This document shows, one piece after another, positions 1 to 64,000 of a stretch of DNA of 64,000 nt (position 1 is the stretch's first letter; the number at the start of each line of letters is the position of its first letter). The position numbers were made by a program, and so were the translations under genes. The stretch is from Thermoflexus hugenholtzii (lineage in GTDB: Bacteria > Chloroflexota > Anaerolineae > Thermoflexales > Thermoflexaceae). The stretch is taken from NCBI RefSeq assembly GCF_018771565.1, contig NZ_CP076326.1, forward strand, positions 310,001-374,000, written 5' to 3'. The notes beneath the pieces were generated by a model. That model searched no databases. It worked only from the letters and a program-made list of their open reading frames with translations, and was not told the DNA's origin.

Positions 1-8
1 CGCCTGGT

Positions 9-206
9 GTGCTGCCTGATTCCCGGCATCTGATCGCCTGGCTGCGGTCCCAGGGGCTGATTCGGGAGCCGACGCCGGAGGAGCGGCAGCTGGCCGCCGA
101 ATGGGAGGCGCTGCCGGAAGAAGAGAAGGAAGCCCATATCCGCCTGATGCATCGTCTGATCCTGGACCCACCTCTCAGCCGGATCATCATGGAGAGCCGC
201 CGGTGA
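9..206 (+). CDS. Small putative antitoxin partner of the following PIN protein (possibly 5'-partial)
   Basis: A charged, helix-rich protein of at most 65 residues ends one base before the PIN-domain gene starts, the usual spacing of a toxin-antitoxin pair with the antitoxin first. The visible start is a GTG at position 9. The frame stays open to the window edge, so the true start may lie upstream. The sequence is rich in Glu and Arg (for example TPEERQLAAEWEALPEEEKE), and no DNA-binding fold can be named from it. The antitoxin role is inferred only from position. Confidence 0.5.
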   Translation: MLPDSRHLIAWLRSQGLIREPTPEERQLAAEWEALPEEEKEAHIRLMHRLILDPPLSRIIMESRR

Positions 207-207
207 T

Positions 208-723
208 ATGGCCTTTTACTATTTTGATGCCAGCGCGCTCGTCAAATACTATGTGACAGAACCGGGAAGCACGTGGGTTCGTCACCTTGTGGAAGATCGA
301 GATTCCGAGACCGAATGGGTTCACACCATTTTCGTTGCCGAAATCACCCGTGTGGAAGTTGCGGCAGGGCTGGCGGTGATCGAACGCATCGGACGGATTC
401 GGAGAGCCCAGCGGGATCGAGAGTATCGGCGTTTTGTGAGCCAGTTTGTCTCCCGATATGCGGTTATACCGCTGGTCACCGCTGATCTGGAATATGCTGC
501 GGATTTGACCCAGCAATACCCTCTTAAAGCCTACGATGCCGTTCAGCTGGCTGTCGCCTTGCGATACGCCCGCATTCTGGCGGCTTTCGGGCTTCCCCTG
601 ATTTTCGTCAGCGGGGACGCGGCGCTTCTGGCCGCCGCTCGGGCGGAAGGCCTTCCCACCGACAACCCCTTCGACCACGTCGCCCCGGAGGACACCCCGG
701 ACCCTTCCGGAAGCCCAGGATGA
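208..723 (+). CDS. PIN-domain ribonuclease, VapC-type toxin
   Basis: This 171-residue protein has the layout of a PIN-domain endoribonuclease. The N-terminal strand carries DASALVKYYV with Asp7. Further acidic residues lie at Glu45 (AEITRVE), Asp110 (KAYDAVQLA) and Asp137 (VSGDAALLAAA), matching the four-acid Mg2+ site of VapC toxins. The last dozen residues (APEDTPDPSGSPG) are a disordered tail beyond the fold. It follows the small ORF by one base, so the two are probably cotranscribed as a type II toxin-antitoxin module. The RNA target cannot be read from sequence. Confidence 0.8.
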   Translation: MAFYYFDASALVKYYVTEPGSTWVRHLVEDRDSETEWVHTIFVAEITRVEVAAGLAVIERIGRIRRAQRDREYRRFVSQFVSRYAVIPLVTADLEYAADLTQQYPLKAYDAVQLAVALRYARILAAFGLPLIFVSGDAALLAAARAEGLPTDNPFDHVAPEDTPDPSGSPG

Positions 724-993
724 CCCGCATTCGGTTGGGGTTTTGCCTTTGGTCCGATGAGATGGATCGAGCGCGGGGATGCCTAATCGGGAAATCGGGA
801 CAGGGGTTGGGACGAAAGCCTTCACTGTAGGAGCGGCTTCAGCCGCGACCCTTGCGCCATCGAAGACGAAAGGTTTGGGATTGTGAGGGAGGGCTCCATC
901 CGTGGCCCTCAGGATCTTGAAGGCAGAGGTTCGGGGCGAAAGCCTCTCCTGCAAGAAATTCATCGTGTCGGCACGGCTTTCGCCGCGACCTTT
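724..993. repeat. Intergenic region with REP-like GTAGGAGCGGCTT hairpin elements
   Basis: No gene is visible between the PIN gene and the convergent lipoprotein gene. It holds a copy of a short palindromic repeat at 827-850 (GTAGGAGCGGCTTCAGCCGCGACC split as stem GCGGCTtcAGCCGC) and a diverged copy near 969-990 followed by a T-run. The same family recurs around 20.8-21.0 kb and 49.9-50.6 kb. The 969-990 hairpin followed by TTTTT could act as a terminator for plus-strand transcription. Confidence 0.7.
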
Positions 994-2001
994 TTAGGGC
1001 GTCGGGCACGGGGTTGGCTGCAGGGCGCGCTCCCGCAGGGCCTGCTGGAGCTCCCGGGGGGCTCGATGGAAGAAGGCCGGGCTCCCTCGCCAGGCGATCC
1101 CGCCCGCCTGCCACCCCAGGGTCCGATGGATCCCGAAGGGGAGCTCCCCGCGCCGGCTCTGACGCAGCGTCCGCCGCACGACCTCATCGACCGCCGGGGT
1201 GACGGAGCCGAGCAGGGCCTCCATCGCCGAGGAGCGCATGGCCGCATACCGGTCATACCAGTCCGCGCCGACGCCGATGGCGTATCGCCGCAGGGCGCCC
1301 GCCGCCTCGAAGAGGCCGGCGCTGCTCCCCCCCGCCAGCCCCGCCGCGATGGGGACCCCCTGCGCATACAGGCGCAGGGCCGCCTCGAATCCGGCGATAG
1401 GGTCCCGATCCGAGGCCACGGTCTCGACCCGCAGGGCCTCCGGCGGCGTCCCGGCCGCCCGCGCGCCGCACGCGTAGCCCTCCCACAGCGCCTCCGCCCC
1501 CGGGCCGATCAGCGCGCCGATGGGCTGGCGCGTCCGCGCCGGATCCGCCCACCGACCGGCGATGTAGCCGGCCACCCAGCCCATCTCCCATTCATCGAAG
1601 GAAATCGCGAGGACGTTGGGCGGGATGGCTTGCTCTGGCGGCAGGCCGAGGAGGACGAACCGCTTCCCCGGGAAGATCCGCGCCATCTCCAGGCCCAGGC
1701 GGGCAGGCCCCTCCATGCCGATGAGGAACAGACGATGGTTCGGATCCCGCACGGCCTCACGGATCATCCGTTCCCAGGAAAGGGGATCGTATCCCATGGC
1801 GATCAGGGGGACGCTCACACCCTCGCTGCGCTGAAAGGCGCCCACGCCGGCGGCGGCGAAGTCGAAGGGTCCGCGATCTCCTCCCACTCCTTCCATCAGG
1901 ACGATCACGGAGGTCAGCGAGGGCCGCGGGGTTGCAGGGCGGGAGAGGCAGCTCCCCATCAGGATCAGCCCGAGGGCGGCGATCCGGATCCACGTCCTCA
2001 T
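994..2001 (-). CDS. BMP-family (PnrA/TmpC-like) substrate-binding lipoprotein
   Basis: The 335-residue protein starts with a lipoprotein signal ending in LGLILMGSC, with the lipidated Cys near residue 18. The body has the alternating strand/helix layout of BMP/PnrA-type periplasmic binding proteins: LIAMGYDPLSW, a central NVLAISFDEWEMGWVAGYIAG segment, then PIGALIGPG and a C-terminal GVGADWYDRYA. These proteins usually bind nucleosides for an ABC importer, but no transporter genes are adjacent, so it may be a stand-alone sensor. Its start overlaps the stop of the upstream response regulator (ATGA), suggesting translational coupling. Confidence 0.75.
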   Translation of the reverse strand: MRTWIRIAALGLILMGSCLSRPATPRPSLTSVIVLMEGVGGDRGPFDFAAAGVGAFQRSEGVSVPLIAMGYDPLSWERMIREAVRDPNHRLFLIGMEGPARLGLEMARIFPGKRFVLLGLPPEQAIPPNVLAISFDEWEMGWVAGYIAGRWADPARTRQPIGALIGPGAEALWEGYACGARAAGTPPEALRVETVASDRDPIAGFEAALRLYAQGVPIAAGLAGGSSAGLFEAAGALRRYAIGVGADWYDRYAAMRSSAMEALLGSVTPAVDEVVRRTLRQSRRGELPFGIHRTLGWQAGGIAWRGSPAFFHRAPRELQQALRERALQPTPCPTP

Positions 2002-3005
2002 CCTGTCTCTTCCGGCTCCTCACCGAGATCCGGGATCAGGCCGCGAGCGCGGGCTTCCTCATAGGTCAGGAGCTCTCCCGTTCCGGCCTCCTCCATCTCC
2101 CACGCTTCCTCCGGCGGGAGCGGGAAGGCCTCGGGCGTGGGGACCGGGGATGCTTCCCCGGGACCGGTTTCCGAAGCGGGCGGGGCGGGAGGCTCGGCGG
2201 AGGGTTCGGGGGCTTCCATGCTGAGTCCCTGCAGCCGGGCCCGGGCTTCCCGGAGCTCCAGGGCGACCAGGCCGGGCTTGATGGACCGGGGGACCAGGAC
2301 GAGGAGGTGAAAGCCGGGAGCCAGGCGGCTGCCGTAAAGGGCCCAACGCTCTCCCTCCCAGGCCTGACCGGTCCATCCCGGCTCCCCCAGGAAGGGGATC
2401 AGACGATTCATGGCTTCTTCGATCTGCCCCACCGCGCGGGCCATCTCCTGAGCGGCGTCCTCCGGGAGCCGGCCGTGGGCGGCCAGCAAAGATCCCCCCG
2501 GGCCGATCAGCACGGCGAGCTCCGCCCCGAGGCGGGCCTGTAAGTCCCGCAGGGTCTCGGTGGCGCGGGCGCGCTGGTCCGGTGGGAGGACCGCCGAGGG
2601 CGGGGCGCTCTCCGTCAGAGGACGACCCGGCCCGGCCTTCCGGCGGGCAAGGGCCCGGGCGGCCGCTTCTGTGACCTCGGCGGCGGTAAAGGGCTTGGCG
2701 ATGAAATCCGCGATCCCCTCCCGGAAGGCCTGGATGACCGTCCCCACGTCGGCGAAGCCGCTTAAGGCGATCACCGGGATCTCAGGGAAGGATTCCCGGA
2801 GACGGCGGATCAGGGCCATCCCGCCCATCCCCCCCATCCGGAGGTCGGTGATCACCAGATCCACCTCCGTGCCCTCCAGGATCTGCAGGGCGCGCTCGGC
2901 GCTGGGGGCGGTGCGCACGGTGTAGCCGGCCACCGCCAGGATGTCGCTCAGGGTCTGAAGGGCATCGATCGAATCATCCACCACCAGCACGCAGGGTGCC
3001 CGCAT
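1998..3005 (-). CDS. Response regulator with C-terminal roadblock-like domain
   Basis: Residues 1-120 form a CheY-like receiver with the acidic pair Asp10-Asp11, phospho-acceptor Asp54 (VDLVITDLRMGG), a Ser in VIALSGFAD and the conserved Lys in FIAKPF. No DNA-binding output domain follows. Instead residues about 145-240 (LQARLGAELAVLIGPGGSLL onward) resemble a Roadblock/LC7 domain, followed by a Pro/Glu-rich low-complexity linker. Such proteins may signal through small GTPase-like partners. No histidine kinase is nearby. It is the second-last gene of the minus-strand ccm-region transcript. Confidence 0.75.
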   Translation of the reverse strand: MRAPCVLVVDDSIDALQTLSDILAVAGYTVRTAPSAERALQILEGTEVDLVITDLRMGGMGGMALIRRLRESFPEIPVIALSGFADVGTVIQAFREGIADFIAKPFTAAEVTEAAARALARRKAGPGRPLTESAPPSAVLPPDQRARATETLRDLQARLGAELAVLIGPGGSLLAAHGRLPEDAAQEMARAVGQIEEAMNRLIPFLGEPGWTGQAWEGERWALYGSRLAPGFHLLVLVPRSIKPGLVALELREARARLQGLSMEAPEPSAEPPAPPASETGPGEASPVPTPEAFPLPPEEAWEMEEAGTGELLTYEEARARGLIPDLGEEPEETG

Positions 3006-3014
3006 CGCCCGGCC

Positions 3015-3386
3015 TCACCTTCCGGTGGTGATGGCCCGTAGCGTCAGGCCGACCATGATGGCCAGCACCACGCTGTAAATCAGCTGTTCCCGTCGCCCGT
3101 CGCGGCCGCGGGTGTAAGCATACACCAGAGGAAGGGCCAGGGCCATGACCACGCCATACAGGAAGTGTATGCCGCCCCGGGCCGGCCACAGGCGCATCAG
3201 GACCATCCCCAGCCCCAGCAGCCCCTGGACGAGGATCACGCCTTCCAGGATCAGGAGCGCCCCCCAGAAGTCCCCGCGCACCCCTTCCCCACGGAAATAC
3301 CGCCAGAACCCCCAGAGGGCGCAGATCAGGACGAAGAAGAGGATGGTCTGGCTGAGCCGGTCGTGCAGCAGGATCAGGGTCCCCAT
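3015..3386 (-). CDS. Small four-helix membrane protein of unknown function
   Basis: A 123-residue hydrophobic protein with about four membrane-spanning segments (FFVLICALWGFWRYF; LLILEGVILVQGLLGLGMVLM; FLYGVVMALALPLVYAYT; VVLAIMVGLTLRA). It sits directly downstream of the TlpA and CcdA genes, and similar small membrane proteins are often found with cytochrome c maturation and heme genes. A His near the N-terminus (LLHDRLSQ) and GIHFLYG could bind heme, but this is speculation. No family name is assigned. Confidence 0.6.
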   Translation of the reverse strand: MGTLILLHDRLSQTILFFVLICALWGFWRYFRGEGVRGDFWGALLILEGVILVQGLLGLGMVLMRLWPARGGIHFLYGVVMALALPLVYAYTRGRDGRREQLIYSVVLAIMVGLTLRAITTGR

Positions 3387-3410
3387 CCCTTCGCTCCGGC
3401 GAAGAGGTCG

Positions 3411-3956
3411 TCAGCGCAGCCCCAGAAGGGGACGGATGGTCTGCTCCACGTCTTCCCGACCTTTCAGGATGCCCACCTTCACGCGGTGGACGATCCCCTC
3501 GCGGGTGATGAACACGGTGGTGGGCACTCCGAAGATGCGGTAGTCCCGCTCCGCCCGCCCGTTGGGATCCAGAAGGATGGGGAAGGGCAGGTCGAATTCT
3601 TCCACGAACTTCCGCACCTCGCCGAAGTCGTCCTGGGAGGTCAGGTTGACTCCCAGGATCTCCAGGCCCTGCGCGTGATAATCCCGGTAGATCGCGGCCA
3701 GCAGGGGCATCTCCTCCCGGCATGGGACGCACCAGCTGGCCCAGAAGTTGAGCAGGACCACCTTCCCCCGTAGATCCCGCAGGCGCACCGTCCCCCCGTC
3801 CAGGCGCTCCAGCTCGAGATCAGGCGCCGGGATCCCGGTGGTCAGTCCCATGGGGACGGGGGTGGCGGGGGCCGGCGTGGGCGGGCTGGCGGCGCCCCGC
3901 TGACAGGCCATCAGGAGCAGCGCCCCCAGGGCGAGGACCATCCCGGCTTTACGCAT
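3411..3956 (-). CDS. Thioredoxin-like lipoprotein, TlpA/ResA family
   Basis: A 181-residue thiol-disulfide oxidoreductase tethered outside the membrane. The signal ends in ALLLMAC (lipidated Cys18), followed by a Pro/Thr-rich spacer. The thioredoxin fold carries [10 protein letters not shown] with redox Cys76 and Cys79 and the cis-Pro region GVPTTVFIT. It likely reduces apocytochrome c cysteines or scavenges extracytoplasmic disulfides, with electrons supplied by CcdA. I chose the ATG at 3956, which overlaps the ccdA stop by 8 bases and begins a proper signal peptide; a longer open frame upstream is only a shadow of ccdA. Confidence 0.85.
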
Positions 3957-4755
3957 GGGCTCCTCCCAGGGCGCGTCCGCTGAGATAGCCCAGATAGGCG
4001 GGGACCAGCGGGAACACGCATGGCGAGAAGAAGGAAAGGAGCCCTGCCAGGAAGGCGACCGGATAGCCCAGCCCCACCCCGGGCCCCACATCCAGGAACA
4101 GGCCCATCCGGAAGGTCCATACCCGCAGGTGGGTGAAGGTTGGGATCCACGGAGGGACCTCGAAGCCCGGGAAGAAGAACCGCAGCGCGTCCAGCAGCAC
4201 CATTGCGCCGACGAGGATCAGGAAAACGCCGCTGATGGCCTGGAGGGTCGGCAGGAACCGGCGCATCCGGCGCATGCCAGCCAGGGCTCGATCCAGCAGG
4301 AGGGCGATGACCAGGAAGGGGATCCCGAGGCCGGCGGCGTAAGCGGCCAGCAGCCCCAGAGCCTGGCCGGCGGTCTCCTGCTGGAAAGTGAGGGTGAGGA
4401 TCGCCCCCAGGGTGGGGCCGACGCAGGGGGTCCATCCGGCGGCGAAGAAGATGCCCATCAGGGCGGAGGTGAGATAGCCCATGGGCCGCAGCTCGACGTG
4501 GGGCCGCCACTCGGAGAGGATCAGGGCGGAGATCCCGGGGATGGGGACCCCCAGGATGGCCAGCCCCATCAGGATCACCAGGGTTCCGCCGAGCGCGGCC
4601 AGGAGATCGCGCCCGCCGAAGAAGAGCTGGCCCAGCAGGGTGGCGGCCCCACCCCAGGCGAAGACGAACACTACGGAGAACCCCAGGACGAAGGCGAGGG
4701 CGTGGGAGAAGACACGCCACCGGAGGGAGAGGGAAGTCGCCTCACCGGCCTGCAT
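3949..4755 (-). CDS. ccdA: CcdA/DsbD-type thiol-reducing membrane protein, apparently circularly permuted
   Basis: CcdA carries electrons from cytoplasmic thioredoxin across the membrane to TlpA/CcmG-type proteins. All of its hallmark segments are present in 268 residues but in an unusual order. Family members normally begin with the FxSPCVxPLxPAYL helix. Here the protein begins with HALAFVLGFSVVFVF, runs through AAGWTPCVGPTLGAIL and ISGVFLILVG, and only then ends with FLAGLLSFFSPCVFPLVPAY. Six membrane segments are countable, so both termini would lie on one side of the membrane and a permutation is topologically reasonable. Both redox cysteines (TPC, SPC) are kept. The start overlaps the ccmD-like gene by 14 bases. 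Confidence 0.85.
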   Translation of the reverse strand: MQAGEATSLSLRWRVFSHALAFVLGFSVVFVFAWGGAATLLGQLFFGGRDLLAALGGTLVILMGLAILGVPIPGISALILSEWRPHVELRPMGYLTSALMGIFFAAGWTPCVGPTLGAILTLTFQQETAGQALGLLAAYAAGLGIPFLVIALLLDRALAGMRRMRRFLPTLQAISGVFLILVGAMVLLDALRFFFPGFEVPPWIPTFTHLRVWTFRMGLFLDVGPGVGLGYPVAFLAGLLSFFSPCVFPLVPAYLGYLSGRALGGAHA

Positions 4756-4900
4756 GGGGCTCCTCCTCGCGCTCCGGGTTCAACCGCGCCCGCAGGCGGG
4801 CCAGCCGTTCCTCCAGGGCGCGCTGCCGGCGCAGCAGGGAAAGCACGTAAAGAAACGTCACACCCCAGAACACCAGATACGCCGCGATCAGATAGCTCAT
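4742..4900 (-). CDS. ccmD: CcmD-like small heme-exporter subunit
   Basis: A 52-residue protein: one N-terminal membrane helix (AAYLVFWGVTFLYVLSLL) followed by a basic, coiled-coil-like tail (RRQRALEERLARLRARL). This is exactly the CcmD/CycX pattern. CcmD associates with CcmC and CcmE and helps release heme-loaded CcmE from the CcmABCD ABC complex. It sits between ccmC (24 bases upstream) and ccdA (14-base overlap), the expected place. The call rests on size, topology and context because CcmD sequences are poorly conserved. Confidence 0.75.
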   Translation of the reverse strand: MSYLIAAYLVFWGVTFLYVLSLLRRQRALEERLARLRARLNPEREEEPHAGR

Positions 4901-4924
4901 CCTCCGACCCCCGGGGGATGTTTC

Positions 4925-5617
4925 TCACTCTTCTATAGATGCTTCCAGCGCCTCCAGGGTTTCCTGGGCACGCTGGATCCGGTAGCGCAGCATCAGCAGG
5001 ACGCTGAACAGCAGCGTCCAGGCGGCCAGGCTGATGAGCATCGTGTGCACCATCCGCGGGGTGAGGCCGAACTGGCCCTGGGCCTCCGCGGAGACACTGG
5101 GGCCCAACACGATGGGGTGGATGGTGCGGAGCAGGCGGGCGGAGAGATAGGTGATGGGCACGGTGATGAAGGCCACGATGGCGTAGACCGCGGCGAACCG
5201 CGCCCGGGTCTCCGGGTTCTCCACCGCCCCCCGCAGCAGCAGATAGGCCAGATACACCACCCAGGTGATCGTCGTCGTGGTCAGCCGCGGGTCCCAGGTC
5301 CACCAGGTGTTCCAGACCGGCCGGGCCCAGAGGGAGCCCGTGACGATGGCCATGGTCAACAGCACCAGGCCGACCTCCACCGCGGCGTGGCTCAGCGCGT
5401 CCCAGCGCGCCGCCCGGGTCCGCAGGTAGGCGACGGCGCCGGCCAGGGCCACGGCGAAAGCCAGAAAGCCGGACCACGCCGTGCTCACGTGGAAGTAAAA
5501 GATCCGCTGCACGTCGCCCATCTTCGCTTCGCGGGGCGCGTAGACGAAGACCGCCAGGGTGGCCAGGACCATCATGGCGGCCGTGATGCCGATCCAGATC
5601 CGCTCGGTGGTTTTCAT
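4925..5617 (-). CDS. ccmC: Heme-handling protein CcmC (cytochrome c assembly family)
   Basis: A 230-residue membrane protein with about six helices and the tryptophan-rich WWTWDPRLTTTTITW motif that binds heme on the outer face. Conserved histidines flank it: IFYFHVSTAW before and RTIHPIVLG after. CcmC loads heme onto CcmE together with CcmD and the CcmAB ABC module. Gene order ccmAB-ccmC-ccmD is preserved with short gaps (39 and 24 bases). The C-terminal tail is acidic (ETLEALEASIEE). Confidence 0.93.
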   Translation of the reverse strand: MKTTERIWIGITAAMMVLATLAVFVYAPREAKMGDVQRIFYFHVSTAWSGFLAFAVALAGAVAYLRTRAARWDALSHAAVEVGLVLLTMAIVTGSLWARPVWNTWWTWDPRLTTTTITWVVYLAYLLLRGAVENPETRARFAAVYAIVAFITVPITYLSARLLRTIHPIVLGPSVSAEAQGQFGLTPRMVHTMLISLAAWTLLFSVLLMLRYRIQRAQETLEALEASIEE

Positions 5618-5656
5618 CGCGTCATACTCCGGAATCGGAAGCGCGAACCGGCGAGC

Positions 5657-7198
5657 TCAGGCGCCCGCCGCCTCTTCGAAGATCAGTCCGCCCACGGTCA
5701 GGAGGATGATATCATACGCCAGCATCATCTGCATCCATGTCCCCCATCCCTCGGGGTCCCCCTCCAGGGCCGCCCGGGTGCCCTGGATCCCGGCGATGAG
5801 CAGCGGGGCGGCGACCGGGAACAGTAAGATGGGCAGCAGCAGCTCCCGGGTGCGGGTTGCCATGGCCATCGCAGATAGGAGGGTGGTCACCCCCGCCAGC
5901 CCGGCTGTCCCCAGGCCCAGCAGCAGCAGGATCCGGGGCTCCCAGAGGGAAAGGTTGAAGAAGACCGCGGCGGCCAGCAGGGAGAGACCGATCACCAGCG
6001 CGAGCAGGAGCCCGTGGACGAGGGCCTTGCCGGCGAACAAGGCGCTGCGATCCGCCGGGGCCATGAGCAACCCCTCCCACGTCCCTCGGTCCATCTCCGC
6101 CGCCATCATCCGTCCCACCCCCAGACTGCTGGCGAAAAGAAGCAGCATCCAGAGGAAGGCCGGGACCACGGCGCGGGCCAAGTCCGGGCGCAGCTCGAAG
6201 GCCGCCCCGAACAGGAACAGGCTCAGCCCGGCCAGGGTGAGGGTCGGCATCAGGGCCTCCCGGGCCCGCCCCTCCACGCGCAGGTCCTTCCCGAGCAACG
6301 CCCGGAGCACGCGCAGCTCCCCGCGCCCGCCGGTTGGAGCCCCCGGTGAGGCGCGCCGGGGGGTCCTGGCGCTTCCCTCCGGTTGCATCCGGCTGGGCGC
6401 CGGCTCCTGCCTCAGGGGCGGACGAAGGGCCTGTCGGTCCCCGGCTGGCCGGAGAGCGAACGCATAGATCTCCCGCAGTGCCTCCGCGGGGAGATCCTGC
6501 GGAGTGCCTTCCGCGACATCGCGCCCGCCGGCCAACACCACCACCCGATGGGCCAGGGAGGCGGCCGCCGGCTCATGCAGGGCGATCAATAGGGCACGCC
6601 CCTGATCGGCCAGCATCCGGAGGGCCTCCTGTGCCCGGTCCATCCCCACCACGTCCAGTCCGGTGAAGGGTTCGTCCAGGAGCAGCACCGGGGCCGGGGA
6701 GAGCAGCACCCGGGCCAGGGCGAGCCGTTGCAGCATCCCTCGGGAGAACGTCCGAACCGGATCCCCGGCGCGGTCCGCCAGGCCCATCCGCTCCAGGGCC
6801 GCGCGCAGCGCCTCGGGATCCTCCGGCCAGCCGTAGAGGCGCTGGGCGAAACGCAGGTTCTCCTCAGCGGTGAGGTCCGGGTAGAGCCAGGGCTGATGGC
6901 CCAGCAAGGTGACCTGCGCCCGCACCCCGGGGCCGTCCGGCGGCCAGCGCCGGTCCCCTACATAGACGACGCCGGCCGTGGGGCGGAGGAGGGTGGCCAG
7001 CACCCGGAGCAGGGTGCTTTTGCCGGCGCCGTTCGGCCCCATCAGGGCCACGATCTCTCCGGGGCGCACGCTCAGGGAGACCCCGCGCAGCGCCCACCGG
7101 GGACCGAAGGCCTTCGCCACCCCATCCGCGCGCAGGATCGGGGGCGCGCCCCACGCGGTTCCCATTTCCTCTCCGCGAGCCTGGGTCCGGACATCCAC
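5657..7198 (-). CDS. CcmA-CcmB fusion: heme-exporter ATPase and permease in one polypeptide
   Basis: Residues about 20-250 are an ABC ATPase with Walker A GPNGAGKST, signature TFSRGMLQRLALA, Walker B PVLLLDEPFTGLD and the H-loop ALHEPAA. A Pro/Arg-rich linker of roughly 40 residues (QEPAPSRMQPEGSARTPRRA) follows, and residues about 295-513 form a six-helix CcmB-type permease. CcmA and CcmB are usually separate proteins. They release holo-CcmE from CcmC at the cost of ATP. The reading frame is uninterrupted and both domains look intact. The gene begins right at the edge of the repeat array. Confidence 0.9.
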   Translation of the reverse strand: MDVRTQARGEEMGTAWGAPPILRADGVAKAFGPRWALRGVSLSVRPGEIVALMGPNGAGKSTLLRVLATLLRPTAGVVYVGDRRWPPDGPGVRAQVTLLGHQPWLYPDLTAEENLRFAQRLYGWPEDPEALRAALERMGLADRAGDPVRTFSRGMLQRLALARVLLSPAPVLLLDEPFTGLDVVGMDRAQEALRMLADQGRALLIALHEPAAASLAHRVVVLAGGRDVAEGTPQDLPAEALREIYAFALRPAGDRQALRPPLRQEPAPSRMQPEGSARTPRRASPGAPTGGRGELRVLRALLGKDLRVEGRAREALMPTLTLAGLSLFLFGAAFELRPDLARAVVPAFLWMLLLFASSLGVGRMMAAEMDRGTWEGLLMAPADRSALFAGKALVHGLLLALVIGLSLLAAAVFFNLSLWEPRILLLLGLGTAGLAGVTTLLSAMAMATRTRELLLPILLFPVAAPLLIAGIQGTRAALEGDPEGWGTWMQMMLAYDIILLTVGGLIFEEAAGA

Positions 7199-8745
7199 GA
7201 GCGGTGCCGATCTCCTTATGGAATCCGATTTCGGTCGACTCCGGCCGACGGCCGGAGGCTTTCCCGCCGATTGAAATCGGCCTCTCCGGGCGCTGCGCGC
7301 CGGGCGTCGGCCTTCGCCGACGCAGAAGACACCTTCCCGGTCGGCGCAGGCCGACCGTTGGCCGAAGGCCTTCCGAGGTCGAATTCATTCGGCGCACAGG
7401 CCGACCGATGGCCGAAGGCTTTCCCGCCGATTGAAATCGGCCTCTCCGGGCGCTCCGCGCCGGGCGTCGGCCTTCGCCGACGCAGGGAACGCTTTTCGGT
7501 CGGCACAGGTCGACCGGTTGGCTGAAGGCCTTCCGAGGCCGAATTCATTCGGCGCACAGGCCGGCCGACGGCCGGAGGCTTTCCCGCCGATTGAAATCGG
7601 CCTTCTCAGGCGCTTTTGCGCCGGGCGTCGGCCTCCGCCGACGCAAATGAGATCTCCCGGTCGGCGCAGGCCGGCCGATGGCCGGAGGCCTTCCCGCCGA
7701 TTGAAATCGGCCTCTCCGGGCGCTGCGCGCCAAGCGTCGGCCTCCACCGACGCAGAAGATACCTTCCCGGTCGGCGCAGGCCGGCCGATGGCCGGAGGCC
7801 TTCCCGCCGATTGAAATCGGCCTCTCCGGGCGCTGCGCGCCGGGCGTCGGCCTTCGCCGACGCAGAAGACACCTTCCCGGTCGGCGCAGGCCGACCGTTG
7901 GCCGAAGGCCTTCCGAGGTCGAATTCATTCGGCGCACAGGCCGACCGATGGCCGAAGGCTTTCCCGCCGATTGAAATCGGCCTCTCCGGGCGCTCCGCGC
8001 CGGGCGTCGGCCTCCGCCGACGCAGAAGACACCTTCTCGGTCGGCGCAGGCCGACCGTTGGCTGAAGGCCTTCCGAGGCCGAATTCATTCGGCGCACAGG
8101 CCGGCCGTCGGCCGAAGGCTTTCCCGCCGATTGAAATCGGCCTTCTCAGGCGCTTTTGCGCCGGGCGTCGGCCTTCGCCGACGCAGAAGACACCTTCCCG
8201 GTCGGCACAGGCCGACCGATGGCCGAAGGCCTTCCGAGGTCGAATTCATTCGGCGCACAGGCCGACCGATGGCCGAAGGCTTTCCCGCCGATTGAAATCG
8301 GCCTCTCCGGGCGCTGCGCGCCGGGCGTCGGCCTTCGCCGACGCAGAAGACACCTTCCCGGTCGGCGCAGGCCGACCGTTGGCCGAAGGCCTTCCGAGGC
8401 CGAATTCATTCGGCGCACAGGCCGGCCGACGGCCGAAGGCTTTCCCGCCGATTGAAATCGGCCTCTCCGGGCGCTCCGCGCCAAGCGTCGGCCTCCGCCG
8501 ACGCAGAAGACACCTTCTCGGTCGGCGCAGGCCGACCGTTGGCCGAAGGCCTTCAAAGGCCGAATTCATTCGGCGCACAGGCCGGCCGTCGGCCGAAGGC
8601 CTTGGCGCCGATTGAAATCGGCCTCCGCCGACGCAAAAGGTGCTTTTCCAGGTCGGCGTAGGCCGACCACCGGCCAAAGGCCCCTGGAGGCCGAATTCAT
8701 TCGGCGCACAGGCCGACCGATGGCCGAAGGCCCTCCAGGTCGAAT
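7199..8745. repeat. Composite hairpin repeat array with 160/110-bp period
   Basis: About 1.5 kb of tandem composite repeats. The marker GATTGAAATCGG occurs ten times, at 7269, 7429, 7589, 7699, 7809, 7969, 8129, 8290, 8450 and 8610, giving spacings of 160, 160, 110, 110, 160, 160, 161, 160 and 160. Each long unit contains several palindromes: GCCGATTgaAATCGGC, GCGTCGGCcttcGCCGACGC, GGTCGGCgcagGCCGACC and CGAATtcATTCG. The 110-bp form lacks the module with GAATTCATTC. Every frame is nearly free of stops, which creates long spurious ORFs. A second array in the opposite orientation lies at 24251-24836. Confidence 0.9.
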
Positions 8746-10464
8746 TCATTCGACGCCCATCCGGCGCATGGCGCGGGCCTTCAGGGCGGCCCGCCGCCGG
8801 CGGTAGGTCGCCTCGTCCACCTCCCCCGCCGCGTAGGCCTCGTCCAGTCGGGCGAGCTCCTCGATGGGATCCACCTGTCGGCCCCACCTGAACCATACCA
8901 TCCCGGCCGCCAGCCCTGCGCCGAGGATCAGCAGGACCGGGACCAGCCAGCCGGGAGCCGCCGAGCGGGGCCGCAGGGCAAGGGTGATCGCCTGCCCCGG
9001 ATCCGGAGGCCGGATCTCATAGAGACGATACACCGTTGATCCCAGGGTGCGCAGTCCCAGATCCCGGATCCCGGGGCCGGTCGCTTCCATCGCGTCGCCT
9101 GCGATCAGGAGGTTCCACTGGGCGACCGGATACAGGGAGCGCAGGGTCAGCGTCCGCGCCCGGGCCAGGGGGAGCTCATACCCGAACGCCGCCTGATAGC
9201 CCATCCCGGGCGGGATGGCCGCGGTGTCGATCAAGCGTTCTCCTTCCTGTCGGTAACGGGCGCCCAGCTCGCCCTCGGCGATCTGAAGGTTGGACGCGCC
9301 CGGAGGAAGGAAGAAGATCATCCCGGGGTTCCCGGCGCCTCCATAGGCGGCCGATCCCCGGTTTGAGTAGATCCAGATCTCGGTCACCAGCAGGCGATCC
9401 GCCAGCGGCTGTAGGATCCAGTGGGCCTGATCGATGTGGATCCCTCCGGGGTCCGCTGTCCGGTCGAAGACCATCAGCGTCACTGTGAGCGCATGCCCGG
9501 CGGTCAGGGTGAGCGGATGGGCCGCCGGGTAAGCGATCTCCTGCCACTCCGCCATCGGGAGGTAATCGGCCTCCGCATACACCGGCACCTCAGGGAAGCG
9601 GAAGCTCCCATCGGCCGCCGTGCGGGTCGTCTGCGAGAAGATCGGGGAGGACCCGATCAGGGCGTAGAGGGTGACGGTGACGCCGGCCGCGGGCGCCTCG
9701 GTCGCTCCGTGGAGGACCTGGCCGCTCACCTCGGCGCTCCCGGTCGGGCGGGGTGGATCCCGAACCTCTCGATCCGCGACGGTGAAGGCCAGATCCGGGA
9801 GATAAGCGACGAGGGCCTGCCGGATCTCCGGGGCGAGCTCGGGCAGCCCGGCGTGGGCGGGGACCCGTTCCGGCCGCAGCGCTTCGATCCATGCGGCGGG
9901 GGCTGCCCGGAGCAGCCGCTCCGGATCCGCGAGGGAAGCCGCCCCCTCGCGTCCATCCGCGCCGTGGCATGCCGCGCACGCCTCCCGGTAGCGCTGTGGG
10001 GCGCTGGCCCGGGCTTCGGGCGGCACGGCCAGAGACCATGCGTAGAAAACGACGGCCCAGCGCTCCGCCTCGCTGAGGGCGTTCGCCCAGGGCGGCATGC
10101 CCCGCTCCGGTCGCCCCTCACTGACCACTCGGAACCAGTCCCACAGGGAAGCGGTGCGGGCCGCGAAGTCCTGCGTCAGGTCCAGGCGGGCGTCCGGGAA
10201 GCGGGCGCGGAGGGCGGTCGCCTGAGGGCCGTCGCCGCGCCCCAGCGCGCCGTGGCACGCGGCGCAGCGCTCCCGGAAGATCGTCTGGCCGGTCTTGAGG
10301 GAGAGGGAGGCCGGGGGAAGCGCCGGCGTGGGGGTGGGCATCGGCTGGGTCCGGAAGGGAACATCGCCGGCGGGCGGAGGGGCGGCCAGGGTCAGGGAGC
10401 AGCCGGTGAGGAGGATCCCGGCGAGCAGAAGCGGGAGGAGGGTGTGGGGAAGGCGTGGGCTCAT
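8746..10464 (-). CDS. Diheme c-type cytochrome lipoprotein with carboxypeptidase-regulatory-like domain
   Basis: This 572-residue protein has a lipobox (GILLTGC, Cys22) and two CxxCH heme sites: CAACH at 67-71 and CAACH at 163-167, with Met123 in RGMPPW as a likely axial ligand. Residues about 245-300 (VSGQVLHGATEAPAAGVTVT onward) look like a carboxypeptidase-regulatory beta-sandwich, followed by a larger beta-rich region, one membrane helix (VPVLLILGAGLAAGMVWF) and a short SHOCT-like helical tail. It is probably an electron-transfer protein on the outer membrane face, and a substrate of the surrounding Ccm machinery. The stop codon lies in the first hairpin of the repeat array. Confidence 0.85.
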   Translation of the reverse strand: MSPRLPHTLLPLLLAGILLTGCSLTLAAPPPAGDVPFRTQPMPTPTPALPPASLSLKTGQTIFRERCAACHGALGRGDGPQATALRARFPDARLDLTQDFAARTASLWDWFRVVSEGRPERGMPPWANALSEAERWAVVFYAWSLAVPPEARASAPQRYREACAACHGADGREGAASLADPERLLRAAPAAWIEALRPERVPAHAGLPELAPEIRQALVAYLPDLAFTVADREVRDPPRPTGSAEVSGQVLHGATEAPAAGVTVTLYALIGSSPIFSQTTRTAADGSFRFPEVPVYAEADYLPMAEWQEIAYPAAHPLTLTAGHALTVTLMVFDRTADPGGIHIDQAHWILQPLADRLLVTEIWIYSNRGSAAYGGAGNPGMIFFLPPGASNLQIAEGELGARYRQEGERLIDTAAIPPGMGYQAAFGYELPLARARTLTLRSLYPVAQWNLLIAGDAMEATGPGIRDLGLRTLGSTVYRLYEIRPPDPGQAITLALRPRSAAPGWLVPVLLILGAGLAAGMVWFRWGRQVDPIEELARLDEAYAAGEVDEATYRRRRAALKARAMRRMGVE

Positions 10465-10811
10465 CGCGGCTTCCTCCGGAGCTGGGCTCGGCGAGCCCGG
10501 ACCGCCGCCTCGATCCGGGCCTCAAGATCCGGGATCTCGCCTTCTCCTTGCAAGGCCTGTCCCACCGCAACGCCCTCCTGCAGGTAACGCTGCCGCAGGG
10601 CCTGATAATCCTCCTCCGGGATCTTCCCCATCCGCCAATCCGTCTCCAGATCCCACAGGGCCCTCAGGATCCGCTCATACTGCGCCCGGAGGGCCTCCCG
10701 ATCTTGCGGCGGATGGAGCGGTTCTTTCCCCCGGAGCGGGCTCAGGACGTAGAGCAGGGTGAGCAGGGTGATCCCAAAGCCGATCAGCAGGGTCACGAGG
10801 GTCTCTCCCAT
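10461..10811 (-). CDS. CcmI-like small membrane protein
   Basis: 116 residues: an N-terminal helix (TLLIGFGITLLTLLYVLSPL) followed by a long helical region with the motif ALWDLETDWRMGKIPEEDYQ, which resembles the start of CcmI/CycH where LxxLExDxxxGKIxxxDY is typical. CcmI presents apocytochrome c to the CcmFH ligase. Here there is no TPR part, so the assignment is partial. It overlaps the cytochrome gene by 4 bases and follows ccmG by 9 bases, fully inside the ccm operon. Confidence 0.65.
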   Translation of the reverse strand: MGETLVTLLIGFGITLLTLLYVLSPLRGKEPLHPPQDREALRAQYERILRALWDLETDWRMGKIPEEDYQALRQRYLQEGVAVGQALQGEGEIPDLEARIEAAVRARRAQLRRKPR

Positions 10812-10820
10812 CCCGCGCTC

Positions 10821-11360
10821 CTATTTGACCAGCGGATCGAGAACGGCCTCCAGCTCCCCGGGCCGGATCGGCGCCGCCTTATAGAAAACCACCCGGCCCT
10901 CCGGGTCCACCACGAAGGTCTCGGGGACGCCGGTGATGCGATACAGACGGGAGATCCGCGTGCCCAAATCGGGGCCGTTGGGGTAGGTGATCTCGAACCG
11001 CCGCAGGTAATCCAGGGCAGCGGAGGGGACGTCCAGGTAATCCACGCCCACGAAGATCACGCCGCGCTCCCGGTATTTCCGCCACAGGGCTTCGAGCAAC
11101 GGAGCTTCCTCCTCGCATGGCTTGCACCAGGAGGCCCAGAAGTTGATCACCACGGGACGTCCGCGCCATTCTCGCAGCCGGAACTCCCGGATCCCCAGCC
11201 CGCCGTCGTAGCCCTCATAAAGCGAGAGGGTGAAATCCGGCGCCGGCCCGGCGGTCGGCGCGGTCCGCCCTCGTTCGATGAAGGCCCAGCCGAGCAGGGC
11301 GAGGAAGATCAGGGCGAGGGCGAGGGCCGCTCCCCAACCCCATCGTCCCATCCGGGCCAT
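10821..11360 (-). CDS. ccmG: Thiol-disulfide oxidoreductase CcmG/DsbE
   Basis: A 179-residue membrane-anchored thioredoxin-like protein. Residues 8-28 form the anchor (WGWGAALALALIFLALLGWA) and the redox motif is INFWASWCKPCEEEAP with Cys79 and Cys82. The cis-Pro site is TGVPETFVVD and the acidic insertion typical of CcmG (GVDYLD) is present. It reduces the CxxCH thiols of apocytochromes before heme ligation. It is 9 bases from ccmH and is the second such oxidoreductase of the cluster, the other being the TlpA lipoprotein at 3411-3956. Confidence 0.9.
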   Translation of the reverse strand: MARMGRWGWGAALALALIFLALLGWAFIERGRTAPTAGPAPDFTLSLYEGYDGGLGIREFRLREWRGRPVVINFWASWCKPCEEEAPLLEALWRKYRERGVIFVGVDYLDVPSAALDYLRRFEITYPNGPDLGTRISRLYRITGVPETFVVDPEGRVVFYKAAPIRPGELEAVLDPLVK

Positions 11361-11369
11361 GCGGTCCTC

Positions 11370-11876
11370 CTACCAGTTCTCCCGCACCCACCGATCCAGG
11401 GCGCGGGCGGCTTCATCGGAGCCGGCCTCCGGGGGCACCTCCGGCGCGGGCGCCGGGCGGCGCCAGCGGGCGAGGCGGGAGGCCAGCCACAGCCCGGCGG
11501 CGGGCAGCCCGAGGGCCGGGATCAGCCACACTCCCAGACCGATCCCCCGGGGGGGCGGGACGGCCAGCACGCGCATCCCATAGCGGGAGACGAAGAAATC
11601 CACGATCTCCGTCTCGCTCCGGCCGGCCGCGAGCATGGAGCGGATCTCCTCCTTCCACTGGATGCACGTGGGCGTGTCGCAGACGTCCAGCGGCACGTTC
11701 TCGCAAACCGGGCAATACAGCTGTCGGGCCACCCGGTTGACCTCGTCGTCGGGCACCGGGGGGACCGGGGTCTGGGCCCCGGCGGGCCGGGCTACCGCCA
11801 GGGCCCAAACCAGGAAGATAGCGCCCAGCGCAAAGCCGAGAGGGCGGGGTCCTTGAAGGTATGCGGACTTCCGCAT
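11370..11876 (-). CDS. ccmH: Cytochrome c maturation protein CcmH
   Basis: 168 residues with a signal helix, the CcmH redox motif QLYCPVCENVPL (Cys55, Cys58), helices EEIRSMLAAGRSETEIVDFF and VSRYGMRVLA, and a C-terminal anchor helix. Two extra cysteines follow the motif (Cys66 and Cys71 in LDVCDTPTC); canonical CcmH does not have these, so extra disulfide or metal chemistry is possible. CcmH works with CcmF in the cytochrome c heme ligase. It lies 9 bases downstream of ccmF. Confidence 0.92.
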   Translation of the reverse strand: MRKSAYLQGPRPLGFALGAIFLVWALAVARPAGAQTPVPPVPDDEVNRVARQLYCPVCENVPLDVCDTPTCIQWKEEIRSMLAAGRSETEIVDFFVSRYGMRVLAVPPPRGIGLGVWLIPALGLPAAGLWLASRLARWRRPAPAPEVPPEAGSDEAARALDRWVRENW

Positions 11877-11885
11877 GGCTTTCCC

Positions 11886-13892
11886 TCACGAGATCATCGA
11901 CGGCTCTTCCTGAAGCCGGGGACGGATCATCTGTGGGACTGGGGCCGGCGCGGGCCGAGGCCACACGGCCACCAGCGTCCCCAGGATCAGGACGATCCCT
12001 CCGATCCAGATCCAGGAGACCAGCGGGTTGATGAAGATCTTGAAGGTCGCCCGGTTCCCACCCTCCACCCATCCGCTCAGCAGAATATAAAGATCCTCCT
12101 TGAGCGTGGCCCGCAGGGCCGGGGGCGTCAGGCTCTCTCCGCTGTCGTATTGCAGCACGTAGGGGTAAAGATCGGCGAGGAGATTCCCCCGGGCGTCGAA
12201 AGCCCGCACCCAGGCCTGAGTGACCACCACGTCCGGCTCCGTCGCCGGGGTGTATTGCCGGATCCCCTGATACACCAGCCGGTAGCCGCCGAAGGAGAGC
12301 GCCTCTCCCAGCTGGAGGGTGCGCTGGGTTTCCTGCGGGTAAGCCTGGGAGCCGATCACCCCGATCCCAATCAGGACCACGCCGAGGTGGACAAGGTAAC
12401 CCCCGTAACGGCGGGGGCTGCGGGCCAGCAGCCGGGCCAGGGCGGTCGGCCAGGGCTCCCCCGTGGCGCGGCGCCGCGCCCGCACCCCCAGCGCATAATC
12501 CAGCAGGGTCCCCCACCCGGCGAAGGCGCAAAGGCCGAATCCCACCAGGGCCCACGGTAGGGACACCCCCAGGGCGCGGGCGAGGGCCATCGCCCCCAGC
12601 CCGGCCATGGCCGAGGAGCCCACCGCCAGCCTCAGGGAAGCCCCCGGCGTCCGCCGCCAGCGGAGGAAGGGGATCACCCCCATCAGCAGATAGAGGCCCG
12701 CGAACAGCGGCCCGGTCACCCGGTTGTAATATGGGGGGCCCACCGTGAGCTTCTCGTTGAACAGCAGCTCGGAGAACATCGGATAGAACGTGCCCCAGAA
12801 GACGGCGAAGGCGATCCCCAGGAAGAGCCAGTTGTTGAGCAGGAAGAATGTCTCCCGGGAGAGCCAGGACTCGATGCGGTTCTCCGCCCGCAGGAGCTCC
12901 CAGCGCACGGTCAGCAGGGCCAGGGAGCCCACCAGCACCAGCCCCATGTAGATCAGGAAGGGCACCCCGATGGCCGAGCGGGCGAAGGCGTGCACGGAGG
13001 CGATCACCCCGGTGCGCGTGATGAACGTCCCCAGGATCACCAGGGCGTAGGTGAGGATGATCAGCAGCGCCGTCCACACCTTCAGCATGCCCCGGCGCTC
13101 CTGCACCATCACCGAGTGCAGGAAAGCGGTCCCCGTCAGCCAGGGGAGCAGGGCCGCGTTCTCCACCGGATCCCATCCCCAGTAGCCGCCCCAGCCCAGC
13201 ACGTCGTAGGCCCAGCGGGCCCCCACCAGCAGGCCCAGGCTCAGGAACAGCCAGGCCACCAGGGTCCACCGCCGCAGCAGCGGGATCCATTCATCATCCC
13301 GCCGGCCGGCCAGCAGGGCGGCGATGACGATGGCGTAGGGGACGGTGAAGCCGACGAAGCCGAGGTAGAGCAGGGGGGGATGGGCGATCATCCCCGGATG
13401 GCGCAGCAGGGGATTCAACCCCCGTCCATCCGCCGGGGGGACCGGGAAGGTCTCGAAGGGGTTGGCGAAGAACCGGTTGAGCAGCAGGAAGAACGTTTGG
13501 GTCAGCAGCAGGACGCCGGCGATGAACGGCCGCAGATCGCGGGGGAAGCGATCGGCGCGGGCCATGGCCGCGAAGAGGAAGAGGCTCATCAGCCAGGACC
13601 AGAAGAGCAGGGAGCCGTTCTGGCCGCCCCACAGGGCGGTGATCTTGAGGAAGAGCGGCTGAGTCTGCCGGGAGACCTGGGCGACGTAGATCAGGCGGAA
13701 GTCATCCGCGAGGAGGGCGGACTCCAGCAGGAGCACGGCCAGGGTGAGCAGCGGCGCCATCACCAGGCCGATGCGCCGGGCCACCTCCTCCCATCGCGCC
13801 TCCCGGCGCCACCCCGCATAAAAGGCCAGGGCCGTCCCCGCCAGGCCCAGCCCCCACGCCAGATCCAGCACCAGCTCCCCCAGCAGACTCAT
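11886..13892 (-). CDS. ccmF: Cytochrome c heme lyase subunit CcmF
   Basis: A 668-residue polytopic membrane protein, typical CcmF length. It has the heme-binding tryptophan motif WGGYWGWDPVENAALLPWL and conserved neighbours such as HPPLLYLGFVGFTVPYA and FITRTGVIASVHAF. CcmF receives heme from CcmE and attaches it to apocytochrome thiols. I start it at the ATG at 13892 (MSLLGELVLD), which overlaps the HEPN stop by 4 bases. The open frame extends 25 codons further upstream but that part has no recognisable family sequence. Confidence 0.95.
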   Translation of the reverse strand: MSLLGELVLDLAWGLGLAGTALAFYAGWRREARWEEVARRIGLVMAPLLTLAVLLLESALLADDFRLIYVAQVSRQTQPLFLKITALWGGQNGSLLFWSWLMSLFLFAAMARADRFPRDLRPFIAGVLLLTQTFFLLLNRFFANPFETFPVPPADGRGLNPLLRHPGMIAHPPLLYLGFVGFTVPYAIVIAALLAGRRDDEWIPLLRRWTLVAWLFLSLGLLVGARWAYDVLGWGGYWGWDPVENAALLPWLTGTAFLHSVMVQERRGMLKVWTALLIILTYALVILGTFITRTGVIASVHAFARSAIGVPFLIYMGLVLVGSLALLTVRWELLRAENRIESWLSRETFFLLNNWLFLGIAFAVFWGTFYPMFSELLFNEKLTVGPPYYNRVTGPLFAGLYLLMGVIPFLRWRRTPGASLRLAVGSSAMAGLGAMALARALGVSLPWALVGFGLCAFAGWGTLLDYALGVRARRRATGEPWPTALARLLARSPRRYGGYLVHLGVVLIGIGVIGSQAYPQETQRTLQLGEALSFGGYRLVYQGIRQYTPATEPDVVVTQAWVRAFDARGNLLADLYPYVLQYDSGESLTPPALRATLKEDLYILLSGWVEGGNRATFKIFINPLVSWIWIGGIVLILGTLVAVWPRPAPAPVPQMIRPRLQEEPSMIS

Positions 13893-14272
13893 CGCAGTGC
13901 CTCCACTCGTCGAAGGGCTTCTCGGGCTCGATCCAGGGCCTCCAAGGCCTCCGCACGGCCCGGCCATCCTTCAGGTAGCATCCCGGGTAGCGCGTCAGGA
14001 TATCGGGGCGGAATGTCGAAACGATCCATGCGTAGCGACTTTCCCTCCAGGTCAGATAGAGATAAACCGCGAACTCGAGCGATGAGATCCGCAATCTTAT
14101 GGGTTCTGGGAGGCAGCTTGCCCTCGGCCTCCAAGCAGGCTTTAAGGGCCTTTTCGATAGCTTGGTGCGCGTGAAAGCAAGTCTGATTGTAGATTTCGTC
14201 CTCAAAAGCCAGCTCCGCCATTCGCAAGTCCTCACGGGCGAAGCGGAGCCAATGTTCCGGAAGGGGATTCAT
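13889..14272 (-). CDS. HEPN-domain protein (partner of MNT nucleotidyltransferase)
   Basis: A 127-residue helical protein with the PF05168-type HEPN pattern: WLRFAREDLRMAELAF, then CFHAHQAIEKALKACL and PPRTHKIADLIARV. HEPN/MNT pairs often act as toxin and neutralising adenylyltransferase. A clear Rx4-6H RNase motif followed by Tyr, as in HepT, is not seen, so it may be a non-nuclease HEPN. Its start lies 41 bases inside the MNT gene and its stop overlaps ccmF, so the pair is wired into the ccm transcript. Confidence 0.8.
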   Translation of the reverse strand: MNPLPEHWLRFAREDLRMAELAFEDEIYNQTCFHAHQAIEKALKACLEAEGKLPPRTHKIADLIARVRGLSLSDLEGKSLRMDRFDIPPRYPDALPGMLPEGWPGRAEALEALDRAREALRRVEALR

Positions 14273-14615
14273 AGAGCACCACTCCCTTCGCCAGCACTTC
14301 CTCGCGGAAGAAGGGACGGTTCCGGATCTCCTCGAACTCCTCAGGGGTGTAGACCAGGAGATCCACGCCCACGCGGGGACGGAAGCGCTCCAGGAGCTCT
14401 CCGATGCGCTCCAGGAACGGGCGCGAGGAGGGCATCACCACGACCAGATCCAGATCTGAGTCCGGATGGAGCCGGCCCTCCGCCAGGGAGCCGAACAGGA
14501 TCACCCGTTGAGGGACATAATGGGTTCGCAGGAAGTCCAGGAAGCGGGCCAGCTCGGCCTCCAGGGCGGCCCGCCGCCGCTGGAGCTCCTCCGGGGGAGA
14601 GACCTCCCGGACCAT
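14232..14615 (-). CDS. Minimal nucleotidyltransferase (MNT) of a HEPN/MNT pair
   Basis: About 127 residues with the polymerase-beta-type motif FGSLAEGRLHPDSDLDLVVV: Gly42-Ser43, then Asp54 and Asp56, matching the GSx10DxD signature of MntA-type antitoxins. A later acidic position in VGVDLLVYT completes the triad. Such enzymes adenylylate their HEPN partner. I take the ATG at 14615 as start; the frame is open further upstream, but that would overlap ccmE. The next gene (HEPN) overlaps it by 41 bases. Confidence 0.82.
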   Translation of the reverse strand: MVREVSPPEELQRRRAALEAELARFLDFLRTHYVPQRVILFGSLAEGRLHPDSDLDLVVVMPSSRPFLERIGELLERFRPRVGVDLLVYTPEEFEEIRNRPFFREEVLAKGVVLYESPSGTLAPLRP

Positions 14616-14625
14616 CCAAGCCCTC

Positions 14626-15045
14626 CTATCGGGAGGATCCCGTGGCGGCCTCCTCTTCATAACGCGTCGGGCATTTGAGGAGGAGGGTCCGGGCGTAGAA
14701 CACCCCATCCGGCCCCAGGGTGCCCTCCACGATCGCCTGGGCCTCGTTCTGGAGGAGGTCCGGCTTCACCCCCTGGTAGACCACCTTGAGCGGCGGGACC
14801 TTACCGATGTCGGCCACGCGGTCCACCAGGCCGAACTCGATATAGAGCGTCTCCGGGTCGTAGCGGATCGTCCCGCCGTCGACGATCCCTGAGAGGCGGA
14901 TGGGGCGGCCCTGCAGGCTCGCCGCCCGCGCCTTCAGCTCGGAGACGGTGAGGTAATACTGGGACGCGCTGCGCAACCCGTTGACGATCAGCATTCCGAT
15001 GGCAGCGATGAGCAAACCGCCTCCCACCCAAAAGCGAGCGCGCAT
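14626..15045 (-). CDS. ccmE: Heme chaperone CcmE, Cys-type heme-binding variant
   Basis: 139 residues with an N-terminal anchor helix and an OB-fold domain (IRLSGIVDGGTIRYD, LKVVYQGVKPDLL, AIVEGTLGPDGVFYA). Standard CcmE attaches heme covalently through a His in an HxxxY motif. Here the matching place reads LLLKCPTRYE, with Cys125 and Tyr129, so it is a CxxxY-type CcmE as known from some Desulfovibrio and archaea. Those Cys-type systems are reported to lack some Ccm proteins, yet this operon keeps ccmG and ccmH. It is the first gene of the ccm transcript. Confidence 0.9.
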   Translation of the reverse strand: MRARFWVGGGLLIAAIGMLIVNGLRSASQYYLTVSELKARAASLQGRPIRLSGIVDGGTIRYDPETLYIEFGLVDRVADIGKVPPLKVVYQGVKPDLLQNEAQAIVEGTLGPDGVFYARTLLLKCPTRYEEEAATGSSR

Positions 15046-15258
15046 CTGAGGCCTCCCGCCACGTGCTCTGCTCTGAGTCTAACATATCCAGGATGTTTTT
15101 TCTATCTCTCGTTGGGGAATCGAGAGCCGGCGCTCCACAATCCGCGAGGACGAAGCCTTGCGAGGTGGCAAGAGAGGGAACGCCTGCCTTCACCGACCAG
15201 GGAGGCGTCCGGGGGAAGGCGCGAGGCGGGCCCGCAAGGGTCCAGGCGCTGGTGGCGT

Positions 15259-15645
15259 TCAGGGACGGGCCCTACGGGCTCTTCGAGATGGGGGCTCCTC
15301 CAGCCGGATCCAGACCACCGGCCCCCGGGGGCGGGAGATGGGGATCGGCTCAGGGAAGGCCTGAGGGTCGGTGAACACCCAGATGTAAAGCGGACGCCCC
15401 TGGGCGTAAGCCTCCAGGAACTCGGGATCCGCCCGGTGCCGGGAGCGCTGATGCCGCAGGGCCTCCACCGAGACCGGGCCCCGCACTTCCGCCAGCACCG
15501 CCGTCCCGATCCACCCCCGCGGGCTGACGATCCCGATGCGCCCCCGGATATGCGTCGGATACCGGCGGATCTCCCAGGTCTTCTTCCCCAACACGATGTA
15601 TGTGGCGTAAGGCTCCTGCACGATCAACCCCAGCTCCGGGCGCAT
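15259..15645 (-). CDS. ASCH/PUA-like domain protein
   Basis: 128 residues beginning LGLIVQEPYATYIVLGKKTW followed by EIRRYP and HIRGRIGIVSPRGWIG. This pattern, with a hydrophobic QEPYA start, GKKTWEIR and RGRIGI strand, is typical of ASCH domains, which adopt a PUA-like RNA-binding fold and are often found near RNA-modification or toxin genes. The start has a strong ribosome site (GGAGGGAAAGCG before ATG). A near-identical start leader precedes the broken ORF upstream, suggesting the two were once neighbours in one operon. Confidence 0.7.
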   Translation of the reverse strand: MRPELGLIVQEPYATYIVLGKKTWEIRRYPTHIRGRIGIVSPRGWIGTAVLAEVRGPVSVEALRHQRSRHRADPEFLEAYAQGRPLYIWVFTDPQAFPEPIPISRPRGPVVWIRLEEPPSRRARRARP

Positions 15646-15723
15646 CGCTTTCCCTCCTGGCTTGCGATATAACGGCGCGACCCCTGATCTTGAAGCAATC
15701 GAACATGCTCCATCAGAAAGAGA

Positions 15724-15909
15724 TCACCCTTCCCGACGTGCCTGGTCGATCTCTTCAGCCGACGGCGCTGGCCCCAGATCCGCGCACAGGCCCCACAACG
15801 ATTTCCGCGGGGCAGGCCTCATCGACATGAACTCGCGCTGGATGTCCGAAGCGATCGGCTCGATTCAACGCACTTTGTCCAACAACGAGAGCGGCTTGAT
15901 CAGGTCCAT
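15724..15909 (-). pseudogene. Degraded small antitoxin-like gene
   Basis: Reading from the ATG at 15909 (leader GGAGGGAAAGCG) gives MDLIKPLSLLDKVR, an in-frame TGA, then IEPIASDIQREFMSM and KSLWGLCADLGPAPSAEEID followed by QARREG and a stop. The segment SLWGLCADLGPxPSxEEIDxARRE is the kind of C-terminal tail seen in small VapB-like antitoxins of Chloroflexota and cyanobacteria. The internal stop and lack of a toxin downstream suggest decay. The AT-rich TATATATTTTA at about 15933-15943 may be its old promoter. The 15646-16001 interval holds nothing else I recognise. Confidence 0.4.
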
Positions 15910-16001
15910 CGCTTTCCCTCCCCGTTCGCTATATATTTTACTGGTAGGCAACCGATGGCCCGGAGGCCCGGGCGGATTCTGTTCTCCTGGGAGCCTCACG
16001 G

Positions 16002-17687
16002 ATGAAAGCGCTCACCGTCGCGCAGATGCGCCAGGCGGAGGCCGCGGCGGACGCCGCTGGCCACACCTACGCGCGGATGATGGAACGGGCCGGCCAGGCG
16101 GTGGCCGCCGAGATCATGCGACGGATGCCCGTCCAGGGGCGGCGGATCCTGGTGCTGGTCGGCCCCGGCAACAACGGGGGAGACGGCCTGACGGCGGCCC
16201 GCCTGCTGAAGGAGGCCGGGGCGGAGGTGGCCTGTTACCTCCTCAAACCCCGAGAGGAGACCGATCCCGTCTTCCAGGCGGCGAAGGCGGCCGGCTGCTT
16301 CATCGCCCAGGCCGGCGACGACCGCACGTGGCGGGTGCTCCGCCTCTGGGTCCGCAGCGCCGCGGTCGTTGTCGACGCCCTGCTGGGGACCGGGACCACG
16401 CGCCCGCTGGAGGGGGACCTGTTGCGGATGCTCCAGATCGTGCGCGCCGAGGTGAGCGATCGGCGGCCGTGGCCGGCCTCCTTCTTCGCCCCGGGCGCCC
16501 CCCTGGCTCCCACAGCCTGGAGCTCCCGGGTGCCCCCCGAGCCCTGGCTGGTGGCCGTGGATGGGCCCACCGGGATGAACTACGACACCGGGGAGCTGGA
16601 CCCCAACGCCTTCCACGCCGATCTCACCGTGACCTTCGCGCATCCGAAGGTCGGTCACTTCCGGTTCCCGGCCGCGCACGCCGTGGGGGAGCTGGTGGTG
16701 GCGGACATCGGGATCGATCCGAAGTGGGTCCCGGAGGGCGCCTTCGAGGTGATGGACGCGGCGATGGCGCGGGCCTGGCGTCCCCCACGCCCGGCGGACG
16801 CTCACAAGAACACGTTCGGGAAGGTCGTGGTGGTGGCGGGATCCACGAACTACCCGGGCGCGCCCGGGCTGGCCGCCCACGCGGCGGCGCGCGTCGGCGC
16901 CGGATGGGTCACCCTGGCGATCCCTCGAACGATCTACCCGGTCCTGGCGGCGCGGACGGCGGAGATCACCTACATCCTGCTGCCGGATGAGCTGGGCGTC
17001 CTGATCCCCGATGCCGTGGAAGTGCTGGCGAAGGCCGTCGAGGGCTACGCCGCCATGGTCCTCGGGCCGGGGCTCACCCAGGAGAAGGAAGCGATGGCCT
17101 TCGTCCACCGGATGTTCGGGATGGAGCGGGCCCTCAAACGCGGACGCCTGGGCTTCCAGCTGGAGCCGGAGACCGCGGAGGCCCCTCCGCCGGCCTTCTC
17201 CTGGCCGCCTCTGATCGTGGACGCCGACGGCCTGAACGCCATCGCCCAGGCCAGGGACTGGGCGGCCCGCCTTCCCGGCCCCGCGATCCTCACCCCTCAT
17301 CCCGGCGAGATGGCCCGGTTGACCGGGCTGGAGAAAGCGGCCATCGAGGCGGATCGCCTGAGGATCGCCCGGCAGTTCGCCCAGGCCTGGGGCCACGTGG
17401 TGGTGCTGAAGGGCGCCTTCACGGTGGTGGCCGCCCCGGATGGCCGGGCCCTGGTGATGCCCTTCGCCAACCCGGCGATGGCCACCGCCGGGACCGGGGA
17501 TGTGCTGGCAGGAGCCATCGCGGGTCTGCGAGCCCAGGGCCTGGGCCCCTTCGAGGCGGCGGCCCTGGGGGCCTATCTGCACGGCCTGGCCGGCGAGCGG
17601 GCCCGCGCGGAGATCGGGGAGGCCGGCGTGACCGCCGGGGACCTCCTCCTCCGCCTCCCGATGGCCCTCCGGGCCCTGGGCGGATAA
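16002..17687 (+). CDS. nnr: Bifunctional NAD(P)H-hydrate epimerase/dehydratase
   Basis: A 561-residue fusion that repairs hydrated NAD(P)H. The N-terminal epimerase half (residues 1-250) carries VGPGNNGGDGLTAARLL and VVDALLGTGTTRPL. The C-terminal ADP/ATP-dependent dehydratase half (about 265-561) carries HKNTFGKVVVVAGS, IVDADGLNAI, TPHPGEMARLTG and ATAGTGDVLAGAIAGL, the nucleotide-binding signature. Insertions such as the PWPASFFAPGAPLAP stretch near residue 160 are longer than usual. It is followed 28 bases later by a NadD-like gene, so the two form an NAD(P)-metabolism pair. Confidence 0.95.
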   Translation: MKALTVAQMRQAEAAADAAGHTYARMMERAGQAVAAEIMRRMPVQGRRILVLVGPGNNGGDGLTAARLLKEAGAEVACYLLKPREETDPVFQAAKAAGCFIAQAGDDRTWRVLRLWVRSAAVVVDALLGTGTTRPLEGDLLRMLQIVRAEVSDRRPWPASFFAPGAPLAPTAWSSRVPPEPWLVAVDGPTGMNYDTGELDPNAFHADLTVTFAHPKVGHFRFPAAHAVGELVVADIGIDPKWVPEGAFEVMDAAMARAWRPPRPADAHKNTFGKVVVVAGSTNYPGAPGLAAHAAARVGAGWVTLAIPRTIYPVLAARTAEITYILLPDELGVLIPDAVEVLAKAVEGYAAMVLGPGLTQEKEAMAFVHRMFGMERALKRGRLGFQLEPETAEAPPPAFSWPPLIVDADGLNAIAQARDWAARLPGPAILTPHPGEMARLTGLEKAAIEADRLRIARQFAQAWGHVVVLKGAFTVVAAPDGRALVMPFANPAMATAGTGDVLAGAIAGLRAQGLGPFEAAALGAYLHGLAGERARAEIGEAGVTAGDLLLRLPMALRALGG

Positions 17688-17715
17688 GCGGACCGTCCTC
17701 CCCGGGAGTTCCTCC

Positions 17716-18426
17716 ATGGGTCCTGAACGGGAGGACCTGAACGCGCTTTTGAGGGAGCTGGACCCTCAGGGGCCGCCTCAATGGCGCTGGGTGCATCGGG
17801 CAACGCCCGGGGCCCGGCGCATCGGCGTTCTCCCCGCCTCCTTCAATCCTCCCACCCGCGCCCACGTGGCCCTGGTGGAGGCTGCCCGGGCGGCCTTCGC
17901 GCTGGAGGAGGGCGTGTTCCTGTTGACCCTCCTCCACGTGGAGAAGCCGCTGGTCGGGTTCGGGATGCGGGAGCGGCTGCGCATGCTCCTCGCCATCGCC
18001 CGGGCGCGGCCGGCCTGCAGCGTCGCCCTCTGCAACCGTCCCCGCTTCTTCGAGATGGCGCAGGCCCTCCGGGAGGCAGTAGGGGAGGGACCCGAGCTCT
18101 TCTTCCTGATGGGCGGCGACACCCTGGTCCGCCTGTTCGATCCCCGCTACTATCCGGATATGGCGATGGAAGCGGCCCTGGAGGCCCTGTTCGCCACCGC
18201 CCGCCTGGTCGTCGCGCCCCGCCCCCCATGGGATCTCCCCGCCCTGGAGGCCTTCCGAAACGATCCCGCCCGCGCCCCCTATCGGGAGCGCATCGCTTTC
18301 CTCGCTCTTCCCTCCGATCTCGCCGGGATCTCCTCTACGGAGGTCCGCCAGCGCCTGGCCCGCGGGGAGCCCGTCGACGATCAGGTGCCCCCGGAGATCC
18401 TGCCCGATCTCGCCGGCATCCGATAG
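17716..18426 (+). CDS. NadD-like nicotinate-nucleotide adenylyltransferase family protein
   Basis: 236 residues of the nucleotidyltransferase superfamily. The ATP-binding site is GVLPASFNPPTRAHV, where PPTRAH takes the place of the usual PxHxGH, and the C-terminal ISSTEVRQRL matches the ISSTxIR signature. A central FFLMGGDTLVRLFDPRYY segment resembles the GxDxL substrate loop. NadD adenylylates nicotinate mononucleotide, and its place next to nnr supports NAD metabolism. The altered HxGH motif and the roughly 35-residue N-terminal extension leave room for a different substrate. Confidence 0.75.
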   Translation: MGPEREDLNALLRELDPQGPPQWRWVHRATPGARRIGVLPASFNPPTRAHVALVEAARAAFALEEGVFLLTLLHVEKPLVGFGMRERLRMLLAIARARPACSVALCNRPRFFEMAQALREAVGEGPELFFLMGGDTLVRLFDPRYYPDMAMEAALEALFATARLVVAPRPPWDLPALEAFRNDPARAPYRERIAFLALPSDLAGISSTEVRQRLARGEPVDDQVPPEILPDLAGIR

Positions 18427-18546
18427 CACGCTCCCCCCCGGACCTTTGTCCCTCCTCGGCGTTTCATACACTTTTGTAAAATCGGTTTGAAAATGGAGAA
18501 ACGCGGAGTTTCGGGATCCCTACGGCGGGGGCGGGGAGGGCCTCGG

Positions 18547-19815
18547 ATGGACATGCGGCGGAGGATCGCGGCGCGCGGGAGGCGCGGGCAGGCCCTGGTG
18601 TTGCTCGGGCTGGCCTTCGCGGGGTTTCTGGCGCTGGTGGCGCTGGCCATCGACGGCGGCAATGCCTTCGTCCAGCGGCGGCGGGCTCAGAACGCCGCCG
18701 ACGCCGCCGCCCTCTCCGGCGCCCGACGCCTGTGGGAGATCCGACGCCAGGGCGGGAGCGAGGCGGATCTCCTGGCCGCCCTGCGGGAGGCCATCGACGC
18801 CCACGGCGTCTTCAACGTGGACGGCGCCCCCAATGTCTTCGAAGCTTACTATGTAGATGAGAACAGCAACCTCCTGGCGCCCCTGCCATCGGGGGCCATC
18901 CCGGCGGACGCCCGGGGGGTTCAGGTCACGGTCATCAATCGGTTCGACGCCTTCTTCGCCGGGGTCTTCGGCTTCGATCCTTTGGAAGTGCGGGCCCTGG
19001 CCGTGGCCCTCTATCGCCCGAGCCCTGCCTGCGCCCATGCCCTCTTCGCCGAAAACGATCTCCGCGCCGAGTTCGCCTCCCTGGACGTCACCGGCAGTGT
19101 CCATGCAGGGAGGGACCTCACCCTCCGGTGGGTCGGCACGATCCGCGGGGTGTGTGAGTATGGAACCACCGCGGACATCGGTTTCTGGGTGCAATGCCAG
19201 GGCGGACGGGTCCAGGTCTCCTTCCAGCCTCTTCCAGCCCTTTACGCTCCCTCGGACTTCGCCCCCGGCGGCCCGCTGTGGAGCGCCTACCCGGGGAGCC
19301 GTTACTGTATCCGCCCCCAGAACCCGGGTCAGCCGATCCTCCTCGACGCGCACCCGGCGGGGGCCGTGGCTCCGGATCCCAATCAATGCATCACGGCCCA
19401 GCGGGTCCGCCTGCAGGACGGGCTGTATTACCTGGAGGGGGACGCGCGGGTTGCGCGAAGCCAGGCGATGGGGTCGATCAAGGCCACGGTCACCCTGGCG
19501 GCCACCGGATCCCTCTTGCTGGACGATCCGAACAATCGCTATGAGCTGGGCAATGCGTTGAACGATCCCCAGCGCGGGGCGCCCCTGTTGGTCGCCGGTC
19601 GGGCCATCACGATCACGACGGGGAACTCCTCTTTCACCTGGACCGGGTTGATCTACGCCGCCGGGGGCCCGGTGACCCTTCAAGCCCCGCAAGCGGAGTC
19701 CGACCGCGGGGCGATCTATGGGAAGGACCTCTCCCTGGGCTGGGGGACCTTCCGCCTGGTCTCGGATCCGACGGTGTGCCCCGCGGGGGTGACCCGGGTG
19801 GAGTTGCGGCGATGA
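18547..19815 (+). CDS. TadG-like pilus-assembly/secreted protein
   Basis: The N-terminus has the TadE/TadG pattern: basic residues, GQALVLLGLAFAGFLALVAL, then AIDGGNAFVQRRRAQNAADA and ALSGARRLWE. The remaining 370 residues are extracytoplasmic and beta-rich, with repeated short strands (SVHAGRDLTLRW, AGRAITITTGNSSF, AIYGKDLSLGW), perhaps a polymer-forming surface domain. I place the start at 18547 (behind GGGGAGGGCCTCGG) because a -10-like TAAAAT at 18477-18482 would start transcription past the earlier ATG at 18487. Its stop overlaps the next gene (ATGA). Confidence 0.7.
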   Translation: MDMRRRIAARGRRGQALVLLGLAFAGFLALVALAIDGGNAFVQRRRAQNAADAAALSGARRLWEIRRQGGSEADLLAALREAIDAHGVFNVDGAPNVFEAYYVDENSNLLAPLPSGAIPADARGVQVTVINRFDAFFAGVFGFDPLEVRALAVALYRPSPACAHALFAENDLRAEFASLDVTGSVHAGRDLTLRWVGTIRGVCEYGTTADIGFWVQCQGGRVQVSFQPLPALYAPSDFAPGGPLWSAYPGSRYCIRPQNPGQPILLDAHPAGAVAPDPNQCITAQRVRLQDGLYYLEGDARVARSQAMGSIKATVTLAATGSLLLDDPNNRYELGNALNDPQRGAPLLVAGRAITITTGNSSFTWTGLIYAAGGPVTLQAPQAESDRGAIYGKDLSLGWGTFRLVSDPTVCPAGVTRVELRR

Positions 19816-20741
19816 GCGGGGCGATCCTCCTCGGCGTCCTCCTCCTGCTCCTCCTCGGCGCGCTGCTTGCTCTTTTCCGGATGGAGGATGAGGAAGAGTG
19901 GGAGGCGGAGGATCCGGAGCGACCGTCGGAGCGGGAGCGGCTCGCCCGCTGGCTGTCGGAGCGGTGGGCGAGGGCGAAAGAATGGCATCGCCGGGGGGAG
20001 CGGGCCCTCCGCCGGCGCCTGGCCGAGGCGGATCTCCCCTGGCGCCCGGTCGAGTTCATCGGGCTGGTCCTGGGGGCGACAGCCCTCGGGACGTGGATCG
20101 GCCTGGCCGTCTACCGGTTGCCCGGGCTGGTTCTTCTCGGCGCGGCCGCGGGAGCGGCCCTCCCGTTCCTGTTCCTCCGCCACCGCCGGGAGGCCCGGCG
20201 CCGTCGCCTGGAAGGGCAGCTGGCGGACGCCCTGTTCCTCATCGCGGGGGTCCTGCGGACCGGGGGGAGCCTGTATCGGGCCCTGGAGGAGGCAGCCGGG
20301 AGGCTCCCTCCGCCCCTCGCCGACGAGTTCCGCCGGGTCCTGATTGAAGTCCAGCTGGGTTTCTCCCTCGCCGAGGCCCTGGAGCACATGCGGACGCGGG
20401 TGCCCAGCGAGGAGCTCGCCCTGGCCCTCACCGCCATCCAGATCAACCAGCAGGTGGGCGGGAACCTCGCGGAGTTCCTGGAGCGGGTGGCGATGCGCAT
20501 CCACGAGCGGGTTTATCTCCAGAACGAGATCCGGACCCTCACCGCGGCCTATCGTCTCAGCGCCCAGATCCTCGCGGCGCTCCCGCTGGCCCTCTGGCTG
20601 ATCCTCTTCCCGCTCAACCGCCGGTATATGATGCGTTTCTTCACCAGCGGGGTCGCCGGCTACGCCCTGCTGGGCCTGATGCTGATGCTGGTCCTCCTGG
20701 GCTTTCTGGTCATCCGCCGTATGACCCGGCTCTCCGTGTAA
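19812..20741 (+). CDS. Type II secretion F-domain protein, TadC-like
   Basis: 309 residues: an N-terminal helix, a basic soluble stretch, two helices around FIGLVLGATALGTWIGL, then a GspF-type domain (LADALFLIAGVLRTGGSLYR, GFSLAEALEHM, QINQQVGGNLAEFLERVA) and two C-terminal helices. TadB/TadC are inner-membrane platforms of Flp pili. Only TadG and TadC are present here; no TadA ATPase, TadB, prepilin or peptidase gene is in the window, so these two must work with partners elsewhere. The start ATG at 19812 overlaps the tadG stop. Confidence 0.8.
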   Translation: MSGAILLGVLLLLLLGALLALFRMEDEEEWEAEDPERPSERERLARWLSERWARAKEWHRRGERALRRRLAEADLPWRPVEFIGLVLGATALGTWIGLAVYRLPGLVLLGAAAGAALPFLFLRHRREARRRRLEGQLADALFLIAGVLRTGGSLYRALEEAAGRLPPPLADEFRRVLIEVQLGFSLAEALEHMRTRVPSEELALALTAIQINQQVGGNLAEFLERVAMRIHERVYLQNEIRTLTAAYRLSAQILAALPLALWLILFPLNRRYMMRFFTSGVAGYALLGLMLMLVLLGFLVIRRMTRLSV

Positions 20742-21069
20742 GGCGTCAGGGCGATCGACGGCGAAAGGAAGGATTTTTCTGTAGGAGGGGCTTTCGCCCC
20801 GAACTTTCCGTCTTCGAGACCCCAAAGGCCACGGATGAAGGCGCCCCCTGCAGCCCTGAACCCTCCGCCTTCGATGACGCAAGGGTCGCGGCTAAAGCCG
20901 CTCCTACCAAAAGACATCGTTCTTTTTGGTAGGAGGGGCTTCAGCCCCGAACTCCTATCTTCGATGAGGTAAAAGATCCCGGTGGAGATCGCCCCCTGTC
21001 ACCCTAAACCTCCGTCTTCTCGATCCCGCGGGGTGGCGGCGGAGGCCGCTCCTACTGTCCTGCGAAATG
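20742..21069. repeat. Alternating REP-like hairpin elements
   Basis: Non-coding. It contains four copies of the GTAGGAG hairpin family: plus orientation at about 20782-20805 (GTAGGAGGGGCTTTCGCCCC) and 20929-20952, minus orientation at about 20886-20909 (GTCGCGGCTAAAGCCGCTCC) and a diverged minus copy near 21038-21055. The alternating orientation resembles bacterial BIME clusters. Some copies pair with each other and may terminate the tad transcript. Confidence 0.75.
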
Positions 21070-21097
21070 TTGCCCGCCGTCCGGGCCTCCCTATAAT
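21070..21097 (+). promoter_or_regulatory. Probable sigma70-type promoter for the GH63-like gene
   Basis: TTGCCC at 21070-21075 and TATAAT at 21092-21097 are separated by 16 bases and lie 59 bases upstream of the ATG at 21156. The TATAAT stands out in very GC-rich DNA. No operator is evident. Confidence 0.6.
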
Positions 21098-21155
21098 CCG
21101 GGGAAGGGAGGCCGGAGGGCCCTGCGAAACCTGGGGAAGGGAGGTGCGATCGGCG

Positions 21156-22955
21156 ATGGCGTTCTCGATGGGCTGGGAGGAACCCAGGAGTCCGTTCTGC
21201 CGGCTGCTGAAGGATCGGATCGATCTCTACCACGTGCCCTTCAGCGAACGGTCCTCGCGCATGATGGTGTTCGCCGAGGACCTGCGCCCGGGGGTGCCCG
21301 GGTTGTTCATCAGGCTGGCCGAGCGCTGGGAGAAGCAGCAGGAGAAGTTCGGCGATTACCGCCAGCGCCGTCCCATCGTGGAGCGCATGGTCTTCATCGG
21401 CCCCGATGGCGAGCCGTTGCCCGTCTCCTTCACCGCTTACCCCCATGCGGTGTTCTTCCATACCCCCCGCGGGACCATCGGGATGACCTTCAACGATCCG
21501 GAGGCCCTCTACTTCTCCCTTCCTCCGGAGTCCATCGGCTTCCAGTTCGTCGCCCAGGCGGAGACCGCCCGCGCCGATCGCCGGGGCGGGATCCTGCGAG
21601 GGGTGCGCAACCTCGCCTATACGACGAACGCCCGCCTGCGCCTCAATCAAATCGAGTCCGCCGGCCCCGGCCTCTTCCGGATCACGTTCCTGGTCGAGCC
21701 CACCCCGGACGCCGCCGTCCTGCTGAACATCACCCCTCGCCTCGGATTCAACCGCAGCCTGCGGCCGGCCCTTCCCGTTTTTCAGGAGGCCGAGGCCCGC
21801 TGGCACGAGTGGTTCGCCGCCGCCCCGCCGGTCCACGAAGCCCTGGCCCCTCAGTATTACTACGCTTGGTGGGTGATGCGGGCCGGGCTGATCTCCCCCC
21901 GCTTCTACATGACCCGCGAGGGGATGACCCCCAGCAAGATCCACTACGTGGGCGTCTGGCAGTGGGACGCCTGCTTCCACGCCCTGGCTTATCGCTACGT
22001 GGACCTCAAGCTGGCGGAGGATCAGATCCGCCTGGTCCTGGATCACCAGCGGGAGGACGGGATGATCCCCGATGCGGTGCACGATGAAGGCCGGGTCACC
22101 CATCTTCCGCTGCCGGTGGACGCGGACGTGACCAAGCCGCCGATCACCGCCTGGGCGGCCTGGAAGATCTACGAGATGGGGGGCGATCGGGATTTCCTGG
22201 ATGAGATCTACGAGCCTCTGGTGCGCTGGAACCGGTGGTGGTTCGAACGGAACGACGACGACCGGGATGGCCTGTGCCAGTATAACCACCCTTATTCCTC
22301 CGGCTGGGACGATTCCCCGGTGTGGGATGGGGGGATGCCGGTGGAGTCGCCGGACCTCAACACCTACCTGGTGATCCAGATGGAGCATCTCGCCCGCATC
22401 GCTGAGGTGATCGGAGAGACGGAGGACGCGGCGCGCTGGCGGGCCGAGGCGGAGGCCCTCACCCAGCGCATGATCGCGGCGATGTGGGATGAGGAGGCCG
22501 GCCTGTTCTGGCCGTTGCGGCGGGAGCAGCCGGTGCGCATCAAGACCCCCCTCAGCCTCTACCCGCTGCTCACCGGACGCCTCCCCCGGCCCATCGTGGA
22601 GCGGCTGGTGGCCCATCTGCAGGATCCGCACGCCTTCTGGCCGCGCTATCCCATCCCCACCGTGGCCCTGGACGATCCGCACTATAATCCGGAGCAGATG
22701 TGGCGCGGCCCCACCTGGCTGAACATCAACCGCCTCTTCATCGAGGGGCTGTTCCGGTGCGGATACCCGGAGCTGGCCCGAGAGCTGCGGCGGCGCACCC
22801 TCCGGCTGGCCATGGGCCATCGCGATCTCTACGAGTATTACCATCCGGAGACCGGCGGACGGCCGCCCCGCGCCGCTCCCATCTTCGGCTGGACCTCAGC
22901 GGTGTTCATCGAGCTGGCCATCGAGGCCAGCCGGGAGCCCGACCTGGATCTCTGA
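21156..22955 (+). CDS. GH63-type (alpha/alpha)6 glycoside hydrolase, possibly a glucosylglycerate/mannosylglycerate hydrolase
   Basis: 599 residues. An N-terminal beta-rich region of about 200 residues precedes an (alpha/alpha)6 barrel with VGVWQWDACFHALAYRYVDL, DHQREDGMIPDAV, TKPPITAWAAWKIYE, SSGWDDSPVWDGG (likely catalytic acid Asp), MWRGPTWLNINRLF and LYEYYHPETGG (likely base Glu). These motifs match GH63 enzymes, which include glucosylglycerate and mannosylglycerate hydrolases and trehalase-like enzymes. A glucosyl-3-phosphoglycerate synthase fusion is in this same window, which favours the compatible-solute reading, but specificity is inference. The start at 21156 follows GGGAAGGGAGGTGCG. 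Confidence 0.8.
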   Translation: MAFSMGWEEPRSPFCRLLKDRIDLYHVPFSERSSRMMVFAEDLRPGVPGLFIRLAERWEKQQEKFGDYRQRRPIVERMVFIGPDGEPLPVSFTAYPHAVFFHTPRGTIGMTFNDPEALYFSLPPESIGFQFVAQAETARADRRGGILRGVRNLAYTTNARLRLNQIESAGPGLFRITFLVEPTPDAAVLLNITPRLGFNRSLRPALPVFQEAEARWHEWFAAAPPVHEALAPQYYYAWWVMRAGLISPRFYMTREGMTPSKIHYVGVWQWDACFHALAYRYVDLKLAEDQIRLVLDHQREDGMIPDAVHDEGRVTHLPLPVDADVTKPPITAWAAWKIYEMGGDRDFLDEIYEPLVRWNRWWFERNDDDRDGLCQYNHPYSSGWDDSPVWDGGMPVESPDLNTYLVIQMEHLARIAEVIGETEDAARWRAEAEALTQRMIAAMWDEEAGLFWPLRREQPVRIKTPLSLYPLLTGRLPRPIVERLVAHLQDPHAFWPRYPIPTVALDDPHYNPEQMWRGPTWLNINRLFIEGLFRCGYPELARELRRRTLRLAMGHRDLYEYYHPETGGRPPRAAPIFGWTSAVFIELAIEASREPDLDL

Positions 22956-23023
22956 TCCCCGCGATTTCGGGAACAGCGCCATGCGGGGGCGGAGGGATCG
23001 CACCTGCGGCAGGGAACCTGGGG

Positions 23024-24250
23024 ATGACGCGGATCCGGTTGACCCTGGAACAGATCGCCCACGGCGGCGAGGCCATCGGCCGCCATGAGGGCAAGGTGAT
23101 CTTCGTCCCCTTCGGGATCCCCGGGGAGCAGGTGGAGATCGAGGTGGTGGAGGACCACCGCTCGTATGCCCGGGGACGGATCCTCCGGGTGCTCCGCCCG
23201 GCGCCGGAGCGGGTCGATCCGCCGTGCCCCCATTTCGGGACCTGCGGGGGGTGTCATTTCCAGCACATCGCCTATGAGGCCCAGCTGCGCCTCAAAGAGG
23301 CCGTCGTCCGGGATGCCTTGCGCCGCATCGGAAAGATCGAGGACCCGCCGGTGCGTCCGATGATCCCCAGCCCCGACCCCTTCGGCTACCGGAACCAGGT
23401 CCAGTTCTCCGTCTCCGCCGACGGGCGCCTGGGCTTCCAGGCCATGCGCTCCCACCGGGTGATCCCGATCACCCGATGCTGGATCGCCCATCCCATGCTC
23501 CAGGAGCTCTACGAGGCCCTGGAGATCGAAGGGCTGCCCCTGCGCCGCCTCACCCTTCGTTGCGGCGTCCGCACCGGGGACCGCATGGTGATCTTCGAGA
23601 CGGAAGGGGACGAACCCCCTCTCCTGGAGACCGATCTGCGGGTCTCCCTGGTCCTGCTCACGCAGGAGGAGAAGGCCGTCCCGCTCATCGGCCTGGATTA
23701 CCTTACGGAGGAGGTGGACGGGTTCCGTTTCCGCATCTCCGCGCCCAGCTTCTTCCAGACGAACACCGCGGTGGCGGAAGCCCTCGTTCGCCGGGTTCGG
23801 GAATGGGCGGACCTGCGCGGGACGGAGGCCGTCCTGGATGCGTATGGCGGGGTCGGGCTGTTCGCAGCCCATCTCGCGCCCTTCGCCCGGCGGGTGGTGC
23901 TGATCGAGGCGCACCCCGCGGCCGCCGCCGACGCCCGCTTCAATCTCTCCGAGTTCCCCCACGTGGAGATCCGGATGGGAACGGTGGAGGAGGTGGCGCC
24001 GGGGCTGGAGGGCCCTTTCGATGTGGTCGTGGTGGACCCGCCGCGGACCGGGTGTTCGCCGGAGGCCCTGGAGGCGCTGCAAGCCCTGCGCCCCTCCCGC
24101 TGGATCTACGTCTCCTGCGACCCGGCCACCCTGGCCCGGGACGCCCGACGCCTGATCGATGCCGGGTATCGCCTGGTGGAAGTCCAGCCGTTCGACATGT
24201 TCCCGCAGACCTATCACATCGAGACGGTCTCGCTGTTCGTGCGGGCGTAG
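23024..24250 (+). CDS. rlmD: 23S rRNA/tRNA (uracil-5-)-methyltransferase, RlmD/TrmA family
   Basis: 408 residues: an N-terminal TRAM domain (TLEQIAHGGEAIGRHEGKVI), a 4Fe-4S cluster motif (Cys68, Cys74, Cys77 in CPHFGTCGGC, fourth Cys in ITRCWIAHP), and a SAM-dependent domain with LDAYGGVGLFAAHLA, VVVDPPRTGCSPEAL and the catalytic IYVSCDPATLARD. It methylates C5 of a uridine in rRNA. Which uridine cannot be decided here, so rlmD versus rlmCD is uncertain. It follows the hydrolase gene by 68 bases. The stop codon touches the second repeat array. Confidence 0.9.
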   Translation: MTRIRLTLEQIAHGGEAIGRHEGKVIFVPFGIPGEQVEIEVVEDHRSYARGRILRVLRPAPERVDPPCPHFGTCGGCHFQHIAYEAQLRLKEAVVRDALRRIGKIEDPPVRPMIPSPDPFGYRNQVQFSVSADGRLGFQAMRSHRVIPITRCWIAHPMLQELYEALEIEGLPLRRLTLRCGVRTGDRMVIFETEGDEPPLLETDLRVSLVLLTQEEKAVPLIGLDYLTEEVDGFRFRISAPSFFQTNTAVAEALVRRVREWADLRGTEAVLDAYGGVGLFAAHLAPFARRVVLIEAHPAAAADARFNLSEFPHVEIRMGTVEEVAPGLEGPFDVVVVDPPRTGCSPEALEALQALRPSRWIYVSCDPATLARDARRLIDAGYRLVEVQPFDMFPQTYHIETVSLFVRA

Positions 24251-24836
24251 CGACGCCGAATGAATTCGGCCTCCAGAGGCCTTCGGCCGATGGTCGGCCT
24301 GCGCCGACCGGGAGGGTGTCTTCTGCGTCGGTGGAGGCCGACGCTTGGCGCGGAGCGCCTGGAGAGGCCGATTTCAATCGGCGTGAGAGCCTTCGGCCGA
24401 CGGTCGGCCTGCGCGCCGAATGAATTCGGCCTTCGAAGGCCTTCGGCCGACGGTCGGCCTGCGCCGACCGAAAAGGATATCCTTTGCGTCGGCGGAGGCC
24501 GACGCTTGGCGTGGAGCGCCTGGAGAGGCCGATTTCAATCGGCGGGAAAGCCTTCGGCCGACGGTCGGCCTGTGCGCCGAATGAATTCGGCCTTCGAAGG
24601 CCTTCGGCCGACGGTCGGCCTGCGCCGACCGAAAAGGATATCCTTTGCGTCGGCGGAGGCCGACGCTTGGCGTGGAGCGCCTGGAGAGGCCGATTTCAAT
24701 CGGCGGGAGGGCCTTCGGCCGACGGTCGGCCTGCGCCGACCGGGAAGGGGTCTTCTGCGTCGGCGGAGGCCGACGCTTGGCGCGGAGCGCCTGGGGAGGC
24801 CGATTTCAATCGGCGGGAAAGCGACGAGGAGGCCCT
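24251..24836. repeat. Second composite hairpin array, inverted relative to the first
   Basis: The same modules as at 7199-8745 but in reverse complement. GATTTCAATCGG starts at 24370, 24531, 24692 and 24802, giving spacings of 161, 161 and 110, so the long/short unit rule is kept. GCCGAATgaATTCGGC palindromes and GCGTCGGCggagGCCGACGC stems recur. It fills the whole gap between the stop codon of the methyltransferase gene and the ribosome site of the protease gene; no independent gene is seen. Confidence 0.88.
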
Positions 24837-25463
24837 ATGCCGTTCCTGCGACTGGATGCGGGTTACCTGCTGGCCCTGGCGGTGATCTTCCTGTTCGCCC
24901 TGCCGTTCCACGAGCTCGCCCACGCCTGGGTGGCGGAGCGCCTGGGGGATCCCACCCCCCGGCGCGCCGGGCGGGTCACCCTTAATCCCATGGCCCATCT
25001 GGATCCCATCGGCGCCCTGATGCTGGTGCTGGCCGGGTTCGGGTGGGCCCGTCCGGTGCCGGTGAACCCCCTCTATCTCCGGTATGGGCCGCGGGTGGGC
25101 ATGGCCCTGGTGGGCGGGGCGGGACCGGCGGCCAACCTCCTCCTGGCCGGGCTGGGGATCCTGGTCTATCGGGCGGCTCCGGAGCTCCTGCTGGCGACCC
25201 CTCTGGCCTTCGCCTTCTTACGGGCCTGGATCTTCATCAACGTCGGGCTGGCGGTGTTCAACATGCTGCCGCTGCCGCCCCTGGACGGCTTCCGTGTGCT
25301 GCAGGGATTGTTGCCGCCGGACATGGCCTACGCCTACGCCCGGCTGGAAGCCTACGGTCCGCTCCCCCTTCTCTTGTTCCTGATCCTGGATCGCCAGCTG
25401 GGGCTCCTTTCCTCCATCCTCCAGCCGGTGTATCGTCTGGTCTCTCTGTTGATGCGTTTCTGA
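24837..25463 (+). CDS. Site-2 protease family (M50) membrane metalloprotease
   Basis: 208 residues with about five membrane segments. The zinc site is PFHELAHAW (His25, Glu26, His29), and the third ligand is the Asp in LPLPPLDGFRVLQG near the C-terminal half. The PVNPLYLRYG segment and the lack of a PDZ domain are typical of the small stand-alone M50 group. It cleaves substrates within the membrane; none can be named. The ATG at 24837 has GAGGAGGCCCT in front, and longer open frames upstream are repeat-derived. Confidence 0.88.
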   Translation: MPFLRLDAGYLLALAVIFLFALPFHELAHAWVAERLGDPTPRRAGRVTLNPMAHLDPIGALMLVLAGFGWARPVPVNPLYLRYGPRVGMALVGGAGPAANLLLAGLGILVYRAAPELLLATPLAFAFLRAWIFINVGLAVFNMLPLPPLDGFRVLQGLLPPDMAYAYARLEAYGPLPLLLFLILDRQLGLLSSILQPVYRLVSLLMRF

Positions 25464-25487
25464 AACAAGCCTCTGCGACGGCCGCTC

Positions 25488-26186
25488 CTACCCCAGGCGC
25501 ATGCGCCGGAAGGCCTCCGCGTAACGCAGGCCGACGGCGCGCCCCTCCTCGGCCGCCCAGGCCCGCAGCATGGGACCGGGATCCCAATCCCCGATCTGGG
25601 AGCGGTGACAGCGCAGGGCCTCGATCTTGAGCGCGAGGGTCTCCTCGATGTCGATCCACAGGTTGGGCTGGGCGGCCCCGTAGATGTAGACCTCCTGCAC
25701 CCGATGGGGCGGCAGGCCCAGCTCGGGGAAGACCAGCGGCATCCCGGCGGCCGGGAAGACCGCTTCCAGGGCCGCCTGCGCCGCAGCGCGGTGATCCGGA
25801 TGGTTGATGTAGTCCTCTCCGTAGAAATAAACCGAAGGATCTCCGCAGACCAGAACCTGGGGGCGGAAGCGGCGGATCTCCCGCACCAGCTCCCGCCGCA
25901 GCTCCAGCGTCGGCTGCAGCAGGCCGTCCGGGTGACGAAGGAAGATCACCTCCTCCAGGCCCAGGACGCGGGCCGCTGCTCGTTGTTCCTCCTCCCGGAT
26001 GCGCGCCACCTCCTCCCGGGAGCGGCCCGCCTCCTCCGTCCCGGCGTCGCCGCTGGTGCACAGCACCAGGGCGATCCGGGATCCCCGACGGGCCCACTTG
26101 GCCAGCGTGCCCGCGCAGGTGAACTCCACGTCATCGGGATGCGCCGCCACCACCAGAGCGCGCTCCGGCGTCGCCGGCTCCTCCAT
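25488..26186 (-). CDS. PIG-L (LmbE-like) deacetylase
   Basis: 232 residues with the zinc motif VVAAHPDDVEFTCAGTLAKW (AHPDDxE) near residue 20 and the second motif INHPDHRAAAQAAL. Family members remove acetyl groups from GlcNAc-type sugars, as in mycothiol, bacillithiol or glycolipid precursors. The start at 26186 follows CCTCAGGAGGGATCC, and a longer frame upstream is not needed. It is transcribed away from the kamA operon, so the two share an intergenic control region (26187-26451). Confidence 0.88.
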   Translation of the reverse strand: MEEPATPERALVVAAHPDDVEFTCAGTLAKWARRGSRIALVLCTSGDAGTEEAGRSREEVARIREEEQRAAARVLGLEEVIFLRHPDGLLQPTLELRRELVREIRRFRPQVLVCGDPSVYFYGEDYINHPDHRAAAQAALEAVFPAAGMPLVFPELGLPPHRVQEVYIYGAAQPNLWIDIEETLALKIEALRCHRSQIGDWDPGPMLRAWAAEEGRAVGLRYAEAFRRMRLG

Positions 26187-26315
26187 GGATCCCTCCTGAG
26201 GACCACGGGTTCGAGCGAGCCTGAAAACGCCCGCTCCCTTCAAGAGCCCGACTATACCCCGCTCCTCCACCCGGCGAAAGCCCCCCCTCCGGCAAGCTCC
26301 CTCGATCTACCCAGG

Positions 26316-26363
26316 ATCATTCATCGATGATTATCGATTTATCGAAATTCGTAGATGAATGAT
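26316..26363. promoter_or_regulatory. AT-rich inverted repeat upstream of the kamA operon
   Basis: ATCATTCATC (26316-26325) and GATGAATGAT (26354-26363) are perfect 10-base inverted copies with a 28-base AT-rich centre that itself contains CGATttATCG. This island differs sharply in composition from its surroundings and lies in the divergent gap between PIG-L and kamA. A -10-like TAAAAT is at 26425-26430. It may be an operator; the regulator is unknown. Confidence 0.5.
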
Positions 26364-26451
26364 ATTCACCGAAATCTCACGGAACCTACACGTTTTCTTA
26401 ACGCATGGGAAGGCGCGCATGGAGTAAAATCCCGCTCGTGGGAGGGGAAGC

Positions 26452-27861
26452 ATGGCCCTTCCCGGAGCATCCTGTATCCGGAGGCGGGAGGAGATGGAGG
26501 AGCGGAAGCGCCTGGAGGAGGAGCCCCCTGGTGGGAAGCGGCGCAGCCCGCGGGCGCCGATCTGGCGGGATGTGCCCGATGCGCTCTGGGATGATTGGCG
26601 CTGGCAGCTCACCCATCGCTTGAACTCGGTGGAACAGCTCAAGCAGATCATCCGTCTCACCCCTGAGGAGGAGGCCGGTGCGGCGGCGACCCACCGGTTC
26701 CGCATGGACATCACCCCTTATTTCGCCTCTCTGATCGACCCGGATGATCCGAACTGCCCCATCCGGCGTCAGGTGATCCCCACGGCGAGGGAGCTGGAGC
26801 CGACGCCGGGCCTGATGGAGGATTCCCTCGCCGAGGACCAGCACTCCCCGGTCCCCGGGCTGGTTCATCGTTATCCGGACCGGGTGCTGATGCTGGTGAC
26901 CACCCAGTGCGCCAGCTACTGCCGGTTCTGCACCCGCAGCCGCATCGTGGGCGATCCCCATGCCAACTTCGGGCGGCGGGATTACGACCGGCAGATCGAA
27001 TACATCGCCCGCACGCCTCAAATCCGGGACGTGCTGCTCTCCGGGGGCGACCCGCTGATCCTCCCCCAGCCGATCCTGGAGGACCTGTTGCGCCGGCTGC
27101 GGGAGATCCCCCATGTGGAGATCATCCGCATCGGGACGCGGGTGCCCATCTTCCTGCCGCAGCGGATCACCGAGGACCTGGTGGCCATGCTGCGCAAGTA
27201 TCATCCGCTCTGGATGAACATCCACGTCAACCATCCCAAGGAGCTCACCCCCGAGGTCACCGAGGCCCTGGCGAAGCTGGCCGACGCGGGCATCCCGCTG
27301 GGCAGCCAGACTGTGCTCCTGGCCGGGGTCAACGACTGCCCCCACATCATCCGCGCCCTGGTCCACGAGCTGGTCAAACGCCGGGTCCGGCCCTATTACC
27401 TCTATCAATGCGATCTGGTGGAGGGGGCCGGGCACTTCCGCACGCCGGTCTCGAAGGGGCTGGAGATCATGGAGGCCCTGCGGGGCCACACCAGCGGCTA
27501 CGCCATCCCCACGTATGTGATCGACCTGCCGGGCGGGGGCGGCAAGGTGCCGGTGATGCCCAACTACCTGCTGGCCATGAACGAGCGCCGGGTGGTGCTG
27601 CGCAACTTCGAGGGCTTCATCAGCACCTACGAGCAGCCCACTGATTACACGCCCCACGACTCGAGCCGGTGCGAATACTGCCGGAACCAGCGCCCCGAGC
27701 CCGGCCAGCGCGGGATCTTCGGGCTGCTCCAGGGCGACGCCATGACCATCGCCCCGGAGGGCTTCCAGGCCGTGCACCGGCGGCTCCAGACGGGGGGCAC
27801 CGAAACCATGCCCCTGATCATCGGGGAGCCCCTCCCGGTCGTCAACGGGGAGGTGCTGTGA
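26452..27861 (+). CDS. kamA: Lysine 2,3-aminomutase family radical SAM enzyme
   Basis: 469 residues. The radical SAM cluster motif is CASYCRFC (Cys153, Cys157, Cys160), and the PLP lysine is Lys365 in DLPGGGGKVPVMPNY. Both aspartates that bind the substrate epsilon-amino group in clostridial lysine 2,3-aminomutase (D293 and D330 there) have counterparts, Asp321 (YQCDLVEG) and Asp358, with the exact 37-residue spacing. This supports L-lysine to L-beta-lysine conversion rather than glutamate. The stop overlaps the start of the next gene (TGATG), so it leads a five-gene operon. Confidence 0.9.
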   Translation: MALPGASCIRRREEMEERKRLEEEPPGGKRRSPRAPIWRDVPDALWDDWRWQLTHRLNSVEQLKQIIRLTPEEEAGAAATHRFRMDITPYFASLIDPDDPNCPIRRQVIPTARELEPTPGLMEDSLAEDQHSPVPGLVHRYPDRVLMLVTTQCASYCRFCTRSRIVGDPHANFGRRDYDRQIEYIARTPQIRDVLLSGGDPLILPQPILEDLLRRLREIPHVEIIRIGTRVPIFLPQRITEDLVAMLRKYHPLWMNIHVNHPKELTPEVTEALAKLADAGIPLGSQTVLLAGVNDCPHIIRALVHELVKRRVRPYYLYQCDLVEGAGHFRTPVSKGLEIMEALRGHTSGYAIPTYVIDLPGGGGKVPVMPNYLLAMNERRVVLRNFEGFISTYEQPTDYTPHDSSRCEYCRNQRPEPGQRGIFGLLQGDAMTIAPEGFQAVHRRLQTGGTETMPLIIGEPLPVVNGEVL

Positions 27862-28964
27862 TGCGCGTGGCGGTTCTGGCCAACCTCAAGCGGAACGCCC
27901 CGAAGGGGCCGGACGATCCGCCGGACGCCTGGGCGGAGCTGGACTCGGAGGAGACGGTGGAGGGGATCGCCCGGGCTCTGGAGGCCGCGGGCCACACCAC
28001 GGCCATCTTCGAGGGCAACCTGGAGCTTCCGGAGGCCCTCCGCCGGTTCCGGCCGGACATCTGCTTCAACATCTGCGAGGGCTACTGGGGGGACTCCCGG
28101 GAGGCCCATGTCCCGGCCATGCTGGAGATGATGCGCATCCCCTACACGGGCTCCCGGGTCCTGGCCCTGGCCATCTCCCTGGACAAGGCGATGACCAAGC
28201 GGGTGTGGGTCGCGGAGGGCCTGCCCACGCCGCCCTTCCAGGTTTTCCGTCGTCCCGATGAGCCCCTGGATCCCCGCCTCTCCTTCCCCCTCTTCGTTAA
28301 GCCGAACCGGGAGGGAAGCGGGATGGGGATCTCGGCGAAGTCGGTGGTGACGAACGAGGCGGAGTTGCGGGAGCAGGTGGCCTATATCCTGCGGACCTAC
28401 CGGCAGGAGGCCCTGGTGGAGGCGTTCATCGACGGCCCGGAGCTCACCGTGGGCCTCATCGGGAACGTGGAGGGGGATGCGGCGTGGCTCCGGCCTCCGG
28501 GCGGATGGGCCACCGAGGAGGGACTGGACCTGGGGGGCGTTCACGTCTTCCCGCCGATGATGGTGGATCTCAGCGTATGCCCTCCGGATCAGCGGGGGCT
28601 TTACACCTCGTTCATCAAGTCGGAGATGCCCCTGGGCCCCCGCTATCTCTGCCCGGCGCCGCTGGACCGGGCGTTGTTGCGGGAGGCCCAGCGGCTGGCC
28701 TTCGAGGCCTTCCGGGCCATCGGGGCCTGCGACGTGAGCCGGGTGGATATGCGGATCGATGCGGCCACGGGGCGGATCTATTTGCTGGAGATCAACACGC
28801 TGCCCGGGCTGAATCCGCATTACAGCGACATGGTGCTCAACGCCCGCGCCGATGGGATGTCTTACGAGCTCCTGATCCTTCGGATCCTGGAGGCGGCCTG
28901 CCGTCGCTACGGCCTGTCCCCGGAGCCGGTGGTCCCCGCGGCCGTGGCGGCGGGCGCGGAGTGA
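27861..28964 (+). CDS. ATP-grasp ligase, D-Ala-D-Ala ligase-like (first of three)
   Basis: 367 residues of the D-Ala-D-Ala ligase superfamily. ATP-grasp features: SFPLFVKPNREGSGMGIS for nucleotide lysine and glycine-rich loop, LVEAFIDGPELTVGLIGN, and the Mg2+-binding VDMRIDAATGRIYLLEINTL. The N-terminal domain (MRVAVLANLK, CFNICEGYWGDSREAH) differs from true Ddl, where the pre-ATP region has a characteristic HGxxGEDG; here ICEGYWGDSREA takes that place. It probably ligates an amino acid or short peptide by way of an acyl phosphate. It shares one base with kamA. Confidence 0.85.
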   Translation: MRVAVLANLKRNAPKGPDDPPDAWAELDSEETVEGIARALEAAGHTTAIFEGNLELPEALRRFRPDICFNICEGYWGDSREAHVPAMLEMMRIPYTGSRVLALAISLDKAMTKRVWVAEGLPTPPFQVFRRPDEPLDPRLSFPLFVKPNREGSGMGISAKSVVTNEAELREQVAYILRTYRQEALVEAFIDGPELTVGLIGNVEGDAAWLRPPGGWATEEGLDLGGVHVFPPMMVDLSVCPPDQRGLYTSFIKSEMPLGPRYLCPAPLDRALLREAQRLAFEAFRAIGACDVSRVDMRIDAATGRIYLLEINTLPGLNPHYSDMVLNARADGMSYELLILRILEAACRRYGLSPEPVVPAAVAAGAE

Positions 28965-28988
28965 ATCCGCCTGTTGAGGGAGCGACCG

Positions 28989-30086
28989 ATGCGCCGTCGT
29001 TCGGCGATGCCGGGTCGCGTGCTGATCCTGTATAGCGTGGTGGAGCGGCTCCCGCGGGGGGAGCCCCGCGATGGGATCGCGGACGAGGAGGTGCTCTGGA
29101 CGGCGCAGGCGATGGCGGAGGCCCTTGCCGAGCGCGGATGGCCCGTGGAGGCGCGGGGGATCCGGGACCTGGAGTCTCTCCACCGGGCGCTGGATTCCTT
29201 CGATCCCCGGGAAACCCTGGTGATCAATCTTTGCGAGACTCTGGAGGGCCGCCCCCAGGGGGAGGCGGTGGTGCCGGTGGCCCTGGAGGCCCGGGGTTTC
29301 GTTTACACCGGCTCTTCCGGCGCGACCCTGTCCCTCTGTCTGGACAAGGCGCGGGCGAAGGCCCGCCTGCGGGAGGCCGGCCTGCCAACGCCCCCGGCTC
29401 AGGTGTTCCACAACCCCGACGAGCCCCTCCGGATCCCCCTCCCGGCCATCGTGAAGCCCTTGATGGAGGACGCCAGCCACGGGATCGATCGGGAGGCGGT
29501 GGTGACGGAGGAGAGGACCTTGCGGGCGCGGGTGGCTTACGTCCTGGGGGTCTACCGCCAGCCCGCTCTGGTGGAAACCTTCATCGATGGGCGGGAGTTC
29601 AACGTGGCCCTCTGGGGCGGGCGGAACCCGGAGGTCCTTCCCCTGGCGGAGGTGGATTACTCCCGCATCCCCAACCCCCTGTGGCGGGTGTGCACCTACG
29701 CGGCCAAGTGGCTGCCGGGCTCGGAGGAATACGAGCTGACCCCCGTGCGCTGCCCGGCGGAGCTGGAGGAGGAACGGGCGGAGCGGGTGCGGGAGGTGGC
29801 CCTGCGGGCCTTCCGGGCGGTCCGCTGTCGGGATTACGCCCGGGTGGACATCCGGTTGCAGGGGGAGACGCCGTATGTGCTGGAGGTCAACCCGAACCCC
29901 AGCCTGGCGCCGAACAGCGGCTTCGTGAACGCCGCGCGGGCGGCGGGCTATTCCTACGGCATGCTGGCCGAGCGGCTGATCCGCCTGGCGTGGGAGCGGC
30001 GGTATCGACGGCGGGAGGCGCCGCGGCTTCAACCTGTCCCGACGGGGGATGTCGATGTCGCCTATTCGCTGGCCCCGAGCGGATGA
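28989..30086 (+). CDS. ATP-grasp ligase, D-Ala-D-Ala ligase-like (second of three)
   Basis: 365 residues with the same architecture as its neighbours: N-terminal VLILYSVVERLPRGEP and INLCETLEGRPQGEA, then LPAIVKPLMEDASHGIDREA, ETFIDGREFNVALWGG and VDIRLQGETPYVLEVNPNPS. Sequence similarity to the third ligase is visibly closer (both have EVNPNP/DVNPNP ends with PNSGFVNAARAAGYSYG-like tails) than to the first. The start ATG at 28989 follows TTGAGGGAGCGACC; ATG at 29007 is possible. It overlaps the acetyltransferase gene by about 30 bases. Confidence 0.85.
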   Translation: MRRRSAMPGRVLILYSVVERLPRGEPRDGIADEEVLWTAQAMAEALAERGWPVEARGIRDLESLHRALDSFDPRETLVINLCETLEGRPQGEAVVPVALEARGFVYTGSSGATLSLCLDKARAKARLREAGLPTPPAQVFHNPDEPLRIPLPAIVKPLMEDASHGIDREAVVTEERTLRARVAYVLGVYRQPALVETFIDGREFNVALWGGRNPEVLPLAEVDYSRIPNPLWRVCTYAAKWLPGSEEYELTPVRCPAELEEERAERVREVALRAFRAVRCRDYARVDIRLQGETPYVLEVNPNPSLAPNSGFVNAARAAGYSYGMLAERLIRLAWERRYRRREAPRLQPVPTGDVDVAYSLAPSG

Positions 30087-30624
30087 GGAGGCGGCCATCC
30101 GGGCGCTGGCCGAGCGGTGTGGAGTGTTCCGGCCGGAGGAAATCGAGACGCTGATCGAGATCTTCCGGGAGGCCTGTCGCAGAGGCTTCGAGGAGAGCGG
30201 CTATCACTTCCGGGTGTGGGCGGAGGAGCGGGATGGGGAGATCCGGGGGCTGATCTGTTACGGGCGGCGGCCCCTCACCCGCTGGTCGTGGGATCTCTAC
30301 TGGCTGCTGGTGGATCCTTCGGCCCAGCGGCGGGGCATCGGGACCGCCCTGCTGCGCGCGATGGAGGCGCACGTGGGGCGGGAGGGCGGGCGGTGGATCC
30401 TGGTGGAGACGGCGACCACCCCGGCCTACGCGCCGGCCCGTTGTTTCTATGAGCGGCATGGGTTCCGGCTCCTCGCGGTGGTGGAGGATTTCTACGAGGC
30501 CGGCGAGGGGCTGGCCCTGTATCTGAAGGGTCTGGGGCCTTCGTCGGAGGCGAGCGCGCCGGCGGCGGAGGCGAGGACCCGGTCTCCGGAGGAGGGAGGA
30601 TGTCCCGGCGTCCATGGAGCCTGA
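30055..30624 (+). CDS. GNAT acetyltransferase of the kamA/ATP-grasp operon
   Basis: 189 residues with a GNAT core: DLYWLLVDPSAQRRGIGTAL followed by LLRAMEAHV (acetyl-CoA pyrophosphate loop QRRGIGTA) and CFYERHGFRLLAVVEDFY. The last 30 residues are Ala/Glu-rich and probably disordered. In archaeal and some bacterial compatible-solute operons, a lysine 2,3-aminomutase (AblA) is paired with a beta-lysine acetyltransferase (AblB), so a beta-lysyl substrate is plausible. This protein is shorter than AblB and not obviously an orthologue. ATG at 30049 is an alternative start. Confidence 0.82.
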   Translation: MSPIRWPRADEEAAIRALAERCGVFRPEEIETLIEIFREACRRGFEESGYHFRVWAEERDGEIRGLICYGRRPLTRWSWDLYWLLVDPSAQRRGIGTALLRAMEAHVGREGGRWILVETATTPAYAPARCFYERHGFRLLAVVEDFYEAGEGLALYLKGLGPSSEASAPAAEARTRSPEEGGCPGVHGA

Positions 30625-31655
30625 GGACCGTGCGTCAGGTGATCCTGCTTTACAACATGGATGGCGCATGGCCTCCGGAAGATCAGGCGTATGCCCGGGA
30701 GTGCGTCTGCAGACTGCAGGGAGGGATGGAAGCCCATGGGCTCACCGTTCGTCCCGTCGAGGTCCGTCGGGATGTGCGGGGCGCGTTGCAGGGCTTTGAT
30801 CCCGAGGAGTGGGTGGTGTTCAACTGGTGCGAGGCCCTGGAGGGGGATCCCTATGGGGAGCCCCGGGTGGCCCGCGCCCTGGAGGCCCTGGGCTTCCTGT
30901 ATACGGGGTCCGGCCCGTGGGCGCTGACCGTGGCAGGCCACAAAGCCCTGATGAAGGCTTTCCTCACGTTGAACGGGATCCCCACGCCGGCCTGGCGGGT
31001 GTGTCATCGGCTGGCGGACCTGGAGGGGTGGGAGGTCTTTCCGGCCATCGTCAAGCCGGCGCGGGAGCACGGCAGCATCGGGATCACCCCGGAGGCGGTG
31101 GCCCCATCTCCCCGGGCGCTGCGGGAGCGGGTGGAGTATGTGCTGGAGGTCCTCCGGCAACCGGCCCTGGTGGAAGCCTTCATCCCGGGTCGGGAGCTGA
31201 ACGTCAGCCTGTGGGGGAACGGGGATCCGGAGCCGCTGCCGATCTCGGAGATCCATTTCGACGGCCTGTCCGAGGAGGAGCGGATCGTCGATCAGTTCGC
31301 CAAGTGGGATCGGGGGAGCGAGCGGTATCGGCGGACGGTTCCGGTGGTGCCGGCGCCGCTGGATGAGCGGACGGAGGCGGAGGTGGTGCATGTCGCGGCC
31401 CTGGCGTATCGGGCGCTGCGGGTGCGGGATTACGGGCGGGTGGACATCCGGCTGGCGCCGGATGGGACGCCCTATGTGATCGATGTGAACCCGAATCCGG
31501 ACCTGTCGCCGGATGCGGGGTTCGTGCGGTCAGCGGCGGCGGCGGGGTATGACTATGGGCGGATGGCGGTGCATATCCTGCGCATCGCCCTGGCCCGGCG
31601 CCGCCGGCGGGTCCCGGCTCCCGTCTCCCCCTTCGCCCGCCTGGGGGCGGGGTGA
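30600..31655 (+). CDS. ATP-grasp ligase, D-Ala-D-Ala ligase-like (third of three)
   Basis: 351 residues. Motifs: FPAIVKPAREHGSIGITPEA, LVEAFIPGRELNVSLWGNGD and YGRVDIRLAPDGTPYVIDVN followed by PNPDLSPDAGFV. The N-terminal domain retains FNWCEALEGDPYGEP in place of the ICEG loop of the first ligase. Presence of three non-identical ligases implies a short chain built by successive condensations or ligases for alternative substrates. It starts 24 bases inside the acetyltransferase gene behind GGAGGAGGGAGG, and a terminator follows about 50 bases after its stop. Confidence 0.85.
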   Translation: MSRRPWSLRTVRQVILLYNMDGAWPPEDQAYARECVCRLQGGMEAHGLTVRPVEVRRDVRGALQGFDPEEWVVFNWCEALEGDPYGEPRVARALEALGFLYTGSGPWALTVAGHKALMKAFLTLNGIPTPAWRVCHRLADLEGWEVFPAIVKPAREHGSIGITPEAVAPSPRALRERVEYVLEVLRQPALVEAFIPGRELNVSLWGNGDPEPLPISEIHFDGLSEEERIVDQFAKWDRGSERYRRTVPVVPAPLDERTEAEVVHVAALAYRALRVRDYGRVDIRLAPDGTPYVIDVNPNPDLSPDAGFVRSAAAAGYDYGRMAVHILRIALARRRRRVPAPVSPFARLGAG

Positions 31656-31705
31656 GGAGACGAAACCCGGGCCGCTGTAAGGTGGAGCTTCACGTCTCGT
31701 TCCTG

Positions 31706-31740
31706 GAGGGACCGGAGGGATCTCCGGTCCCTCGTTTCTT
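31706..31740 (+). terminator. Intrinsic terminator after the kamA operon
   Basis: A perfect 12-base stem (GAGGGACCGGAG at 31706-31717 with CTCCGGTCCCTC at 31722-31733), 4-base loop, followed by GTTTCTTTGTT. A -10-like TAAAAT for the next gene follows immediately at 31744-31749. Confidence 0.85.
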
Positions 31741-31784
31741 TGTTAAAATAGCCTTCCGGTGAGATCGGCTGGAGGGGGCGCAAG

Positions 31785-33002
31785 GTGGGCGAGGCGGGGC
31801 GGTATCCGAAGCTGCGGCCGGTGGATCTGCGGCCGATGAACCGGAACGGCCGCTCCTACATCCTGGTCCGGGATCCCCTTCGTCTCTCGGACCAGATGGT
31901 TCTCATCCCCCAGCCCCTGGCCCCCGTCCTCACCCTGTGCGATGGCACCCGGGATCTGCGGGCCATCCGGGCCGCCCTGATGGTGCGCTACGGCGTCCGG
32001 ATCGACGAGGAGACGCTGCGCGCCCTGATCGCCACGCTGGACGAGCTGTATCTCCTGGACAACTCCCGCTTCGCGGAGGCCCAGGCCCGCGCCCTGGAGG
32101 ACTACCGCCGCGCCCCCTTCCGCCCGCCGATGCTCGCCGGGGAAGTCTACCCCGCCGACCCGGAGGATCTGCGCCGGATGATCCGCCGCTTCCACGAAGC
32201 GGCCGCGCCGGACGACCCCGTCCCCGAAGGGCGCGGGCTGCTCAGCCCCCACATCGATTACGCCCGGGGCGGCCGAACCTACGCCCGGGTCTGGGCCCGG
32301 GCCGCCCCCTTCGTCCGGGAGGCGGACCTGGTGATCCTCCTGGGGACGGATCATTACGGGGAGGATGGCGCCATCACCCTGACCCGCCAGCATTACGCCA
32401 CGCCCTTCGGGGTGTTGCCCACCGCCCGGCCCATCGTGGACGCCCTGGCCCAGGTCCTGGGCGAGGAGGCCGCCTTCGCCGGCGAGCTCCGCCATCGCGG
32501 TGAGCACTCCATCGAACTGGCCGCCGTGTGGCTCCACGCGATCCGCGAGGAGAAACCGGTGGAGCTGGTGCCCATCCTGTGCGGCCCCTTCGCCTCCTTC
32601 ATCGAGGGGGATCTCGATCCGATGGCCGATCTCCGCATCGCACGCTTCCTGGAGACCCTGCGGGCGGCCGTCGCCGGGCGACGGGCCGTGGTCGTCGCCG
32701 CGGGGGATCTCTCCCACGTGGGCCCGGCCTTCGGAGGGCGTCCGCTGGATCTGCGCGGGCGGGCGCGCCTGAAGGCGGAGGACGAATCCCTCATCGCCCA
32801 CATGGTCGCCGGGGACGCCGCCGGCTTCTTCGCCCGGATCCGGGAGACCCGCGATCGGAACAACGTCTGCGGGGTCTCCCCCATCTACCTGGCCCTCCGC
32901 CTCCTGGAGCCGACCGTCGGGGAGCCGGTGGATTACGATCTCTGCCCCGCCGATGAGGCGGGGACCTCCGTGGTCTCGATCTGTGGAATCCTCTGGCGAT
33001 GA
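31785..33002 (+). CDS. MEMO1-family protein (AmmeMemoRadiSam B) with N-terminal PqqD-like domain
   Basis: 405 residues. From about residue 108 the sequence is MEMO-like: PMLAGEVYPADPEDLRRMI, LLSPHIDYARGG, VILLGTDHYGED, HRGEHSIELAAVWLH, VVAAGDLSHVGPAFG and RNNVCGVSPIYLAL. The three histidines (PHIDY, TDHYG, SHVG) and Cys (NVCG) correspond to the iron site of human MEMO1. The first 105 residues (LRPVDLRPMNRNGRSYILV, DGTRDLRAIRAALMVRYG) resemble a PqqD-type winged helix. In AmmeMemoRadiSam clusters MEMO occurs with a radical SAM protein and AMMECR1, neither of which is adjacent here. The start is GTG. Confidence 0.82.
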   Translation: MGEAGRYPKLRPVDLRPMNRNGRSYILVRDPLRLSDQMVLIPQPLAPVLTLCDGTRDLRAIRAALMVRYGVRIDEETLRALIATLDELYLLDNSRFAEAQARALEDYRRAPFRPPMLAGEVYPADPEDLRRMIRRFHEAAAPDDPVPEGRGLLSPHIDYARGGRTYARVWARAAPFVREADLVILLGTDHYGEDGAITLTRQHYATPFGVLPTARPIVDALAQVLGEEAAFAGELRHRGEHSIELAAVWLHAIREEKPVELVPILCGPFASFIEGDLDPMADLRIARFLETLRAAVAGRRAVVVAAGDLSHVGPAFGGRPLDLRGRARLKAEDESLIAHMVAGDAAGFFARIRETRDRNNVCGVSPIYLALRLLEPTVGEPVDYDLCPADEAGTSVVSICGILWR

Positions 33003-34582
33003 GCGGGACGGGCGCGCTCCTCGCCTTCTTCGTCGGATGGAGCCTGAGCTTCGGCCTCGGCCGGGCCCTCGCGGCGCTCCGGCGATGGCGCCCCCGGCGC
33101 CCGGATCCGCGGATCCTGCTCCTGCTGCTGGCGGCCTTCGCCCTCCGCGTCGGCGGGCTCACCGCCCAGTCCCTCTGGCGGGATGAGGTCGACGCCCTGC
33201 GCTTCGGCCGCGATCTCACCGCCGAGGTCGCGGCGGCCTTCCGGGTCGGGGCAGGGGCCGGATGGACGCGGCTGGCGGAGCTCCTCGCCCGCCCCGGGTT
33301 CAACGGGCCGCTCTATTTCCTGGGGCTGTTCCAGTGGGTCCGCCTGGCGGGCGATTCCGAGTTCGCCCTCCGCTTCCCCTCCGCCGCCCTGGGGGTCCTG
33401 AGCGTCGCCCTGGGCTTCGCCCTGTTCCGCCGGCATCTGACGCGGCCGGCCGCCCGGATGGCCGCCCTCGGGCTGGCCTTCTCTCCCTTCCTGGTCTGGT
33501 ATGGCCAGGAAGCGAAGATGTATGCGCTGCTGGTGACCCTCTTCCTGGCCGCGTGGGGGGCGATGGAGGCCGCCCGCCGGGATCCCGGCGGATGGCTGGA
33601 GGCCGTCCTCTGGATCGCCCTGGGCCTCTACAGCCACATCCTCTTCGCGCTCTTCGTGCCGGCGCTGCTCGCCTTAGGGATCCATCGGGCGGATCGAAGG
33701 TCCCTGCGCCTCCTCGTCCTGGTCCTCGGCCTGGTGCTCCTCGTCGATCTTCCCCTTCTGGCCTGGCAGATCCCCCAGCTCGTCCGATGGAGCGGGGGGA
33801 TCCGCGCGGCCTGCGGCGAAACCGGCTTCCCCCGCGTCCCGCCGTTGCAGGGCCTGGGGATGCTGGCCTGGGGGTTCAGCGTAGGGGTGTGGGGAGGCTT
33901 CCCGGATTGGGGGTTGGTTCCGTTCTCCGCCCTGGCCGCCCTGGGTCTGATGGCCGGGCGCGCGGGCGGGCGGTTCCGCGCCGCGCTGGGGATCTGGGCC
34001 CTGAGCCCGTGGGCGTTTCTTTCTCTCATTTCGCTGTGCCGCCCGCTCTTCGTCGAGCGCTATCTGATCGCGGCGGCGCCGGCCTGGATCGCCCTCGCCG
34101 CGGCGGGCTGGGCCCGGATCCCGGGACGGCTCCCGCGCGCCCTGGCCCTGGCCTGCGTCCTGACCCCGATGGCCGTCGGCCTCTGGGCCCAGACGGCGCT
34201 CCCGCTGAAATCGGACTTCCGGTCAGCCGCCCGGGTGGTGGCCGAGGGCTATCGCCCCGGAGATCTCATCCTCTTCCACATCGGGTATGTCCAGCATGTC
34301 TTCGATTACTACTTCCGCCGGCCCTACGAAGGCGCCTGGGCGCCGGCCACGATCTACCGGACCCCCGAGGGAACGTATGCGATGGGAGAGGCGGAGGTCG
34401 ACGCCCGGATGCGCGCGCTGATCCGGGGCCACGAGGTCGTCTGGCTGATCTACTCCGAAGCCGCCATGTGGGACGACCGGGATCTGGTCCGGCGCTGGCT
34501 GGACACCCACGGTCAGCTTCGAGAACGCTGGAGCTTCGCCCTGGTGGAAGTGCGCCGCTACGAAGGGTTCCATCTCCCATAG
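32999..34582 (+). CDS. GT39/GT83-like polytopic membrane glycosyltransferase
   Basis: 527 residues with about ten to eleven membrane helices and a C-terminal soluble domain. The first loop carries TAQSLWRDEVDALRFGRDL, the acidic DE motif of the GT-C fold (as in ArnT and PMT enzymes), and FNGPLYFLGLFQWVRLAG follows. The segment LVWYGQEAKMYALLV is also typical. GT-C enzymes use polyprenyl-phosphate sugar donors to modify proteins or lipids. The start ATG overlaps the MEMO gene stop (ATGA). Confidence 0.8.
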   Translation: MSGTGALLAFFVGWSLSFGLGRALAALRRWRPRRPDPRILLLLLAAFALRVGGLTAQSLWRDEVDALRFGRDLTAEVAAAFRVGAGAGWTRLAELLARPGFNGPLYFLGLFQWVRLAGDSEFALRFPSAALGVLSVALGFALFRRHLTRPAARMAALGLAFSPFLVWYGQEAKMYALLVTLFLAAWGAMEAARRDPGGWLEAVLWIALGLYSHILFALFVPALLALGIHRADRRSLRLLVLVLGLVLLVDLPLLAWQIPQLVRWSGGIRAACGETGFPRVPPLQGLGMLAWGFSVGVWGGFPDWGLVPFSALAALGLMAGRAGGRFRAALGIWALSPWAFLSLISLCRPLFVERYLIAAAPAWIALAAAGWARIPGRLPRALALACVLTPMAVGLWAQTALPLKSDFRSAARVVAEGYRPGDLILFHIGYVQHVFDYYFRRPYEGAWAPATIYRTPEGTYAMGEAEVDARMRALIRGHEVVWLIYSEAAMWDDRDLVRRWLDTHGQLRERWSFALVEVRRYEGFHLP

Positions 34583-34677
34583 CCTGTCGGGCGCTCAGAT
34601 TTTGGATCAATAACATGATCGAAAAGGTCCGATTTTCGATCAGACAGGCTCGACATCCCGGCGATTCGGTTTATAAT
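34581..34677 (+). promoter_or_regulatory. Nested inverted repeats and promoter of korDABC
   Basis: Directly after the glycosyltransferase stop. Outer arms AGCCTGTC (34581-34588) and GACAGGCT (34643-34650). Inner perfect inverted repeat TGATCGAAAA (34616-34625) and TTTTCGATCA (34633-34642), plus a third similar half-site GATTTTGGATCA at about 34598-34609. TCGACA (34650-34655) and TATAAT (34672-34677), 16 apart, form a promoter for the kor operon. The roughly 240-base leader to 34926 shows no gene or known riboswitch. The inner repeat could be an operator, and the outer stem could also act as a terminator. Confidence 0.65.
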
Positions 34678-34926
34678 GAGAGGTGAAGGAGGTATTCATC
34701 TCCTCGATCTCCCATGAGCGGCGTGCGGCGCAGGGATGAGCCCAGGATTCACCGTGGGGGCTGGATCCTCCGCCGCCCGGGGCGCTGGGGGAAGGGCGGC
34801 GGGCGATCGAGCGAGGGCCTCCTTTTATATCCCGCGCCGGTGAAGTCCCCCCTCCTCCTCCCGTTTTCGGATCCTCTCCTTCTTCCTCTCCCTGCAAGAA
34901 TCCCAGATCCTTCCGGGAGGCTCCCC

Positions 34927-35181
34927 ATGGCGGTCAAAGGCTGGATCCAGGTGGACGAGCGGTTCTGCAAGGGCTGTGAGCTGTGCGTGCATTTCTGCCC
35001 GCAGCAGGTCCTGGGGCTGGCATCGGATCGCCTGACGCCCAAGGGCTATCACCCGGCGCAGCTCCTCGATCCGGAGCGGTGCACCGGATGCGAGGTGTGC
35101 GCGGTGGTGTGCCCGGAGGGAGCGATCACGGTTTATCGTCAGGTCCGCCCGCGGGTGCCCGAAATGGTGATGCAAGGATGA
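34927..35181 (+). CDS. korD: 2-oxoacid:ferredoxin oxidoreductase, delta (ferredoxin) subunit
   Basis: 84 residues with two 4Fe-4S binding motifs: [16 protein letters not shown] and [16 protein letters not shown]. This is the bacterial-type ferredoxin subunit that passes electrons from the TPP-bearing beta subunit to a soluble ferredoxin. It starts the four-gene operon (delta, alpha, beta, gamma), with 10 bases to korA. The order and the alpha motif match 2-oxoglutarate or branched-chain 2-oxoacid enzymes; the substrate is not certain. Confidence 0.93.
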
Positions 35182-35191
35182 GGAGGAAAGC

Positions 35192-36352
35192 ATGGCGCGG
35201 GAGCTGCTGAAGGGCAACGAGGCGATGGCGGAGGCGGCCATCCGGGCCGGCGTCGAGGCGTATTTCGGGTATCCCATCACCCCACAGACCGAGCTGCTGG
35301 AGTATATGGCCCGACGCATGCCGGAGCTGGGGCGGGTGTTCGTGCAGGCGGAGAGCGAGATCGCGGCCATCAACATGGTCTACGGCGCGGCCTGCACCGG
35401 CGCCCGGGTGATGACCTCCTCCTCCGGACCGGGCATCAGCTTGATGATGGAGGGCCTTTCCTACATCGCGGGCACGGAGGTGCCCTGTGTGATCATCGAC
35501 GTGATGCGCGGCGGCCCCGGCCTGGGGAACATCGCGCCCTCCCAGGGGGATTACAACCAGATCGTGCGCGGCGGCGGCCACGGAGATTACCGGGTGATCA
35601 CCCTGGCCCCGGCGACGGTGCAGGAGGCCATCGACCTCACGGTCCTGGCCTTCGACCTGGCCGAGCGCTACCGCACCATCGCCGTGGTGCTGACGGATGG
35701 GAGCATCGGCCAGATGATGGAGCCCGCCGAGCTGCCGCCGATGCGCGAGCCCCCGCGGATCCGTCCGGACTGGGCGGTGACCGGCGCCCAGGGCCGCCCC
35801 CGGCGTGTCCTGACTTCGATCTACCTCGACCCCTATGAGGAGGAGAAGACCAACCGGCGTCTGCTGGAGCGCTGGCAGCAGATCCAGGCCCGGGAGGTGC
35901 GCTATCGGGAGTATTACCTGGATGACGCCGAGCTGGTGGTGGTGAGCTTCGGCATCGCGGGGCGGGTGGCCCTCTCGGCGGTGCGGGCCGCCCGGGCCGA
36001 GGGCATCCGGGTGGGGCTGCTCCGTCCGCTCACCCTCAGCCCCTTCCCCTATGCCGCCATCGAGGCCCTGAGCCGTCAGGCGGAGGCCTTCCTCGTGGTG
36101 GAGATGAACTCCGGCCAGATGCTGGACGACGTCATGCTGGCGGTGGCCCGGCGCGCCCCGGTGGCCTTCTACGGGCGGATGGGCGGCGTGGTGCCGTTCC
36201 CCGAGGAGATCCTGGAGGAGATCCGCCGCCTGGTCCGGGAGCCGCCGCCTCTGGAGGCGGCTCCCCGTGAGGCCTGGTTCCGCCGCATGGGGATGCGGGG
36301 GGCAGGCAACGGAAGCGGCCCATCCGGCATGCGGGAAGCGGCGAACCCCTGA
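35192..36352 (+). CDS. korA: 2-oxoacid:ferredoxin oxidoreductase, alpha subunit
   Basis: 386 residues. The N-terminus has the [20 protein letters not shown] segment and the substrate motif [13 protein letters not shown] (domain I, YPITPxTE). It continues with [20 protein letters not shown] and a domain II transketolase C-like fold ([20 protein letters not shown]). The YPITP loop contacts the 2-oxoacid. Residues 355-386 are a poorly conserved tail. It overlaps nothing, with GAGGAAAG ahead of the ATG. A separate 628-residue enzyme of this family at 55349 is a gamma-alpha fusion. Confidence 0.93.
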
Positions 36353-36373
36353 GGGACAGGAGGGAGATCCGAC

Positions 36374-37162
36374 ATGGTGGCGACGATCCCGCTGGAGCGG
36401 ACTTACGAGAAAGTCTACGAGCGGCCGCGCGTCCTCCTTGAGGTGCACACGCATTACTGCCCGGGGTGCACCCACGGCGTGGCCCATCGCCTGATCGCGG
36501 AGGTCCTGGAGGAGATGGGCCTGCGGGAGATCACCATCGGGGTGGCCTCCGTGGGCTGCTCCGTCTTCGCCTATAACTACTTCGATGTGGATTTCGTGGA
36601 AGCTCCCCACGGCCGGGCGCCGGCGATGGCCACCGGCATCAAGCGGATGCTGCCGGACCGCATCGTCTTCACCTACCAGGGGGACGGGGACCTGGCCTCC
36701 ATCGGGATGGGGGAGATCATCCACACGGCGGCCCGCGGGGAGAACATCACGGTCATCTTCATCAACAACGCCAACTACGGGATGACCGGCGGGCAGATGG
36801 CCCCGACCACCGTCCCCGGCCAGCGGACGACCACCACGCCTCAAGGCCGGGACGTGCGCCGCTCGGGCTATCCCATCCGCATGGCGGAGCTGCTGGCTGG
36901 CCTGGAGGGGCCCAGCTACGTGGTGCGCCGCAGCCTCCACGATCCGAAGAACATCCGCCTGGCGAAGAAGGCGATCCGGCTGGCCTTCGAAGCCCAGCGG
37001 CGCGGCCTCGGCTTCTCCTTCGTGGAGCTGCTCTCCACCTGCCCGACCAACTGGGGGCTCTCGCCCATCGAGGCGATGCACTGGGTGGAGGAGATGATGA
37101 TCCCGGTCTTCCCCCTGGGGGATTTCAAGGTGGCCCCCGAGCTGAAGGCCCTGCGAGTCTGA
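36374..37162 (+). CDS. korB: 2-oxoacid:ferredoxin oxidoreductase, beta (TPP) subunit
   Basis: 262 residues with the iron-sulfur/TPP region [45 protein letters not shown] and [19 protein letters not shown], which is the GDGxxx(N)x TPP-pyrophosphate motif. It catalyses oxidative decarboxylation of the 2-oxoacid with CoA. Partner of korA, 21 bases upstream. The final residues ([14 protein letters not shown]) are typical of the 2-oxoglutarate-type beta subunit. Confidence 0.93.
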
Positions 37163-37210
37163 GGGTGGCGCAGGAGCTCCAATCGATCCTGAGAGATCCG
37201 GGAGGTGCGG

Positions 37211-37771
37211 ATGCAGGTCGAGATCGTCATCGCCGGGTTCGGCGGCCAGGGCATCCTGTTCGCCGGGCAGGTGCTGGCTTACGCGGCCATGGACGCCGGC
37301 AAGGAGGTGACCTGGTTCCCCTCCTACGGGCCGGAGATGCGCGGGGGGACCGCCAACTGCACAGTGATCATCTCGGATGAGGAGATCGGATCGCCCCTGG
37401 TGCAGCATCCCCGCGCTGCCATCGTGATGAACCGACCCTCCCTGGACAAATACGAGCCGCTGGTCCGGCCGGGAGGGCTTCTAATTGTCAACGCCTCGAT
37501 GGCCGGGCGGGCGGTGGAGCGGACGGATCTGGAGGTGGTGGCCCTTCCGGCCAGCGAGATGGCGGAAGCCCTGGGGGATCGGCGGCTGGCCAACATGGTG
37601 CTGGTGGGGGCTCTGCTCGCCCGGCTCCCGGTGCTGACGCTGGACCAGGTGGAGCAGGCGTTGCGGGAGCATATGCCGGGCCGCCATCGGCATCTCATCG
37701 AGCAGAACATCCGGGCCCTGCGGGAAGGGGCCCGCGCCGCTCAGGAAACCCTCATCGTCCTCCCGCGTTAA
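37211..37771 (+). CDS. korC: 2-oxoacid:ferredoxin oxidoreductase, gamma subunit
   Basis: 186 residues beginning MQVEIVIAGFGGQGILFAGQ, with ADAG replaced by YAAMDAGKEVTWFPSYGPEM followed by RGGTANCTVIISDEEI. This is the gamma domain that helps form the CoA-binding site. The ATG at 37211 has GGGAGGTGCGG ahead of it. It closes the korDABC operon, and a hairpin follows at 37799-37825. Confidence 0.93.
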   Translation: MQVEIVIAGFGGQGILFAGQVLAYAAMDAGKEVTWFPSYGPEMRGGTANCTVIISDEEIGSPLVQHPRAAIVMNRPSLDKYEPLVRPGGLLIVNASMAGRAVERTDLEVVALPASEMAEALGDRRLANMVLVGALLARLPVLTLDQVEQALREHMPGRHRHLIEQNIRALREGARAAQETLIVLPR

Positions 37772-37798
37772 GCGGATCCCCCCTTTACGCATCGGGGA

Positions 37799-37825
37799 CG
37801 GGGAGGCCCCGGAAGGGCCTCCCCG
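37799..37825. terminator. Hairpin after korDABC
   Basis: Perfect 11-base stem CGGGGAGGCCC (37799-37809) and GGGCCTCCCCG (37815-37825) with loop CGGAA. The following bases are not T-rich, so it is a weak or factor-assisted terminator. A -10-like TAAAAT upstream of dnaJ lies near 37872-37877. Confidence 0.65.
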
Positions 37826-37951
37826 TGCCGGGATGGTTTCCCCGTTGTTGATCTCCCCTCCGGCAAATGGATTAAAATCCCGGATTGAGCGCAGCGCATT
37901 CCTGCGCGGATCCCAGAGCGAATCGGGCGTGTGGGAGACCGGAGCGGCGCG

Positions 37952-38863
37952 ATGGAGTTCAAGGACTACTATGCCATCCTCGGCGTGAGCCCGGATGCCA
38001 GCGAAGAGGAGATCAAGCGGGCCTATCGCAAGCTGGCCCGCCAATACCACCCCGACGTGAACCCGGGGGATAAGGCGGCGGAGGAGAAATTCAAGGAGAT
38101 CAACGAGGCCTACGAGGTGCTCTCGGACCCCGAGAAGCGGCGCAAATACGATGAGCTCCGCCGCCAGTATGAAGCCTGGCGCCGGGCCGGCTACGATCCC
38201 GGCCAGTTCGACTGGTCCCCCTGGGTCCAGCCCGGCGGGGTGCGGGTGGAGGTCGGGGACCTGGAGGATCTTTTCTCCGACTTCTTCGAAATGCTGTTCG
38301 GCGGGATGCCCCGGCGGACCCGAGGGTGGACGGCCACGCGGCTTCGGGGGCGGGATGTGGAGCAGCCCATCACCCTTACCCTGGAGGAGGCCTTCCAGGG
38401 GACCACCTGCATCGTCCGGACGCGGGACGGGCGGCGGCTGGAGGTCCGCATCCCGCCCGGGGTGCGCACCGGATCTCGGGTGCGGGTCCCGGGGGCGGGG
38501 GAGCCCGGCTACGGCGGCCCGCCAGGGGATCTCTACCTGGTGATCGAGGTCGCGCCCCATCCCCTGTTTGAGCGTCGGGATCAGGACCTCTACGCCCCCC
38601 TGACCGTCGACCTCTACACGGCGGTCCTGGGCGGCGAGGTCCCCTTCCGCCATCTGGATGGACGAACCCTGATGGTGCGGATCCCGCCGGAGACCCAGAA
38701 CGGCGCGCTGATCCGCCTGCGCGGGGAGGGCATGCCTTCCCCGAACCGGCCGGGGGAGCGGGGCGATCTGTATCTGCGGGTCACGGTGGAGATCCCGCGA
38801 AACCTGACCCCCCGGGAGCGGGAGCTCTTCGCGGAGCTGGCCCGCATGCGTCGGGGGCGTTGA
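37952..38863 (+). CDS. DnaJ-family co-chaperone without zinc finger (CbpA-like)
   Basis: 303 residues. J-domain at 1-70 ([20 protein letters not shown], with the HPD motif in [12 protein letters not shown]), then a Gly/Trp-rich linker and two beta-barrel substrate domains ([33 protein letters not shown]). The CxxCxGxG zinc finger of DnaJ is missing. It delivers unfolded proteins to DnaK. It leads an apparent stress operon with two HtrA proteases and HspR, so it is probably under HspR control, although no CTTGAGT-type HAIR box was seen upstream. Confidence 0.93.
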
Positions 38864-38922
38864 AAGGCGAGAGGCCGCGCGACGGCCTCGCCCATCCTGA
38901 AGCCTGCAGGGGGTGAGAACCG

Positions 38923-40095
38923 ATGCGCTGGAAAAACGGCTTCTGGCTGTTGCTGGGCCTCGGCGTGCTGCTCAGCGGATGTCGCTCGCTCCCGTTGCGG
39001 GAGCTGATCTTCGTCACTCCCACCCCGCGCCCCGGAGGCGCGGCGGCGCGGCCGGCCGGGCCGACGCCGACGCTCCCCCCGTTGCCCGCCGGCCTCGAGG
39101 AGGAGGAGCAGCGCCTGATCGCCATCTACCAGAAGGTCCTCCCCTCCGTCGTCAACATTGACGTAGAGGGTGTGGAGACCTCTGTGTTCGGGAGCGGGTC
39201 CGGCTTCGTTTACGACACTCAGGGCCACATCGTCACCAACAACCACGTGGTGGAGCAGGCGGAGGAGATCTGGGTGACGTTCTACGACGGCACGGTGGCC
39301 CGGGCGCGGGTGGTGGGCCGCGACGTCTACAGCGACCTGGCCGTGATCCGGGTGGACGTGCCGCCGGAGCTGCTCCGGCCGGCGGAGCTGGGGGATTCGG
39401 AGACGCTGCGGGTGGGTCAGAAGGTGGTGGCCATCGGCAACCCCTTCGGCCTGCGGGGAACGATGACCCTGGGGATCATCAGCGCCCTGGGCCGGGCCCT
39501 GGAGACGCCCACCCGCTTCCAGATCCCGGACGTGATCCAGACGGACGCGGCCATCAACCCCGGCAACTCCGGCGGGCCCCTGGTGGATCTGGAAGGGCGG
39601 GTGATCGGCGTGAACTCGGCCATCCGCACGGATTCCAGTGCGACGGGCATCCCGGCCAACATCGGGATCGGGTTCGCCATCCCGGTGAACGCTGTTAAGC
39701 GGGTGGTGCCCCAGCTGATCCGCGAGGGGCGGGTCCGTTACCCGTATCTGGGGATCAGCGCCACGGGGGGCATTTCCCTGGCCGAACTGCGGGCGCGCGG
39801 GTATGACGTCCCGGACGTCCGCGGCGTCCTGATCCAGGAGGTCCAGCCCGACGGCCCGGCGGCCCGGGCGGGCCTGCGGGGCGGCACCCGCGAGGTGCGG
39901 GTCCGCGGGGCCTCCGTCCGGCTCGGGGGGGATATCATCACGGCTATCGATGGGCACCCCATCGCTTCCTTTGATGAGCTGGTCTCGTATCTCGTGAACC
40001 ACACGGAGGTCGGCCAGACGGTCACCCTGACCATCCTGCGCGACGGCCAGGAGCAGCAGGTTCAGGTCACCCTGGGGGAGCGGCCGTCCCCGTGA
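38923..40095 (+). CDS. HtrA/DegQ-family serine protease, lipoprotein with one PDZ domain
   Basis: 390 residues. The signal ends GVLLSGC (lipidated Cys near residue 20). The trypsin-like domain has catalytic His in HIVTNNHVVEQA, Asp in VYSDLAVIRVD and Ser in INPGNSGGPLVDL. A PDZ domain occupies roughly 280-385. It degrades or refolds misfolded extracytoplasmic proteins. It follows dnaJ and is paired with a second protease 18 bases downstream. Confidence 0.93.
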   Translation: MRWKNGFWLLLGLGVLLSGCRSLPLRELIFVTPTPRPGGAAARPAGPTPTLPPLPAGLEEEEQRLIAIYQKVLPSVVNIDVEGVETSVFGSGSGFVYDTQGHIVTNNHVVEQAEEIWVTFYDGTVARARVVGRDVYSDLAVIRVDVPPELLRPAELGDSETLRVGQKVVAIGNPFGLRGTMTLGIISALGRALETPTRFQIPDVIQTDAAINPGNSGGPLVDLEGRVIGVNSAIRTDSSATGIPANIGIGFAIPVNAVKRVVPQLIREGRVRYPYLGISATGGISLAELRARGYDVPDVRGVLIQEVQPDGPAARAGLRGGTREVRVRGASVRLGGDIITAIDGHPIASFDELVSYLVNHTEVGQTVTLTILRDGQEQQVQVTLGERPSP

Positions 40096-40113
40096 TCTCA
40101 TTTGGGGGAAGCG

Positions 40114-41301
40114 ATGCGCACATCACGCTGGCTGCCGGTGGTGGGAGCGATTCTGGTGATCGGGGTTTGTGCGGCGGCGACCGTCTGGGTGGTCTCCTGG
40201 GCACAGGCGAGGATCCGCCCGACGGGCCGTCCCGCCGCGCCGGCCACCCTTCCGGTCCCCTCGGGGGCGACCCCCACGCCGCTTCCGCCTGGCGTCCTCT
40301 CCGAGGCCCGGGCGCTGGAGGCGGCCTTCATCGCCGTTTACGAGCGGGTCAGCCCCTCCGTGGTGCACATCACCACCCGGGCCACCGCTTTCGATCTGTT
40401 CCGGGGGCCGATCTATCAGGAGGGCACCGGTTCGGGGTTCGTGTGGGACCGGGAGGGGCATATCGTGACGAACAACCATGTGGTGGAGGGGGCGGAGCAA
40501 ATTGAGGTGATCTTCGCCGACGGCACCACCGTCCCGGCCGCTCGGGTGGGCGCCGACGCCTACAACGACCTGGCCGTCTTACGGGTTCAGGTGCCGCCGG
40601 AGAAGCTGGTCCCGGTGACCCTGGGGGATTCCGCCTCCCTGCGGGTGGGGCAGTGGGTGATCGCCATCGGCAACCCCTTCGGGCTGGATCGCACGATGAC
40701 CGTGGGGGTGATCAGCGCCCTGGGGCGCACCCTGGAGCTCTCCGATCGCCCCCTGGGCGAGGTGATCCAGACGGACGCGGCCATCAACCCGGGCAACTCC
40801 GGCGGACCGCTGCTGGACCTGGACGGGCGGGTGATCGGGATCAACACGGCCATCCGTTCCCCCAGCGGGGGCTCCATCGGCATCGGCTTCGCCGTCCCCG
40901 TGAACACCATCAAGCGGGTGGTCCCCGAGCTGATCGCCCGGGGCCGTTACCCGCATCCCTGGCTGGGGGCCTCGTTCTTCGAGGTGACGCCGGCCTTCGC
41001 TCAAGCCTTCAACCTCCCGGCGGATCACGGTCTGCTCACCGTCCAGGTGGTGCCGGACGGGCCGGCGGCTCGGGCGGGGTTGCGGGGGGCGACCCGGCGG
41101 GTGCCCACCCGGATGGGGGATGTGTTCCTGGGCGGGGATCTGGTCACGGCCATCGACGGCCGTCCGTTGCGGAGGGTGGACGATCTGGTGATCTACCTGG
41201 AGAACTATAAGCGGGTGGGGGAGACGGTGACCCTCTCCATCCTGCGGGACGGACGGCCCCTGACCCTCACCGTGACCCTGGGGGAGCGTCCCACGGAGTG
41301 A
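40114..41301 (+). CDS. HtrA/DegQ-family serine protease, membrane-anchored, one PDZ domain
   Basis: 395 residues with an N-terminal membrane anchor (VVGAILVIGVCAAATVWVV), no lipobox Cys in the right place, and the same triad: His in IVTNNHVVEGA, Asp in YNDLAVLRVQ, Ser in INPGNSGGPLLDL. It is about half identical by eye to the preceding protease, so the pair arose by duplication with different membrane attachment. The ATG at 40114 follows TTTGGGGGAAGCG. Confidence 0.93.
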   Translation: MRTSRWLPVVGAILVIGVCAAATVWVVSWAQARIRPTGRPAAPATLPVPSGATPTPLPPGVLSEARALEAAFIAVYERVSPSVVHITTRATAFDLFRGPIYQEGTGSGFVWDREGHIVTNNHVVEGAEQIEVIFADGTTVPAARVGADAYNDLAVLRVQVPPEKLVPVTLGDSASLRVGQWVIAIGNPFGLDRTMTVGVISALGRTLELSDRPLGEVIQTDAAINPGNSGGPLLDLDGRVIGINTAIRSPSGGSIGIGFAVPVNTIKRVVPELIARGRYPHPWLGASFFEVTPAFAQAFNLPADHGLLTVQVVPDGPAARAGLRGATRRVPTRMGDVFLGGDLVTAIDGRPLRRVDDLVIYLENYKRVGETVTLSILRDGRPLTLTVTLGERPTE

Positions 41302-41329
41302 GCGGTTCCGGAAGGAGGTGGAGGCGACC

Positions 41330-41683
41330 ATGGAGATCCGGGCCTACGCGGTGGAGGTGGTCGACGAGGATGAGCCGCGCTACCGGATCGGGGCGGTGGC
41401 GGCGATGGTGCAGCTGCATCCCCAGACCATCCGGTATTACGAGTCCATCGGGCTGATCACTCCGCGTCGGCCCCGCGGTCGGACCCGCATGTATTCCGAG
41501 CGGGATGTGGCCCGGCTGCGCCGCATCGTGGAGCTGACCCGTCTGGGGGTGAACCTGGCCGGGGTGGAGATCATCCTGCGCCTGCAGGAGCAGATCGAGG
41601 CCCTGCAGGCGGAGGTGGAGCGTCTCCGCGCCATGCTCGCCGCCTCCGTTCCTGGGGATCCGGAAGAGCATGCGGGACCCTGA
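41330..41683 (+). CDS. hspR: MerR-family heat-shock regulator, HspR-like
   Basis: 117 residues. The MerR helix-turn-helix (YRIGAVAAMVQLHPQTIRYY, ESIGLITPRRP) is followed by the HspR-type sequence RMYSERDVARLRRIVELTRL, GVNLAGVEIILRLQEQIEAL. HspR represses dnaK/dnaJ/clpB operons and is relieved by DnaK. Placement at the end of the dnaJ-htrA-htrA unit supports autoregulated stress control. Start chosen at the ATG 41330 behind GGAAGGAGGTGGAGG. Confidence 0.9.
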   Translation: MEIRAYAVEVVDEDEPRYRIGAVAAMVQLHPQTIRYYESIGLITPRRPRGRTRMYSERDVARLRRIVELTRLGVNLAGVEIILRLQEQIEALQAEVERLRAMLAASVPGDPEEHAGP

Positions 41684-41724
41684 AACCTGTCCGCTGGCAT
41701 CCTGAACCGTGAGGAGGGAGCGCC

Positions 41725-42237
<513 letters not shown>

Positions 42238-42281
42238 CCCGATGAAACAGATGGATGCCCTGCGCCATTCAGGAGAGGGAC

Positions 42282-43169
42282 ATGCATATCGGCATCTGTC
42301 TACCGAACTACGGCCGGTCCGCCACACCTCAGGCGATTCAGGAGGTCGCTCGGGCCGCCGAGGACCTGGGCTTCGATTCGATCTGGACTACGGACCACAT
42401 TCTGGTCCCGGAGGCCCATTATGAGCCCTACGGCCGCATCTTCGAGACCTGGACGACCCTGGCCTACCTCGCCGGGCAGACCCAGCGCGTCCGGCTGGGG
42501 ACCTCCATCCTGCTGCTGGGGCTGCGGAATCCGGTGCTGGTAGCCAAGCAGGCGGCCACGCTGGATCAGCTCTCCGGCGGCCGACTGATCCTGGGCATCG
42601 GGGCGGGCTGGCTGGCCCGGGAGTTCGAGAACCTGGGCGTCTCCTTCCGACGCCGCATCCGCTTCCTGGAGGAGGGCATCGCGCTGATGCGGGCCCTGTG
42701 GGCCAGCCCGCGCCCCCGCTTCCACGGCCGCTTCTTCCACATTGAAGACGCCGTCTTCGAGCCGCTGCCCCTCCAGCCCGGCGGGCCGCCCATCTGGATC
42801 GGCGGCAACACCGAGGCCGCGGTGCGACGGGCCGCCCGGCTGGGGGACGCATGGCACCCCGTGGGCCTGGACCCGGAGACCCTGCGGGAGCGGATCGCCC
42901 GGCTGCGGGAATGGGCCGGCGGGCGCCCCATCCCGGTGATCTGCCGCATGTATGTGGCCCTGGATTCCACTCTTCCGCCCATCTACACCTCCCCCACCGG
43001 GGAGCGGCGGATGCGGCTCACCGGATCCCCCGAGCAGATCCTGGAAGGGTTGCAGGCCCTCCGGGCGGCCGGAGCCGAGGGGGTGATCCTCACCTTCGAG
43101 GCCCCCACCGCCGAAGCCCAGATCGAACAAATGGGGCGCATCGCAGCCCTCCGCCCGCACCTGGGCTGA
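42282..43169 (+). CDS. LLM-class (luciferase-like) F420/flavin oxidoreductase
   Basis: 295 residues. TIM-barrel luciferase-like protein: MHIGICLPNYGRSATPQAI, EDLGFDSIWTTDHILVP, TSILLLGLRNPVLVAKQA, LSGGRLILGIGAGWLAREFE and PPIWIGGNTEAAVRRAARL. These match the F420-dependent subfamily. Substrate unknown. The ATG at 42282 is preceded by AGGAGAGGGAC. Confidence 0.9.
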   Translation: MHIGICLPNYGRSATPQAIQEVARAAEDLGFDSIWTTDHILVPEAHYEPYGRIFETWTTLAYLAGQTQRVRLGTSILLLGLRNPVLVAKQAATLDQLSGGRLILGIGAGWLAREFENLGVSFRRRIRFLEEGIALMRALWASPRPRFHGRFFHIEDAVFEPLPLQPGGPPIWIGGNTEAAVRRAARLGDAWHPVGLDPETLRERIARLREWAGGRPIPVICRMYVALDSTLPPIYTSPTGERRMRLTGSPEQILEGLQALRAAGAEGVILTFEAPTAEAQIEQMGRIAALRPHLG

Positions 43170-43197
43170 GACGCTGCGGAGGCCATGGAGGTCAAAA

Positions 43198-43824
43198 ATG
43201 TGGGGAACCGAACTGGGGGGAGGGCTCCGGCTGCGTCTGCTGGAGCGCCACCACGCGGAAACTCTGTTCGCCCTGACCGATCGCAACCGGGACCATCTGC
43301 GGCCCTGGCTGCCCTGGGTGGACGGAGTGCGGTCGGCTGCGGACAGCCTGGCTTTCATCGAGGACGCCCTGGGACAGTTCGCCCGGGGAACCGGGTATGA
43401 GCTGGGGATCTGGGAGGGGGAGGAGCTGGTCGGCGTGGTGGGCGTGCATCGCATCCGTTCCCCCACCGATTTCACGGCGGACACCTCCATCGGCTACTGG
43501 CTGGACGCCGGCCATCAGGGCCGGGGGATCATGACCCGGGCGGTGGCGGCGGTGCTGGACGATCTGTTCCTCACCCGCCGGTTGCACCGCGTAGAGATCC
43601 GGGTGGCCCCGGAGAACCATCGTAGCCGCGCGATTCCGGAGCGCCTGGGCTTCCGGATGGAGGGCCGACTTCGCGAGGTCGCCCGCTATGGGGGAGGATG
43701 GGGGGATCTCCTGATCTACGCGATCCTGGATCGCGAGTGGCAGGCCGTCCGCGAACAGGTGAGCGCACCGTTCTTCCGAAGGGGGGAGGGAAGGCCGGAC
43801 GCTTCCCCCGAATTCCTCATATGA
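43198..43824 (+). CDS. GNAT acetyltransferase, RimJ/RimL-like
   Basis: 208 residues. GNAT fold with LLERHHAETLFALTDRNRDH, STSIGYWLDAGHQGRGIMTR (acetyl-CoA loop QGRGIM) and VAPENHRSRAIPERLGFRME. RimL-type enzymes acetylate N-termini of ribosomal proteins or small amines. It is not part of an evident pathway here; the next gene follows by 16 bases. Confidence 0.88.
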   Translation: MWGTELGGGLRLRLLERHHAETLFALTDRNRDHLRPWLPWVDGVRSAADSLAFIEDALGQFARGTGYELGIWEGEELVGVVGVHRIRSPTDFTADTSIGYWLDAGHQGRGIMTRAVAAVLDDLFLTRRLHRVEIRVAPENHRSRAIPERLGFRMEGRLREVARYGGGWGDLLIYAILDREWQAVREQVSAPFFRRGEGRPDASPEFLI

Positions 43825-43840
43825 CGAGGCAGGGGCGAGC

Positions 43841-44665
43841 ATGGAAACGCGAGCGCCGTCGTGGCTTCCGATCCCCATCACCGTGAGCCTGGTGGTCCTG
43901 GGATGGGTGATCGCCCGGATGACCCCTCCCGAGGGGCCGGAGATCGCGGTGCGGATCCTGGGCTCTCCGCTGGGGTTGCGGTGGACCCCGGCCCTGGGGA
44001 TCGGGTTGTTCAGCGCCGCCCTGGCGGCGGCCGGGACGGAGTCCTTCCTGAGGTCCCATCCCCGCTTTCAGGAGGAGAGCCCGGGGCGCCAGCTCAGCCG
44101 CTTGATCACGCCGGCGGGGGTGGCGCTGGGCGGGATGCTCTTCACCCTGGGGTTCCCGGTCAGCCCAATCTGGTGGGTCGGGCTGGGGCTCGGGGGAATG
44201 GCCCTCGCGGCCGCCATGCTCGGGGAACGCTACCGGCTGGAAACCCATGGGATCCCCGCCCTGGCGACCCCCCTGCTGGTCCAGGCCCTGGGCTATCTGA
44301 TCGCCCTGGCGGCCATCGTGGGGGTCTTCCAGAGTGGATGGCGGACCCTCTCCCATATGATCCTGGGAGGGCTCATCGCCGCCGGCCTCGCGGCCACCCG
44401 TCTGGTGGAGGCCGAAGTCCCGGAGCGCCGGCGGTGGCTCTATGTTGCCCTGATCGGGTGGAGCATGGCGGCGGTGGCCGCGGCCTTTCGTTACTGGACG
44501 CTCTCCCCGGTCACCCTGGGGCTCTGGTGGCTGATCATGCTCTACGAGCTGGTCGAGATGAGCCTCTGGCATCTGCAAGGACGGACCCTCTCGCCGCGGG
44601 TGGCCGTGGAGTTCGGCAGCCTGGGCCTTCTGGTGGCCCTGCTGGCCCGCTGGCTGGCCGGATGA
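43841..44665 (+). CDS. Polytopic membrane protein of unknown function
   Basis: 274 residues with about seven to eight membrane helices (SLVVLGWVIA, TPALGIGLFSAALAAAG, ITPAGVALGGMLFTLGFPV, LLVQALGYLIALAAIVGVF, LWWLIMLYELVEMSLW, LGLLVALLARWLAG). No motif or family is recognised. The gene converges with lysC, leaving 52 bases between stops. Confidence 0.7.
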   Translation: METRAPSWLPIPITVSLVVLGWVIARMTPPEGPEIAVRILGSPLGLRWTPALGIGLFSAALAAAGTESFLRSHPRFQEESPGRQLSRLITPAGVALGGMLFTLGFPVSPIWWVGLGLGGMALAAAMLGERYRLETHGIPALATPLLVQALGYLIALAAIVGVFQSGWRTLSHMILGGLIAAGLAATRLVEAEVPERRRWLYVALIGWSMAAVAAAFRYWTLSPVTLGLWWLIMLYELVEMSLWHLQGRTLSPRVAVEFGSLGLLVALLARWLAG

Positions 44666-44717
44666 CCGTTCCGGGCCGCGGCCGGCGGGAGGCCCTCCGG
44701 GCGAGGCGTGGCCTCGC

Positions 44718-46109
44718 TTACGTATAGAACGCGGCATGGATGCGGCGGACGGCCTCCTCCGCGTCGCTCTCCGCGACCACCAGGGAGAGATTGTATTCCG
44801 AAGAACCCTGGGCGATGGAGAGGACGTTGATGCGGCCGTTCCCCAGGGCGTTGAAGACCCGCGCGGCGATCCCCGGCGTCGCCCGCAGGCCGGCGCCCAC
44901 CACAGCGATGATGGCCACCCGATCCATCGCCCAAATGTCCTCGATGTCCCGCCGGGCCATCTCCCGCTCGAAGGCTGCCCGCAGCGCCCTCACCACCCGG
45001 GCGGCGGCCGGGGAGGGGATCACGAAGCAGATGTTCTGCTCCGAGGAAGATTGAGAGATCATCAGGATGCTGACCCCCAGCTCGGCCACGGCCGCGAAGG
45101 CCCGGGCGGCCACCCCCGGCACGCCCAGCATCCCTCGCCCTTCCACCGTGATCAGGCTCATGTTCTTGATCAAAGTGACCGCCTTCACCTGGCCGTTGCC
45201 CCGGGGCTCCGGGACGATCCAGGTGCCGGGGTGTTGGGGATGGAAGGTGTTCAGGATCCGCACCGGGATGCGACGGTCGATGCAGGGGAGAAGGGTGCGC
45301 GGGTGGAGGACCTTTGCGCCGAAATAGGCCATCTCGGCCGCTTCGATGTAGGAAAGCTCCGGGATGGTGCGGGCCTCAGGGACGATCTTGGGGTCCGCGC
45401 TCATCACCCCATTCACATCCGTCCAGATCCACACGGATTCCGCATCCAGGGCATAGCCCAGGATGGTGGCGGAGAAGTCGGAGCCGCCGCGGCCCAGGGT
45501 GGTGGGGCGGCCCTCCCGGGTGGCGCCGATGAAGCCGGTCACCACCGGGACGACCCCGGCCTCCACCAGGGGGAGGAGAGCCGCCCGCGCACGGGTTCGC
45601 GTCTCTTCCAGGTCGGGGGAGGCTTCCCCGAAATGATCGTCGGTGATCAGGAAGGCATCCGCGTCCACCGCGCGGGCGGGGATGCCCTGGGCCCGCAGGA
45701 CCGCCGCCAGCATGCGGGCGCTCCAGCGCTCCCCCATCCCCGCCAGCAAATCGGCGATAGAGGGGGAAAGCTCCCGGAGGGCCGCCACCGCCTGCGCCAG
45801 CTGCTCCGCCCGGGCGAACCCCTGTTCCAGCTCCTCGCGGAGGGCCCGGGCTTCCTCCTCCGGCAACCCCAGCTCATCCACAGCCTCCCGATGGCGCTCC
45901 CGGAGGTCCGCCAGGGTCTGCCTCCACTCCGGGTTCCCTTCCCGAGCCTGCTGGCTCATCCGGATGAGGGCGTCGGTCACCCCGGCCATGGCGGAGACCA
46001 CCACGACCAGCTGGGGGTGAGCGGCCCGCTGGTGCGCGATCAGGTCGGCCACGTGGCGCAGGCGCGCCGCATCGCCCACCGAAGTCCCGCCGAACTTCAT
46101 CACCCGCAT
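44718..46109 (-). CDS. lysC: Aspartate kinase with two ACT domains
   Basis: 463 residues. Kinase N-terminus MRVMKFGGTSVGDAARLRHV (KFGGTSV), then FIGATREGRPTTLGRGGSDF (GRGGSD motif) and WTDVNGVMSADPKIV. Residues about 315-463 are two ACT domains (LITVEGRGMLGVPGVAARAF, IIAVVGAGLRATPGIAARVF) that bind the end-product amino acids. It makes aspartyl phosphate for Lys, Met, Thr and Ile. The ATG at 46109 follows GAGGAGGCGACC. Upstream is a full transcription-attenuation leader (46166-46398), so expression is likely lowered by Thr/Met charging as well as by ACT-domain feedback. Confidence 0.95.
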   Translation of the reverse strand: MRVMKFGGTSVGDAARLRHVADLIAHQRAAHPQLVVVVSAMAGVTDALIRMSQQAREGNPEWRQTLADLRERHREAVDELGLPEEEARALREELEQGFARAEQLAQAVAALRELSPSIADLLAGMGERWSARMLAAVLRAQGIPARAVDADAFLITDDHFGEASPDLEETRTRARAALLPLVEAGVVPVVTGFIGATREGRPTTLGRGGSDFSATILGYALDAESVWIWTDVNGVMSADPKIVPEARTIPELSYIEAAEMAYFGAKVLHPRTLLPCIDRRIPVRILNTFHPQHPGTWIVPEPRGNGQVKAVTLIKNMSLITVEGRGMLGVPGVAARAFAAVAELGVSILMISQSSSEQNICFVIPSPAAARVVRALRAAFEREMARRDIEDIWAMDRVAIIAVVGAGLRATPGIAARVFNALGNGRINVLSIAQGSSEYNLSLVVAESDAEEAVRRIHAAFYT

Positions 46110-46165
46110 GGTCGCCTCCTCGGTGAAGGGTAGGGCGCCGCTTCCGTTGCGCCCCGGGAAAAAGC

Positions 46166-46197
46166 AACCCCCCGGCCTGCCTTCGGGCCGGGGGGTT
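46166..46197 (-). terminator. Attenuator terminator in the lysC leader
   Basis: On the minus strand AACCCCCCGGCC (46197-46186), loop of 8, GGCCGGGGGGTT (46177-46166), then GCTTTTTCCC. A 12-base GC-rich stem plus T5 run lies 56 bases before the lysC start and after the leader ORF. Its 5' arm can instead pair with GGCCGGGGG inside the leader ORF (46260-46252). Confidence 0.85.
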
Positions 46198-46227
46198 GGG
46201 ATGTGCGTCGGAGTTGAGGTCAGCCGT

Positions 46228-46332
46228 TCATCCTGCGAAAGCCCGGACATTCCCCCGGCCGCCCGGAAGACCGGTGGTCATCATCCCGGTCACGGTCATC
46301 GCCATCGAGGGGATGCCCGTCCGCTTCGACAT
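46228..46332 (-). CDS. Leader peptide rich in Thr and Met codons (lysC attenuator)
   Basis: A 34-residue ORF with a GGAGGAGCG ribosome site (46340-46346). It reads MSKRTGIPSMAMTVTGMMTT then GLPGGRGNVRAFAG. Five Thr (5, 13, 15, 19, 20), five Met (1, 10, 12, 17, 18) and one Ile (7) are packed into residues 1-20, the pattern of thrL-type leaders for the aspartate family. Codons for Gly24-Arg26-Gly27 contain GGCCGGGGG, which can base-pair with the 5' arm of the terminator; a ribosome stalled on Thr/Met codons would leave it free. Function inferred from structure. Confidence 0.82.
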   Translation of the reverse strand: MSKRTGIPSMAMTVTGMMTTGLPGGRGNVRAFAG

Positions 46333-46370
46333 CGCGTCGCTCCTCCCGCGATCCTGCGGGGTTGTCTTTT

Positions 46371-46398
46371 ATTGTATGCGCCTCGCTCGATCTGTCAA
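46371..46398 (-). promoter_or_regulatory. Promoter of the leader-lysC transcript
   Basis: TTGACA (minus strand, 46398-46393) is a perfect -35 box. TACAAT (46376-46371) is the -10 box, 16 bases away. Transcription would start near 46364, about 30 bases before the leader ATG. Confidence 0.8.
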
Positions 46399-46709
46399 CC
46401 CGGACGGGAACGAGAGCCCGGCGTGGCTCCCTCCCGTATCCGCCATGCGGTTGCGCGCAGAACCCGCCGTTCTACAGTGAGCGCAGGATCAGGGGTTCCA
46501 ATCCGGAACGGCTCGGATGCGGAGAGACCCTCTCGTTCGCCGGTGGGCTCCACAGGCTCATCGACCGCGATGCCCCTGGCGGTGGCTTGCGCACGGGTGG
46601 CTTCGATGTCCCTCGCGATGCGTTTTCGGAGCTCATCTTGGACGTCAAGACGGGTTGTGACTTTGAGGGAGAGCCTTCTCCCTGCGAGAAAAACCCGCCT
46701 TTGCTTCAC
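46395..46709 (-). other. Uncertain ORF upstream of the lysC promoter
   Basis: An open frame of 104 codons beginning with GTG, with helical RLDVQDELRKRIARDIEATR near the start and no convincing ribosome site. Its end overlaps the lysC promoter. The 46399-46822 stretch otherwise contains no gene I recognise. It could be a real small protein or a remnant; codon use is less biased than in neighbours. Confidence 0.25.
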
Positions 46710-46822
46710 CTGCTGGGCGCGGATGCGATTCCCGGCGAACCGGTGGGCGCTCCGCTCGCCATCCGTCCCGGTGGGATGTGCGTATCAGAGGATGGAGGAA
46801 CCCGGTGAGGGGAGGGGGCGCG

Positions 46823-47371
46823 ATGCGTCGGTGGATGCGGTGGGTTCAATCGTTAGCGATGGAGGAGGTGGGAACGGCCTGGCCGGCGGAGATCGTTCCC
46901 TATCGGGCGGGGATCCGGGGCGGGCTGGCGGGGGGCGGCGTGATGGTGGGGATCGCTCTGGCTTACGGGCTGCTCTCCGGCCGTGGGATCTGGTTCCCGG
47001 TCAACCTGATCGGCGCGGTTCTCATCCGGGAGCTGCAGGGGGCACCGCCGGAGGTCCTGGCCCGCTTTCATCTCCCGGCGCTCCTGGCCGGGCTGCTCAT
47101 CCACGGGCTGCTCTCCGCGTTGCTGGGAGCGCTCTATGGGCTCATCCTGCCCACGCTGCCCGGATCCCCTCTGGCCTGGGCGGTGATCGTCGGGCCTCTC
47201 CTCTGGCTGGCGGCTACCTTCGCGATCCTTCCCATCTTCAACCCGGTCATGGCCCGCTACGTGGACTGGCCTTCCTTTGCTTTGGCCCATATCGCTTACG
47301 GCTTGACCATGGGGCTTATCGTGGCGCGCGCCGCCCGACGCCCGGGAGCATCGCACGGATCTGCGCCATAA
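46823..47371 (+). CDS. Membrane protein of unknown function
   Basis: 182 residues with four to five membrane helices (GGLAGGGVMVGIALAYGLL, LPALLAGLLIHGLLSALLGA, VIVGPLLWLAATFAI, WPSFALAHIAYGLTMGLIV). No family is recognised. The start ATG at 46823 follows GGGGAGGGGGCGCG, ignoring an upstream in-frame start. It converges on rsmB with 207 bases between. Confidence 0.65.
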   Translation: MRRWMRWVQSLAMEEVGTAWPAEIVPYRAGIRGGLAGGGVMVGIALAYGLLSGRGIWFPVNLIGAVLIRELQGAPPEVLARFHLPALLAGLLIHGLLSALLGALYGLILPTLPGSPLAWAVIVGPLLWLAATFAILPIFNPVMARYVDWPSFALAHIAYGLTMGLIVARAARRPGASHGSAP

Positions 47372-47409
47372 GCGCAGGTCGGTTTCTCCCGCTTCTCCCC
47401 CAAATGCAT

Positions 47410-47446
47410 GCGGCCCGGTCTCGGTCTGGGGTCCGAGCCGGGCCGC
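47410..47446. other. Strong hairpin between convergent genes
   Basis: GCGGCCCGG (47410-47418) pairs with CCGGGCCGC (47438-47446), and the inner CTCGG with CCGAG extends the stem. It has no T-run on the plus strand, so it is only a possible terminator for the membrane-protein gene. Confidence 0.5.
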
Positions 47447-47545
47447 AGCAGGAAAGGAGGGGCCAGGGCAAGCGAACGCCAGTGGAGTGGGCGGCGATGG
47501 CGCTGCTTGCGCCTTCATCATCCTCGATCTTCCTTTCCCAAAGTA

Positions 47546-47559
47546 GTGACAAATGTCAC
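47546..47559. promoter_or_regulatory. Perfect 14-base palindrome GTGACA-AA-TGTCAC
   Basis: GTGACAAATGTCAC followed by AATTTTTC. It fits the CRP/FNR-type half-site pattern GTGA-N6-TCAC but lies between two gene 3' ends, where a short stem (GTGAC/GTCAC, 4-base loop) plus T5 may instead be a minimal terminator. Role undecided. Confidence 0.4.
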
Positions 47560-47578
47560 AATTTTTCTATGAGGGGGA

Positions 47579-48964
47579 TCATCCGAATCCGGCCGGTGGG
47601 GTGGGGAGTTTCTCGAGGATGGCCCCGAAAGCCCCGTCCATGTGATGGACATGGGGGAGGACCCGGTAGAAGCCCTCGGCGTCCACGAAGGGGCTGGGGA
47701 CCTTCCCCTGGGCGGAGAGGAGGCGGAACTCCGGATGATCCCGCAGGAAGGCGCGGATTTGTTCTTCGTTCTCCTCCGGCTCCAGGGAGCAGGTGCTGTA
47801 GACGATGCGCCCGCCGGGGCGGAGCATCCGGGCGGCCGACTCCAGCAGGGCCCGCTGCACCGCCACCAGGCCGATGAGGTCCGACTCCTGTTTGTGCCAT
47901 CGCGCGTCGCTGCGCCGGGCCAGCACGCCGGTCCCCAGACACGGGGCGTCGATCAGGATGCGGTCCGCCCATTCCGGGAGGAAGGGCCTCCGCCCGTCCG
48001 CCTGGACCACCCGGATGATGGTGAACCCCATCCGGAGGGCGTGCTCCCGCAGCCGCCGCAGACGGCCGAAGTGGGCGTCCGCCGCGATCAGCCAGCCGTG
48101 ATCCCCCATGCCTTCCGCGATGGCCGTGGTTTTCCCCCCAGGGGCCGCGCAGAGGTCCAGGACCCGCAGGCCGGGCCGCAGGTCCATCAGGTAGGGCACC
48201 ATGGCCGCCGACTCATCCTGGGCGATGACCTTGCCCTCCTGATAAGGCGGCCACGTCGTGAGATCGAGCCCTCCTTCCACCAGAACGATGTAGGGGTGAT
48301 AGGCTCCCGGCCGGGCCCGGAGGCCCCGCGCCTCCAGGTCGGCGAGGATCTCCTCGCGGGTGGCCCGCAGGCGGTTGACCCGCAGGCTCAACGGCCGCGG
48401 GGTGTTGTGGAAGCGACAGAGGGCGCGCGCGCCCTCCACCCCGTAGCGGGCGATCCACCGGCGCACCAGCCATTCCGGATACGAGTAGCGCACCGTTAGG
48501 TGAGCCACCGGATCCTCCGCCAGGGAAGGGAAGGGAGCGGGAGGCCGTCCCTGCTCCAGCCGCGCGGAGATGCGACGCAGCACGGCGTTCACCAGGGCGG
48601 CGGCCCCTTCCCCGGCCAGGGCCCGGGTCACCTCCACCGTCTCGTGGACCGCCGCCCAGCGCGGGATGCGATCCAGGAACATCAGCTGATACAGGCCCAT
48701 CCGCAGGGCGTTCCGCGTCCAGGGGTCCAGCCGCTCCAGGCCGCCTCGCACATAGCGGGCCAGCACCCAGTCGAGGGTCTTCCGCCAGATCGTCACGCCG
48801 TCCACCAGGGTGGTGAGGAGATCCTGATCCCGGGGGGAGAGCGCCACCTCCCGGCGGAGCGCCTGGAGCACGTAATCGGCGTAGGCGGCCCGCGTCTCGA
48901 TGCGATGGAGGGCCCGCAGGGCGTGATACCGAGCCGGCGATGGGATGGGCGTTTTCGAGGGCAC
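47579..48964 (-). CDS. rsmB: 16S rRNA (cytosine-5)-methyltransferase RsmB
   Basis: 461 residues. N-terminal NusB-like helical domain (ALRALHRIETRAAYADYVLQ, WAAVHETVEVTRAL), then the SAM domain with LRVLDLCAAPGGKTTAIAEG, ILIDAPCLGTGVLARR and RIVYSTCSLEPEENEEQI; the two cysteines of APCLGTG and STCS are the catalytic pair. It methylates C967 of 16S rRNA. I chose the GTG at 48964 (MPSKTPIPSPARYHALRALH) behind CCGGAGGTCGAGG, rather than the open upstream extension that overlaps the kinase gene. Confidence 0.93.
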   Translation of the reverse strand: MPSKTPIPSPARYHALRALHRIETRAAYADYVLQALRREVALSPRDQDLLTTLVDGVTIWRKTLDWVLARYVRGGLERLDPWTRNALRMGLYQLMFLDRIPRWAAVHETVEVTRALAGEGAAALVNAVLRRISARLEQGRPPAPFPSLAEDPVAHLTVRYSYPEWLVRRWIARYGVEGARALCRFHNTPRPLSLRVNRLRATREEILADLEARGLRARPGAYHPYIVLVEGGLDLTTWPPYQEGKVIAQDESAAMVPYLMDLRPGLRVLDLCAAPGGKTTAIAEGMGDHGWLIAADAHFGRLRRLREHALRMGFTIIRVVQADGRRPFLPEWADRILIDAPCLGTGVLARRSDARWHKQESDLIGLVAVQRALLESAARMLRPGGRIVYSTCSLEPEENEEQIRAFLRDHPEFRLLSAQGKVPSPFVDAEGFYRVLPHVHHMDGAFGAILEKLPTPPAGFG

Positions 48965-48986
48965 CCCTCGACCTCCGGGATCCGGG

Positions 48987-49925
48987 TTAATCCGCCCGCA
49001 CTTCGGTCGCAAAGGCCCCTCGCGCGCCGGCGGCGCGGAGGGCGCGGGCGACAACCTCCACATCTTCCGGACGCACCAGGGCGATCACGTTCCCACCTCG
49101 TCCCCCGCCGGTGAGCTTTGCCCCCAGCGCCCCTGCCATCCGGGCGGCTTCGACCAGATGATCCAGAAGGGGCGAGGAGACGCCCAGCTCCTGCAGGATC
49201 CGATGGTTGGCGTCCAGGAGAGGCCCCAGGGTTTCGATGGCCCCGGCCTGCAGGCATGCCTCCGCCTCCTGAACCAAACCCGCGATGGCGTCGAACAGGG
49301 CCTCGTAGCGGGCCGGTTCCCGCTCCCAGCCCGCGCGGACCGCGGCCACGGTCTCCCGGGTGGGGCTGGGGACCCCGGAATCGGCGATCACCAGGGTGAA
49401 CGGGCGGGCGATCCGCAGGAGCACGGGAGGCCGGCCTCGAACGAAGCGGATGGGGCGCTCATAGGCGATCACCGTGTTGTCGATCCCGCTGGGGGTGCCG
49501 TGGTGCAGCTTCTCGATCTCGTAGACCAGGGCGGACACGATCTCCGGCTCCGGCGTCCGGTCGGCCCAGCGGAAAAGGGCCCGCACCAGCGCGGCGGAGG
49601 CCGCCGCGCTGCTGCCGAGCCCTCCGGCGATGGGGAGCTCGGAGCGCAGAACAAGCCGGAGGTCCGGCTCCGGGAGTCCGAGATGCTCCAGAGCCAGACG
49701 AACCGTCCGGGCCAGGGGGTGATCCGGCGCCTCGGAGAGCCGGAGCCTTTCCCCGGTGTCCGGCGCTTCGATCCAGCAGCCGGTCCCAGGTGGAAGGGGC
49801 TCCGCCCGCGCCCGGGCCCGTCGCCCGCACACCGGCGCTGCGAGGGCCGGGCGGCCGTAGACCACCGCATGCTCCCCCAGCAGGATCACTTTGCCGCAGG
49901 CGGAAGCCTCTACGGGAAGATGCAT
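48987..49925 (-). CDS. mvk: Mevalonate kinase (GHMP family)
   Basis: 312 residues. Motif 1 MHLPVEASACGKVILLGEHA, motif 2 PIAGGLGSSAAASAALVRAL (ATP loop) with HGTPSGIDNTVIAY, motif 3 AKLTGGGRGGNVIALV. The GEHAVVYG segment and HGTPSGIDN favour mevalonate kinase over homoserine or galactokinase. It phosphorylates mevalonate for isoprenoids, consistent with the mevalonate pathway in many Chloroflexota. No other pathway gene is in the window. The start ATG at 49925 lies at the edge of the repeat region. Confidence 0.9.
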   Translation of the reverse strand: MHLPVEASACGKVILLGEHAVVYGRPALAAPVCGRRARARAEPLPPGTGCWIEAPDTGERLRLSEAPDHPLARTVRLALEHLGLPEPDLRLVLRSELPIAGGLGSSAAASAALVRALFRWADRTPEPEIVSALVYEIEKLHHGTPSGIDNTVIAYERPIRFVRGRPPVLLRIARPFTLVIADSGVPSPTRETVAAVRAGWEREPARYEALFDAIAGLVQEAEACLQAGAIETLGPLLDANHRILQELGVSSPLLDHLVEAARMAGALGAKLTGGGRGGNVIALVRPEDVEVVARALRAAGARGAFATEVRAD

Positions 49926-50583
49926 CTCCGCTGTTTTCCTCCGACGGGATTCAAGGACGCAAAGGGTCACGGCCACACGCATTGGTCTTTGTAGGAGGGG
50001 CTTTGGCCCCGAACCCCTGCCTTCAAGATCCCAAGGACCACGGCTGAAGCCGCCCCCCACAATCCTGAGCCTTCCGTCTTCGGTGGCGCAAGGGTCGCGG
50101 ATGAAGCCGCTCCTACCAAATGCCGATCTTTCTGTAGAAGGGGCTTCAGCCCGGAACTTTCTGCCTTCGATGGCGCAAAGGGTTGCGGATGAAGCCGCTC
50201 CTACCAAATGCCGATCTTTCTGTAGAAGGGGCTTCAGCCCGGAACTTTCTGCCTTCGATGGCGCAAAGGGTTGCGGATGAAGCCGCTTCCCCCAATCCCA
50301 GGCCTTCCGTCTTCAGTGGCGCAAGGGTCGCGGCTGAAGCCGCTCCTACCAAATGCCGATCTTTCTGTAGGAGGGGCTTCAGCCCCGAACTTTCGGCCTT
50401 CGATGGCGCAAAAGGTCGCGGATGAAGCCGCTTCCCCCAATCCCAGGCCTTCCGTCTTCGGTGGCGCAAAAGGTCGCGGCGAAAGCCGCTCCTACAGAAT
50501 GGATCCCCCATTCGTGGATTCGTGCGGCTATTCGTGGACGGCCCTCCCGCTCTCGCCACGACTGGTCGCGGCGAAAGCCGCTC
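49926..50583. repeat. REP-like cluster with 88-bp tandem duplication
   Basis: Non-coding. GTAGGAGGGGCTTTGG-type hairpins alternate with the complementary AAGCCGCTCCTACC form. Copies of the block beginning ATGAAGCCGC start at 50101, 50189 and 50277, an exact 88-base period over 176 bases, with identical or nearly identical internal sequence (CCGATCTTTCTGTAGAAGG). Similar but diverged copies continue to 50583, and the family also occurs at 827-990 and 20782-21055. The kinase and methyltransferase genes flank it. Confidence 0.85.
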
Positions 50584-51243
50584 CTACAATGATGGATGCG
50601 GTTGCGCCAGGATTCCGGTGAAGCCGGCCTCCGGGTAAAAGCCCGGACGGCCTTCCTCCTCCCGGATCTCCGAAGCCCCGGGGTCCTGGAAGAGAGTGGA
50701 GCGGTAGGCCACGACCCGGAAGCCCGCTTGCGCCAGCCAGCCCTCCAGCTCGGCTCGGGGGTAAAAGCGCGCGATGGAATAAAAGGGATGGCCCTGGCGG
50801 CCTTTCTCCCGATAGTGTGCGGCCCACGGGCTCTCCGCCAGGATCATCCCCAGCACCAGCCCTCCGTCCGGGCGCAGCACCCGACGGGCCTCCCGTAGCA
50901 CCCATAAAGGGTCGTCCACGAAACACAGGGTGACCACCAGGAGGATCCCCCCGAAGGCTTCATTCCGGAACGGAAGCCGTTCTCCCACTGCCTGGGCCAC
51001 CTGGATCCCTCGGGCGGCGGCCAGCCGAAGCGGTTCCCACGCCGGGTCGATCCCGAAGCCGATGCCGAGGGCCTGGGCGAAGCGTCCCGATCCAACGCCG
51101 ACCTCCAGGTAAGGCGGCGGGCACTGGGCCAGCAATGGCGCCAGCGCCCGGACTTCGGACCGAAAGGCTCCCCGCCCCACCGGTCCTTCATACCAGGCAT
51201 CGTAGCGAGCCGCGTAGCGTTCGAACACCGAAGCGCGCGCCAA
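50584..51243 (-). CDS. Class I SAM-dependent methyltransferase
   Basis: 219 residues of the Methyltransf_11 type. Motif I is PYLEVGVGSGRFAQALGIGF, motif II GIDPAWEPLRLAAARG, then AVGERLPFRNEAFGGILLVV and ARRVLRPDGGLVLGMI. Substrate unknown. Its stop lies in the repeat region, and its start is 18 bases before the psuG stop, so it is the last gene of the psuG-xseA operon. Confidence 0.85.
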   Translation of the reverse strand: MARASVFERYAARYDAWYEGPVGRGAFRSEVRALAPLLAQCPPPYLEVGVGSGRFAQALGIGFGIDPAWEPLRLAAARGIQVAQAVGERLPFRNEAFGGILLVVTLCFVDDPLWVLREARRVLRPDGGLVLGMILAESPWAAHYREKGRQGHPFYSIARFYPRAELEGWLAQAGFRVVAYRSTLFQDPGASEIREEEGRPGFYPEAGFTGILAQPHPSL

Positions 51244-51261
51244 CGCGAAGCCCTCCGTTCG

Positions 51262-52164
51262 CTATGCCTCCAGAGCCCGGGCGATGCGGGCGGCGATGCG
51301 GGCGTTCTCGATCAGCAACGCCCGGTTCAGGGCCACGCTCTCCCCGCCCGTCCGTTCGGCCACCCGGGCCAGCAGGAAAGGCGTGAGGGCCCATCCCTGC
51401 ACGCCCGCCCGCTCCGCCTCGGCCATCGCCTCCTCCAGGATGGCCTCCAGGCGCTCCATCGGGAGGGCGAAGTCCGCCGGGGGCGGGACCGTCACCAGGA
51501 TCCCCTTGCCCCCCAGGGTCCAGTGGACCCGGGCGATGGCGGCGGCTTCCTCCGCCGTATCCACCCGGGCGTCCACCGGCAGCCCGCTGGAGGCGCTGTA
51601 GAAAGCGGGCATGGTTTCGATCCCCCACCCCAGGACCGGGATCCCATGCGTTTCCAGCCACTCCCGCGTCGCCCGCAGATCCAGGATGGCCTTGGGGCCG
51701 GCGCAGACCACCAGCACCGGCTCGGTGGCCAGGGTGGGCAGGTCATTGGAGACATCGAAGGGGGCGCCCCGGTGCACCCCGCCGATCCCACCCGTGGCCA
51801 CCACGCGGATCCCCGCGCGGGCGGCGGCCCAGACGGTGGCGGCCACGGTGGTCGCCCCTTTCTCCTTTCGGGCCAGGGCCACCGGGATATCCCGTCGGCT
51901 GACCTTGCGGAGGTTCTCTCCCCTGGCGAATTCGGCCAGCTCGGCGGGCGTCAGCCCGATCACGACCCGGCCTTCCAGCAGCCCGATGGTGGCCGGGACG
52001 GCGCCCTCGGCCCGGACGGCGTCTTCCATCTCGTGGGCCACCTGGAGGTTGATGGGACAGGGAAGGCCGAAGGACACCACCACCGTCTCCAGGGCCACCA
52101 GGGGCTGGCCGCCCGCTCGGGCGGCTTCCACGTGGGGTCCGAGACGGAAATACTCGGTGTTCAT
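51262..52164 (-). CDS. psuG: Pseudouridine-5'-phosphate glycosidase
   Basis: 300 residues. Typical PsuG blocks: VALETVVVSFGLPCPINLQV, EGAVPATIGLLEGRVVIG, SRRDIPVALARKEKGATTVA (catalytic Lys), ATGGIGGVHRGAPFDVSNDL and IETMPAFYSASSGLPVDARV. It cleaves pseudouridine 5'-phosphate to uracil and ribose 5-phosphate. No PsuK kinase lies next to it. The start ATG at 52164 overlaps the xseA stop (ATGA). Confidence 0.93.
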   Translation of the reverse strand: MNTEYFRLGPHVEAARAGGQPLVALETVVVSFGLPCPINLQVAHEMEDAVRAEGAVPATIGLLEGRVVIGLTPAELAEFARGENLRKVSRRDIPVALARKEKGATTVAATVWAAARAGIRVVATGGIGGVHRGAPFDVSNDLPTLATEPVLVVCAGPKAILDLRATREWLETHGIPVLGWGIETMPAFYSASSGLPVDARVDTAEEAAAIARVHWTLGGKGILVTVPPPADFALPMERLEAILEEAMAEAERAGVQGWALTPFLLARVAERTGGESVALNRALLIENARIAARIARALEA

Positions 52165-53396
52165 GAGGGGGCTTCTCCTTCCACCCGAACGGTCACGTGG
52201 CCATCTGCCCAGTGGAGGATCAGGCGCTCGCCGGCCCGAACCTGGTCGGCGCGGGTGACCAGGCGGCCGTTCTCCCGGCGCACCAGGGCGTAGCCCCGGG
52301 CCAGGACCGCCAGGGGGTTGAGGGCGTTCAGCCGGGCCTGAGGATCGGCCAGGCGGGCGCCTGCCCGGAGCAGCTGCTGATGGATGGCGCTCCGCAGCCG
52401 GGCCTGCAACAGGTGGAGGCGTTCCGCTCGGGCCTGGAGCGCCCGTTCCGGGGCGTGAACCCGCAGCCGCGCCTCCAGGGCCTGCAGGGCCTGGGTCATC
52501 GCCTGCAGCCGGCTCTCCATCGCCTGGCGCAGGCGATCCCGCCAGGCGGCGAGGGTCGAGGCCACCGCCTCTCGATCGGGCGTGGCGATCTCGGCGGCGG
52601 CGGAGGGGGTGGGCGCGTGCACGTCCGCCGCGGCGTCGGTGAGGGTGAGGTCGATGGCATGGCCCACGCCGGAGATCACCGGGTGGATGGAGGCCGCCAC
52701 CGCGCGCACCACCCGCTCGTCGTTGAAGGCCCACAGCTCCTCGTGGGAACCCCCTCCCCGGGCGATGATGATGAGGTCCAGATCCGGGAGGGCCTGCAGG
52801 GCCTCCAGCGCGGCGACGATGGCCGCCGGGGCCTCCTCTCCCTGGACCACGGTGGGGGAGAGGATGAGCTCCGCGAGGGGCCAGCGCCGGCGGAGGACGT
52901 TGATGATGTCCCGCAGGGCGGCCCCCGCCGGGGAGGTCACCACGCCGATGCGTTGTGGGTAAGGCGGGAGGGGACGTTTGCGGGCAGGCTCGAACAGCCC
53001 TTCCGCCTCCAGACGCCGTTTCAGGGCCTCCAGGGCCAGGAACCGCTGTCCCAGCCCGAGGGGGAGCCAGCGGTCCACATACAGGCGGCAATCGCCGCGG
53101 TCTTCATAGTAGCCGATGCGCCCCCGCACCAGAACCGCCTGTCCGTTGGCCGGGAGTTGCGCCATGCGGGCCGCGTGGGTCTTCCACACCACGCAGGTGA
53201 TCTGCGCCCGTCCTTCTTTCAGGGAGAAAAAGATGTGGCCGGGGGCCGTCGGGCGCAGATCCCCCACTTCCCCCTCCACCCACAGGTCCCCCCATGCGAA
53301 CCGGCTCTCCACGGCCTCTTTCAGATGGGCGGCCAGCTGGGAGACCGTGAGCACCGTGATGGGGGCGAGCTCGAATTCCTCCCAATTCTCGTTCAT
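52161..53396 (-). CDS. xseA: Exodeoxyribonuclease VII large subunit
   Basis: 411 residues: OB-fold (LWVEGEVGDLRPTAPGHIFF, SLKEGRAQITCVVW), catalytic domain with KRPLPPYPQRIGVVTSPAGA, IIARGGGSHEELWAFNDERV and a VISGVGHAIDLTLTDAAADV segment, then a long coiled coil and the C-terminal LARGYALVRRENGRLV. Most relatives read GHETD where this one reads GHAID. The His and Asp (E. coli H238 and D241) are kept. The small subunit XseB is not nearby. Confidence 0.93.
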   Translation of the reverse strand: MNENWEEFELAPITVLTVSQLAAHLKEAVESRFAWGDLWVEGEVGDLRPTAPGHIFFSLKEGRAQITCVVWKTHAARMAQLPANGQAVLVRGRIGYYEDRGDCRLYVDRWLPLGLGQRFLALEALKRRLEAEGLFEPARKRPLPPYPQRIGVVTSPAGAALRDIINVLRRRWPLAELILSPTVVQGEEAPAAIVAALEALQALPDLDLIIIARGGGSHEELWAFNDERVVRAVAASIHPVISGVGHAIDLTLTDAAADVHAPTPSAAAEIATPDREAVASTLAAWRDRLRQAMESRLQAMTQALQALEARLRVHAPERALQARAERLHLLQARLRSAIHQQLLRAGARLADPQARLNALNPLAVLARGYALVRRENGRLVTRADQVRAGERLILHWADGHVTVRVEGEAPS

Positions 53397-53418
53397 GGCG
53401 ATCCCCCCGGTCCAGAGG

Positions 53419-54450
53419 CTACCGGGTTTCGGTGACCTTCTGCAACCCCCGCGGTCGATCCGGGTCCAGCCCTCGGAGCCGGGCGAGGGAGACGGCGAAC
53501 CACTGGCCGGGGATCACCGCCACCGCCGGGGAGAGCCACTCCGGGACGGGAGGCAACGGGATGCCGACGTCCGCATGGCGGAGCCGCTCGGGATCCTCGC
53601 TGCAGAGGGTGAGATGGGCCGCCCGTTCCCGCAACAGACGGGCCAGGTCCTGCATCTCCGCGTGGAAGGTGGGCCCTGGCGCGATCAAGAAGACCGGGAA
53701 GCCCGGCTCCACGAGGGCGATGGGCCCGTGGAGGAAGTCTGCCGAGGAATACGGCTCCGCCACAATGTAGGTGAGCTCCTTGAGCTTGAGGGCGATCTCG
53801 AAGGCGGTGGCGTAGTTGAAGCCCCGGCCGATCACCACGCCGTGGGAGGCCCGCCACCAGGAGGCGGCGGCTTCGCGGGCGGGCCCCTCGCTCTCCAGGG
53901 CCCGGGCCATGGCCTCAGGCAGCCGGCGCAGCTCCTCCTGCATCGTTCGATCCCCCGTCCAGGCGGCGGCCAGCATGGCCAGGGCGACGAGCTGGGCCGT
54001 GTAGGTTTTGGTGGCGGCCACCGCCCGCTCTGCCCCTGCGCGCAGGGGCAGCACCGCGTGGGCCTCGGCCGCCAGCGGGGAACCTGGGTCGTTGGTGATG
54101 GCGAGGGTGAGGCCGCCCTGGCGGCGGGCCTCCCGGATCACCTCTACGATGTCCGGGGAGCGGCCGGATTGGGAGATGCCGATCACCCACGCGTGGTCCA
54201 GCCGGGGCGGACGCCGGTAAAAGGTGAACAGGGAGGGGGTGGCCAGGGCTGCGGGCAGCCCGGCGAACGCTCCGAGCAGATACTGGCCGTAGCGGGCGGC
54301 GTTATCGGAGCTGCCCCGGGCGGCCAGCATCACGAGGGCCGGTTGAAAGCGCCGCGCCTCCGCCGCGATCCGCTCCGCCTCCGGCCATCCTTCCCGGAGC
54401 AGGCGGTCGGCCACTTCCGGTTGCTGGCGGATCTCCTCTTCCACCCACAT
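53419..54450 (-). CDS. SIS-domain sugar isomerase/deaminase (GlmS isomerase-like)
   Basis: 343 residues with two SIS domains and no glutaminase domain. Motifs: MLAARGSSDNAARYGQYLLG, VIGISQSGRSPDIVEVIREA, AVAATKTYTAQLVALAML, GRGFNYATAFEIALKLKELT and EPYSSADFLHGPIALVE. This resembles GlmS-type isomerase halves and AgaS/NagB-II glucosamine-6-phosphate deaminases. The start is ATG at 54450 (MWVEEEIRQQPEV) with CCAGGAGG ahead, typical for the family, rather than the GTG at 54510. It is the first gene of the psuG operon. Confidence 0.85.
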   Translation of the reverse strand: MWVEEEIRQQPEVADRLLREGWPEAERIAAEARRFQPALVMLAARGSSDNAARYGQYLLGAFAGLPAALATPSLFTFYRRPPRLDHAWVIGISQSGRSPDIVEVIREARRQGGLTLAITNDPGSPLAAEAHAVLPLRAGAERAVAATKTYTAQLVALAMLAAAWTGDRTMQEELRRLPEAMARALESEGPAREAAASWWRASHGVVIGRGFNYATAFEIALKLKELTYIVAEPYSSADFLHGPIALVEPGFPVFLIAPGPTFHAEMQDLARLLRERAAHLTLCSEDPERLRHADVGIPLPPVPEWLSPAVAVIPGQWFAVSLARLRGLDPDRPRGLQKVTETR

Positions 54451-54640
54451 TCGCTGGCGAACCTCCTGGGGAATCTCGCGAAACTCATAAAAGGCCTCGC
54501 CGTCCGACACAGCGAGGGGCTTCCACCTCTTTGGATCTTTCCCCCGAGCCGATTATACTTCAGCCATCCTCAAGGTTTCGCGGGAAAGGCATGGCTCTCC
54601 TTTGATCCTGAGTTCCACCTTGCTCGGAGGAGGGAGACCG

Positions 54641-55159
54641 ATGACAACGTGGAGTGCAGGACCGCGTGGGTTGTTCTTTGAGGACCTGGAGGTCGGGTGG
54701 AAAGTCCGCACGCCCGGCCGCACGGTCACCGAGGCGGACATCGTGGAGTTCGCCGGTCTCTCCGGGGATTACACGCCGCTGCACACCGACGCGGAATACG
54801 CCCGCGGCACCATGTTTGGGGAACGGATCGCCCACGGGCTGCTGGGGCTGGCCATCGCCTCCGGCCTGGCGACCCGCCTCGGCTTCCTGGAGGAGACGGT
54901 GGAGGCCTTCACCGGCCTGGAGTGGAAGTTCCGCGCTCCCATCCGCATCGGCGACACCATCTACGCCGAGATCGAGGTGGCCCAGAAACGCCCCACGCCC
55001 GACGGCCGCGCGGGCTTCGTGGTCTTCAACGTCCAGGTCCGCAACCAGCGGGGCGAGGTGGTTCAGCGGGGCCAGTGGACCCTTCTGGTGCGCGCCCGGG
55101 GCGCCGGGGCGCCTCAGGCCTCTCCGGCGGCTTCCTCGGAGCGTCCTTCGGAAGGATGA
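54641..55159 (+). CDS. MaoC-family hydratase/dehydratase-like protein
   Basis: 172 residues with the hotdog fold of MaoC: LFFEDLEVGWKVRTPGRTVT, the active-site DIVEFAGLSGDYTPLHTDAE (Asp/His pair) and RIAHGLLGLAIASGLATRLG. It hydrates enoyl-CoA or a related thioester. The start at 54641 is preceded by GGAGGAGGGAGACCG. It stands alone between the divergent SIS operon and the second kor operon. Confidence 0.88.
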   Translation: MTTWSAGPRGLFFEDLEVGWKVRTPGRTVTEADIVEFAGLSGDYTPLHTDAEYARGTMFGERIAHGLLGLAIASGLATRLGFLEETVEAFTGLEWKFRAPIRIGDTIYAEIEVAQKRPTPDGRAGFVVFNVQVRNQRGEVVQRGQWTLLVRARGAGAPQASPAASSERPSEG

Positions 55160-55253
55160 AGCGAGGCGCCGGACCGCCGGATCCCCTATTTGGGGGAGCG
55201 TCTCACCCGTTTGGGGGAAACAAACGCCTCAGCGGCCGCATTCTGTTACAAAT

Positions 55254-55282
55254 TTTACAAGCAGGGCCTTGAAGGATATACT
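55254..55282 (+). promoter_or_regulatory. Promoter of the second kor operon
   Basis: TTTACA (55254-55259) and TATACT (55277-55282) with 17 bases between, in an AT-rich patch that also contains TTGTTACAAATTTTACAAGC. The ATG follows at 55349. Confidence 0.65.
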
Positions 55283-55348
55283 TAGGAAAAGACATCGCCG
55301 GCCTGGAAGGCTGGCGTTCCGCCCATCTGATCGGGGGAGGCGTGTGCC

Positions 55349-57235
55349 ATGCCCAAACGGTTTGTCTCCTGGATGATCGGGGGGCCTCAGGGCAGCGGGA
55401 TCAACGTGGCGGCGGAGACCCTGGCCAAGGCCTTCAGCCGAGGAGGCCTTCACGTTTTCGCCAACATCGAATACCACTCCAACATCATGGGCAAACATAG
55501 CTACTATCGGGTCCGCGTCTCGGAGGAGCCCGTCCACGCCCCGGTGGATGAGGTCCACCTGCTGGCGGCCCTCGATGAAGAGACCCTCTTCGGCGATCAT
55601 CACCACAACCCCGAGTTCCCCACCCACCACGGCCATGTCCACGAGGTGGTCCCGGGCGGGGGGATCATTTACGACGCGGACCTGGGGGACATCCGGGAGC
55701 GGCTGGGGCGGGATGACCTGCGTCTGTATCCGGTGCCGTATTTCGAGATGATCCGCCGGGCGCTGGAGCCCTTCGGCAAGGCAGCGGAATACCGGCAGTA
55801 TGACATCATGCGGAACACGGTGGCCCTGGGGGCGACCCTGGCCGTCCTGGATTACGATTTCGATCTGGTCGCGGAGGTCATCCGCGAGCAGTTCAAGGGG
55901 CGCCGGGCCCGGCTGGCGGATCTCAACATCCAGGCCCTGCGGGTCACGTATGACTACGTGCATGAGCACTTCGGGAACGACTTCCCCTGGAAGGTGCGCC
56001 GGCGGGAGCGGCGGCCGGATCAGATCCTGATCCGCGGGGTGCAGGCGGTGGCCCTGGGCAAGCTCCAGGCGGGGCTGGGGGTGCAGACCTACTATCCCAT
56101 CAGCCCGGCCACCGACGAGAGCACGTATCTGGAGGCGGTCCAGAGCCGCTACAACGTGGTGGTGATCCAGACGGAGGACGAGATCTCGGCGATCAACATG
56201 GCGGTCGGGGCGGCCCACGCGGGCGCCCGGGCCTCCACCTCCACCGCCGGGCCCGGGTTCGCCCTGATGCCGGAAGGCATCGGGTTCGCCGCCATCACCG
56301 AGGCGCCGGGCCTGGTGGTGTTCCTCTACCAGCGCGGCGGCCCCAGCACCGGGCTGCCCACGCGCACGGAGCAGGCGGACCTGGGGTTCGCCCTGCACCC
56401 GGCCCACGGGGAGTTCCCTCACATCGTCATCGCCCCGGGGGACGTGGTGGAGGCCTTCTACGACAGCTTCGAGGCCTTCAACTGGGCGGACCGCTACCAG
56501 ATGCCGGTGATCGTGCTGGTGGACAAATACCTCGCCAGCAGCTACGTCACCGTCCCCCGCTTTAACACCCGGAACCTGGTCATCGACCGCGGGGTCCGCT
56601 ATCGGCCCGATGGCCAGCGGGACGGCTACCTGCGCCACGCGGTGACCGAGAGCGGGATCTCCCCATGGGTGGTCCCGGGGACGGAGGGGGTGGTGTTCTG
56701 GACGACCAGCGATGAACACAACCCGAAGGGGCACATCTCCGAGGGGGTGCTCCACCGGGTGGAGCAGATGGACAAGCGCATGCGCAAGCTGGAGCTGGCG
56801 GCCCGGGAGATCCCCGACAGCAAGAAGTTCACCCTGCACGGGCCGGAGGACGCCCAGGTCACGCTGGTGGGGTGGGGGACGACCAAGGGGGCGATCCTGG
56901 ACGCCCTGGAGGAGCTGTCGGCCTTCAACGGGCTGACCTTCAACTTCCTTCAGATCCGGATGATGCGGCCCTTCCCGGCGGAGCCGGTGGGAGCCATCCT
57001 GCGGCGGGCCCGTCGGGTGATCCTCATCGAGAACAATTACTCCGGTCAGCTGGGGAACCTGATCCGGGAGATGACCGGCTTCCGGATCCCCCATCGGGTC
57101 CTGAAGTATGACGGCCGCCCCTTCACGGTGAACGAGATCATCGAGGGGGTGCGCCGGGCGCTGCAGGACAACGAGGAGCGGATCGTGATGATCTCCAGCG
57201 AAGCCCGGGAGGTGATCCCATGGCCTACGCGGTGA
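55349..57235 (+). CDS. korA: 2-oxoacid:ferredoxin oxidoreductase, fused gamma-alpha subunit
   Basis: 628 residues. Residues 1-190 are the gamma domain (SWMIGGPQGSGINVAAETLA, YHSNIMGKHSYYRVRVS). Residues 215-628 are the alpha subunit, with YYPISPATDEST (Tyr249 to Ser258) and ASTSTAGPGFALMPEGIGFA, GGPSTGLPTRTEQADL and a C-terminal transketolase-like domain (RRVILIENNYSGQLGNLIRE). This gamma-alpha fusion is the two-subunit type common in archaea and many aerobic bacteria. The substrate (2-oxoglutarate or pyruvate) is unresolved. It overlaps korB by 16 bases. Confidence 0.93.
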   Translation: MPKRFVSWMIGGPQGSGINVAAETLAKAFSRGGLHVFANIEYHSNIMGKHSYYRVRVSEEPVHAPVDEVHLLAALDEETLFGDHHHNPEFPTHHGHVHEVVPGGGIIYDADLGDIRERLGRDDLRLYPVPYFEMIRRALEPFGKAAEYRQYDIMRNTVALGATLAVLDYDFDLVAEVIREQFKGRRARLADLNIQALRVTYDYVHEHFGNDFPWKVRRRERRPDQILIRGVQAVALGKLQAGLGVQTYYPISPATDESTYLEAVQSRYNVVVIQTEDEISAINMAVGAAHAGARASTSTAGPGFALMPEGIGFAAITEAPGLVVFLYQRGGPSTGLPTRTEQADLGFALHPAHGEFPHIVIAPGDVVEAFYDSFEAFNWADRYQMPVIVLVDKYLASSYVTVPRFNTRNLVIDRGVRYRPDGQRDGYLRHAVTESGISPWVVPGTEGVVFWTTSDEHNPKGHISEGVLHRVEQMDKRMRKLELAAREIPDSKKFTLHGPEDAQVTLVGWGTTKGAILDALEELSAFNGLTFNFLQIRMMRPFPAEPVGAILRRARRVILIENNYSGQLGNLIREMTGFRIPHRVLKYDGRPFTVNEIIEGVRRALQDNEERIVMISSEAREVIPWPTR

Positions 57236-58128
57236 AGGACTACAAGACCGAGGTCTGGGTGGACTGGTGCCCCGGGTGCGGGGACTTCGGGATCCTGAAC
57301 GCCATCCACCAGGCCCTGGCGGCCCTGCAGCTGCCCCCGCATCGGGTGGCGGTCTTCTCCGGGATCGGCTGCTCGGGCAAGACGCCGCACTACATCGGGA
57401 CCTATGGGGTGCACACGCTCCACGGGCGGGTGCTGCCGGTGGCCACCGGCTTCAAGCTGGCCAACCCGGAGATGACGGTGATCGCCGTGGGGGGCGACGG
57501 CGACGGCTATGGGATCGGGGCCGGGTATTTCCTGGCCGCCGGGCGGCGCAACGTGGACCTGACTTACATTGTCTACAACAACGGGGTTTACGGGTTGACC
57601 AAGGGCCAGGCTTCTCCGACCTTGCCCAAGGGCGTGCAGACCAAGTCCCTGCCTGAGCCCAACCTGATGGAGGCCCTCAACCCCATCGCCGTGGCCCTGG
57701 GGGCGGGTTACACCTTCATCGCCCGCGGCTACGCCTACGATGTGCGGCATCTGCGGGACCTGATCGTGGCCGCCATCCAGCACCGGGGCACCGCCCTCAT
57801 CGACGTCCTCCAGCCCTGCCCGACCTACAACAACATCTACACGCGGGAGTATTACAACGCCCGCGTCTACAAACTGGAGGAAACGGGCTACGACCCGGTG
57901 GTGCATAATCCGGCGGATGAGAAGGAGATCGTGGAGAAGAAGGCTCAGGCGCTGTTGAAGGCCTATGAGAACGGGGATCGGATCCCCATCGGGATCTTTT
58001 ATCGGGTGGAGCGGCCGACCCTGGAGGACGAGCTGGCCACCCGTCTGCCCCACTGGGGGAAGGCCCTGGCGGACCTGGAGCCGATCTACCGGCGGGATCT
58101 CACCCCGCTGCTGGACGAGCTGAGCTGA
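57220..58128 (+). CDS. korB: 2-oxoacid:ferredoxin oxidoreductase, beta subunit (two-subunit type)
   Basis: 302 residues. Motifs WVDWCPGCGDFGILNAIHQA, VFSGIGCSGKTPHYIGTYGV, HTLHGRVLPVATGFKLANPE, GGDGDGYGIGAGYFLAAGRR and NNGVYGLTKGQASPT (TPP site). Cysteines in WCPGCGDF, GCSGK and QPCPTYN are the 4Fe-4S ligands. It forms the active enzyme with the upstream fusion protein. Only this gene lies between the 3' end of korA and the 80-bp element. Confidence 0.94.
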   Translation: MAYAVKDYKTEVWVDWCPGCGDFGILNAIHQALAALQLPPHRVAVFSGIGCSGKTPHYIGTYGVHTLHGRVLPVATGFKLANPEMTVIAVGGDGDGYGIGAGYFLAAGRRNVDLTYIVYNNGVYGLTKGQASPTLPKGVQTKSLPEPNLMEALNPIAVALGAGYTFIARGYAYDVRHLRDLIVAAIQHRGTALIDVLQPCPTYNNIYTREYYNARVYKLEETGYDPVVHNPADEKEIVEKKAQALLKAYENGDRIPIGIFYRVERPTLEDELATRLPHWGKALADLEPIYRRDLTPLLDELS

Positions 58129-58137
58129 GGCGCAAAG

Positions 58138-58217
58138 GGGTGTGTCCCGATTTTGTCGGGCCTGGCCGCTTCGTAGGACAACTGCGAGCAGTTGTCCTAC
58201 GATTTTGGGACACACCC
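58138..58217. mobile_element. 80-bp MITE-like element, copy 1
   Basis: Non-autonomous element with ends GGGTGTGTCCC (58138-58148) and GGGACACACCC (58207-58217). Inside is a perfect 15-base stem TCGTAGGACAACTGC/GCAGTTGTCCTACGA with a 2-base centre. Flanking direct repeats GCGCAAAGGGG (58130-58140) and GCGCAAAAGGGG (58218-58229) look like a target-site duplication. Copy 2 at 63460-63539 differs by only about four bases. Confidence 0.8.
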
Positions 58218-58275
58218 GCGCAAAAGGGGGCGGGGCGTCCGAAGACGCCCCGCCCGCGTTTTCCTCCGGCTCAGA

Positions 58276-59724
58276 TCAGGCCTCCCGAATCGGCTTCACG
58301 CCCCCTCGCCGTCCCAGACCATATCCGATCCGGAAAACATCGGGGATGTTCACCCGCCCGTCTTCCATGCGGAGGAAGATCCCCATCGCTTCCAGGTCCT
58401 TCCGAAGCCCTTCTTCTCCTTCTTCGATGCTCGGGGGAAGCATCTTCTTCTGTTTTAGGGCTTCCACGACGTTTTGCTCCCGCCAGCGCCTCTTGATCTC
58501 TTGAAAGTCGCAGGGCACCACCAGGCCGCGAAGGGGGCGCATCAGATCCTCAAGCCAGGGGTAGTCTTCCCGCAGCTCATCCACCCGGATCTGGGAGGCT
58601 CGCTGAACCCCCCGTTTGATGCTTTCGTAATGTAAGGCGAACCGGTGATCGGGGTAGCGTTTTTCTGTGTCCTCGGCGGCAGCGCGCAGGGCGATCAGGA
58701 ACGAGCGAGGACTGGTCCGCCCGTGGGCGTCGGCGAGGTGGCCGGGCAGCCAGGTGTAAGGGAAACCCCGCTTTGGGTCGCGTCCCATCCACGGGCCAGC
58801 GATTTGGTGGAAAAGGCTTCGGTGGGATTCCTCCTCCTCCCGCATCTTTCGGGGCCACTGATAGATGATCTGGCCGTTCACTCGAATCAGGTCCCATCGG
58901 ATCTTGGCTTTCTGCTCCGCCCACTCCCGGAATTCATCGGCGTTCTCTTCGTTCCCCAGATACTGCCAGAGGAGGCCGTAAAGATCCGGGCGCGTCCAGT
59001 TCAGGGAGACCCTGGAGGCGATCACTTTGGAGGCGTCCGGGAACGTAGCGACTCGGGATTCGTCGAACTGATCCGGGCGCAGGAAACATTTCAGGCGAAT
59101 GCGCTGGGTGGGCCGCAGTTCCAGCGCGATCTGCAGCAGCCCGCGGATCAGGTCATACATTGTTTCTCGATCCTCCGCAGCCTGCTCCATCGCATCAAAC
59201 AGGATCAGGGCCCACGCGCCCTTTCGCTGCAATTCCCGGTCCTTCTCTTCAAGATGCCGGGCGATCTCTTCCGGATGCTCCTCGACCCAGTCGATTCGCG
59301 CTTGCCAGCCCCGCATGGGATCGAGTCTGTCCGACAGCAGGTTCCAGACTGCCACCGTCTTCCAGAGCATGCGGGGGGATTTCCCGGCCCTTAGCAGCGA
59401 GCGGATCGTGTCCTTATCTGGATAATTCTCGATCCTCGAAACTTGCCCGAACCCGATGTGCACCTCGGTGCGCTCTTCGATCTGGATGCTCCTGTCGATC
59501 TGGGCGATCATCGTTCGAATGGGGGGCTCCTGGAGCGCGGACCACCAGAAGCTCTTCCCGGACCCGCGGATCCCGATCACAACCATGGCATCCGGACGAA
59601 GCGCCTTGATATGCGATGGGGGGAAGTAAACGTGGCGTGGCTCCATTCGCCCCCCATAGGCGCTGGGCTCTTCGGGGAGCGCCCGAAGGATCAGCGCGCG
59701 CAGGTCATGCGCCGAGACCTTCAT
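58276..59724 (-). CDS. P-loop ATPase of unknown family, third gene of a putative HEPN/KGGLGR/ATPase system
   Basis: 482 residues. Walker A VVIGIRGSGKSFWW (residues 49-62), Walker B WALILFDAMEQA with Asp177, then a helical, basic C-terminal half with RPDQFDESRVATFPDASKVI and a winged-helix-like tail. It may be a STAND or conflict-system ATPase. It overlaps the KGGLGR gene by 4 bases (ATGA), so the two are translationally coupled. No nuclease or transmembrane motif is evident. Composition looks less GC-biased by eye than neighbours, hinting at transfer. Confidence 0.8.
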   Translation of the reverse strand: MKVSAHDLRALILRALPEEPSAYGGRMEPRHVYFPPSHIKALRPDAMVVIGIRGSGKSFWWSALQEPPIRTMIAQIDRSIQIEERTEVHIGFGQVSRIENYPDKDTIRSLLRAGKSPRMLWKTVAVWNLLSDRLDPMRGWQARIDWVEEHPEEIARHLEEKDRELQRKGAWALILFDAMEQAAEDRETMYDLIRGLLQIALELRPTQRIRLKCFLRPDQFDESRVATFPDASKVIASRVSLNWTRPDLYGLLWQYLGNEENADEFREWAEQKAKIRWDLIRVNGQIIYQWPRKMREEEESHRSLFHQIAGPWMGRDPKRGFPYTWLPGHLADAHGRTSPRSFLIALRAAAEDTEKRYPDHRFALHYESIKRGVQRASQIRVDELREDYPWLEDLMRPLRGLVVPCDFQEIKRRWREQNVVEALKQKKMLPPSIEEGEEGLRKDLEAMGIFLRMEDGRVNIPDVFRIGYGLGRRGGVKPIREA

Positions 59725-61013
59725 AAGCCTGCCTCCGGGAGCAATTGCCGCTCAAACCGTTGCAGGAACTCGCTGTAGGCGCTTTGGACAGGCCCGCTTT
59801 CCAGAGAGCGCAAGTCCGGCCAGGCCAGCAGGCCGCGCTCCCAATAGATCGGCAGGGGGGTGTGGGGGGCATCCTCTTCCATCAGATCGAAGGAGAACCA
59901 CTCCCCGTCCGGCTCCCCGGGAGGCACCTCGTCGTAGAGCCATTCTCGAAAGAGATCCCACGCGTGCTGTCGAAACCGCCGCAGATATTCTTCCTGGGCG
60001 GTGGGGGGGACCAGGGCGGCCGCCAGGAAGAGGCGCTCTCGAACCTGTCGAATCGCCTGATTTTGAGCCCAATGCTGGAAGAGGATCCGATATCCCGACC
60101 ATGTGGGCTCCGAATCGACGGCGAAGAGCAGAACCTGCGCCTGCAGGCCGACGATCAGCGCCGCCGCGATGTCGTGAAGGCCGCTGCGGCTGTCCATGAC
60201 CACTAAGTCCGGGCTCGCATGGGCCTCCAGGCTCCGGACCAGACGCCGAACCCGATCCACCCATTTCTCGGGAGAACCCCCAACTTCCCGGGGAGGTTTG
60301 TCCAGATACGCGCGGCCCAGCTGGGCGAGATGCTCCCGGCATCGCCTCCCGTAGGCGGGCACCACCATGACCTCTCCGGTGAAATCCATGCTCCACGCGG
60401 GGCGGCCGATCATGTCGGGCACAAGGACCTCGGCCTGGTCGACGAGATCCTCCACAAGCCATTCCACAAGCCCGAAGTCCGGATGCTCCTCCGGGCTTAA
60501 CATCGAGGATAGGGTAGGGGATTCCAGATCGAAATCGAGCACCAGGACGCGCTGTCCCTTCCGGGCCAGATGGGCGGCCAGGACGGCGGCCGTTGTGCTG
60601 CGTCCCAGCCCGCCCTTCAGGGCGAAGAGCACGAATCGGGGCGGACCGGCGAGCTCGGATTCGGCGATGGTCACCCATCGTCGCCCGCTGATCTCCCGAT
60701 CCAGAAAGTAGATCGTCACGCCCTCCTCTTCCCAGATCACAGCTTCCGATCGCAGTTCCTCCCGATCCTCCGGCTCCAGGTAGAGGATGGCCCGCTCGGG
60801 CGGATAAGCGTGTGCCCCCAGGGTGGAATGCAGGCGCTCCACCAGCCGGCGGATCGGCTCCGGCGGTTCGGCGGCAGGCTCCGGAAGAAGCACGGAAACC
60901 CGGCCGATCAGATCCCGGAGGATCCATACCTCTAAGCCCACAGGCAGTTCGGCTTCTCGAATCGCTTTTCGCACGAGATCCCGGGTCTCCCCGAAAGTGA
61001 CCACCCTGTTCAT
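59721..61013 (-). CDS. KGGLGR-type MinD/ParA-like ATPase
   Basis: 430 residues. After about 125 residues of a unique N-terminal domain (LGAHAYPPERAILYLEPEDR), the ATPase has a variant Walker A, FVLFALKGGLGRSTTAAV (KGGLGRST at 133-140), where ParA proteins have KGGVGKTT. VLVLDFDLESPT is the next motif and PDLVVMDSRSGLHDIAAALI resembles the Walker B/DxxSG switch. The Lys-to-Arg change at GR marks the KGGVGR-variant group often found in defence islands. It overlaps both partners by 4 bases. No chromosome-partitioning gene is near. Confidence 0.85.
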   Translation of the reverse strand: MNRVVTFGETRDLVRKAIREAELPVGLEVWILRDLIGRVSVLLPEPAAEPPEPIRRLVERLHSTLGAHAYPPERAILYLEPEDREELRSEAVIWEEEGVTIYFLDREISGRRWVTIAESELAGPPRFVLFALKGGLGRSTTAAVLAAHLARKGQRVLVLDFDLESPTLSSMLSPEEHPDFGLVEWLVEDLVDQAEVLVPDMIGRPAWSMDFTGEVMVVPAYGRRCREHLAQLGRAYLDKPPREVGGSPEKWVDRVRRLVRSLEAHASPDLVVMDSRSGLHDIAAALIVGLQAQVLLFAVDSEPTWSGYRILFQHWAQNQAIRQVRERLFLAAALVPPTAQEEYLRRFRQHAWDLFREWLYDEVPPGEPDGEWFSFDLMEEDAPHTPLPIYWERGLLAWPDLRSLESGPVQSAYSEFLQRFERQLLPEAGL

Positions 61014-61411
61014 ATCATTCCTCCCCGTCGGGCCTGCAGGACGAGGTTGCGGATCTCCTCTGCTCCTTTGCGGTGTTCCTCCACGAATTGGTCCGTAAAG
61101 TGCTGGCGGGAGGCGTATCGCTGATCGACCGACCAGTTATGAAAAGGGTTCCGATTGGGCAATGTGCCCAGCTGGGCGATCCTTCCTCCTTGGGCAAGCC
61201 GCGCCGCCTGATCCCAAAGACGATCCACGTGGACGCGCTGGTGACGGCCCGGCGGTCTGCCGGTTATCAAAGGCCAAAGCGCTTTCAGGCCGCATTCGGC
61301 AGCCAGGCCATAGAGGTGATCCGCGTTGGCCCATCGCCGATTCCCGAAAAGGAGCTCGGCGTCTTCCCAGTGCCTCTCATGGGCGTCCAGGAAATCCTCC
61401 GGCCAGTTCAT
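61010..61411 (-). CDS. HEPN-like helical protein, first gene of the putative system
   Basis: 133 residues, mainly helical. Motif-like features are ANADHLYGLAAECGLKALWPL (HEPN-type helix pair) and WSVDQRYASRQHFTDQFVEE, where Arg98 and His104 form an Rx5H pattern compatible with the Rx4-6H RNase site of HEPN domains. The family assignment is tentative. The start at 61411 is behind GGGGAGAAAAGAGGTG; a TTG-initiated form from 61495 is open too. Its stop overlaps the KGGLGR start (ATGA). Confidence 0.6.
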   Translation of the reverse strand: MNWPEDFLDAHERHWEDAELLFGNRRWANADHLYGLAAECGLKALWPLITGRPPGRHQRVHVDRLWDQAARLAQGGRIAQLGTLPNRNPFHNWSVDQRYASRQHFTDQFVEEHRKGAEEIRNLVLQARRGGMI

Positions 61412-61491
61412 CACCTCTTTTCTCCCCGGCGGGTTCTCGCGAGCGGAACGCGCCTGATCGGCCTCATGGTGGTCGGGAGCCGGATGACCCG

Positions 61492-63345
61492 TCAACCGCG
61501 CCCGGGAGGCACTCCGAGGAGGGCCGGCTCTTGTTTCCGAAACCGCTCCCGGTAGGCGGGGAGGGTGATCATCGGCGGGCGCTCGGCGTCCCCGATCTCC
61601 TCCACCTCCAGGTAATAGCGGCCCGGCTCATGGCGGATCAGCTTCATGGAGCGGTTGACTTCCTCCAGCAGCTGGATCTTGTGCCGGTCCTCCAGGCGCC
61701 GGATCACCACCTGGATGATGGCGAAGGCCATCTTGGAGAGGGCCTCCAGGTCCTGGTTCCGGTGGATCCGCTCCTGCAGATCCACCTGGGCGATGGACCA
61801 CAGGCCGAACCGCTCCAGGATGTCGATGAGCAGCCCGATCTCCACCCCGTAGCCAGTGAAGAAGGGGACCTGCTCCAAGATCTCCCGGCGGCCGGCGTAT
61901 TCCCCCGACAGCGGCTGGATCAGCCCGGAGAGCTCCGGGAAGAAGAGGTTGATCAGGGGCCGGGCCACCAGCTCCGTCACCCGCCCGCCGCCCCCCGCTT
62001 GCAGCCGCTCCCCCACCCGGATGGGACGCCGGTAGAACCCCTTCACCAGGCCGATGCGCGGGGAGCGCAGCAACGGGCCGATCAGCCCATAAATGAAGCG
62101 GGGATGGTAGTTGGTGATGTCCGTATCGGTCCAGACGATGAGATCCCCCCGCAGGACGTAGAGGCTCTTCCACAGCGCCTCCCCTTTGCCCCGATAAGAG
62201 CCCACCTCCGGGAGGATCTCCGGGTGGATGTATACCGGGACGCCCTTCTCCCGCGCGATCTCCCGGGTGCGATCGGTGGAGGCGCTGTCGATCACCACGA
62301 TCTCATCCAGGAGCGGGTAGCGCTCCATCAGGGCCTCGCGGGCGATGTCCAGGATGGGGCCGATGGTGGCCTCCTCGTTGAGGGTGGGGAGCCCCAGGCT
62401 GATGGTCACCCCCTGAGCCCGCTTGAGGGCCACCAGTTCCTCCAGGTTGGAGAACTCCTCGGCGTCGAAGGTGTTCTCCGCAAACCACTTGTCCACCAGC
62501 ACGGAGATGGGAAGCTGGGCCGGCGCGCCCCGCGGTCGAGGCTGGCCGGGGAGGAAGGCCCGGGCGGCCCGGGCCAGGATCAGCGGCTTCTCCGTCCCCT
62601 GGCTCAGGGCACGGGCCAGCGGCCCCAGACCCTGAGCCTCCTCCCGGCCCGGTCGGGTGGGGGCACCCAGGACCGCCCCGTCGTGGTGGCGCAGCTCCTC
62701 CAGCACGGCCTGGGCGATCTCGCCGTGCAGGACCATCTGGCGGGTGATGCGGGGGAACTGCCGGGCCAGCGGTCGGAAGGCGGCCGCCACCCGTCGGGCC
62801 TCCGAGGCCGCGTGGAGCAAGGTCACCTGCCCATCCCAGGCCTCCGCCAGCGCTAAGGCGACCTCCACCGCCAGCTGGGTATACGGCCCGCCCCGCACCG
62901 GCAGCAGGATCCGCCGCCAGGGCTCCCGGATCGGACCGCGGACCAGGAGGAGATCGCAGAGGGATTCCTGGAGCACCCGGGCCAGGGGCGCTCCCAGCAC
63001 CGGACCGTCCGGATCGCCGTTCCAGGGCAGGAGCATCAGCGAGACCCGGTTCGCCTGGAGGAAGTGAAGGACCTCCTCCCACGGGCAATGGGAAACGCGG
63101 ATGCGAGGACGGACCCGGAGGGGCAGCTCCGGGAACTCCGCGGCCAGCGCCATCAGCCGCTGGCGCAGCGTCCGGGCCTCCGCCGTCCCATGGCTGAGGG
63201 AGCGCTCCGGCGGGAGGGCGACCAGCCCCAGCAGGGTGATCTCCCCCCGCTCCGCCGGACACAGCGCCGAGGCCAGCGGGAGCAGCCCCCGCGCGGCCTC
63301 GACATCTTCCACCGGGATCAGGATCTGATCGAAGGGCATCGCCAC
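61492..63345 (-). CDS. gpgS: Universal-stress-protein and glucosyl-3-phosphoglycerate synthase fusion
   Basis: 617 residues. Residues 1-140 and 145-265 are two USP-like domains (DQILIPVEDVEAARGLLPL; RILLPVRGGPYTQLAVEVAL). From about 290 is a GT81-type glucosyltransferase: SLGLPTLNEEATIGPILDIA, VVIDSASTDRTREIAREKGV, YRGKGEALWKSLYVLRGDLI, WTDTDITNYHPRFIYGLIGP. GpgS transfers glucose from an NDP-donor to 3-phosphoglycerate, giving a precursor of glucosylglycerate. A phosphatase is not next to it. Fusion with USP domains suggests stress-linked control. It is upstream of the HEPN triad and 80 bases separate them. Confidence 0.85.
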   Translation of the reverse strand: MAMPFDQILIPVEDVEAARGLLPLASALCPAERGEITLLGLVALPPERSLSHGTAEARTLRQRLMALAAEFPELPLRVRPRIRVSHCPWEEVLHFLQANRVSLMLLPWNGDPDGPVLGAPLARVLQESLCDLLLVRGPIREPWRRILLPVRGGPYTQLAVEVALALAEAWDGQVTLLHAASEARRVAAAFRPLARQFPRITRQMVLHGEIAQAVLEELRHHDGAVLGAPTRPGREEAQGLGPLARALSQGTEKPLILARAARAFLPGQPRPRGAPAQLPISVLVDKWFAENTFDAEEFSNLEELVALKRAQGVTISLGLPTLNEEATIGPILDIAREALMERYPLLDEIVVIDSASTDRTREIAREKGVPVYIHPEILPEVGSYRGKGEALWKSLYVLRGDLIVWTDTDITNYHPRFIYGLIGPLLRSPRIGLVKGFYRRPIRVGERLQAGGGGRVTELVARPLINLFFPELSGLIQPLSGEYAGRREILEQVPFFTGYGVEIGLLIDILERFGLWSIAQVDLQERIHRNQDLEALSKMAFAIIQVVIRRLEDRHKIQLLEEVNRSMKLIRHEPGRYYLEVEEIGDAERPPMITLPAYRERFRKQEPALLGVPPGRG

Positions 63346-63459
63346 CTGACCGTCAGGAGCTGAACGCGAACCCGGGGAGGACGCGAGCGATGGCCAGTGG
63401 GTCCTCCTTTATTCTATTGCAGGAACGGGCAGGCCGGCGGAGGCGGGCCCGGTCGCTTC

Positions 63460-63539
63460 GGGTGTGTCCCGATTTTGTCGGGCCTGGCCGCCTTGTAGGA
63501 CAACTGCGAGCAGTTGTCCTACGATCTTGGAACACACCC
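63460..63539. mobile_element. 80-bp MITE-like element, copy 2
   Basis: Same element as at 58138, with ends GGGTGTGTCCC (63460-63470) and AACACACCC. The direct repeat GTCGCTTCGGG occurs immediately before (63452-63462) and after (63540-63550), overlapping the ends. It lies in the divergent gap between gpgS and rsgA, where no gene is present (63346-63688); a TATAGT at 63577-63582 is the best -10 candidate for rsgA. Confidence 0.8.
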
Positions 63540-63688
63540 GTCGCTTCGGGCTCCCGGGGGAGGACCGTGGATCGTGTATAGTCAAATAAGGGAAGCGTGC
63601 GGGAAAGCCCGGAGGCCTGCCGGCGCGCCGAGGGGCGCCCGCTGTGGAAGCCCGAAGGAGCCCACATCGTTCGGGAGGGAGTGCGCGG

Positions 63689-64000
63689 ATGCGGAGTCTG
63701 GAAGAGGGATTGGTGATCCGGACGCTGGGCGCGGCGTATGATGTGCAGGGCCCCGATGGAGTGGTGCGGTGCGTGCTGCGGGGGCGTCTGCGGCGCCAGA
63801 CGGAGGGCCCCCAGCGGCCGGTGATCGGGGACCGCGTGCAGTTCGAGCGGGTCTCCCCGAAGGAGGGGGCCATCATCGCCATCCTCCCCCGGCGCACCGC
63901 CCTGGTCCGCCGCGAGCCGCTGGATCCCGAGAAGGCCCACGTCATCGCCGCCAATCTGGATCAGATCGTGGCGGTCTTCGCCGCCGTCCCGGAGCCCGAT
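63689..64000 (+). CDS. rsgA: Ribosome small-subunit GTPase RsgA, N-terminal part (cut by window edge)
   Basis: 104 residues are visible, starting at the ATG at 63689 behind TCGGGAGGGAGTGCGCGG. They include the OB-fold (VIRTLGAAYDVQGPDGVVRC, PVIGDRVQFERVSPKEGAII) and the start of the GTPase domain, NLDQIVAVFAAVPEPD, a classic RsgA stretch. RsgA is a circularly permuted GTPase acting late in 30S assembly. The reading frame runs off the window end. Confidence 0.88.
   Translation, partial: MRSLEEGLVIRTLGAAYDVQGPDGVVRCVLRGRLRRQTEGPQRPVIGDRVQFERVSPKEGAIIAILPRRTALVRREPLDPEKAHVIAANLDQIVAVFAAVPEPD

Follow-up and report, generated by a model that had tools for sequence, protein, structure and literature searches.

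Palindrome arrays of Thermoflexus hugenholtzii as probable REPIN-type elements of a subclass 1.2-type Y1 transposase

Results

Two arrays of composite palindromes at gene ends

The window, the whole 64,000-nucleotide stretch of Thermoflexus hugenholtzii DNA analysed here, covers positions 310001-374000 of a 3,316,678-base single-contig genome and holds two arrays of composite palindromes (Table 1). In array 1, exact copies of GATTGAAATCGG stand on the + strand at 7269, 7429, 7589, 7699, 7809, 7969, 8129, 8290, 8450 and 8610, with a spacing of 160, 160, 110, 110, 160, 160, 161, 160 and 160 bases, which reproduces exactly the ten markers of the original prediction. When up to two mismatches are allowed, GATTGAAATCGG has 42 matches against 4.25 expected, a count reached in none of 100 shuffles. 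The short unit had been described as the long one minus a 50-base module, and the module with GAATTCATTC is indeed absent from both 110-bp steps of array 1. The span first given for the array, 7199-8745, contains a real repeat, but the repeat proper runs from about 7241 to 8757, and 7199-7240 is the leader of the adjoining gene; in the related genome G004 this leader adjoins a single unit.

In array 2 the marker recurs on the - strand, at 24368, 24529, 24690 and 24800 (spacing 161, 161 and 110), so the predicted reversal of this array holds for the strand, with the correction that the array's orientation matches its neighbour gene. Both window arrays place a GAATGAATTC hairpin at the upstream gene's stop codon, reading with that gene. 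Array 2 begins 1 base past the stop codon of the gene at 22700-24250, and ends at the RBS of the next gene, which we take to encode an M50-type peptidase. We rejected a CRISPR array, since there are no unique spacers and the entire 160/110-bp period repeats.

At array 1 the stop codon of the upstream gene (8746-8760) is supplied by the repeat, its TGA lying inside GAATGAATTC, and the same is seen in G004; in G001, which is repeat-free at this site, the upstream gene has a different end. The window also contains a second dispersed family of palindromes, which have GTAG at the foot of the hairpin and periods of 88 and 145 bp, at 49991-50570, 20772-21055 and 827-958. Copies of this family also enclose a true RAYT gene that lies 5 kb ahead of the window.

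Table 1 Features of the two window arrays, their neighbour genes and the type unit (window coordinates).
Feature	Position	Strand	Description
Downstream gene of array 1	5657..7198	-	ABC-transporter ATP-binding protein, CcmA-like, above TIGR01189 cut-off
Array 1	7241..8757	-	Ten units, 160/110/161-bp steps; reads with upstream gene 8746-10464(-)
Upstream gene of array 1	8746..10464	-	c-type-cytochrome-like domain; TGA stop within GAATGAATTC of first H1 hairpin
Upstream gene of array 2	22700..24250	+	RlmD-type 23S rRNA methyltransferase, above TIGR00479 cut-off
Array 2	24252..24829	+	Four units (161, 161, 110)
Type unit	24255..24382	+	H1 (A), small hairpin C1, H2 (C2, CTGC loop), linker, inverted H2 (D), small hairpin E, inverted H1 (B)
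H1 hairpin A	24255..24270	+	GCCGAATGAATTCGGC, TGAA centre
H2 hairpin C2	24292..24309	+	GGTCGGC-CTGC-GCCGACC
H2 hairpin D	24324..24343	+	GCGTCGGT-GGAG-GCCGACGC; CTCC loop on the other strand
H1 hairpin B	24367..24382	+	GCCGATTTCAATCGGC, inverted relative of A

The unit consists of two hairpin modules facing each other

Read in the neighbouring gene's direction, the unit has the order A-C1-C2-linker-D-E-B. Its first half and the reverse complement of its second half are identical at 43 of 53 positions (score 28.5, maximum of 500 shuffles 15), and because this agreement lies above all shuffles, the unit is an inverted dimer. The basic module comprises an H1 hairpin (GCGA-like stem, TGAA centre) followed in fixed order by an H2 hairpin (stem like GTCNGC, loop CTNC), and the Thermoflexus unit is two such H1-H2 modules facing each other. 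As a single strand the unit is predicted to fold as one long hairpin (z of -6.5 and -5.2 for the two strands), and the optional 50-base module corresponds to one extra A plus part of C. The several perfect stem-loops per unit noticed earlier are borne out across 295 units from six genomes, where the five stems other than E are Watson-Crick in 94-99% of cells. Most units have T-A as the third C2 pair, and many from G008 (Candidatus Thermoflexus japonica) and G001 have C-G there; both-sided stem changes of this kind tell species apart.

Arrays are dispersed between genes

The original prediction held a general role doubtful if no other copies existed; the count across the window's genome gave at least 36 arrays with 176 units. 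One hairpin has 91 + 48 copies genome-wide and the other 57 + 40, and the reversed control patterns have none. According to a simple gene caller, 28 of the 36 arrays intrude no more than 40 bp into either neighbouring gene; as a many-copy repeat between genes, the element has the hallmark of a REP or BIME. No match to the unit was found in two of the nine genomes of the genus Thermoflexus. GC skew in the array-bearing stretches is too weak to place the origin, the reference for array orientation relative to replication, and a window gene searched against plasmids gave no match.

The arrays might act as RNA, as had been suggested, their hairpin chains at the ends of genes serving to stabilise mRNA or to attenuate it. 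The start of both window arrays at a stop codon, reading with the upstream gene, would fit this role, as would the sense orientation of 24 of the 36 arrays relative to the upstream gene. Yet this lean is weak (p = 0.065), with 12 of 36 arrays antisense, and in the stems G-T cells are no more frequent than A-C cells on the sense strand (106 vs 129), so that nothing points to a transcript. The arrays have neither a terminator-like T tail nor terminator-like sites, which are rarer than in shuffles and led us to reject intrinsic terminators. A curated RNA family was likewise rejected, because Rfam at gathering scores gave 0 matches in the window. Taken with these results, a function as RNA appears quite unlikely.

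A single-copy Y1 transposase gene lies between two arrays

A search with Pfam Y1_Tnp identified a Y1 gene at 1827672-1828010(-) of the window's genome (G000), outside the window and between two arrays. Its homologues in G008 and in G003 (Thermoflexus sp. SKYG36) lie likewise, so that arrays enclose the gene in each of the three Thermoflexus genomes that gave a strong match. Arrays bracketing a Y1 gene in this way form a REPtron-like arrangement with an inverted doublet (REPIN). The encoded proteins of 142-157 aa match PF01797, and their nearest solved structures are IS200-type transposases (best E 9e-8). They carry DHLH, WQ and YI[QR]RQKEHH (YIQRQKEHH, YIRRQKEHH), which are motifs of the subclass 1.2 type, a class assigned here by motifs alone. 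All pass the NCBIfam IS200/IS605 model with 58.3-66.6 bits (cut-off 55) and fail the RAYT model NF047646 with 25-27 bits (cut-off 80), showing Y---Q--HH and not Y---NP. The gene is single-copy, G000, G003 and G008 each giving one full match; the several near-identical transposase genes characteristic of IS200/IS605 were not found in these three genomes.

Since the gene passes the IS200/IS605 model, the H1-H2 modules could instead be internally deleted copies of a moving IS200-like element (of the MITE type, or PATEs, as such copies are named), with H1 and H2 as its left-end and right-end hairpins; two unlike hairpins in a fixed order do resemble two ends. However, the gene is single-copy in all three genomes, and whole modules flank it on both sides, not one hairpin per side. 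We consider such an origin unlikely.

The second match in G000 is a true RAYT at ~304.6-305.2 kb (121 bits, YIEENP). This class 2 RAYT was rejected as the arrays' partner because it sits between GTAG-type repeats of another family; as the two enzymes are bracketed by different repeat families, each enzyme lies in its own repeat. In G001, G004 and G006 the arrays persist and the Y1 gene was not found, which indicates that the enzyme is not needed for their upkeep. We also rejected a strict tie of gene presence to array length, since G001 has several multi-unit arrays and no gene was found there.

Related genes in other phyla adjoin the same module

A protein-pattern scan of 84,980 species genomes yielded 54 relatives, and 51 entered the bracket test after omission of the fragments L132 and L136 and of L128, which was too short. 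A repeat common to both 400-base flanks was present at 42 of these 51 relatives; the corresponding count for control windows within these loci was 3 of 150. The shared repeats are direct at 25 loci and inverted at 17, and 32 of the 42 fold better than shuffles (z < -2), compared with 4 of 38 controls. Most hosts are Chloroflexota; Gemmatimonadota, Armatimonadota and others also occur.

Omitting the five Thermoflexus-group loci (L083-L087) left a 47-locus set of non-Thermoflexus genes. CTNC hairpins with stems of at least 6 adjoin the gene at 43 of the 47 loci (6 of 138 control windows), and TNAA-centre hairpins do so at 41 (8 of 138). Of the H2s, 95 have an H1 no more than 90 nt away and a further 20 have none; in 83 of the 95, H1 stands 5' of H2 in the same orientation. 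This order occurs in 39 of the 47 loci, at a median distance of 32 bases. In the Thermoflexus unit consensus the H1-H2 distance is ~38, with a small hairpin between, as in L091-L097.

The H2 stem has a near-constant G at -6, C at -4 and C at -1, and its other letters vary freely. Pairing in the H2 stems of the 47 loci is given by construction, because the search required perfect stems. A pattern that did not constrain two opposing stem positions gave complementary letters there in 148 of the 150 matches listed, where 25% would be expected. Neither the letter frequencies of the 47 loci nor the Thermoflexus unit consensus showed GTAG or GTGG at the feet of H1 and H2.

Loop type and the transposase tree

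A second set of genes was drawn from genomes of the same class; some of its loci are first-set genes, and one is without alignment. Here CTNC hairpins accompanied all seven genes with at least 52% identity, none of 14 other Y---Q--HH (subclass-1.2-type) genes and none of 8 other Y1 genes. In a 73-gene tree, from which five second-set loci were omitted as duplicates of first-set loci, the CTNC label required 4 changes, compared with a shuffled mean of 21.1, and 0 of 500 shuffles came as low. One branch (support 95/87) contains 52 genes, of which 48 carry CTNC hairpins and 4 do not; its hosts are labelled as nine phyla, though most are metagenome bins, for which the labels may be in error. Judged from these sequences, the loop type follows the transposase tree.

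The window's genome contains 282 exact copies of the H2 pattern, and one genome each of Armatimonadota, Gemmatimonadota and Ktedonobacterales contains 100, 75 and 66, respectively; the reversed-pattern control gave 0-3 copies per strand across all 63 genomes. Among 34 gene-bearing genomes, 13 had fewer than five exact copies and 21 had five or more. Among genomes without the gene, this number was attained in 3 of 16 from the class, in 0 of 7 with other-clade genes and in 3 of 6 gene-free Thermoflexus. Outside Thermoflexus, the comparison of 21/34 with and 3/23 without the gene gives p = 0.0003.

These results also bear on the reading of the arrays as DNA-structure sites for chromosome architecture (cruciforms, gyrase or nucleoid-protein binding), with the transposase incidental. 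Such sites would accord with 36 arrays dispersed between genes and with strand-symmetric stem changes, which fit selection on DNA, and there is a precedent in the passages of PMC2817692 on E. coli BIME-2, which binds gyrase. This reading predicts, however, neither loops that follow the transposase tree nor a gene between repeats, and two of the nine genus genomes lack a unit match. We judge it very unlikely.

Array length changes in place

At the site of array 1 the window has ten units, G004 one, G006 one decayed unit and G001 none, with 77 bases between the matched genes; at the site of array 2 the window has four units, G004 two and G006 one decayed. Both belong to the 28 of 36 arrays that align to G004 on both sides. 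All 28 sites are occupied there, and at 27 of them the gap is longer in the window's genome (medians 662 vs 232 bases), a comparison to be read with the 80-contig assembly of G004 in mind, in which collapse may shorten arrays, though contigs run through all sites; this caveat applies to G004's short arrays and not to the single-contig genome of the window. The remaining 8 arrays lack a two-sided G004 alignment; three of them, at the REPtron locus, the L060 array and the second L063 array, are occupied in G004 by other comparisons (two-sided flank matches for L060 and L063), and five are unassigned. Since all aligned sites are occupied and 27 of 28 are shorter in G004, growth or shrinkage in place is favoured over recent spread. 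The recent change is thus in array length and not in position, with the first seeding older.

Units are more alike within arrays than between them (0.896 vs 0.838), as found for 34 of 34 arrays, and array 1 contains an exact 213-bp repeat whose copies are 540 bp apart. Together with array lengths that differ between species at the same site, this supports the recombination-driven gain and loss proposed originally. Homogenisation within arrays and the internal 213-bp duplication would also follow if slippage had simply duplicated an intergenic palindrome in tandem, without any part of the transposase. That process covers array length but neither the dispersal to 36 arrays nor the cross-phylum link, and the flank-repeat, CTNC and tree results make it extremely unlikely.

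The transposase locus of G004 has one unit and no gene. Recombination of flanking direct repeats would yield exactly this state, although the window's lineage may instead have gained the gene. The mobility proposed in the original prediction agrees with the data by association, in that arrays bracket a Y1 gene in three genomes and genes of other phyla show the same pairing. Neither insertion nor excision was observed, and the G004-alignable arrays include no clean empty site. One G004 array (L235 ~2334-2882 vs L243 ~4476-4550) has no counterpart in the window's genome, and its junction is not a clean empty site.

Discussion

REPs are among the commonest bacterial repeats, and how they spread is still argued. 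Our analysis makes it probable that the arrays are tandem BIME-like rows of a REPIN-type non-autonomous element of the subclass 1.2-type Y1 transposase. The reasons for assigning the element to that transposase are the anatomy of the unit, the bracketing of the gene, the same module beside related genes and the match of loop type to the tree.

In the table of the survey by Quentin et al. 2018 (PMC6006769), subclass 1.2 is entered as REP "no", with hosts among Cyanobacteria and Bacteroidetes, and its description there gives the motifs DH[IV]H, WQ and a YIKNQKEHH type in proteins of ~148 aa. The genes studied here resemble that subclass in their DH[IV]H-like, WQ and YI--Q-EHH motifs, their length of ~145 aa and their low copy number. 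They differ from it as tabled in that 42 of 51 loci are repeat-bracketed and that the hosts are mostly Chloroflexota, with Gemmatimonadota, Armatimonadota and others. The titles and abstracts found by searches of the REP, RAYT and IS200 literature and of papers citing that survey, with subscription papers mostly outside, contained no report of repeats beside subclass 1.2 enzymes, and a term search of the Thermoflexus genome paper (PMC8129789) found no passage on palindromes or transposases.

Comparison with other described systems gives a similar mixture. As far as the relevant sections of PMC2817692, PMC3733652, PMC6006769 and PMC8266576 describe it, the REPtron with a class 2 RAYT (TnpA_REP) likewise has a single-copy Y1 gene between dispersed intergenic palindromes, inverted doublets, tandem clusters and an enzyme-specific repeat type. 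Unlike it, the present system has a subclass 1.2-type transposase that falls below the RAYT cut-off, no GTAG at the hairpin foot, and two hairpins with constant letters in the H2 loop (CTNC). IS200/IS605 elements (subclass 1.1) share the HUH/Y1 enzyme, the NCBIfam model and the nearest structures; in contrast to them, a single-copy gene here accompanies hundreds of gene-less repeats. The TIRYT/TIRtron, in its account in PMC3733652, also places a Y1 gene between non-GTAG repeats, some of them dispersed, but has RAYT-like enzymes and inverted repeats, whereas our loci have two-hairpin modules whose shared repeats are more often direct. CGTC-tagged REPs, also treated in PMC3733652, are palindromic, have loops of 4-5 bases and occur in several phyla; they differ in being reported there without a transposase and mainly from alpha-Proteobacteria, a separation made by description only.

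Beyond the association and the anatomy, which are observed, we infer recognition, cutting and mobility by analogy with IS200-type and REP enzymes. The enzyme would recognise H1 and H2 as folded single strands, on the lagging strand or other single-stranded DNA, and would cut and join them, seeding copies between genes. Recognition through the loop is plausible, because some REP enzymes read loop letters, as reported in PMC8266576. Array length could then shift in place through unequal recombination, slippage or enzyme-driven amplification, and direct repeats on either side of the gene could recombine, deleting the gene and leaving one unit.

It also seems rather likely, on the evidence of sequence comparison, that a Y1 branch marked as REP-less has its own two-hairpin repeat superfamily across phyla. 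H1 (TGAA) and H2 (CTNC) would serve as the recognition code, read mainly in the hairpin loop and not at the foot used by GTAG REPs; sister clades would read other loops, and Thermoflexus would represent the longest tandem form, with inverted dimers. Such a branch, the second with a repeat type of its own and present in thermophiles and several phyla, would offer a ready test of specificity in which hairpin loops are compared with enzyme clades. REP-like systems would then include an enzyme group tabled without any, and a class of composite palindrome arrays that gene annotation leaves blank would have an explanation.

Several loci near this branch have palindromes of other kinds. The subclass 1.2-type genes of the G009/G047 clade (L148, L150 and L221-L223) lie beside a different multi-palindrome family without CTNC loops, which has 72 and 61 dispersed matches in these two genomes, in tandem at ~111-120 bp, with 6 matches in G054 and 3 in G013. 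At the sister-clade loci L145, L146, L147, L153, L154, L161 and L162 the flank hairpins often have 3-base NGA/TCN loops, perhaps a parallel loop code. G053 has two subclass 1.2-type genes of different clades (L141 and L161), and CTNC hairpins occur at one alone. Within the CTNC branch itself, the Myxococcota-labelled locus L131 (4001-4402) is without CTNC hairpins and has 72-base inverted repeats on both sides that are 98.6% identical.

Follow-up and report, generated by a model that had tools for sequence, protein, structure and literature searches.

The thrL attenuator of thrABC in Gammaproteobacteria (RF00506) is multivalent, its leader peptide carrying both Thr and Ile codons. Leader-peptide attenuation of amino acid genes is known mainly from Proteobacteria, some examples also having been described in Actinobacteria and Firmicutes (PMC1262725; PMC2965389), and one survey suggested that the amino acid attenuators held in Rfam originated in the Gammaproteobacteria (PMC3766115). 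The trp, leu and ilv leader-peptide attenuators of Actinobacteria (PMC1262725) and the his leader attenuator of bacilli (PMC2965389) extend the same principle beyond the Proteobacteria, but concern other amino acids, genes and phyla than the leader described here, which lies upstream of the aspartate kinase gene lysC in Thermoflexus hugenholtzii, a member of the Chloroflexota. Among open-licence papers, nothing relevant was found on Thr or Met leader attenuators in Chloroflexota or Acidobacteria. The Thermoflexus leader resembles thrL in its clustered Thr codons, its intrinsic terminator and the ThrA-type aspartokinase that follows, as well as in the TTG located directly after the regulatory codons. 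The peptides differ, however, the second residue being Ile in thrL and Met in Thermoflexus; the Thermoflexus gene is a monofunctional lysC in a chloroflexotal host, and its antiterminator uses a stretch within codons 25–27 of the leader that copies the terminator 3′ arm almost exactly. In our view the Thermoflexus leader follows a common principle in a setting not described so far; its second input would be unusual, and its signature is clear throughout the genus.

The lysC leader region of T. hugenholtzii

The leader was located in the window, that is, the whole stretch of 64,000 nucleotides analysed, which belongs to a 3.3 Mb genome assembled as a single contig (Table 1). A promoter, a 34-codon leader with five Thr, five Met and one Ile, and a GC-rich terminator with a T5 tract had been proposed to precede lysC. 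The TTGACA-16-TACAAT promoter was found as claimed; the 2.4 kb scan, in which 0.2 such sites would be expected, turned up no other promoter-like site, making it the sole one found before lysC. The composition of the leader peptide, MSKRTGIPSMAMTVTGMMTTGLPGGRGNVRAFAG, was borne out codon by codon, with Thr at codons 5, 13, 15, 19 and 20, Met at codons 1 (the start), 10, 12, 17 and 18, and Ile at codon 7. The terminator stem (46198–46165) measures 13 bp, 11 of them GC, and is followed by T5. The leader codons were also said to be complementary to the terminator 5′ arm: the complementarity is exact, GGCCGGGGG matching CCCCCGGCC at 46194–46186, but it occupies codons 25–27 rather than 24–27. Taken alone in the window, this 9-nt complementarity is only moderately unlikely in GC-rich DNA, being matched in 28 of 1000 dinucleotide shuffles. 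The protector strand, segment 1, was absent from the original prediction. The small hairpin within the regulatory codons is a possible pause hairpin. For the lysC product, the second-best model match is PRK09436, a ThrA-type bifunctional kinase.

Table 1. Predicted elements of the lysC leader region and their positions in the window.
Feature	Position	Strand	Basis
Sigma-70-type promoter TTGACA-16-TACAAT	46371–46398	(−)	TTGACA 46398–46393, 16-nt spacer, TACAAT 46376–46371
Shine–Dalgarno GGGAGGA of the leader ORF	46341–46347	(−)	sequence
Leader ORF, 34 codons	46228–46332	(−)	ATG 46332, TGA 46228; orthologous ORF in eight species
Segment 1 GGGCATCCCC, 5′ strand of the protector (1:2) stem; contains the single Ile codon	46309–46318	(−)	pairing with segment 2 in six of eight species; compensatory changes
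Regulatory codons 13–20 (T V T G M M T T)	46273–46296	(−)	pS above pN in core columns (values in text); Thr/Met interchange
Small hairpin ACCGG-loop-CCGGU within the regulatory codons	46270–46290	(−)	conserved, weakened in G007
Segment 2 GGCCGGGGGAATGTCC, partner of segment 1 (protector) or segment 3 (antiterminator)	46245–46260	(−)	GCCGGGGG invariant in eight species, third codon positions included
Segment 3, terminator 5′ arm CAACCCCCCGGCCC	46185–46198	(−)	pairing to segment 2
Intrinsic terminator (3:4 stem and T5 tract)	46159–46198	(−)	in all eight species each of the 12 counted pairs is standard
lysC, aspartate kinase, 463 aa, controlled gene	44718–46109	(−)	ATG 46109; NF004938 above cut-off

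Conservation and alternative pairings within Thermoflexus

Nine Thermoflexus genomes were examined, of which G002 was left out as its lysC is cut by a contig end; the analysis thus covers eight species of a single genus, a shallow sample. Conservation in related genomes had been put forward as a check on the attenuator, and the layout, including the Thr/Met stretch, is kept in all eight species whose lysC upstream region can be read, each having the promoter (aligned as TTGACA-16-TANAAT), the leader ORF, segment 2 and the terminator. The seven other leader peptides are MPKQMGIPSMAMTMTGMMTTGLPGGRGDVRAFAG, MSKRTGIPSMTTTMTGMMTTGLPSSRGDVRSFVG, MVSKRMSQNISLVMMTTTGMMTTGWRNGRGDVRRMV, MACERMSQNISLVTMMTTGMMTTGWRGGRGDVRVMVQSR, MPPKQSFRSVSPATKTTTEPMTTGWKSSRGDAWLAT, MVRMRRDICEMAATTTGMMTTGWANGRGEARVVV and MRWGILEMAMTTTGMMTTGWTNGRGNARVVV, for the last five of which the start codon is putative, being chosen among several in-frame candidates. 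Every leader contains at least seven Thr, Met or Ile residues in a stretch of 12, compared with 0.3% of shuffles, and in each species segment 2 is a perfect complement of the terminator 5′ arm over 9–11 nt (2–28 per 1000 shuffles each). In Candidatus Thermoflexus japonica (L007), about 90 extra bases separate the terminator from the lysC start relative to most other species.

A whole-leader dN/dS near 1 could be taken as a sign that coding constraint is absent, but this proved misleading, the informative measure being a region-wise split. Pooled over species pairs, which are non-independent so that the figures are descriptive, pS was 0.35 and pN 0.10 in the Thr/Met core (alignment columns 16–24), where the Thr codons of the T-G-M-M-T-T-G motif change synonymously between species. 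In the segment 2 region pS (0.13) lay below pN (0.20), and the values were 0.38 and 0.46 for the segment 1 region and 0.40 and 0.52 for the leader tail. The core is thus conserved as codons and segment 2 as RNA, while the remaining peptide is free to vary. Such mosaic selection is the prediction of an attenuator and would not be expected of a peptide with a function of its own or of a switch made of RNA only.

These data bear on two other explanations for the locus. It is very improbable that a metabolite-binding RNA acts on the terminator and that the ORF is accidental, since the Thr/Met stretch is selected at the codon level, a 6-nt, in-frame indel occurs inside the ORF, and no Rfam match came near any gathering score; RNA segments and terminator are indeed conserved, as a riboswitch would demand, and sister lineages do use riboswitches at lysC, but beyond the pairing segments and a single small hairpin the RNA structure is not conserved. 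RF00506 was not among the covariance-model matches of the leader up to E = 5, and neither RF00230 (T-box) nor RF00162 (SAM) matched in the Thermoflexus leader, the same library finding both upstream of lysC in sister lineages. Even less credible is a terminator that simply ends a short leader transcript encoding a functional peptide. The small ORF does come with a promoter, a ribosome site and a terminator of its own, yet that promoter is the only one found before lysC, the tail and N-terminal part of the peptide are unconstrained (pN ≥ pS), and the complementarity between segment 2 and the terminator is maintained in all eight species.

Segment 2 has competing pairings with segments 1 and 3. 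In the 1:2 stem, GGGCAUCCCC pairs with GGGGGAAUGUCC in the window sequence, GAACAUCUCCC with GGGGGGAUGUUC in G003 and G005, and GAGUGUCUCCCC with GGGGGGAUGCUU in G007. This protector stem pairs in six of the eight species, more weakly in the window sequence, and is poor in G008 and G001, for which folding suggests that a local stem formed from the codons just before segment 2 may be used instead. Standard pairs make up 91% of the protector-stem cells and 100% of the terminator-stem cells in the alignment, and sliding the partner by one column as a control lowered the paired cells from 96% to at most 68%. One pair in each of the two stems changes on both sides in three species (G-C to A-U in the protector stem), the count of compensatory pairs not exceeding that in column shuffles; covariation support for the predicted stems is modest.

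A comparison of folds with and without a ribosome had been suggested alongside the original prediction. At equilibrium, the full leader favours the terminator at every ribosome position, so this form of the test was uninformative and was replaced by folds of the transcript as it stands before synthesis of segment 4, in which the expected response was seen. RNA extending to the end of segment 3 was folded at 75°C, a temperature chosen because T. hugenholtzii was isolated from sediment at about 80°C (PMC8129789), and the ribosome was represented by a mask from −17 to +13 nt around the A-site codon. For the window sequence, the predicted 2:3 pairing was at least 0.97 with the ribosome at codons 3–21 and at most 0.02 at codons 23–32, returning at the stop codon. 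Masking of segment 2 starts at codon 22–23, directly past the last Thr codons (19 and 20). In free RNA under the same conditions, 1:2 was favoured in six of the eight species and 2:3 prevailed in the window sequence (0.95) and in G003 (0.81); the fold of G007 responded weakly to stalling, reaching at most 0.51. Since full-length equilibrium folds always give the terminator, the choice between terminator and antiterminator must be kinetic, as in classical attenuators, and the attenuation model depends on when each event occurs in the course of transcription.

Proposed mechanism and candidate signals

As in known amino acid attenuators, the Thermoflexus locus combines a predicted short ORF with clustered codons for pathway end products (Thr and Met for the aspartate pathway), an intrinsic terminator between this ORF and lysC in all eight species, a mutually exclusive antiterminator, located immediately after the regulatory codons and predicted to use the 5′ arm of the terminator, and, in six species, a protector stem. 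Conservation, mosaic selection, the conserved alternative pairing and footprint folding all back the leader-peptide attenuation of lysC originally predicted, and on the basis of sequence comparison and modelling we place the probability of this ribosome-mediated mechanism in Thermoflexus at roughly 0.88. The attenuator would match the level of aspartokinase to how much charged tRNA-Thr and, probably, tRNA-Met is available. RNA polymerase would transcribe the leader with a ribosome following behind. When Thr (or Met) is short, the ribosome would stall at codons 12–20, disrupting segment 1 and leaving segment 2 free to pair with segment 3 once this is made, so that no terminator forms and lysC is transcribed. 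When Thr and Met are plentiful, the ribosome would either cover segment 2 up to the stop codon or leave and allow 1:2 to re-form; with segment 2 occupied or held in 1:2, segment 3 would pair with segment 4 and transcription would stop.

Starvation for Thr and Met, and perhaps Ile, had been expected to relieve termination. The composition of the leaders agrees well with this for Thr, more weakly for Met and not for Ile. In the Thr-densest 12 residues of the Thermoflexus leaders, picked by Thr alone, Thr accounts for 43% of residues (background 6%) and Met for 29% (background 3%), an enrichment of Met of about tenfold. Ile is outside the ten commonest residues of these stretches. As a third signal Ile was rejected, since its single codon lies in segment 1 and it lacks enrichment in the regulatory stretch; the CAUC of segment 1 is needed for 1:2 pairing. 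We consider it very probable that Thr is sensed, and somewhat more probable than otherwise that Met is sensed too. A Met response is not assured because a shortage of Met would also impair initiation of the leader, which favours termination.

This effect on initiation is one of several points that suit an attenuator responding to charged tRNA-Thr only, in which the Met codons would be by-products of nucleotide constraints or of ACG-to-ATG drift. Thr codons (four to seven) occur in every Thermoflexus leader, G007 keeps one internal Met, and the ACCGG..CCGGU hairpin overlaps the Met codons, placing ATGATG in its loop. However, nucleotide constraint or drift sits uneasily with the tenfold enrichment of Met noted above and with its presence at alignment columns 14–17, upstream of the hairpin, where, as at column 8, Thr and Met replace one another (ACG/ATG, a single transition). 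Met is also enriched in unrelated acidobacterial thrA leaders (10% compared with 2% background), and lysC in sister lineages is served by SAM riboswitches. We therefore judge a response to Thr only to be the less likely arrangement, and incline, with some reserve, to a single leader peptide that integrates Met and Thr, doing the work that sister lineages divide between SAM riboswitches and Thr T-boxes, similar Thr/Met/Ile leaders having arisen separately in Acidobacteriota.

Regulation of lysC in sister lineages and Thr-rich leaders in other phyla

None of 44 lysC upstream regions from other Chloroflexota (the class and neighbouring groups) had seven Thr, Met or Ile residues in 12, the leader being absent from them, and a search for the leader core across 298 genomes of the class found one copy only outside the genus, in G055 with one mismatch, and no further Thermoflexus copies. 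The element is therefore conserved in the genus and not in the phylum. Other Anaerolineae carry SAM-I riboswitches (RF00162) just upstream of lysC (L011, L108 and L098) or 1.4 kb upstream (L097), or T-boxes (RF00230) before lysC (L014, L106 and L019), two of which score slightly and one clearly below the Rfam gathering score. According to the model alignment, the specifier position of these three T-boxes would be occupied by ACC (Thr). These devices share with the Thermoflexus leader the gene, the class, the presumed signals (Thr, and Met via SAM) and, mostly, a terminator before lysC. They differ in that the RNA binds tRNA or SAM directly and each senses one signal, whereas in Thermoflexus codons would be read by the ribosome and both signals could be combined. 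Exchange of the sensing device at one gene is a known theme (PMC2965389), and three different RNA devices on one gene in one bacterial class provide a good system for studying the exchange of regulation.

The genome carrying the window (G000) also encodes asd (TIGR00978; L131), hom (L123), thrB (L135) and thrC (L127), all above cut-off, together with two strong Cys/Met PLP enzymes and a short MetH-like protein; Thr leaders were not seen before hom or the best thrC match. With lysC, asd, hom, thrB and thrC complete the aspartate-to-threonine set. As judged from gene content, this set is at odds with the published prediction that T. hugenholtzii is unable to make homoserine or threonine de novo (PMC8129789), and together with the putative attenuator it argues that Thermoflexus produces threonine itself and regulates that production.

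Thr-rich leaders also occur before ThrA-type genes in other phyla. In 27 of 30 acidobacterial genomes (G060 and relatives), a leader with at least seven Thr, Met or Ile residues in 12, a density reached by 0.2% of shuffles, precedes thrA and is followed by a GC-rich terminator-like hairpin. These ORFs (L136, L139–L167; for example IMTTTTTGTHPGAGTA, MTGMTGMTNTPTGVRGT and MMTTNGTITHPVSRGA) lie at most 290 bases before the bifunctional thrA. In myxobacteria, the aspartokinase gene is preceded by leaders in which Thr codons stand in runs, together with the same GC terminator (L070, L074, L076 and L082). Both groups resemble Thermoflexus in having a Thr-rich leader and GC terminator directly before a ThrA-type gene, but no sequence similarity to the Thermoflexus leaders was seen, and comparison of the sequences suggests that the three are likely to be of separate origin. 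We found no published description of the acidobacterial or myxobacterial Thr leaders among open-licence papers. A test for perfect matches between leader and terminator arm gave p < 0.05 for nine of 33 acidobacterial and myxobacterial leaders; the thrL control from Aeromonas failed as well, indicating that this test is insensitive. A conserved attenuator in Chloroflexota alongside unrelated ones in Acidobacteriota and myxobacteria would demonstrate that this design has emerged more than once. One of the records with a Thr-codon-run leader, L082, is labelled Comamonas but is Myxococcus-like at the aspartokinase leader and is perhaps mislabelled.

Follow-up and report, generated by a model that had tools for sequence, protein, structure and literature searches.

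The three-gene operon at 58276..61411 of the window (the whole 64-kb stretch of DNA analysed here) is, on the strength of its profile matches, a copy of PDC-M28, a widespread, catalogued but uncharacterised candidate system. A defence role for PDC-M28 is very likely, given its embedding in defence operons, its mobility and its natural fusions. The reading that we favour, with somewhat better than even confidence, is that of a horizontally moving anti-phage or anti-mobile-DNA module with an abortive-infection-like mode of action, in which the product of gene C would sense, that of gene B would switch, and that of gene A would act. The relevant features, in window coordinates, are:

61010..61411, minus strand: gene A, 133-aa protein of predicted HEPN fold, PDC-M28A (PADLOC PDLC04558, E 9.2e-44)
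59721..61013, minus strand: gene B, 430-aa SIMIBI (MinD/ParA-like) protein with a KGGxGR variant P-loop, PDC-M28B (PADLOC PDLC04559, E 2.2e-129)
58276..59724, minus strand: gene C, 482-aa P-loop ATPase of predicted STAND/ORC-Cdc6 type, PDC-M28C (PADLOC PDLC04561, E 3.7e-182)
61229..61231, minus strand: His61 of A, His in 85/86, candidate alternative HEPN active-site His
61115..61120, minus strand: Arg98-Tyr99 of A, 85/85
61100..61102, minus strand: His104 of A, from the proposed Rx5H, not conserved
60594..60617, minus strand: variant Walker A of B, KGGLGRST, P-loop Lys replaced by Arg138 in 86/86
59551..59574, minus strand: Walker A of C, GIRGSGKS, Lys57 in 95/95
59194..59196, minus strand: Walker B Asp177 of C, 95/95
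58228..58255, no strand: GC-rich hairpin terminator, 12 pairs, between C and a convergent oxidoreductase gene
58261..61501 (approximate), no strand: cassette missing from the relative genome G269, where the flanks align at 98% and 96%

Genes A, B, and C are complete open reading frames arranged head to tail, with an ATGA stop/start overlap at both joints, as an earlier note on this DNA had described; the motifs quoted there are also present (RYASRQH at A 98-104, KGGLGRST at B 133-140, and GIRGSGKS at C 51-58). The same note recognised no known named system with this trio, but in PADLOC-DB 2.0.0 the three proteins match PDC-M28A, B, and C, nearly full length and as the only families (E up to 1), and the trio has the adjacency within one operon that defines PDC-M28. 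Profile matches of 1e-43 to 1e-182, together with a gene order kept across many phyla, mark the trio as genes rather than chance reading frames. PDC stands for putative defence candidate, a category that derives from a guilt-by-embedding screen and is mostly unvalidated (PMC12988326); the literature searched held no mention of PDC-M28 and no experiment on it. A scan of the operon with a consensus promoter gave no match, the consensus being uninformative for this organism.

When one genome per species was scanned with a profile built from aligned C proteins, 79 loci were recovered, and relatives of C occur in 20 plasmid records from many genera. The 79 loci belong to Pseudomonadota, Chloroflexota, Nitrospirota, Acidobacteriota, Planctomycetota, Bacteroidota, Spirochaetota, Actinomycetota, and others. 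Among 104 C-bearing loci, which include a few duplicates or short contigs, all three genes are present in 89, and in 85 their order and orientation agree, which bears out the earlier view of the trio as a conserved unit. Within Chloroflexota, a match to C (E up to 1e-10) is found in 10 of 400 genomes, and the full trio in few of them. No trio copy close to the Enterobacter version was found in E. coli genomes, and phage records yielded no homologue of C. In Pseudomonas lopnurensis AL-54, two complete, divergent trios lie about 1.5 kb apart and face each other (L056:3529-6766 and 8271-11433). Four Streptomyces plasmid loci (L034, L035, L038, and L039, near 8700-10470) encode C without a recognisable A or B; because the genes upstream of C in these loci encode differing proteins, C may have other partners. 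Genome G166 holds a second, degraded trio (L018:8243-11588) with a TAG stop inside C, which suggests recurrent loss.

Within the genus, the trio is present in two of nine congeneric genomes. Segments 54474-58140 and 61501-63418 of the window align with the close relative G269 at 98% and 96%, respectively; in G269 only about 75 bp and no trio lie between them, and a hairpin matching the window's terminator is retained at this empty site. In G402, which is another species, the end of C is present at 98% identity, and the contig stops inside C. From the empty site in G269 and the operon end in G402, the operon behaves within the genus as a cassette that is cleanly present or absent, for which the scattered distribution favours gain rather than loss. 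A housekeeping role is ruled out by the empty site together with the patchy presence across the phylum. Integrases lie beside the trio in Enterobacter and Paraburkholderia, in the former on conjugative IncF plasmids.

The 80-bp mobile elements that the earlier note cited in favour of an island origin do not serve as island borders. An 81-bp element, at 58138-58218 and again at 63460-63540 of the window, belongs to a MITE-like family with an inner palindrome (TCGTAGGACAACTGC..GCAGTTGTCCTACGA) and terminal repeats (GGGTGTGTCCC/GGGACACACCC). Full-length copies of the element at 58138-58218 number about 40 and are dispersed in the 3.3-Mb genome (40 of 92 candidates scored), and G402 has no copy at 58138, near C, although the operon end is present on its contig; the element therefore inserted independently of the operon. 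Comparison with G402 suggests a short target-site duplication of roughly 9-11 bp around GCGCAAAGGGG.

The trio does recur beside known defence genes, a neighbourhood that the earlier note had proposed to look for: at least 20 of the 104 C-bearing loci are embedded in BREX-2, in a PglZ locus, or in operons with a DUF1156 methylase and a PLD helicase. Nine BREX-2 loci contain the trio inside the operon (L025, L030, and L032 are annotated), with PglX before and PglY after it in six; in the Streptomyces BREX-2 locus PglW precedes the trio and PglX follows, and the two other contigs end behind the trio. A PLD-type helicase follows the trio in nine further loci, eight of which have a DUF1156 methylase in front, and PglZ lies directly after the trio in two loci. 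In a tree of C, eight of the nine BREX-2 copies form one clade, with the Streptomyces copy elsewhere, and the DUF1156 copies are scattered among copies from other contexts. Because most embedded loci fall in a few clades, the tree indicates several independent embedding events, far fewer than twenty. PADLOC-matched neighbour families number 121 near the trio (<2.2 kb) vs. 15 far from it (>5.5 kb), a tally that is a pointer only, as it is biased by redundant families and by the larger number of residues in the near set. Taken with the PADLOC assignment, the patchy presence and the empty site, insertion into these operons upholds the probable defence role proposed earlier. A TIR-domain gene lies downstream of the trio, in convergent orientation, on a conjugative plasmid of Enterobacter asburiae (L028:10772-11575), and is not annotated at the equivalent place on the related plasmid L027. 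In the window itself, no other defence gene was identified next to the trio.

Natural fusions add to this picture. In two Chloroflexota loci (L019 and L022), one open reading frame of approximately 895 aa matches PDC-M28B and then PDC-M28C, behind a gene for a HEPN-like protein. In two Magnetococcales loci (L110:8950-12960 and L118:7878-12164), C is joined in one protein to a metallophosphoesterase of the calcineurin-like type and to a NACHT domain, with A and B upstream of the fusion in L110. These fusions argue for a physical link between B and C and for a connection with known immune architectures, and that of C with metallophosphoesterase and NACHT is possibly a new one.

The model of C (AlphaFold2, pLDDT 95.4) has an AAA+ core of the STAND/ORC type that contains both Walker motifs, A and B. 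The best Foldseek matches are BrxC (9zll, 7.7e-6) and archaeal Cdc6/ORC (1.1e-5), and further fold matches (VIA) are archaeal STAND-like ATPases (Z 13.9 for 2qen, and 13.6), CED-4 (Z 13.0), the NRC4 resistosome (Z 12.9), and Cdc6 (Z 12.4); C also resembles the DNA-binding ATPases ORC, TnsC, and MuB (VIA). Since these matches are distant (rmsd about 5 Å, above 4.5 Å), C is placed at the class level only, as a predicted member of the STAND/ORC-Cdc6 class, with no close relative claimed. By sequence, C has no credible solved relative (one chance-level match, 4d0g, E 0.88), and a profile-level homology to PglY is unsupported (hhalign probability 1.2%).

B belongs to the KGGVGR-motif variant ATPases (NCBIfam NF047398, AAA_KGGVGR), with a score of 164.5 bits against a cut-off of 90. 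Its P-loop reads KGG[VLA]GR[ST] in all 86 homologues, and because the Lys-to-Arg change is seen in every one of them, it defines the B family. Residues D160, D162, D274, R276, and G278 are also invariant, which suggests that the nucleotide site is kept. From what the P-loop lysine does in general, B probably binds nucleotide with poor hydrolysis or none.

The predicted structure of A (AlphaFold2 with 68 homologues; pLDDT 94.5, pTM 0.89) agrees with the HEPN fold that had been proposed for the first gene. Every one of its top fold matches (Z 10.6-12.6) is a HEPN protein; they are led among solved structures by the sacsin HEPN domain (3o10; VIA, Z 12.6, rmsd 2.9, 119 aligned) and include TT1696 (Z 12.5), AF0298 (2hsb, Z 12.2), and TM0613 (Z 11.7; all VIA); by sequence, A has no credible solved relative (one chance-level match, 4oky, E 0.96). 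The HEPN domain of sacsin binds nucleotides. The proposal of Arg98 and His104 as an Rx5H catalytic pair does not survive comparison across the family: 6 of 86 homologues have His at residue 104, and the spacing Rx4-6H, counted from R98, is seen in 8 of 85. The window copy thus has its canonical-type Rx5H by accident, and this Rx5H is ruled out as the catalytic motif of A. E39, C40, and K43 are invariant in the 86 aligned proteins, H61 is found in 85 of them, W93 in 84, and both R98 and Y99 in each of the 85 that extend to that region. In the model, His61 lies after helix 27-50 and just before helix 62-72. HEPN proteins of the AbiV/AF0298 type have lost the motif His and retain the Arg; a further His is conserved between their helices 2 and 3, and was described in 2013 as possibly forming an alternative active site (PMC3710099). 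A displays this same pattern. RNA cleavage by A, if any, would need such an alternative His61/Arg98 site. More generally, the occurrence of a HEPN fold and an Rx5H in one sequence need not mean a canonical HEPN ribonuclease.

In the scheme that we favour, C would act as the sensor and as an oligomerising platform, for which DNA or a replication intermediate as trigger would fit the ORC/BrxC-like fold. B, as a MinD/ParA-type protein in which the P-loop Lys is always Arg, would be a nucleotide-bound switch that couples C to A. A would be the effector, probably cleaving RNA by means of the alternative His61/Arg98-Tyr99 site, and the growth of the infected cell would be stopped. The analysis documents the genes and their order, the predicted folds of A and C, the conserved residues, the embedding, the fusions, and the empty site; we infer the sensing, the coupling, the RNA cleavage, and the trigger. 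For A in particular, the role of an effector that cuts RNA at this site is reasonably probable, though less certain than the defence role. A more elaborate version, tentative and in our estimate rather doubtful, is a ternary sensor-switch-effector complex with B as a non-hydrolysing switch, which would serve in BREX and BREX-related operons as a fail-safe when the host system is inhibited.

Because the canonical HEPN motif is missing from the family, A could be non-catalytic and serve to bind RNA, nucleotide, or a partner, which would leave C or B as the real effector; C, for example, might assemble on phage DNA and block its replication in the manner of ORC or TnsC. This alternative is unlikely: it accords with the loss of Rx4-6H in about 90% of A proteins and with sacsin HEPN as the best fold match, and, for C, with the likeness to DNA-binding ORC, TnsC, and MuB and with the four Streptomyces loci that carry C alone, but His61, Arg98, Glu39, and Lys43 show little or no variation across 86 divergent proteins, beyond the needs of a pure scaffold, and A is kept in most loci. 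Less likely still is a toxin–antitoxin or addiction module that maintains plasmids and islands, with the ParA-like B as the antitoxin of A. Dyads of a HEPN protein (MAE_18760) and ParA/Soj were proposed as toxin–antitoxin systems in 2013 (PMC3710099), and the 20 plasmid records would suit such a role; against it stand the conserved third, STAND-type gene, the embedding of the trio in BREX and BREX-related operons, and the many chromosomal copies, that of the window included. That the trio is an accessory specific to BREX and BREX-related systems, a backup upon failure of the methylase or phosphatase, is highly improbable. In its favour, about 20 of 104 loci are embedded in such operons, and backup effectors in BREX operons have been described in general terms (PMC12839542); against it, most loci, including the window, have no BREX gene next to the trio, which must therefore be able to act alone.

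With the sensor–switch–effector scheme, PDC-M28, previously a name in a candidate list, acquires three proposed roles that are testable, and the residues singled out for mutation are His61 and Arg98 of A, Arg138 of B, and Lys57 of C. The natural fusions hint at joint action of B and C, and BREX-2 operons contain natural versions of the trio.

Compared with known systems, PDC-M28 resembles the HEPN (MAE_18760)–ParA/Soj dyads (Anantharaman et al., 2013) in having a HEPN gene beside a gene for a ParA/MinD-type ATPase. It differs from them in that no STAND ATPase is described for the dyads, and in that the MAE_18760 HEPNs are listed with Rx4-6H kept (PMC3710099), whereas the A family lacks a conserved Rx4-6H. 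With AbiV/AF0298 (HEPN-T) proteins, A has in common the HEPN fold, the lost motif His, the kept Arg, and the second His, but it differs from AbiV in its place in a conserved trio, in a fold match of only Z 7.4 to the AbiV structure 9bj7 (VIA), and in a score against Pfam AbiV (PF18728) of 17.1 bits, below the curated cut-off of 27.1; 7 of 68 A homologues match that family at E 0.01 or better. C is tied to BrxC/PglY of BREX by its top Foldseek matches, which include BrxC N-terminal structures, and the trio adjoins PglY in BREX-2; in contrast to those proteins, C is without the long C-terminal part and has no profile–profile relation to PglY. C is also similar to the Sll1717-family P-loop ATPases (NF047389) at E 6.8e-18, yet with 65.0 bits it falls below the curated cut-off of 75. 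With PDC-M28 as catalogued in PADLOC-DB, the window trio is the same in its genes and in the order A-B-C, with no architectural difference. The architecture is thus already catalogued, but PADLOC gives PDC-M28 a name only, to which the present analysis adds the evidence from folds, residues, and fusions, and what is new here is the corrected active-site prediction for A, the class assignments, the fusions, and the embedding census.
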